A stretch of 12,888 nucleotides of DNA. Origin: an uncultured Haloferula sp. (GTDB lineage Bacteria; Verrucomicrobiota; Verrucomicrobiae; Verrucomicrobiales; Akkermansiaceae). The stretch's first letter is position 1. Each line of letters begins with the position of its first letter. Position numbers and translations under genes: made by a program. The DNA is taken from assembly GCA_946481625.1 (NCBI GenBank), contig CAMLOZ010000029.1:1-12888 (forward strand). The letters are read 5' to 3'. The notes beneath the pieces are model-generated. The model worked only from the letters and a program-made list of their open reading frames with translations, did not search any database and was not told the origin of the DNA. Of this stretch, positions 1 to 12,888 are shown in pieces.

Positions 1-423
1 GAGGCTCCAAACGACCTCGATCGGCAGATAGCTCGCACCCAGGCCATGGAGTTCGTCGTCGAGGACCGAATAGTCGATGGTTCCCGAGTTCTTTGGATTG
101 TCTGCATCCACGCCGTCGGCATTGTTGCCATGGCCCTTGTTGGTCTTGAAGGTGGCGCCGAGGAGGCGCACCCGCATCTTGAGGTCCTTCTTGGGCTTGA
201 TGATATTGGGTGGCACGATGTCGACGACGCTGGTCACGGCGGAGGGGTAATCGATATCCCAGGTGAGTTGGGATCTCGCGCCGATGCGGAGGAGATCGCG
301 ATCCACTGAGAGAGTGCCGGTAGGCACCGTATTGTCTGCCGCAAGGGAGCTACCGATGGCGAAAAGGCACGAGAGAATGCCTGCCAGCAGTTGCCCGCCG
401 CGGTTAAGCAGGGGGGTCTTCAT
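1..423 (-). CDS. Exported protein of unknown function, N-terminal part only
   Basis: An open frame of 141 codons begins with ATG at 423 and leaves the window at position 1, so the C-terminus is missing. The first residues are MKTPLLNRGGQ, followed by a hydrophobic stretch (about residues 12-27, LLAGILSCLFAIGSSL) and an Ala-Ala-Asp cleavage-like site near 28-30. This is a convincing Sec signal peptide, so the product should be periplasmic, outer-membrane or secreted. The mature part reads like beta-rich extracellular sequence (for example RIGARSQLTWDIDYP, then IVPPNIIKPKKDLKMRVRL). I do not recognise a family or a catalytic motif. No purine-rich Shine-Dalgarno stands before the ATG; the leader is unusually C-rich. 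It lies downstream of the cyclophilin gene on the same strand but is separated from it by a terminator, so it should have its own promoter. The reality of the gene is likely; its function is unknown. Confidence 0.75.
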   Translation of the reverse strand, partial: MKTPLLNRGGQLLAGILSCLFAIGSSLAADNTVPTGTLSVDRDLLRIGARSQLTWDIDYPSAVTSVVDIVPPNIIKPKKDLKMRVRLLGATFKTNKGHGNNADGVDADNPKNSGTIDYSVLDDELHGLGASYLPIEVVWSL

Positions 424-479
424 TGGGGGGATGTCGGGGGGTGAAGCAGCGTTCGCACGGGGGGTGCGAACGAGATCAT
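420..479 (-). other. Possible 19-codon leader ORF coupled to the exported-protein gene
   Basis: Reading the minus strand from ATG at 479 gives a 19-residue frame, MISFAPPVRTLLHPPTSPQ, whose TGA stop (422-420) overlaps the ATG of the next gene (423-421) as ATGA. A GGGGAG stretch lies about 12 nt upstream of the leader ATG, while the main gene has no visible ribosome-binding site of its own. That arrangement would fit translational coupling. Short open frames arise easily by chance in GC-rich DNA, so this is only a candidate. Confidence 0.3.
450..472 (-). promoter_or_regulatory. 9-bp perfect inverted repeat in the leader of the exported-protein gene
   Basis: CGTTCGCAC at 450-458 pairs perfectly with GTGCGAACG at 464-472 around a five-base G (plus strand) or C (transcript) loop. 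It sits 27 nt upstream of the ATG at 423 and inside the possible leader ORF. No T-run follows it on the transcript, so it is not an intrinsic terminator. It could be an operator for a dimeric regulator or an mRNA stem-loop that affects translation. The inverted repeat is certain; the role is inferred. Confidence 0.45.
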
Positions 480-605
480 GAAAAGCCCGAGCTCCCCGAA
501 ATTCAAGAAGTCCGGGGCAATCTACGCGATCACGGAGGGGGTTGAAGTCGGACAGAATCAGGGGCGATGCGTCATTATTTATCGAAAAATGGCTTAGTTA
601 GTGAA

Positions 606-650
606 ATTAAAAACCCTTGGCAGGAGCACCTGAGAGGTGGCCGCCAAGGG
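606..650 (-). terminator. Intrinsic terminator after the cyclophilin gene
   Basis: On the minus-strand transcript, CCCTTGGC (650-643) pairs with GCCAAGGG (621-614). An inner stem, CACCT with AGGTG, sits within the loop, and a run of five T followed by AAT comes immediately after (613-606). The hairpin begins about 50 nt after the cyclophilin stop codon. It should end the long minus-strand unit and isolate the exported-protein gene at the left edge. The plus strand has only A residues before the hairpin and no T-run after it, so it acts in one direction. Confidence 0.85.
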
Positions 651-699
651 TCGTCGATAGTCAGGGTATCTTAACTAAACTGCGAAATGCGTGTTGGGA

Positions 700-1200
700 T
701 CACTGGTCGAGGGTGGAGTTCCAGTGCTCCACATGATCCTTCTGGGCGTCGAAAAGCGCGGTCGGATCGTCGTGCAGGGTGATCGACTTGATCTTGTCGC
801 CTTGTGCGATCTTGTTGACCACGTCCTGGCCCTTGGTCACTTCGCCAAAGACGGCATGCTTGCCGTCAAGATGCGGCGTCGGCAGATGAGTGATGAAGAA
901 CTGGCTGCCGTTGGTATTCGGGCCCGCATTGGCCATCGAGAAGATCCCGGGCTTGGAGTGCTTCAGGGAGTGGTCGATCTCATCGGCGAAACGGTAGCCC
1001 GGACCACCGCGGCCGGTGCCGGTAGGATCGCCACCTTGGATCATGAAATTGGAGATCACCCGATGGAAGGAAACTCCGTCGTAGTAACCGCGCTTGGCGA
1101 GGTTGAGGAAGTTGGCCGATGTGACGGGCACCTTCGAGGCGAAGATGGTGCCGTCGATGTCGCCCTTGTCGGTATGGATCGTGATGCGGATGTCGGACAT
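700..1200 (-). CDS. Cyclophilin-type peptidyl-prolyl cis-trans isomerase
   Basis: This 166-residue single-domain cyclophilin would catalyse cis-trans isomerisation of Xaa-Pro peptide bonds during protein folding. No signal peptide is seen, so it should be cytoplasmic. The core signature is intact: FHRVI (residues 45-49, catalytic R47), [12 protein letters not shown] (52-63, with F52 and Q55), [16 protein letters not shown] (89-104, with F101) and LDGKHAVFG (111-119). The position matching Trp121 of human cyclophilin A is His110, a common bacterial substitution associated with weak cyclosporin binding. I chose ATG at 1200 because the family homology begins at MSDIRI and a GAGG lies 9 nt upstream; a TTG at 1236 would add 12 residues that do not resemble the family. 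It is the last gene of the minus-strand unit, 84 nt after the small membrane protein and just before a terminator. A ppi-type symbol cannot be assigned safely. Confidence 0.95.
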
Positions 1201-1284
1201 GGCCGCCAGCCTCGGAGGGGCGGCGGAAATCATCAATCACCAATCCCATCATCCATCGGCACGGCCAGGGCTCCCGGCCCGGGG

Positions 1285-1500
1285 TCACTCGTCGTGGTGG
1301 AACCACAGCACCACGCAGAGGCCGATCCCGACCAGCCAGGTTTCCCAAGCGTAGGCGCAGAAGATCGGATAGATCATCATCGCCAGACCGATGGCAATCG
1401 GCTTCCAGCGGTCCAACTGGCGGCCATAGCGCCACGCGCCCCAGCCGATGGTGCTGAAGATGAGACCGCCGAGGATGTTGACGGGATTGAAACTGAACAT
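1285..1500 (-). CDS. Small two-helix membrane protein, function unknown
   Basis: A 71-residue protein starts at ATG 1500 and ends in HHDE. Two hydrophobic segments are visible, about residues 7-24 (VNILGGLIFSTIGWGAWR) and 35-66 (IAIGLAMMIYPIFCAYAW onward), joined by a basic YGRQLDRWKP loop. This gives a hairpin in the inner membrane. It resembles short conserved hypothetical membrane proteins that I cannot place in a named family. A strong AAAGGAG lies upstream, but its spacing to the ATG is about 17 nt, longer than normal. It sits 63 nt after gluQ and 84 nt before the cyclophilin, on the same strand with no terminator between, so co-transcription is likely. Aromatic-rich helices with no charged residues inside them argue for a structural rather than a transport role, but this is weak evidence. 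Confidence 0.7.
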   Translation of the reverse strand: MFSFNPVNILGGLIFSTIGWGAWRYGRQLDRWKPIAIGLAMMIYPIFCAYAWETWLVGIGLCVVLWFHHDE

Positions 1501-1563
1501 CCGGATTCGTGGATATTCTCCTTTCGCAATGGAATTGCAAGCTGCCAGAGGCGGGAGGGCGGG

Positions 1564-2403
1564 TCACTCCCCCAGCCGGGAGATCACCTCGTCCGCTGTG
1601 TTCCCTGCCTCACGCAGGCTCCGGATGGAGAGCGAATCGTGGCGCTTCGCGAGACGCACGCCATGATCGTCGGTGATCAGCCGGTGGTGGAGATAGAGCG
1701 GTTCCGGCAGGCCGAGAAGCGCCTGAAGCAACCGGTGAACGTGGGTGGAAGGCAGCAAATCTTCACCGCGGGTGACGTGCGTGACGCCTTGGAAAGCATC
1801 GTCCACCACAACCGCCAGATGATAGGAGGTGCCGATGTCTTTCCGGGCCAGCACGACATCGCCCAGCAAGCCCGGCTCGATCGGGATCGTGTCATGGCGC
1901 AGGTCCGTGAAGGTTAGAGAGCCGGCCATCTCCATCGCCCGGCTGGCGTCGAGCCGCCATGCCGGTTGGTCCCCGGAGGTCAAACGGGCGGAGATATCGG
2001 TGCCAGGAATCCGTCGACAGGTCCCCGGATAAAGCGCGCCTTCGGGTCCATGCGGCGCGTTCACCATGCGAGCGACCTCGTCCTCGATTTCCCGCCGCGT
2101 GCAGAAGCAGGGATACACCGCCCCCAGCGCCTTCAGTCGTTCCAAAGCGGAGGCGTAGGCGGGACCGCGCTCGGACTGGCACAGTTCCGGTCCGTCCCAA
2201 TCGAGGCCCAACCACCGCAGATCTTCCCGGATGCCGTCATAGTATTCCGGCCTTACCCGCGTGTGATCGATATCCTCGAAGCGCAGCAGGAAAGTCCCTT
2301 CACCCGATTGCGCCAGATCACGGGCCACCTTCGCCGCAAAGGCGTGCCCCAGATGTAGCAATCCCGTCGGGCTGGGGGCGAAGCGGGTGACAGTGCCGGA
2401 CAT
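1564..2403 (-). CDS. gluQ: Glutamyl-Q tRNA(Asp) synthetase
   Basis: A paralogue of the glutamyl-tRNA synthetase catalytic core that lacks the anticodon-binding domain. It activates glutamate and attaches it to the queuosine base at position 34 of tRNA(Asp). The 279-residue length fits GluQ-RS (about 300), not GltX (about 470 or more). Visible motifs are RFAPSPTG (7-14), the HIGH-class motif HLGH (17-20), RFEDID (41-46), and a zinc site formed by C99, C101, Y125 and C129 in the CFC...YPGTC arrangement. GEDLLPST lies at 213-220, and the degenerate KMSKS-like LAKRHDS at 251-257. I chose ATG at 2403 because RFAPSPTG should lie close to the N-terminus; the frame stays open to 2472 inside opgH, but that extension is unlike the family. 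It follows opgH by 40 nt. Its substrate requires queuosine-modified tRNA, so the genome should also encode queuosine synthesis or salvage. Confidence 0.95.
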   Translation of the reverse strand: MSGTVTRFAPSPTGLLHLGHAFAAKVARDLAQSGEGTFLLRFEDIDHTRVRPEYYDGIREDLRWLGLDWDGPELCQSERGPAYASALERLKALGAVYPCFCTRREIEDEVARMVNAPHGPEGALYPGTCRRIPGTDISARLTSGDQPAWRLDASRAMEMAGSLTFTDLRHDTIPIEPGLLGDVVLARKDIGTSYHLAVVVDDAFQGVTHVTRGEDLLPSTHVHRLLQALLGLPEPLYLHHRLITDDHGVRLAKRHDSLSIRSLREAGNTADEVISRLGE

Positions 2404-2443
2404 GACGATTCTCGCGCCAGCTAGGCTAGATCCGCTGCCTCGC

Positions 2444-4597
2444 TCAAGCGAGTTCCTCCGGTGCCCCCGCATCCAGGCGCCGGCGATAGCTCTCCACCGC
2501 CTGCGTCCATGTCGAGTGAATCCCTTCCGCCGGTCTCAGCCATACGGCGCGATGAAGCGCCAGCATGCCCGGAGCGAGATACATCAGCTCGATCATCTCA
2601 TCCTTCGACATCGCGCCCGGTCCCATGTTGAGGCAGCGCTCGACCAAGGCATCGCTGGTTTCGGTCATCTCGCCGGGCTCAAGCAAGGAGACGTGGACGC
2701 CGTTGACATAAGGGTCCACCACCGCGGCCACCACGCCCTGACGCGCGTGCTGCGTGGCGTCCAAGGCGGGATCGACGGCGGCGTGCGCCATGTCCGCCAG
2801 CTTGAGCACCTCCGGCGGATTCAATTCCTCGGGAGTGGAAAGGATCTTGTGTCTCGCCAAGGCCTTGCCGTAGCGGGCCCGGCTGGTCCAGACCGACACC
2901 GGAATACAGAGGATCAGGCCAAGCAGGATCGGCGACATCCAGGCGGCGAAGGTCGGGCTGATATACCAGGCCAGCACCGCCCAGGCGATGCCCAGCACGG
3001 TGGGAGCGGCATGCACGGTGAGTGCCTCGCCCCAGCTCGTGCCGTCCGTCTCGCGGTTCTGGCTGCCCCAGCCGACGGCATGGCCCAGAACGATGCCCGA
3101 GACCATCAGCGTGTGCGCCACCATCACCGCGGGGGCCAGCAGCATCGAAAGCAGCGTTTCGAGGAAGGTGCCTGCCAGCAACGCAAACAAGCCGCCGAAG
3201 GATCGCCGGATGCGGGGCACGAAGATCGCCCCGGTCATCGCGAGGATCTTCGGCAGGAAGAGCAGCAGGAAAATGAACCCGGTGAGGATGAGGCTCTGGG
3301 TCACGCCGTCGATGTGCAGGTAGCGGTCCACCAAGGTGCCGTCGTAGGGTAGATTGCTCAGTCCGCTGGCCTCGCGGTCCCAGGCCACCCACGTGCCGAA
3401 GATGAGGAACAGGAACCACAGCGGGCTGCCGAGGTAGGCCATGATGCCCATGAAGAGATGCATGCGCACCGTGAGCGGCAGCTTGCGGGCGAAGATCAGC
3501 CACAGGTGCTGGAGGTTCCCCTGGCACCAGCGGCGGTCGCGCTTGAGGTGGTCGATCAGCGTGGGCGGGGCTTCCTCGTAGGTGCCTTCGATGTCCCAGG
3601 CGAGCCAGACCTCCCAGCCCTGCGATACCATCAGCGCGGCTTCGACGAAGTCGTGGCTCAAGATCTTGCCGCCGAAGGGTTCGCGTCCCGGCAGGTCGGG
3701 AAGCTCGCAGAAATCCGAGAACGGCTTCACGCGGATCAAGGCGTTGTGACCCCAGTAGCTGCCGCCGCCCAGTTGCCACCAGTTCAGGCCGCGGATGAAG
3801 AGCGGACCGTAAAGCCGCATCGCGAACTGCTGGAGACGGGTGAACGCGGAAGCGCCGCGGATCAGCTTCGGCGGGGTCTGGAGGATGCCGAGGTTCGGAT
3901 AGGCCTCCATCACCCGGGTCATCTTCAGGATGTCGCCGCCGTCCATCAGGCTGTCGGCATCGAGCACGACCATTCCCTCGTAGCCTCCCCCCCAGGTCCG
4001 GACGAAGTCGCCGATGTTGCCCGCCTTGCGGTTCGAGTTGATTTTACGGCGCCGGTAGTAGATGCGGCCGAAGCCCCCGAGCTTGCGGCAGAGGTTGGTC
4101 CAGGCGGTTTCCTCCAGCACCCACAGGTCGAGATCGCGGGTGTCGCTGAGAATGAAGAAATCGAAGGACTTGATGTGTCCCGTCGCTTCGATGGAGCGGT
4201 AGATCGCCTCGATCCGCGCGCAGAAACGCACGCAATCCTCGTTGTAAACCGGCATCACCACCGCGTAGCGATGGGCGAGGGGGGCGTCCCCGGCTTGCTC
4301 GGCCAGCTTCGTGATCCTCACCGCGCGCTTCCTGCCCCACAGGATATCCCAAGCGCCGAAGAGGGCATGGAAGGAACCGAGCACGAGCAGTCCGTTGAGG
4401 ATAAAGAACACCCCGAGCAGCAGCACGTGGGCACGGTGCATGCCCATGCGCGTGAAGAGATCGTACAGCCAATAGGTCGCCGCCAGGTTGACCACGACCA
4501 CGCTGCCGAAGAACACGAGCCTCCGGAACCACGCGCGCACGGGGCTGAAATGGGGCCGCACCTCCTTGCGGCCTTCTGGTGCGTGCTCGTCCATCAT
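2444..4597 (-). CDS. opgH: Osmoregulated periplasmic glucan glucosyltransferase OpgH (MdoH), short form
   Basis: An inner-membrane family 2 glycosyltransferase of 717 residues. By family knowledge it builds the beta-1,2-linked glucose backbone of osmoregulated periplasmic glucans from UDP-glucose and moves it across the membrane. Two N-terminal transmembrane segments (about 25-46 and 57-80) precede the catalytic domain. That domain carries MPVYNED (115-121), SDTRD (151-155), the LDADS metal/UDP motif (212-216), QQFAMRLYGPLF (256-267), LSHDFVEA (313-320) and KRDRRW (352-357, the QxxRW-class motif). At least five more hydrophobic segments lie between about 378 and 572, and the last 145 residues are cytoplasmic-like. 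E. coli OpgH is 847 residues with roughly 130 residues before its first helix; here only about 22 are present. I placed the start at ATG 4597, which overlaps the stop of the preceding gene as ATGA; a longer GTG-type start at 4696 would run through that gene. It is the third member of a tightly overlapping trio with opgG. Confidence 0.95.
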   Translation of the reverse strand: MMDEHAPEGRKEVRPHFSPVRAWFRRLVFFGSVVVVNLAATYWLYDLFTRMGMHRAHVLLLGVFFILNGLLVLGSFHALFGAWDILWGRKRAVRITKLAEQAGDAPLAHRYAVVMPVYNEDCVRFCARIEAIYRSIEATGHIKSFDFFILSDTRDLDLWVLEETAWTNLCRKLGGFGRIYYRRRKINSNRKAGNIGDFVRTWGGGYEGMVVLDADSLMDGGDILKMTRVMEAYPNLGILQTPPKLIRGASAFTRLQQFAMRLYGPLFIRGLNWWQLGGGSYWGHNALIRVKPFSDFCELPDLPGREPFGGKILSHDFVEAALMVSQGWEVWLAWDIEGTYEEAPPTLIDHLKRDRRWCQGNLQHLWLIFARKLPLTVRMHLFMGIMAYLGSPLWFLFLIFGTWVAWDREASGLSNLPYDGTLVDRYLHIDGVTQSLILTGFIFLLLFLPKILAMTGAIFVPRIRRSFGGLFALLAGTFLETLLSMLLAPAVMVAHTLMVSGIVLGHAVGWGSQNRETDGTSWGEALTVHAAPTVLGIAWAVLAWYISPTFAAWMSPILLGLILCIPVSVWTSRARYGKALARHKILSTPEELNPPEVLKLADMAHAAVDPALDATQHARQGVVAAVVDPYVNGVHVSLLEPGEMTETSDALVERCLNMGPGAMSKDEMIELMYLAPGMLALHRAVWLRPAEGIHSTWTQAVESYRRRLDAGAPEELA

Positions 4598-5184
4598 GCG
4601 AAGAATATGAACCAGACCATCGCGCCGATCAGGGCCAGCAGGAACATCGCGAACATCTTCCGCACGATCGGACGGCGATCCATCGTTTCCCACCACTGCG
4701 CCGCACCGGTGCCGATGACATTCAGCTCAAGCGGCTTCGGCACCATGGTCAGGGTGGCGAAGCGCGGACCCGCCGCGAGGTAGGACTTCTGCATCGACTC
4801 GGTGAAGGCCGGCGGCCAGGGCGGCGGGGTCAGGAAGACCCCCTGCCATTTCCCCGGCATGTCCGCCAGCAGCAGCGCGAGGCGGCCGCGCGCCGCGAGA
4901 CGCATGTTCTCCAGCGGTTCGTCCAGCACCTCCTGGGTCCAGCGGGCGATCTCGGTCAGGGTTTCTTCCATCGCCAGCACGCGGGCCGGTACGCCGGGCT
5001 CCCTCGCGCCGCGCGCGGATGCCCGCCAGAGGATGGCACGCACCAGTTCCGCGACCAGCAGGCGGTTGCGCAAGCGCAGGGCCTGAAGATAGGCCTCCAC
5101 CGCCGCGTAGGCCTCCTCCCACTCGGAGAGCTCGGTTTCGCTCAGCGGCCGCAGCGTTTCTAAGGGATGATGCGGTAGGCCCAT
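4594..5184 (-). CDS. Unrecognised tail-anchored protein between opgG and opgH
   Basis: A 196-residue frame runs from ATG 5184, inside the 3' end of opgG, to a TGA at 4594 that overlaps the opgH start as ATGA. Without it, about 560 bp between opgG and opgH would be empty, so a real gene is likely. Residues 15-105 are strongly helical and charged (for example ELSEWEEAYAAVEAYL, then LRLRNRLLVAELVRAIL), suggesting a helical bundle or coiled coil. A Pro/Trp-rich stretch, LTPPPWPPAF, lies at 118-127. The C-terminus is one hydrophobic helix (about 177-195) preceded by DRRPIVRK, which fits a tail anchor with the bulk of the protein in the cytoplasm. Residues 147-165 (MVPKPLELN, then a Trp pair) faintly recall the MFPDPWRTN...W segment that I remember ahead of the first helix in E. 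coli OpgH. My inference is a detached N-terminal module of OpgH or an assembly partner. The start is uncertain: GTG or CTG codons further in are possible, and the overlapping ATG lacks a close ribosome-binding site. Confidence 0.75.
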   Translation of the reverse strand: MGLPHHPLETLRPLSETELSEWEEAYAAVEAYLQALRLRNRLLVAELVRAILWRASARGAREPGVPARVLAMEETLTEIARWTQEVLDEPLENMRLAARGRLALLLADMPGKWQGVFLTPPPWPPAFTESMQKSYLAAGPRFATLTMVPKPLELNVIGTGAAQWWETMDRRPIVRKMFAMFLLALIGAMVWFIFFA

Positions 5185-6719
5185 GTTTCGGTCAGGAAAT
5201 CCTCGCCCTTCTTCAGGCTGCAGCGCAACTCCTGCGGGCCGACATCGGCCAGCTTGCCGCCCTCGGCGGCAGGGGTGATCTGGAAGGCGGCGCGCCAGCG
5301 CCCCTCCGGGAGCGGTTGCACCGCCACACCTTGGATCTTGATCTTGGCTCCGGCCTCGCCCACCGCGGTCACCACCGCCTGTGGAGGCTCGCCTTCCCAC
5401 TTCTCCAGCGGACCGCCGGCGAACTCGACCACGATCGTGCGCTGCTCCGGCTGCCAATCGTGCAGGCCGGTGCGGGTCGCGACCACTCTCCCACCGGCTT
5501 GGGACGGGTCCTCTTCCATGGTCCAGTGCTGCTTGTAGGAGAATTCGATGCGCTCGCCCGGCTGGGGCGTGTGGGCGGGCTCCCACAGGGCCACGGTGTT
5601 GTCGGAAATCTCGTTGTGCGTCGGGATCTCCATCAGCATCACCCGGCCGGAGCCCCAGTCGCTGGTCGGTTCGATCCACAGGGAGGGGCGTTTTTCGTAG
5701 GAAGCTTCCGCGTCCTCGTAGGCGGCGAAGCGGCGGTCCCGCTGCAGCAGGCCGAAGCCTTCGCACTTGTCCATCGAGAAGAAGCTGAGTTCCAGGCGCC
5801 CGGTATCATTGGTGATCGGGCGCCAGATCCGCTCGCCGCTGCTCATCTTGATCGCAAGCCCGTCGGAATCGTGGACCTCGGGGCGGAAATCATCGAAGCG
5901 GCGGCGCGAGTTCTCGCCGAACCAGAACATGCTCGACATGGGGGCCAGGCCGAGCCGGGTCACCGCGCGGCGGGCGTAGAGGACCACGCGCACCGTCATC
6001 ACGGTGTCCTCGCCGGGCTGGATGAAGAAGCCGTAGGCACCGGTGTAGGACGGGCCGTCCAGCAGCGCGAAAAGCATCGCCGCCTTGTCATCGGGAGTCG
6101 GCTTGCGCAGCCAGAATTCCCGGAAGGCGGGGAACTCCTCCTTGCCGTCGATCCCCGTATCGACCGCGATCCCGCGGGCCGAGATGCCGTAGCGCTGGTC
6201 CTTGCCGAGTGCCCGCCAGTAGCTCGCGCCCTGGAAGACCGCCAGTTCGTCGAAGTAGTCCGGCTTGTTGAGCGGGGCGTGATAGCGCACTCCGGCGAAG
6301 CCGGTTTCCGGCGGCAGTTCGCCCCGCTGCTGGATGAGTGAACCGTAGTTGAAAAAAGCCTCTGACAGCCGGATCCGCTGCTGGTGGGTATCCGTGAACT
6401 CGTTGACGGCCACCGGCTCCCGGAAGAGATAGCCCGGATGGAAAAGCATCGCGCGGAAGGGCAGCTTCTCCGCACCCCACAGCGCCCGATCGGGATTGAA
6501 GCGGATGTCCCGGTACTGGTCGTAGCTCAGGTTCTTCATCCAGTCCGGCAGCGCTTCCGGATTGGGGGCCGCATAGGGCTGGGCCGCCAGTGCCTTGGCC
6601 CGGGCATCGATCTTCTCGAAAGTCACATCTTCCCGCTCCCAGTCCTGGCCCGCGGCGAGGGGGGCGAGTGCCAAGGCTGCCGTTAGATGGATAATGCGAT
6701 GAACCACAAGCCAGCGCAT
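5160..6719 (-). CDS. opgG: Periplasmic glucan biosynthesis protein OpgG (MdoG)
   Basis: A 519-residue exported protein of the MdoG/OpgD family (the E. coli protein is about 511), needed with OpgH to make osmoregulated periplasmic glucans. The related E. coli proteins OpgD and OpgG are now placed in glycoside hydrolase family GH186, so a role in cutting or shaping beta-1,2-glucan is plausible. A signal peptide occupies residues 1-25 (MRWLVVHRIIHLTAALALAP, then LAAGQ before DWERED). Family landmarks include LSYDQYRDIRFNP (64-76), GASYWRALGKDQRYGISARG (164-183), AVDTG (185-189), EVHDSDGLAI (281-290), RPSLWIEPTSDWGSGRVMLM (344-363), EIPTHNE (364-370) and a C-terminal immunoglobulin-like segment ending YRIIP. 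I chose ATG at 6719 because the signal peptide starts there; the frame continues upstream to 6794 with no signal-like sequence. It overlaps the next gene by 25 nt and lies 96 nt after the phosphatase gene, in a gap that contains possible promoter elements. Confidence 0.95.
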   Translation of the reverse strand: MRWLVVHRIIHLTAALALAPLAAGQDWEREDVTFEKIDARAKALAAQPYAAPNPEALPDWMKNLSYDQYRDIRFNPDRALWGAEKLPFRAMLFHPGYLFREPVAVNEFTDTHQQRIRLSEAFFNYGSLIQQRGELPPETGFAGVRYHAPLNKPDYFDELAVFQGASYWRALGKDQRYGISARGIAVDTGIDGKEEFPAFREFWLRKPTPDDKAAMLFALLDGPSYTGAYGFFIQPGEDTVMTVRVVLYARRAVTRLGLAPMSSMFWFGENSRRRFDDFRPEVHDSDGLAIKMSSGERIWRPITNDTGRLELSFFSMDKCEGFGLLQRDRRFAAYEDAEASYEKRPSLWIEPTSDWGSGRVMLMEIPTHNEISDNTVALWEPAHTPQPGERIEFSYKQHWTMEEDPSQAGGRVVATRTGLHDWQPEQRTIVVEFAGGPLEKWEGEPPQAVVTAVGEAGAKIKIQGVAVQPLPEGRWRAAFQITPAAEGGKLADVGPQELRCSLKKGEDFLTETWAYRIIP

Positions 6720-6750
6720 AGCCTGTGGCGCGTTCCTGTCAATCCGCGGT

Positions 6751-6778
6751 ACTAAAGCCGGGTGAAAGATTTTGACAG
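6751..6778 (-). promoter_or_regulatory. Weak sigma-70-like promoter candidate ahead of opgG
   Basis: In the 96-nt gap before opgG, the minus strand carries CTGTCA (6778-6773, four of six matches to TTGACA) and TTTAGT (6756-6751, four of six to TATAAT), 16 nt apart. The stretch is more AT-rich than the surrounding coding DNA. Another sequence, TTGACA (6742-6737), is an exact -35 hexamer, but no -10 stands at the right distance upstream of the ATG. This is a pattern match only; opgG could equally be read from the phosphatase promoter. Confidence 0.25.
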
Positions 6779-6787
6779 TTTCCGCGT

Positions 6788-6812
6788 GGGGCACCTTCCC
6801 GAGGTTTGCCCC
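6788..6812 (-). other. Hairpin just after the phosphatase stop codon
   Basis: On the transcript, GGGGC and ACCT pair with AGGT and GCCCC, leaving a two-base bulge and a five-base loop, 3 nt after the TAG of the phosphatase gene. No T-run follows (the next bases are ACGCGGAAAC), so it is not a classical intrinsic terminator. It could attenuate transcription into opgG or protect the upstream message from 3' exonucleases. The structure is visible; the role is unknown. Confidence 0.4.
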
Positions 6813-6815
6813 TTA

Positions 6816-7304
6816 CTACAGGCGGGAGCGCAGTTGCCCCAGCAAGCCGCTGCATGCGTCTTCCACCAGGTCCGCGACTTCCTCGAATCCGCGCTGGCCG
6901 CCGTAATAGGGGTCGGGGACACGCGGGGCGTCGTGGTTTTCGCAAAACTCCACCAGCAGCTTGATCTTGGAGGAGCGGCTGCCGTCGCGGTCGAGACGAC
7001 GGACATCGGCGAGGTTTTCCTCGTCCGCCACGAGGATCAGGTCGAAGTCGTCCAGGTCTTCCGGCGTGACCTGCCGGGCCCGGCCGAAGATCGGATAGCC
7101 GCGCGCTTTCAAGGTGGCGGCCATGCGGGGATCGGGCCCCTTGCCGGCGTGATAGCCGATGGTTCCGGCGGAATCGAGTTCCACCCGGTCCGCCAGGTCG
7201 CTCTCCGCCAGCATCTTTTTACAGACAATTTCGGCCGCCGGCGAACGACAGATGTTGCCCATGCAAACAAAGAGGACCCGGAACGGCTTGCGCTGGTTGG
7301 ACAT
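6816..7304 (-). CDS. Low-molecular-weight protein tyrosine phosphatase
   Basis: A 162-residue cytoplasmic enzyme that hydrolyses phosphotyrosine, or in some relatives phosphoarginine, through a cysteinyl-phosphate intermediate. The P-loop CX5R reads CMGNICRS (C14 to R20, with S21), preceded by a hydrophobic strand. DSAGT follows at 44-48, LILVAD at 89-94, and the general acid is D131 in the PDPYYGG loop (130-136). All catalytic residues are present, so it should be active. I chose ATG at 7304 because family homology starts just after it; upstream in-frame ATGs at 7325 and 7334 would overlap the divergent sulfatase gene. It heads the minus-strand unit leading into opgG. In other bacteria such enzymes (Wzb/Etp type) pair with tyrosine kinases that control polysaccharide synthesis or export, but no kinase is visible here, so a link to glucan synthesis is only suggestive. 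Confidence 0.93.
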   Translation of the reverse strand: MSNQRKPFRVLFVCMGNICRSPAAEIVCKKMLAESDLADRVELDSAGTIGYHAGKGPDPRMAATLKARGYPIFGRARQVTPEDLDDFDLILVADEENLADVRRLDRDGSRSSKIKLLVEFCENHDAPRVPDPYYGGQRGFEEVADLVEDACSGLLGQLRSRL

Positions 7305-7323
7305 CGCGTGGAAAAGCTGCGGC
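7305..7323. promoter_or_regulatory. 19-bp divergent gap between the phosphatase and sulfatase starts
   Basis: Only 19 bp separate the two opposing start codons, so the promoters of each gene must lie within the 5' coding region of the other. A GGAAAAG (7310-7316) with 7-nt spacing serves as a good ribosome-binding site for the sulfatase; nothing comparable precedes the phosphatase ATG. The sulfatase ATG is part of the palindrome GCATGC (7322-7327), which also holds a minus-strand ATG in the phosphatase frame. Confidence 0.5.
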
Positions 7324-9126
7324 ATGCTCCGCATTTCCGCTCTGGCGGCAATTTCAATCGCGCTCATGGGCCTTCTTCCCGCCGCGCCGACGAACGTGAT
7401 CGTGGTGATCACCGATGACCAGGGTTACGGCGATCTCTCCGCCCACGGCAGCCCGGACATGAAGACGCCGGCACTGGACAAGTTCCGCGGGGAATCGACC
7501 GCCTTCGACCGCTTCCAGGTCAGCCCGACCTGCGCGCCGACCCGCGCCGCGCTGATGACCGGCCTCCACGAGTTCCGCTGCGGCGTGAGCCACACGCTCA
7601 TGGGGCGCAGCCTGCTGAAGCCGGGGATTCCGACGCTGCCGGAGATGCTCCGGTCCGCGGGCTACCGCACCGGGATCTTCGGCAAGTGGCACTTGGGCGA
7701 TGCCTATCCCTGCCGCCCCGAGGACCGCGGCTTTGAAGACATCTTCGTCCATGGCGGCGGGGGCATCGGCCAGACTCCCGACTACTGGGGAAACTCCTAC
7801 TTCGATCCGATGATCCGCAGGCGGTCCGGCTGGGAAAAAACGAGCGGCTATTGCACCGATGTCTTCTTCAACGAGGCGATCGGCTGGATGAAGGGCCGTG
7901 TGGCGGAGAAGAAGCCCTTCTTCCTCCATCTCGCGACCAATGCCCCGCATGCCCCGTACATCCCGCCCGCCGGCGGACCGCAGGACGAAGCAGGGGCTTT
8001 CCTTGCCATGATCCAGACTATCGACACGAACTTCGGCCGCTTGATGGCGGCGGTGGGGGAGGCCGGTATCGGGGATGACACCATCGTGATCTTCCTGACG
8101 GACAACGGGTCGGCGATGGCGAGGCCCGGTGCCGGGATGAAAGGCAGGAAAGGCACTCCGGACGAAGGCGGGACCCGCGTGCCCTGCTTCATCCGCTGGC
8201 CGGGCAAGATCAAGGCGGGACACGAGGTCAAGGAGCTGGCCGCCCACCTCGACCTGCTTCCCACCCTTGCGGGTTTGTGCGGAATCGAGCGCCCGGCGGG
8301 GTGGAAGGGCGACGGGATCGACTTGTCGCAGGCCCTCCTCGGCAAGGCCGACTTCCCCAAGGACCGCGTGATTTTCACCCAGGTCGGGCGCTGGAGGGGC
8401 GACGAGGCGGCTTCGCGGTTCAGGGCCCGGGACTTCGCGGTGCGCGACGCCCGCTGGCGCTTGGTCGGTCTGGAACTCTTCGACATGCAGGCCGACCCGG
8501 AGCAGAAGCAAAACGTGTTCACCGATCACCCGGCGGAGGCGCAGCGATTGCTGACCGCGTACGGGCGCTGGTGGGACGAGATCCTGCCGGTCGTCCGCGA
8601 ACCGGTGCGCTGCGTCATCGGCTCCGAAGAGTGCCCGCTGGTCCGCCTCACCGCGCACGATTGGTGGCCCTCGAAGGAAACGGAGGCCTCGGGCGCGGAA
8701 GCCTGCGTTACCCACGATTCCATCAAACGCCTGCTCAAGTCCGCCCAGGTCGCGGCGACGCGCAACCCGCTGCCCTCCACCTCGGGCCATTGGAAACTGC
8801 ACTCCGCCCGCGAAGGAAACTACGAGATCGTCTTCGCCCTCCTGCCTCCCGAAGCAAGCCCCGCGGAACGGAGCGAACTCGCGAAACTGCGGAAGGGAAT
8901 CGCCCACATCCGCGCGGGCCAGGAAGAGATCCAACTGGAGATCCGGGAGGGAGCGAGCTCCTTCAAGATGCCCATGGACCTGGAGGCCGGTCCGCTGGAC
9001 CTGGAAGTCTGGTTCGACGGGCAGCTCCTGAACCAGCGGATTCTCGGCGCTTTCTTCGCCAGCATCGAATACAAGGGCCCCCGCAAGGCACCGAAAGTGG
9101 AGCTGAAGCCGAAGGTGGCGAAGTGA
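7324..9126 (+). CDS. Secreted sulfatase of the formylglycine (S1/arylsulfatase) type
   Basis: A 600-residue hydrolase for sulfate esters, most likely on sulfated polysaccharides or glycosaminoglycans. A short signal peptide spans about residues 1-21 (MLRISALAAISIALMGLLPA). The active-site set is complete: metal-binding D31-D32 in VVITDDQGYGD, the maturation motif C70-A-P-T-R74 within CAPTRAALMTG (C70 becomes formylglycine), GKWHLG (120-125, K121 and H123), NAPHAPY (206-212, H209), LTDNGS (258-263, D260 and N261) and KGRKGTPDEGG (273-283). Residues from about 430 to 600 extend beyond the sulfatase core as a beta-rich C-terminal region (GHWKLHSAREGNYEIVFALL onward), as I recall in planctomycete and verrucomicrobial sulfatases. 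I chose ATG at 7324 because the signal peptide starts there and a GGAAAAG lies 7 nt upstream. No maturation enzyme is in the window, so it must be encoded elsewhere. The next gene follows after 61 nt. The exact substrate cannot be read from sequence. Confidence 0.94.
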   Translation: MLRISALAAISIALMGLLPAAPTNVIVVITDDQGYGDLSAHGSPDMKTPALDKFRGESTAFDRFQVSPTCAPTRAALMTGLHEFRCGVSHTLMGRSLLKPGIPTLPEMLRSAGYRTGIFGKWHLGDAYPCRPEDRGFEDIFVHGGGGIGQTPDYWGNSYFDPMIRRRSGWEKTSGYCTDVFFNEAIGWMKGRVAEKKPFFLHLATNAPHAPYIPPAGGPQDEAGAFLAMIQTIDTNFGRLMAAVGEAGIGDDTIVIFLTDNGSAMARPGAGMKGRKGTPDEGGTRVPCFIRWPGKIKAGHEVKELAAHLDLLPTLAGLCGIERPAGWKGDGIDLSQALLGKADFPKDRVIFTQVGRWRGDEAASRFRARDFAVRDARWRLVGLELFDMQADPEQKQNVFTDHPAEAQRLLTAYGRWWDEILPVVREPVRCVIGSEECPLVRLTAHDWWPSKETEASGAEACVTHDSIKRLLKSAQVAATRNPLPSTSGHWKLHSAREGNYEIVFALLPPEASPAERSELAKLRKGIAHIRAGQEEIQLEIREGASSFKMPMDLEAGPLDLEVWFDGQLLNQRILGAFFASIEYKGPRKAPKVELKPKVAK

Positions 9127-9187
9127 GAGTTCCGGCGCAACTTTGCTTGGAAGAAAGGGTTCTCATGCACCGGAGATCGATCCCATC

Positions 9188-10552
9188 ATGAAAAACACCG
9201 CCACCATCGGAATCGCCGCCCTCCTCGCAGGAGCGGCCGGAGGCTACCTCGCCGGCAAGGCGGGCTCCTCCGAAGACAGCGCGAAGACCAAGGCCGAAGA
9301 GGTCATGAACGCGAAGGCCCAATCCCGGCCCGGCTCCTCGTCTGCCACGGAGGCCGGCAAGCGCGAGCGCAACATGGACCAGATCCTCCGCGAGCCCGGC
9401 CAACTGGCACGCATGCAGGGATTGATGGACCTCTATGCCGGCATGGATGCCGCCCAGCTCGAGGCGGAGGCGGCCAAGCTCGACCAGCTTCCGATGGCGC
9501 AGCGGATCATGGCATCCTTCCTCCTGTTCGGTCGCTGGGGCGAGATCGACCCGCAGGGCGCTCTGGCCTTCGCGAACACGATGGGCTTCGGCGGGGCCTT
9601 CGTCCGCCCGACGATCCTCCAGAGCTGGGCCAGCTCGGATCCGGAAAACGCGGCCAAGTATTTCAGCGAGAATCCGCGCGAGTTCGCCATGATGGGCTTC
9701 GGTCCCGGCGGCGGCGGTCCCGGCGGCGGCGACAGCGGAGCCGGGACGATCGCGGCGGAGTGGGCGAAGCTCGATCCCGATGCGGCGCTTGCCTGGGCGA
9801 ACACGCTCAGCGGCCGCGACAAGGGCGCCGCGCTCAATGCCGTGATCGGCGAGATGGCGTCCAAGGATCCCAACAAGGCGGTCGCCGTGGCAGCCACCTT
9901 GAGTGGCGACGATCAAACGCGGGCCTACAGCGAGATCGCGGAGAAGTGGGGCTTGAAGGACTTCGCCGCCGCGGAAGCATGGATCAACAGCCTGCCCGCC
10001 GAAGCCCGCGACCGTGCGATGGCTTCCGCGCTCGAGAGCTACGCGACCACCGATCCGGTGGCCGCGGCTGCCAAGGTGGCGCAGATGCCCGCCGGCGAGG
10101 ATCGGGACCGGGCCATCGAAGACGTGGCCGGCCCGTGGGCCCGCAAGGATCCCGCCGCCGCCGCCGCGTGGGTGGCCCAGCAGCAGACCGAGGACATCGA
10201 CGATGCAATCCGCCCGGTGATGTCCAGTTGGGCGAACATGGATCCCGCCGCCGCGAAGACGTGGATCGGCTCCCTGCCCCAGGGGGAACTCCGCGACGAG
10301 GCCACGGCGACTTACATCTGGTCGAGCCGCAGCGCCGACCCTCAGGATTCCCTCCAGCTTGCGGAATCGATTTCCGACGAAGGCACCCGCAACCGCACGG
10401 TCGGGATGACCGCATGGCGCTGGATGCAGGAAGACCGCGAGGCGGCGACCACTTACATCCAGAGTTCCACCTCGCTCAGCGACGAAGCCAAGGAACGCCT
10501 GCTCGAAGGGCGCGGGGGCTGGGGTGGCCGGCGCGGTCGCGGAGGCAATTGA
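9188..10552 (+). CDS. Membrane-anchored alpha-helical 'W..DP.AA' repeat protein
   Basis: A 454-residue protein with an N-terminal hydrophobic segment (about 5-23, ATIGIAALLAGAAGGYLAG) that acts as a signal anchor or uncleaved signal; no lipobox cysteine is present. After a charged linker, residues about 115-440 consist of some ten degenerate repeats of about 31 residues with the pattern W-x4-DP-x-AA-x2-W followed by a Leu/Pro turn and a second helix. The Asp of the DP (or D) position falls at 121, 151, 196, 227, 258, 289, 321, 352, 384 and 416. The single 45-residue gap is explained by a Gly/Pro-rich insertion at 172-186. The helix-turn-helix periodicity suggests a TPR-like or Sel1-like solenoid for protein-protein contact, outside the cytoplasmic membrane. 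The C-terminus is a short Gly/Arg/Trp tail (441-454). I chose ATG at 9188, with a GGAG 12 nt upstream, because the hydrophobic segment starts there. It follows the sulfatase by 61 nt and ends just before a terminator. I know no named family for it; function is unknown. Confidence 0.85.
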   Translation: MKNTATIGIAALLAGAAGGYLAGKAGSSEDSAKTKAEEVMNAKAQSRPGSSSATEAGKRERNMDQILREPGQLARMQGLMDLYAGMDAAQLEAEAAKLDQLPMAQRIMASFLLFGRWGEIDPQGALAFANTMGFGGAFVRPTILQSWASSDPENAAKYFSENPREFAMMGFGPGGGGPGGGDSGAGTIAAEWAKLDPDAALAWANTLSGRDKGAALNAVIGEMASKDPNKAVAVAATLSGDDQTRAYSEIAEKWGLKDFAAAEAWINSLPAEARDRAMASALESYATTDPVAAAAKVAQMPAGEDRDRAIEDVAGPWARKDPAAAAAWVAQQQTEDIDDAIRPVMSSWANMDPAAAKTWIGSLPQGELRDEATATYIWSSRSADPQDSLQLAESISDEGTRNRTVGMTAWRWMQEDREAATTYIQSSTSLSDEAKERLLEGRGGWGGRRGRGGN

Positions 10553-10566
10553 TCCGATCATTTGAC

Positions 10567-10607
10567 AAGGCCGCAGGGGACGCGAATCGTCCGCTGCGGC
10601 CTTTTTT
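10567..10607 (+). terminator. Strong intrinsic terminator after the repeat-protein gene
   Basis: AAGGCCGCAG (10567-10576) pairs with CTGCGGCCTT (10594-10603). After one mismatch the stem continues with GGACG/CGTCC around a five-base CGAAT loop. Six T follow at 10602-10607. The hairpin begins 14 nt after the TGA of the repeat-protein gene. On the opposite strand the sequence ahead of the stem has few A/T pairs, so it works mainly for plus-strand transcripts. The start codon of the next gene lies 3 nt after the T-run. Confidence 0.92.
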
Positions 10608-10610
10608 GTC

Positions 10611-11042
10611 ATGTGGAATCCACCGGATACCTACGCCATTGCACGCATCGATCTGCCAAGGGCCGGAACGCACGGTTGGCAGGTGCGGATCCAGCGGCGC
10701 GGGGTGAAGTACGGGAAGTTCTTCGCGGACGGCGTCCATGGCGGCATGCCGGACTCCTACCAGGCGGCGCTGCGCTGGCGGGACGAGCTCGTGGAACGCT
10801 TGACCGGAGAGGAGAATGCCGCCCGGATCTGCCGCCGCTCGCCCCGGAATTCATCCGGGGTGGTGGGGGTCTCGAAGGTCCGTGTGACCGCGGCGAACGG
10901 CACCGGCTACTGGTTCTGGCAAGCCACCTGGTGCCCGGCCCCCGGCGAGCGGCGCTGCGTGAAGTTCTCCGTGAAACGGCACGGGGAGAAGCAGGCCTTC
11001 CGGCTCGCGGTGGAGGCGAGGAAGACGGGAGCGGGCTTGTGA
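10611..11042 (+). CDS. Small AP2/ERF-like domain protein
   Basis: A 143-residue basic protein. Residues about 82-137 match the pattern of bacterial AP2-like domains: GVVGVSKVRV, then WFWQATWCPAPG, then KFSVKRHGEKQAFRLAVEAR, the last block being the typical helix and its lead-in. The N-terminal part (9-62), with GWQVRIQRRGVKYGKFFADG followed by SYQAALRWRDEL, has a similar strand-strand-strand-helix layout and may be a second, divergent copy. AP2 folds bind DNA in plant transcription factors and in phage or mobile homing endonucleases; no nuclease domain is visible here, so a DNA-binding role is inferred. The ATG at 10611 begins 3 nt after a terminator T-run, leaving no space for a ribosome-binding site outside the terminator. 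Translation may be leaderless, or the true start may lie further in. A cluster of palindromes begins 1 nt after the stop codon. Confidence 0.75.
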   Translation: MWNPPDTYAIARIDLPRAGTHGWQVRIQRRGVKYGKFFADGVHGGMPDSYQAALRWRDELVERLTGEENAARICRRSPRNSSGVVGVSKVRVTAANGTGYWFWQATWCPAPGERRCVKFSVKRHGEKQAFRLAVEARKTGAGL

Positions 11043-11043
11043 G

Positions 11044-11150
11044 CTACGGCATGAAGCCCGTAGGCGCGGTGGTGACACCGCGGAAGGACGGATGATGAAG
11101 TGACACGGGAGATGACTCCCGCGTTCTCACGAACGCGCCTACGATAGGCG
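11044..11150. repeat. Cluster of five small palindromes (REP-like intergenic element)
   Basis: Starting right after the AP2 stop codon, five hairpins occur in 107 bp: CTACGG/CCGTAG (11044-11063), CGCGGTG-GTGA-CACCGCG (11065-11082), CGGGAG-ATGA-CTCCCG (11106-11121), CGCGTTC-TCAC-GAACGCG (11120-11137) and CGCCTA-CGA-TAGGCG (11136-11150). The block is also bounded by a long-range 10-bp inverted repeat, CGTAGGCGCG (11059-11068) with CGCGCCTACG (11134-11143). GATGATGA (11091-11098) further pairs with TCATCATC (11154-11161). It does not code for a recognisable product and has no T-run. It resembles a repetitive extragenic palindrome or a small non-autonomous element, but copies elsewhere in the genome cannot be checked here. 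Confidence 0.65.
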
Positions 11151-11179
11151 AGGTCATCATCAACCCCGCTCCGCATCCG

Positions 11180-11216
11180 GGCGGCGTTCCCTTTATTGGA
11201 ACTTGGAACTTCCGCC
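11180..11216. other. Bipartite hairpin between convergent genes
   Basis: GGCGG (11180-11184) pairs with CCGCC (11212-11216), and inside it GTTCC (11186-11190) pairs with GGAAC (11198-11202). It lies 10 nt after the stop of the minus-strand thioredoxin-fold gene. Neither strand has a T-run directly after the stem, so it is at best a weak or Rho-assisted terminator for the convergent transcripts. Confidence 0.35.
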
Positions 11217-11225
11217 TCCAGCCAC

Positions 11226-12392
11226 TCACGGCTTCTCCGCGTCATCCAGCGCCTTCACGATCTGGCGGCGGAGCTCCACACCCTCCACCTGGCCGTTGTG
11301 ACGCCAGACGATCTCGCCCTTCGGGGAAAGGATCACCGTGTGCGGCTGCGCCCCGGTCCACTCCTTGTCGATCGCCTCGGCCAGCTTGTCGGCATTGTCG
11401 CCGGTGAAGATGTAGTTGTTCGACTTGCGGCCTTCCTTCTCCATCGAAGGCTTGGTCTTGTCGGAGAGCGCGGCGTGCTGCTTTTGCAGGAACTTCTGCA
11501 CCTTCGCCTCATCGGCAGGCGGGTCGAGGCTGATGGTGATGAAGTCGAAGTCGCGGTTCTGGAAGCGGCGGTAGGCATCGACGAACTCGGGGAACTCGGC
11601 GATGCAGGGGCCGCAGGTGGTGGACCAGAAGTTGATCACGCGGACGTTGCCGGACCCGTTCGCGCGGAGCTTCTTCGCGCCTTCCACGTCGAGCTTGTCC
11701 ACGGTGACGGTCTTCGCCTTCCAGTTCTCCTCGTCCTTCTTGCGCCAGGCTTCCTTCCACTTCCACTTCGTCGAGCAGCCGAAGGAGCGGGTGACGGGTT
11801 CCTCCACCTTCTTGCCGGCGAGGATGGCATCGAGCGCGTTCTTCAGGTAGCTCTTCTCGACCGGGCCCTTCTTCCGGGCGGCATCGTCCATGCGGCCGGT
11901 GTAGGCGAGCTTGCGGTCCTCGCCGAAGACGAAGACGTGCGGGGTGGACTGGGCACCGACGGCGGCCGTGAGGGTCTGGGTCTCGCCATCGTAGAGGTAG
12001 GGCATGGTCCAGCCGTTCTCCTGCGCGAAGGGGGTCATCTCCTCGAAGGTATCGCCGTGCGCGCCGTAGCCGAGTTCATCCGGCGTCAGGCCGAGCGGGC
12101 TGCTGCTGTTGATGGCCACGACGGCGACGCCCTTGTCCTTGTAGGCCTGGTGGATTTCCTCCATCCGCGGCGCGGCGGCGATGGCGTCCGGGCAGTGGTT
12201 GCAGGTGAAGATCAGGCACAGGACCTTCGCGGAGGAGAAGTCGGCGAGCTTGTAGGTCTTGCCATCGATCGCGGGCAGGGAGAAGTCCGGCACCGGCGAG
12301 CCGATGGGCATCACCGGCGGGGTGGGGGGATCGGCGGCGAGCGCGGTTCCCGCCGTGGCGGCGAAGGCGAAAGTGAGGAGAAGGGATTTCAT
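11226..12392 (-). CDS. Periplasmic double thioredoxin-fold protein (PRX-like plus TlpA-like)
   Basis: A 388-residue exported thiol-disulfide protein with two fused thioredoxin folds. A signal peptide covers residues 1-20 (MKSLLLTFAFAATAGTALAA). Domain 1 (about 28-210) resembles the peroxiredoxin-like-1 group: FTCNHCPDA with C64-N-H-C67, VAVVAINSSSP (89-99), the cis-proline STPHVF (149-154, P151) and the typical closing GCSTKWK (205-211, with C206). Domain 2 (about 225-380) is TlpA/ResA-like: INFWSTTCGPCIAEFPEF with C260-G-P-C263, and a cis-proline AQPHTVIL (348-355, P350). Both CxxC pairs are intact, so electron passage between the domains is possible; reduction of periplasmic disulfides or peroxide defence are the likely roles. 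I chose ATG at 12392 because the signal peptide begins there; the frame is open to 12569 but that part is Pro-rich and unlike the family. It converges on the AP2 gene and lies downstream of the AT-rich right-edge gene, 176 bp away. Confidence 0.9.
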   Translation of the reverse strand: MKSLLLTFAFAATAGTALAADPPTPPVMPIGSPVPDFSLPAIDGKTYKLADFSSAKVLCLIFTCNHCPDAIAAAPRMEEIHQAYKDKGVAVVAINSSSPLGLTPDELGYGAHGDTFEEMTPFAQENGWTMPYLYDGETQTLTAAVGAQSTPHVFVFGEDRKLAYTGRMDDAARKKGPVEKSYLKNALDAILAGKKVEEPVTRSFGCSTKWKWKEAWRKKDEENWKAKTVTVDKLDVEGAKKLRANGSGNVRVINFWSTTCGPCIAEFPEFVDAYRRFQNRDFDFITISLDPPADEAKVQKFLQKQHAALSDKTKPSMEKEGRKSNNYIFTGDNADKLAEAIDKEWTGAQPHTVILSPKGEIVWRHNGQVEGVELRRQIVKALDDAEKP

Positions 12393-12511
12393 GGGATGGA
12401 TCTCTCGTTCTGGCGAGCGTGGGAATGGAATACCGGGGATCGCAGCGGGATTTTGCTGGGAGGGCAAGGATGGAGGGAAATTCCCGGGGAGGGTGGCATG
12501 CCGGGATGGAA

Positions 12512-12550
12512 GGCGGAGCCTGCCGCCCAATAAGGAGCAGGGGCACTCCT
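12512..12550 (-). other. Weak hairpins after the right-edge gene
   Basis: On the minus-strand transcript, AGGAG (12550-12546) pairs with CTCCT (12537-12533) and is followed by TATT. Next, GGCGG (12527-12523) pairs with CCGCC (12516-12512) around CAGGCT and is followed by TTCC. Both are short and lack a proper T-run. They could weakly terminate the right-edge gene ahead of the thioredoxin-fold gene. The rest of the gap 12393-12568 shows no clear promoter. Confidence 0.25.
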
Positions 12551-12568
12551 GTTCTTGGCGCCGCCCCA

Positions 12569-12888
12569 CTAGTCCATGGTCACTACTGAAATATGCGAAT
12601 ATCTGTCACGGATGAAGCTGAGAACCCCGCTTGAGGCCTCACTTGCTACGATAGTGTATGAATTCCCGGATTCCGTTTGAGTTCTCGAAATTTCTTCAGC
12701 CATTATTATGATGTCACTGTAAGAGGTGTATGGCGGCATGATCACATAGGTAGATCGGCAGCCTTGGATGATGGGTATTTTTCGGTTCCCCATTCGAAAG
12801 GAATCCGTGTCGATTTTTATGGCGCACGGTGTAACGTCGAGAATTTCTTCCGATGTTGATACGAAGGCCACAACGGTTTCGTTGTGGT
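12569..12888 (-). CDS. Unrecognised protein, C-terminal part only, in AT-richer DNA
   Basis: An open frame enters from the right edge and ends at TAG 12569, giving the last 105 residues of a protein. Reading through the edge gives HNETVVAFVSTSEEILDVTP, then CAIKIDTDSFRMGNRKIPII, which looks like continuous protein rather than a start, so I treat it as partial. A GTG at 12871 could in principle be a start of a 100-residue product. The sequence has balanced composition with alternating hydrophobic stretches (STYVIMPPYTSYSDIIIMAE, later VLSFIRDRYSHISVV) and ends in VVTMD; no signal peptide, motif or family is recognised. Base composition here is about 45% GC against about 65% for the rest of the window, and codons ending in A or T are common. 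This suggests acquisition by transfer or a boundary of an island. Confidence 0.6.
   Translation of the reverse strand, partial: HNETVVAFVSTSEEILDVTPCAIKIDTDSFRMGNRKIPIIQGCRSTYVIMPPYTSYSDIIIMAEEISRTQTESGNSYTIVASEASSGVLSFIRDRYSHISVVTMD
12868..12887. repeat. Perfect 8-bp inverted repeat at the right edge
   Basis: CCACAACG (12868-12875) and CGTTGTGG (12880-12887) form a perfect stem around GTTT. It lies inside the partial right-edge coding frame, so it may be a coincidence of coding, or a site linked to the origin of this AT-richer DNA. Confidence 0.4.

Follow-up and report, generated by a model that had tools for sequence, protein, structure and literature searches.

A 196-residue protein, here called X, is encoded between opgG and opgH in the window (the whole Haloferula stretch analysed, 12,888 nucleotides). 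X probably supplies in trans, through a self-anchored chain, a motif segment that would dock on OpgH for glucan synthesis, while E. coli OpgH holds the corresponding segment in cis. No published name for X was found in the literature searched. The genes concerned and their junction are as follows.

4594..5184, minus strand: X, 196-aa protein between opgG and opgH (frame, homologues, codon statistics, OpgH co-occurrence)
5160..5184, minus strand: overlap of the opgG end with the X start, 25 nt (same overlap in 55/77 relative loci)
5160..6719, minus strand: opgG, periplasmic glucan biosynthesis protein (PF04349, 3.4e-178), its presumed start set at the ATG preceding a hydrophobic leader
2444..4597, minus strand: opgH, 717-aa glucan glucosyltransferase with the long N-terminal extension absent and the C-terminal region present (NF003958, 2.9e-237)

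X is a genuine, conserved coding gene and not a chance ORF. Its frame occupies 196 codons (5184..4594), the opgG stop ends at 5160, and the X stop codon TGA (4596..4594) overlaps the start of opgH. Two consecutive ATGs are present there, one at 4597..4595, forming an ATGA overlap with X, and one at 4594..4592, leaving an overlap of 1 nt. Both overlaps described in the initial annotation, 25 nt with opgG and ATGA with opgH, are confirmed at the window locus. A protein search returned 788 homologues of X at E<=1e-3. GC content per codon position is 0.69/0.48/0.87, and in comparisons with each of 12 relatives most differences fall at codon position 3 (for example 9/5/60). Lack of a conserved frame in related genomes, or third-position statistics unlike those of coding DNA, had been named beforehand as refuting the proposal; the frame is conserved in relatives, and the statistics are coding-like.

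The best 80 of 115 relatives yielded 79 loci, among which the nearest to the window is that of Haloferula sp. BvORR071 (93% identity). The order opgG-X-opgH recurs across these loci, the exceptions being contig ends and broken frames. In the same set, the X-opgG overlap is exactly 25 nt in 55 of the 77 loci with the opgG end found, and the X-opgH overlap, by a nearest-start rule, is 1 nt in 36 of the 76 loci with an opgH start. Such overlaps suggest that X may be translationally coupled to opgG and opgH, without fixing stoichiometry.

Other genes of the window do not share this regularity. The gene for a low-molecular-weight phosphatase that immediately precedes opgG (6816-7412, minus strand) has a match in only one of the 79 loci, located away from opgG; 69 of the 79 extend 2.3 kb upstream of X. 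When seven other window genes, the phosphatase gene included, were compared, a gluQ-like gene recurred in 4/79 loci and a peptidyl-prolyl isomerase gene in 3/79, and the remaining four had no match in the 79 relative loci. Two further ORFs of the window, both on the plus strand, were noted: a 143-codon ORF (10611-11042) whose match to the AP2 domain falls short of the cut-off (E 6.9e-5), and a 469-codon ORF (9143-10552) with repeated W...DP.AA units recognized by eye and no Pfam match.

The survey of opgG-x-opgH neighbourhoods suggested by the initial annotation was extended over 387 Verrucomicrobiota genomes, with OpgH called at E<=1e-100. OpgH was detected in 79 genomes and X in 68, every one of them among those 79, and in 65 of the 68 the X gene immediately precedes opgH. 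In the other three (G015, G121 and G298; loci L138, L139 and L140) X adjoins opgG, and opgH is located elsewhere in the same genome. The fixed stoichiometry that had been read from the overlaps is unsupported, X being with opgG and away from opgH in these 3/68 genomes.

The 11 OpgH genomes without an X match were inspected separately. A local profile search disclosed a divergent X in three of them; one has a positional ORF with a hydrophobic C-terminal helix, six have a positional ORF without a hydrophobic helix, and one ends at a contig edge. The helix-less ORFs at the X place (6/79 OpgH genomes) have a best 19-residue hydropathy of 0.58-1.14. Among the seven ORFs at this place, one with and six without a helix, five were assigned by position alone, and those of L133 and L134 match the X profile at its first helices (22.7; 0/100 shuffles). 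At four loci (L126, L128, L129 and L131), two opgG-like genes in tandem are followed by a helix-less ORF of 139-156 codons and then by opgH.

The structure of X was modelled with AlphaFold2 from 34 alignment rows (mean pLDDT 73.6), and three parts can be distinguished.

4765..5139, minus strand: X residues 16-140, predicted helical domain, taken as cytoplasmic (pLDDT 62-91 per ten-residue block)
4720..4752, minus strand: X residues 145-155, LTMVPKPLELN, conserved linker motif common to the OpgH N-terminus (hhalign)
4600..4671, minus strand: X residues 172-195, C-terminal membrane helix after basic residues (model and sequence)

The model has helices within residues 16-144, a segment with pLDDT below 50 at residues 142-166, and helices at 159-169 and 172-195, the last agreeing with the membrane helix proposed earlier for the end of X. 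A hydrophobic window of 19 residues (hydropathy >= 1.6) is present in 93/95 members of the X family, a set of 95 out of 148 sequences after redundancy filtering. Because the last helix is hydrophobic and follows a run of basic residues, the N-terminal domain is likely cytoplasmic. A PDB fold search with the X model found no match.

DotU/TssL proteins have the same outline, a helical cytoplasmic domain with a C-terminal membrane helix, and the public automatic name of one X homologue, P0010 of Luteolibacter flavescens, begins with "Type IV / VI secretion syste", which we take to mean DotU. That X is a DotU/TssL-like protein is nevertheless highly improbable. No Pfam DotU match at E<=10 was obtained in 17 A1 members or five further proteins, and hhalign gave a probability of 0.7% against one verrucomicrobial DotU protein, the one readable of four loci. 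Moreover, the examined X loci have opgG adjacent, and opgH too except in the three genomes mentioned. The Pfam and hhalign tests speak against the DotU/TssL identity, and the name of P0010 is unsupported by profile tests. A different role could be imagined for the helical domain, which is conserved within Verrucomicrobiota and has no assigned family: it might be a docking part through which X brings some soluble factor to the synthase, for example acyl carrier protein, described as essential in this E. coli pathway by the title of a 1986 paper cited in PMC10514313. We regard such a recruiting function as quite unlikely.

The partner of X differs from its E. coli counterpart at the N-terminus. 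In the alignment with the E. coli-type model NF003955, model position 202 corresponds to residue 58 of the window OpgH, as expected from the earlier description of an OpgH without the long N-terminus, and the alignment reaches position 844 of 855. Judged from this alignment, the window OpgH lacks the N-terminal extension and keeps the C-terminal one. In E. coli OpgH, both extensions fold into an added cytoplasmic part, according to a Caulobacter paper (PMC11389396). OpgH-N, defined as residues 1-138 in E. coli, is reported to bind and inhibit FtsZ and to be well conserved in Enterobacteriales (Hill et al., PMC3723540). The same paper states that an 18-residue peptide, given as 83-101, is enough to inhibit division and to localise at midcell, and that OpgH-N with alanine changes in, or deletion of, 83-101 still inhibits division. 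Residues 83-101 of E. coli OpgH read EAKRSSMFPDPWRTNPVGR, 19 residues by count, and constitute the segment that X has in common with OpgH.

For comparison, 44 of 123 OpgH proteins, all beta/gamma-proteobacterial, were kept as an N-terminal set. The motif M-x-P-x-x-W is present in 42 of these 44 N-termini (37 by pattern, 5 by reading) and lacks Met in the other two (P0172 and P0173). Before the first membrane helix it appears as SSMFPDPW (E. coli SMFPDPW) or SSMVPRQW (Cupriavidus SMVPRQW), and further strings are ASMVPRPW and, in Mitsuaria, AMVPRPW. The linker of X reads T-M-V-P-K-P-L, with Met 147 conserved in 92/95 and Pro 149 in 81/95 non-redundant family members; divergent linkers are SSMVPRQIDLG, SSMVPRPLD and TSMVPEKIDMG. 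At the sequence level, the motif extends beyond Enterobacteriales: beta-proteobacteria have it as well, and Verrucomicrobiota have it in trans.

A profile search of X against OpgH N-termini, also suggested at the outset, located the match at the motif segment. The X family profile aligned to the 44 N-termini with an hhalign score of 35.7, a probability of 67% and E 5.2e-5 as a single pair. This score was reached by none of 500 column shuffles (maximum 20.3), and the matched region joins X ~97-170 to OpgH-N 49-107 in E. coli numbering. A 75-row X profile, built from 75 of the 79 locus sequences (L016, cut, and L054, L057 and L058, with broken or mis-started frames, were left out), scored 32.4, as high as none of 400 shuffles (maximum 24.4); the reversed profile scored 16.4. 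Against full-length OpgH the same N-terminal place was best (E 7.8e-4; next match E 0.5), also after removal of the X membrane helix, at hhalign probabilities of 21-25% (25% at E 7.8e-4). An OpgH-N profile was in addition used with HMMER on 92 test sequences and 552 decoys; ranks 1-17 were X proteins in one register and rank 18 was a decoy, the single-sequence scores being weak (top 9.2 bits). The faint resemblance of X residues 147-165 to the segment before the first OpgH helix, perceived in the initial annotation, is in this way borne out.

The arrangement around the match is also similar. In both families it precedes a membrane helix and reaches upstream to a W-P pair, and the structures predicted for X and for Kosakonia OpgH each contain a folded domain, a low-confidence motif and a membrane helix. 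The Kosakonia model reaches a modest mean pLDDT of 73.1 (58-62 in the other four models). E. coli OpgH-N resembles X in that a folded domain precedes the motif segment and a membrane helix follows it, with the motif at low confidence in the Kosakonia model. Unlike E. coli OpgH-N, X forms a chain of its own, which includes a membrane helix and a helical domain without detectable kinship. X 1-95 compared with OpgH-N gave E 0.33 in hhalign, a profile miss with which a shared fold is still compatible. The suggestion that X is part of a split OpgH is consequently supported for X ~97-170, where the profile match lies, and unsupported for the helical domain.

The stretch common to X and OpgH-N is short, which is a caveat to the reading of X as a segment supplied in trans. 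Also counting against this reading are the hhalign probabilities, the six helix-less ORFs, the two OpgH N-termini in which the motif has no Met, the modest Kosakonia model, and the lack of a profile match for OpgI-like proteins and two alpha-proteobacterial OpgH N-termini. The limited match, together with the absence of one in X 1-95, would also fit an operon-specific accessory or assembly subunit, not derived from OpgH, in which M-x-P-x-x-[LW] arose separately and both motifs bind the same surface. In the models, helices of the X domain are longer than those of OpgH-N, whose domain has a short beta hairpin, and X stays with opgG in the three genomes where opgH lies elsewhere, both in keeping with such a subunit. 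However, none of the 500 shuffles equals the match, which in both families is followed by a membrane helix and continues upstream to the W-P pair. In addition, a 99/99 branch of the OpgH tree has on the same side the OpgH proteins accompanied by X and those that contain the segment themselves. We consider an independent origin possible, if doubtful.

The OpgH tree (28 rows) places Verrucomicrobiota and Leptospira in one group (99/98), with Leptospira inside, and beta/gamma-proteobacterial proteins in another (100/99). Both groups and Acetobacter share one side of the 99/99 branch, without a resolved order among them. Because of this grouping, one change between cis and trans, in either direction, would explain the distribution.

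Related arrangements exist outside Verrucomicrobiota. Leptospira plasmids carry opgG-x-opgH, with x annotated as 122 and 129 aa. Like X, this protein occupies the place between opgG and opgH and holds an SMVP motif (SMVPRNLDF or SMVPKDSEW) followed by a hydrophobic C-terminus, and its match to the X profile falls on the first helices (24.0; 0/100 shuffles). It differs in being shorter and in matching the OpgH-N profile weakly (15.3; 1/100 shuffles as high).

OpgI of the Rhodobacter-type opgGIH operon is, like X, encoded by a small same-strand gene between opgG and opgH, and a 2002 paper reportedly found it to be needed for glucan backbone synthesis. PMC10514313 states that opgI and opgH of Rhodobacter sphaeroides opgGIH complement an E. 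coli opgH mutant. X is a real conserved subunit, in a position where a small gene is already known from Rhodobacter opgGIH, a precedent absent from the initial annotation. A Sulfitobacter plasmid has the order opgG-(60 aa)-opgH-opgC, with the 60-aa gene overlapping opgG by 16 nt. Its OpgI-like product differs from X in its 60-aa length, with no apparent membrane helix and no significant profile match. This OpgI-like protein shows a weak likeness to the N-terminus of the OpgH model NF003962 (E 0.026) and to that of Sphingomonas OpgH (8/14 identical, E 0.024, single pair). On a Qingshengfaniella plasmid, too, an unannotated OpgI-like ORF (L185:2687-2875), containing APLAMPKQAL, lies between opgG and opgH.

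OpgH-N compared with the OpgI-like rows (two from Sulfitobacter, one from Qingshengfaniella) scored 9.3, with 56/100 shuffles as high, and X compared with these rows pooled with two alpha-proteobacterial OpgH N-termini scored 8.6, with 73/100 as high. Overall, the OpgI-like proteins and the two alpha-proteobacterial N-termini gave no profile match (56-81/100 shuffles as high). For this reason OpgI is treated as a positional precedent and not as a demonstrated homologue.

OpgH N-termini of plasmid loci L080-L088, L142-L145 and L184-L187 were compared by eye with the presence of annotated opgG. For most OpgH proteins accompanied by opgG the motif is present, either in the same chain or in trans; in Azospirillum and Dinoroseobacter it is absent despite the presence of opgG. 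By the same inspection, OpgH of Methylosinus, SC52 and Acetobacter, with no annotated opgG adjacent, showed no M-x-P motif in the N-terminus read, and Neorhizobium OpgH, with no opgG annotated beside it, has SGMPVAW there. A link between the motif and opgG is possible.

In the organization we favour, that of a motif segment delivered to OpgH by X, a single E. coli-type OpgH chain comprises a small folded domain, a flexible S-S-M-[FV]-P-x-x-W stretch and the first membrane helix. In Verrucomicrobiota the flexible stretch would belong to another polypeptide, which provides a helical domain before it and a membrane helix after it, this helix replacing the covalent link as a tether to OpgH. The motif would most likely dock on the cytoplasmic face of OpgH, at the glycosyltransferase or the C-terminal region, and would be needed for glucan synthesis or regulate it. 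Service in glucan synthesis is suggested by the co-occurrence of X with OpgH and by the opgI precedent. X might alternatively be a detached OpgH-N that wires division control, an anchored counterpart of the FtsZ-blocking peptide, freed or hidden by UDP-glucose-bound OpgH, so that a separable subunit, instead of a domain of a moonlighting enzyme, would determine cell size; we find this unlikely.

The unnamed gene, widespread in a phylum, can thereby be assigned to a known enzyme as its likely partner. The examined beta/gamma-proteobacterial OpgH proteins conserve the peptide for which FtsZ inhibition was reported, and Verrucomicrobiota conserve it in trans; because of this conservation in cis and in trans, sequence comparison suggests that its first job may be in glucan synthesis, with FtsZ binding coming later or being shared. 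Verrucomicrobiota offer a natural experiment in which an OpgH N-terminal segment, in-chain in E. coli, has its own gene, and this separate gene would make the role of the segment accessible to ordinary genetics.
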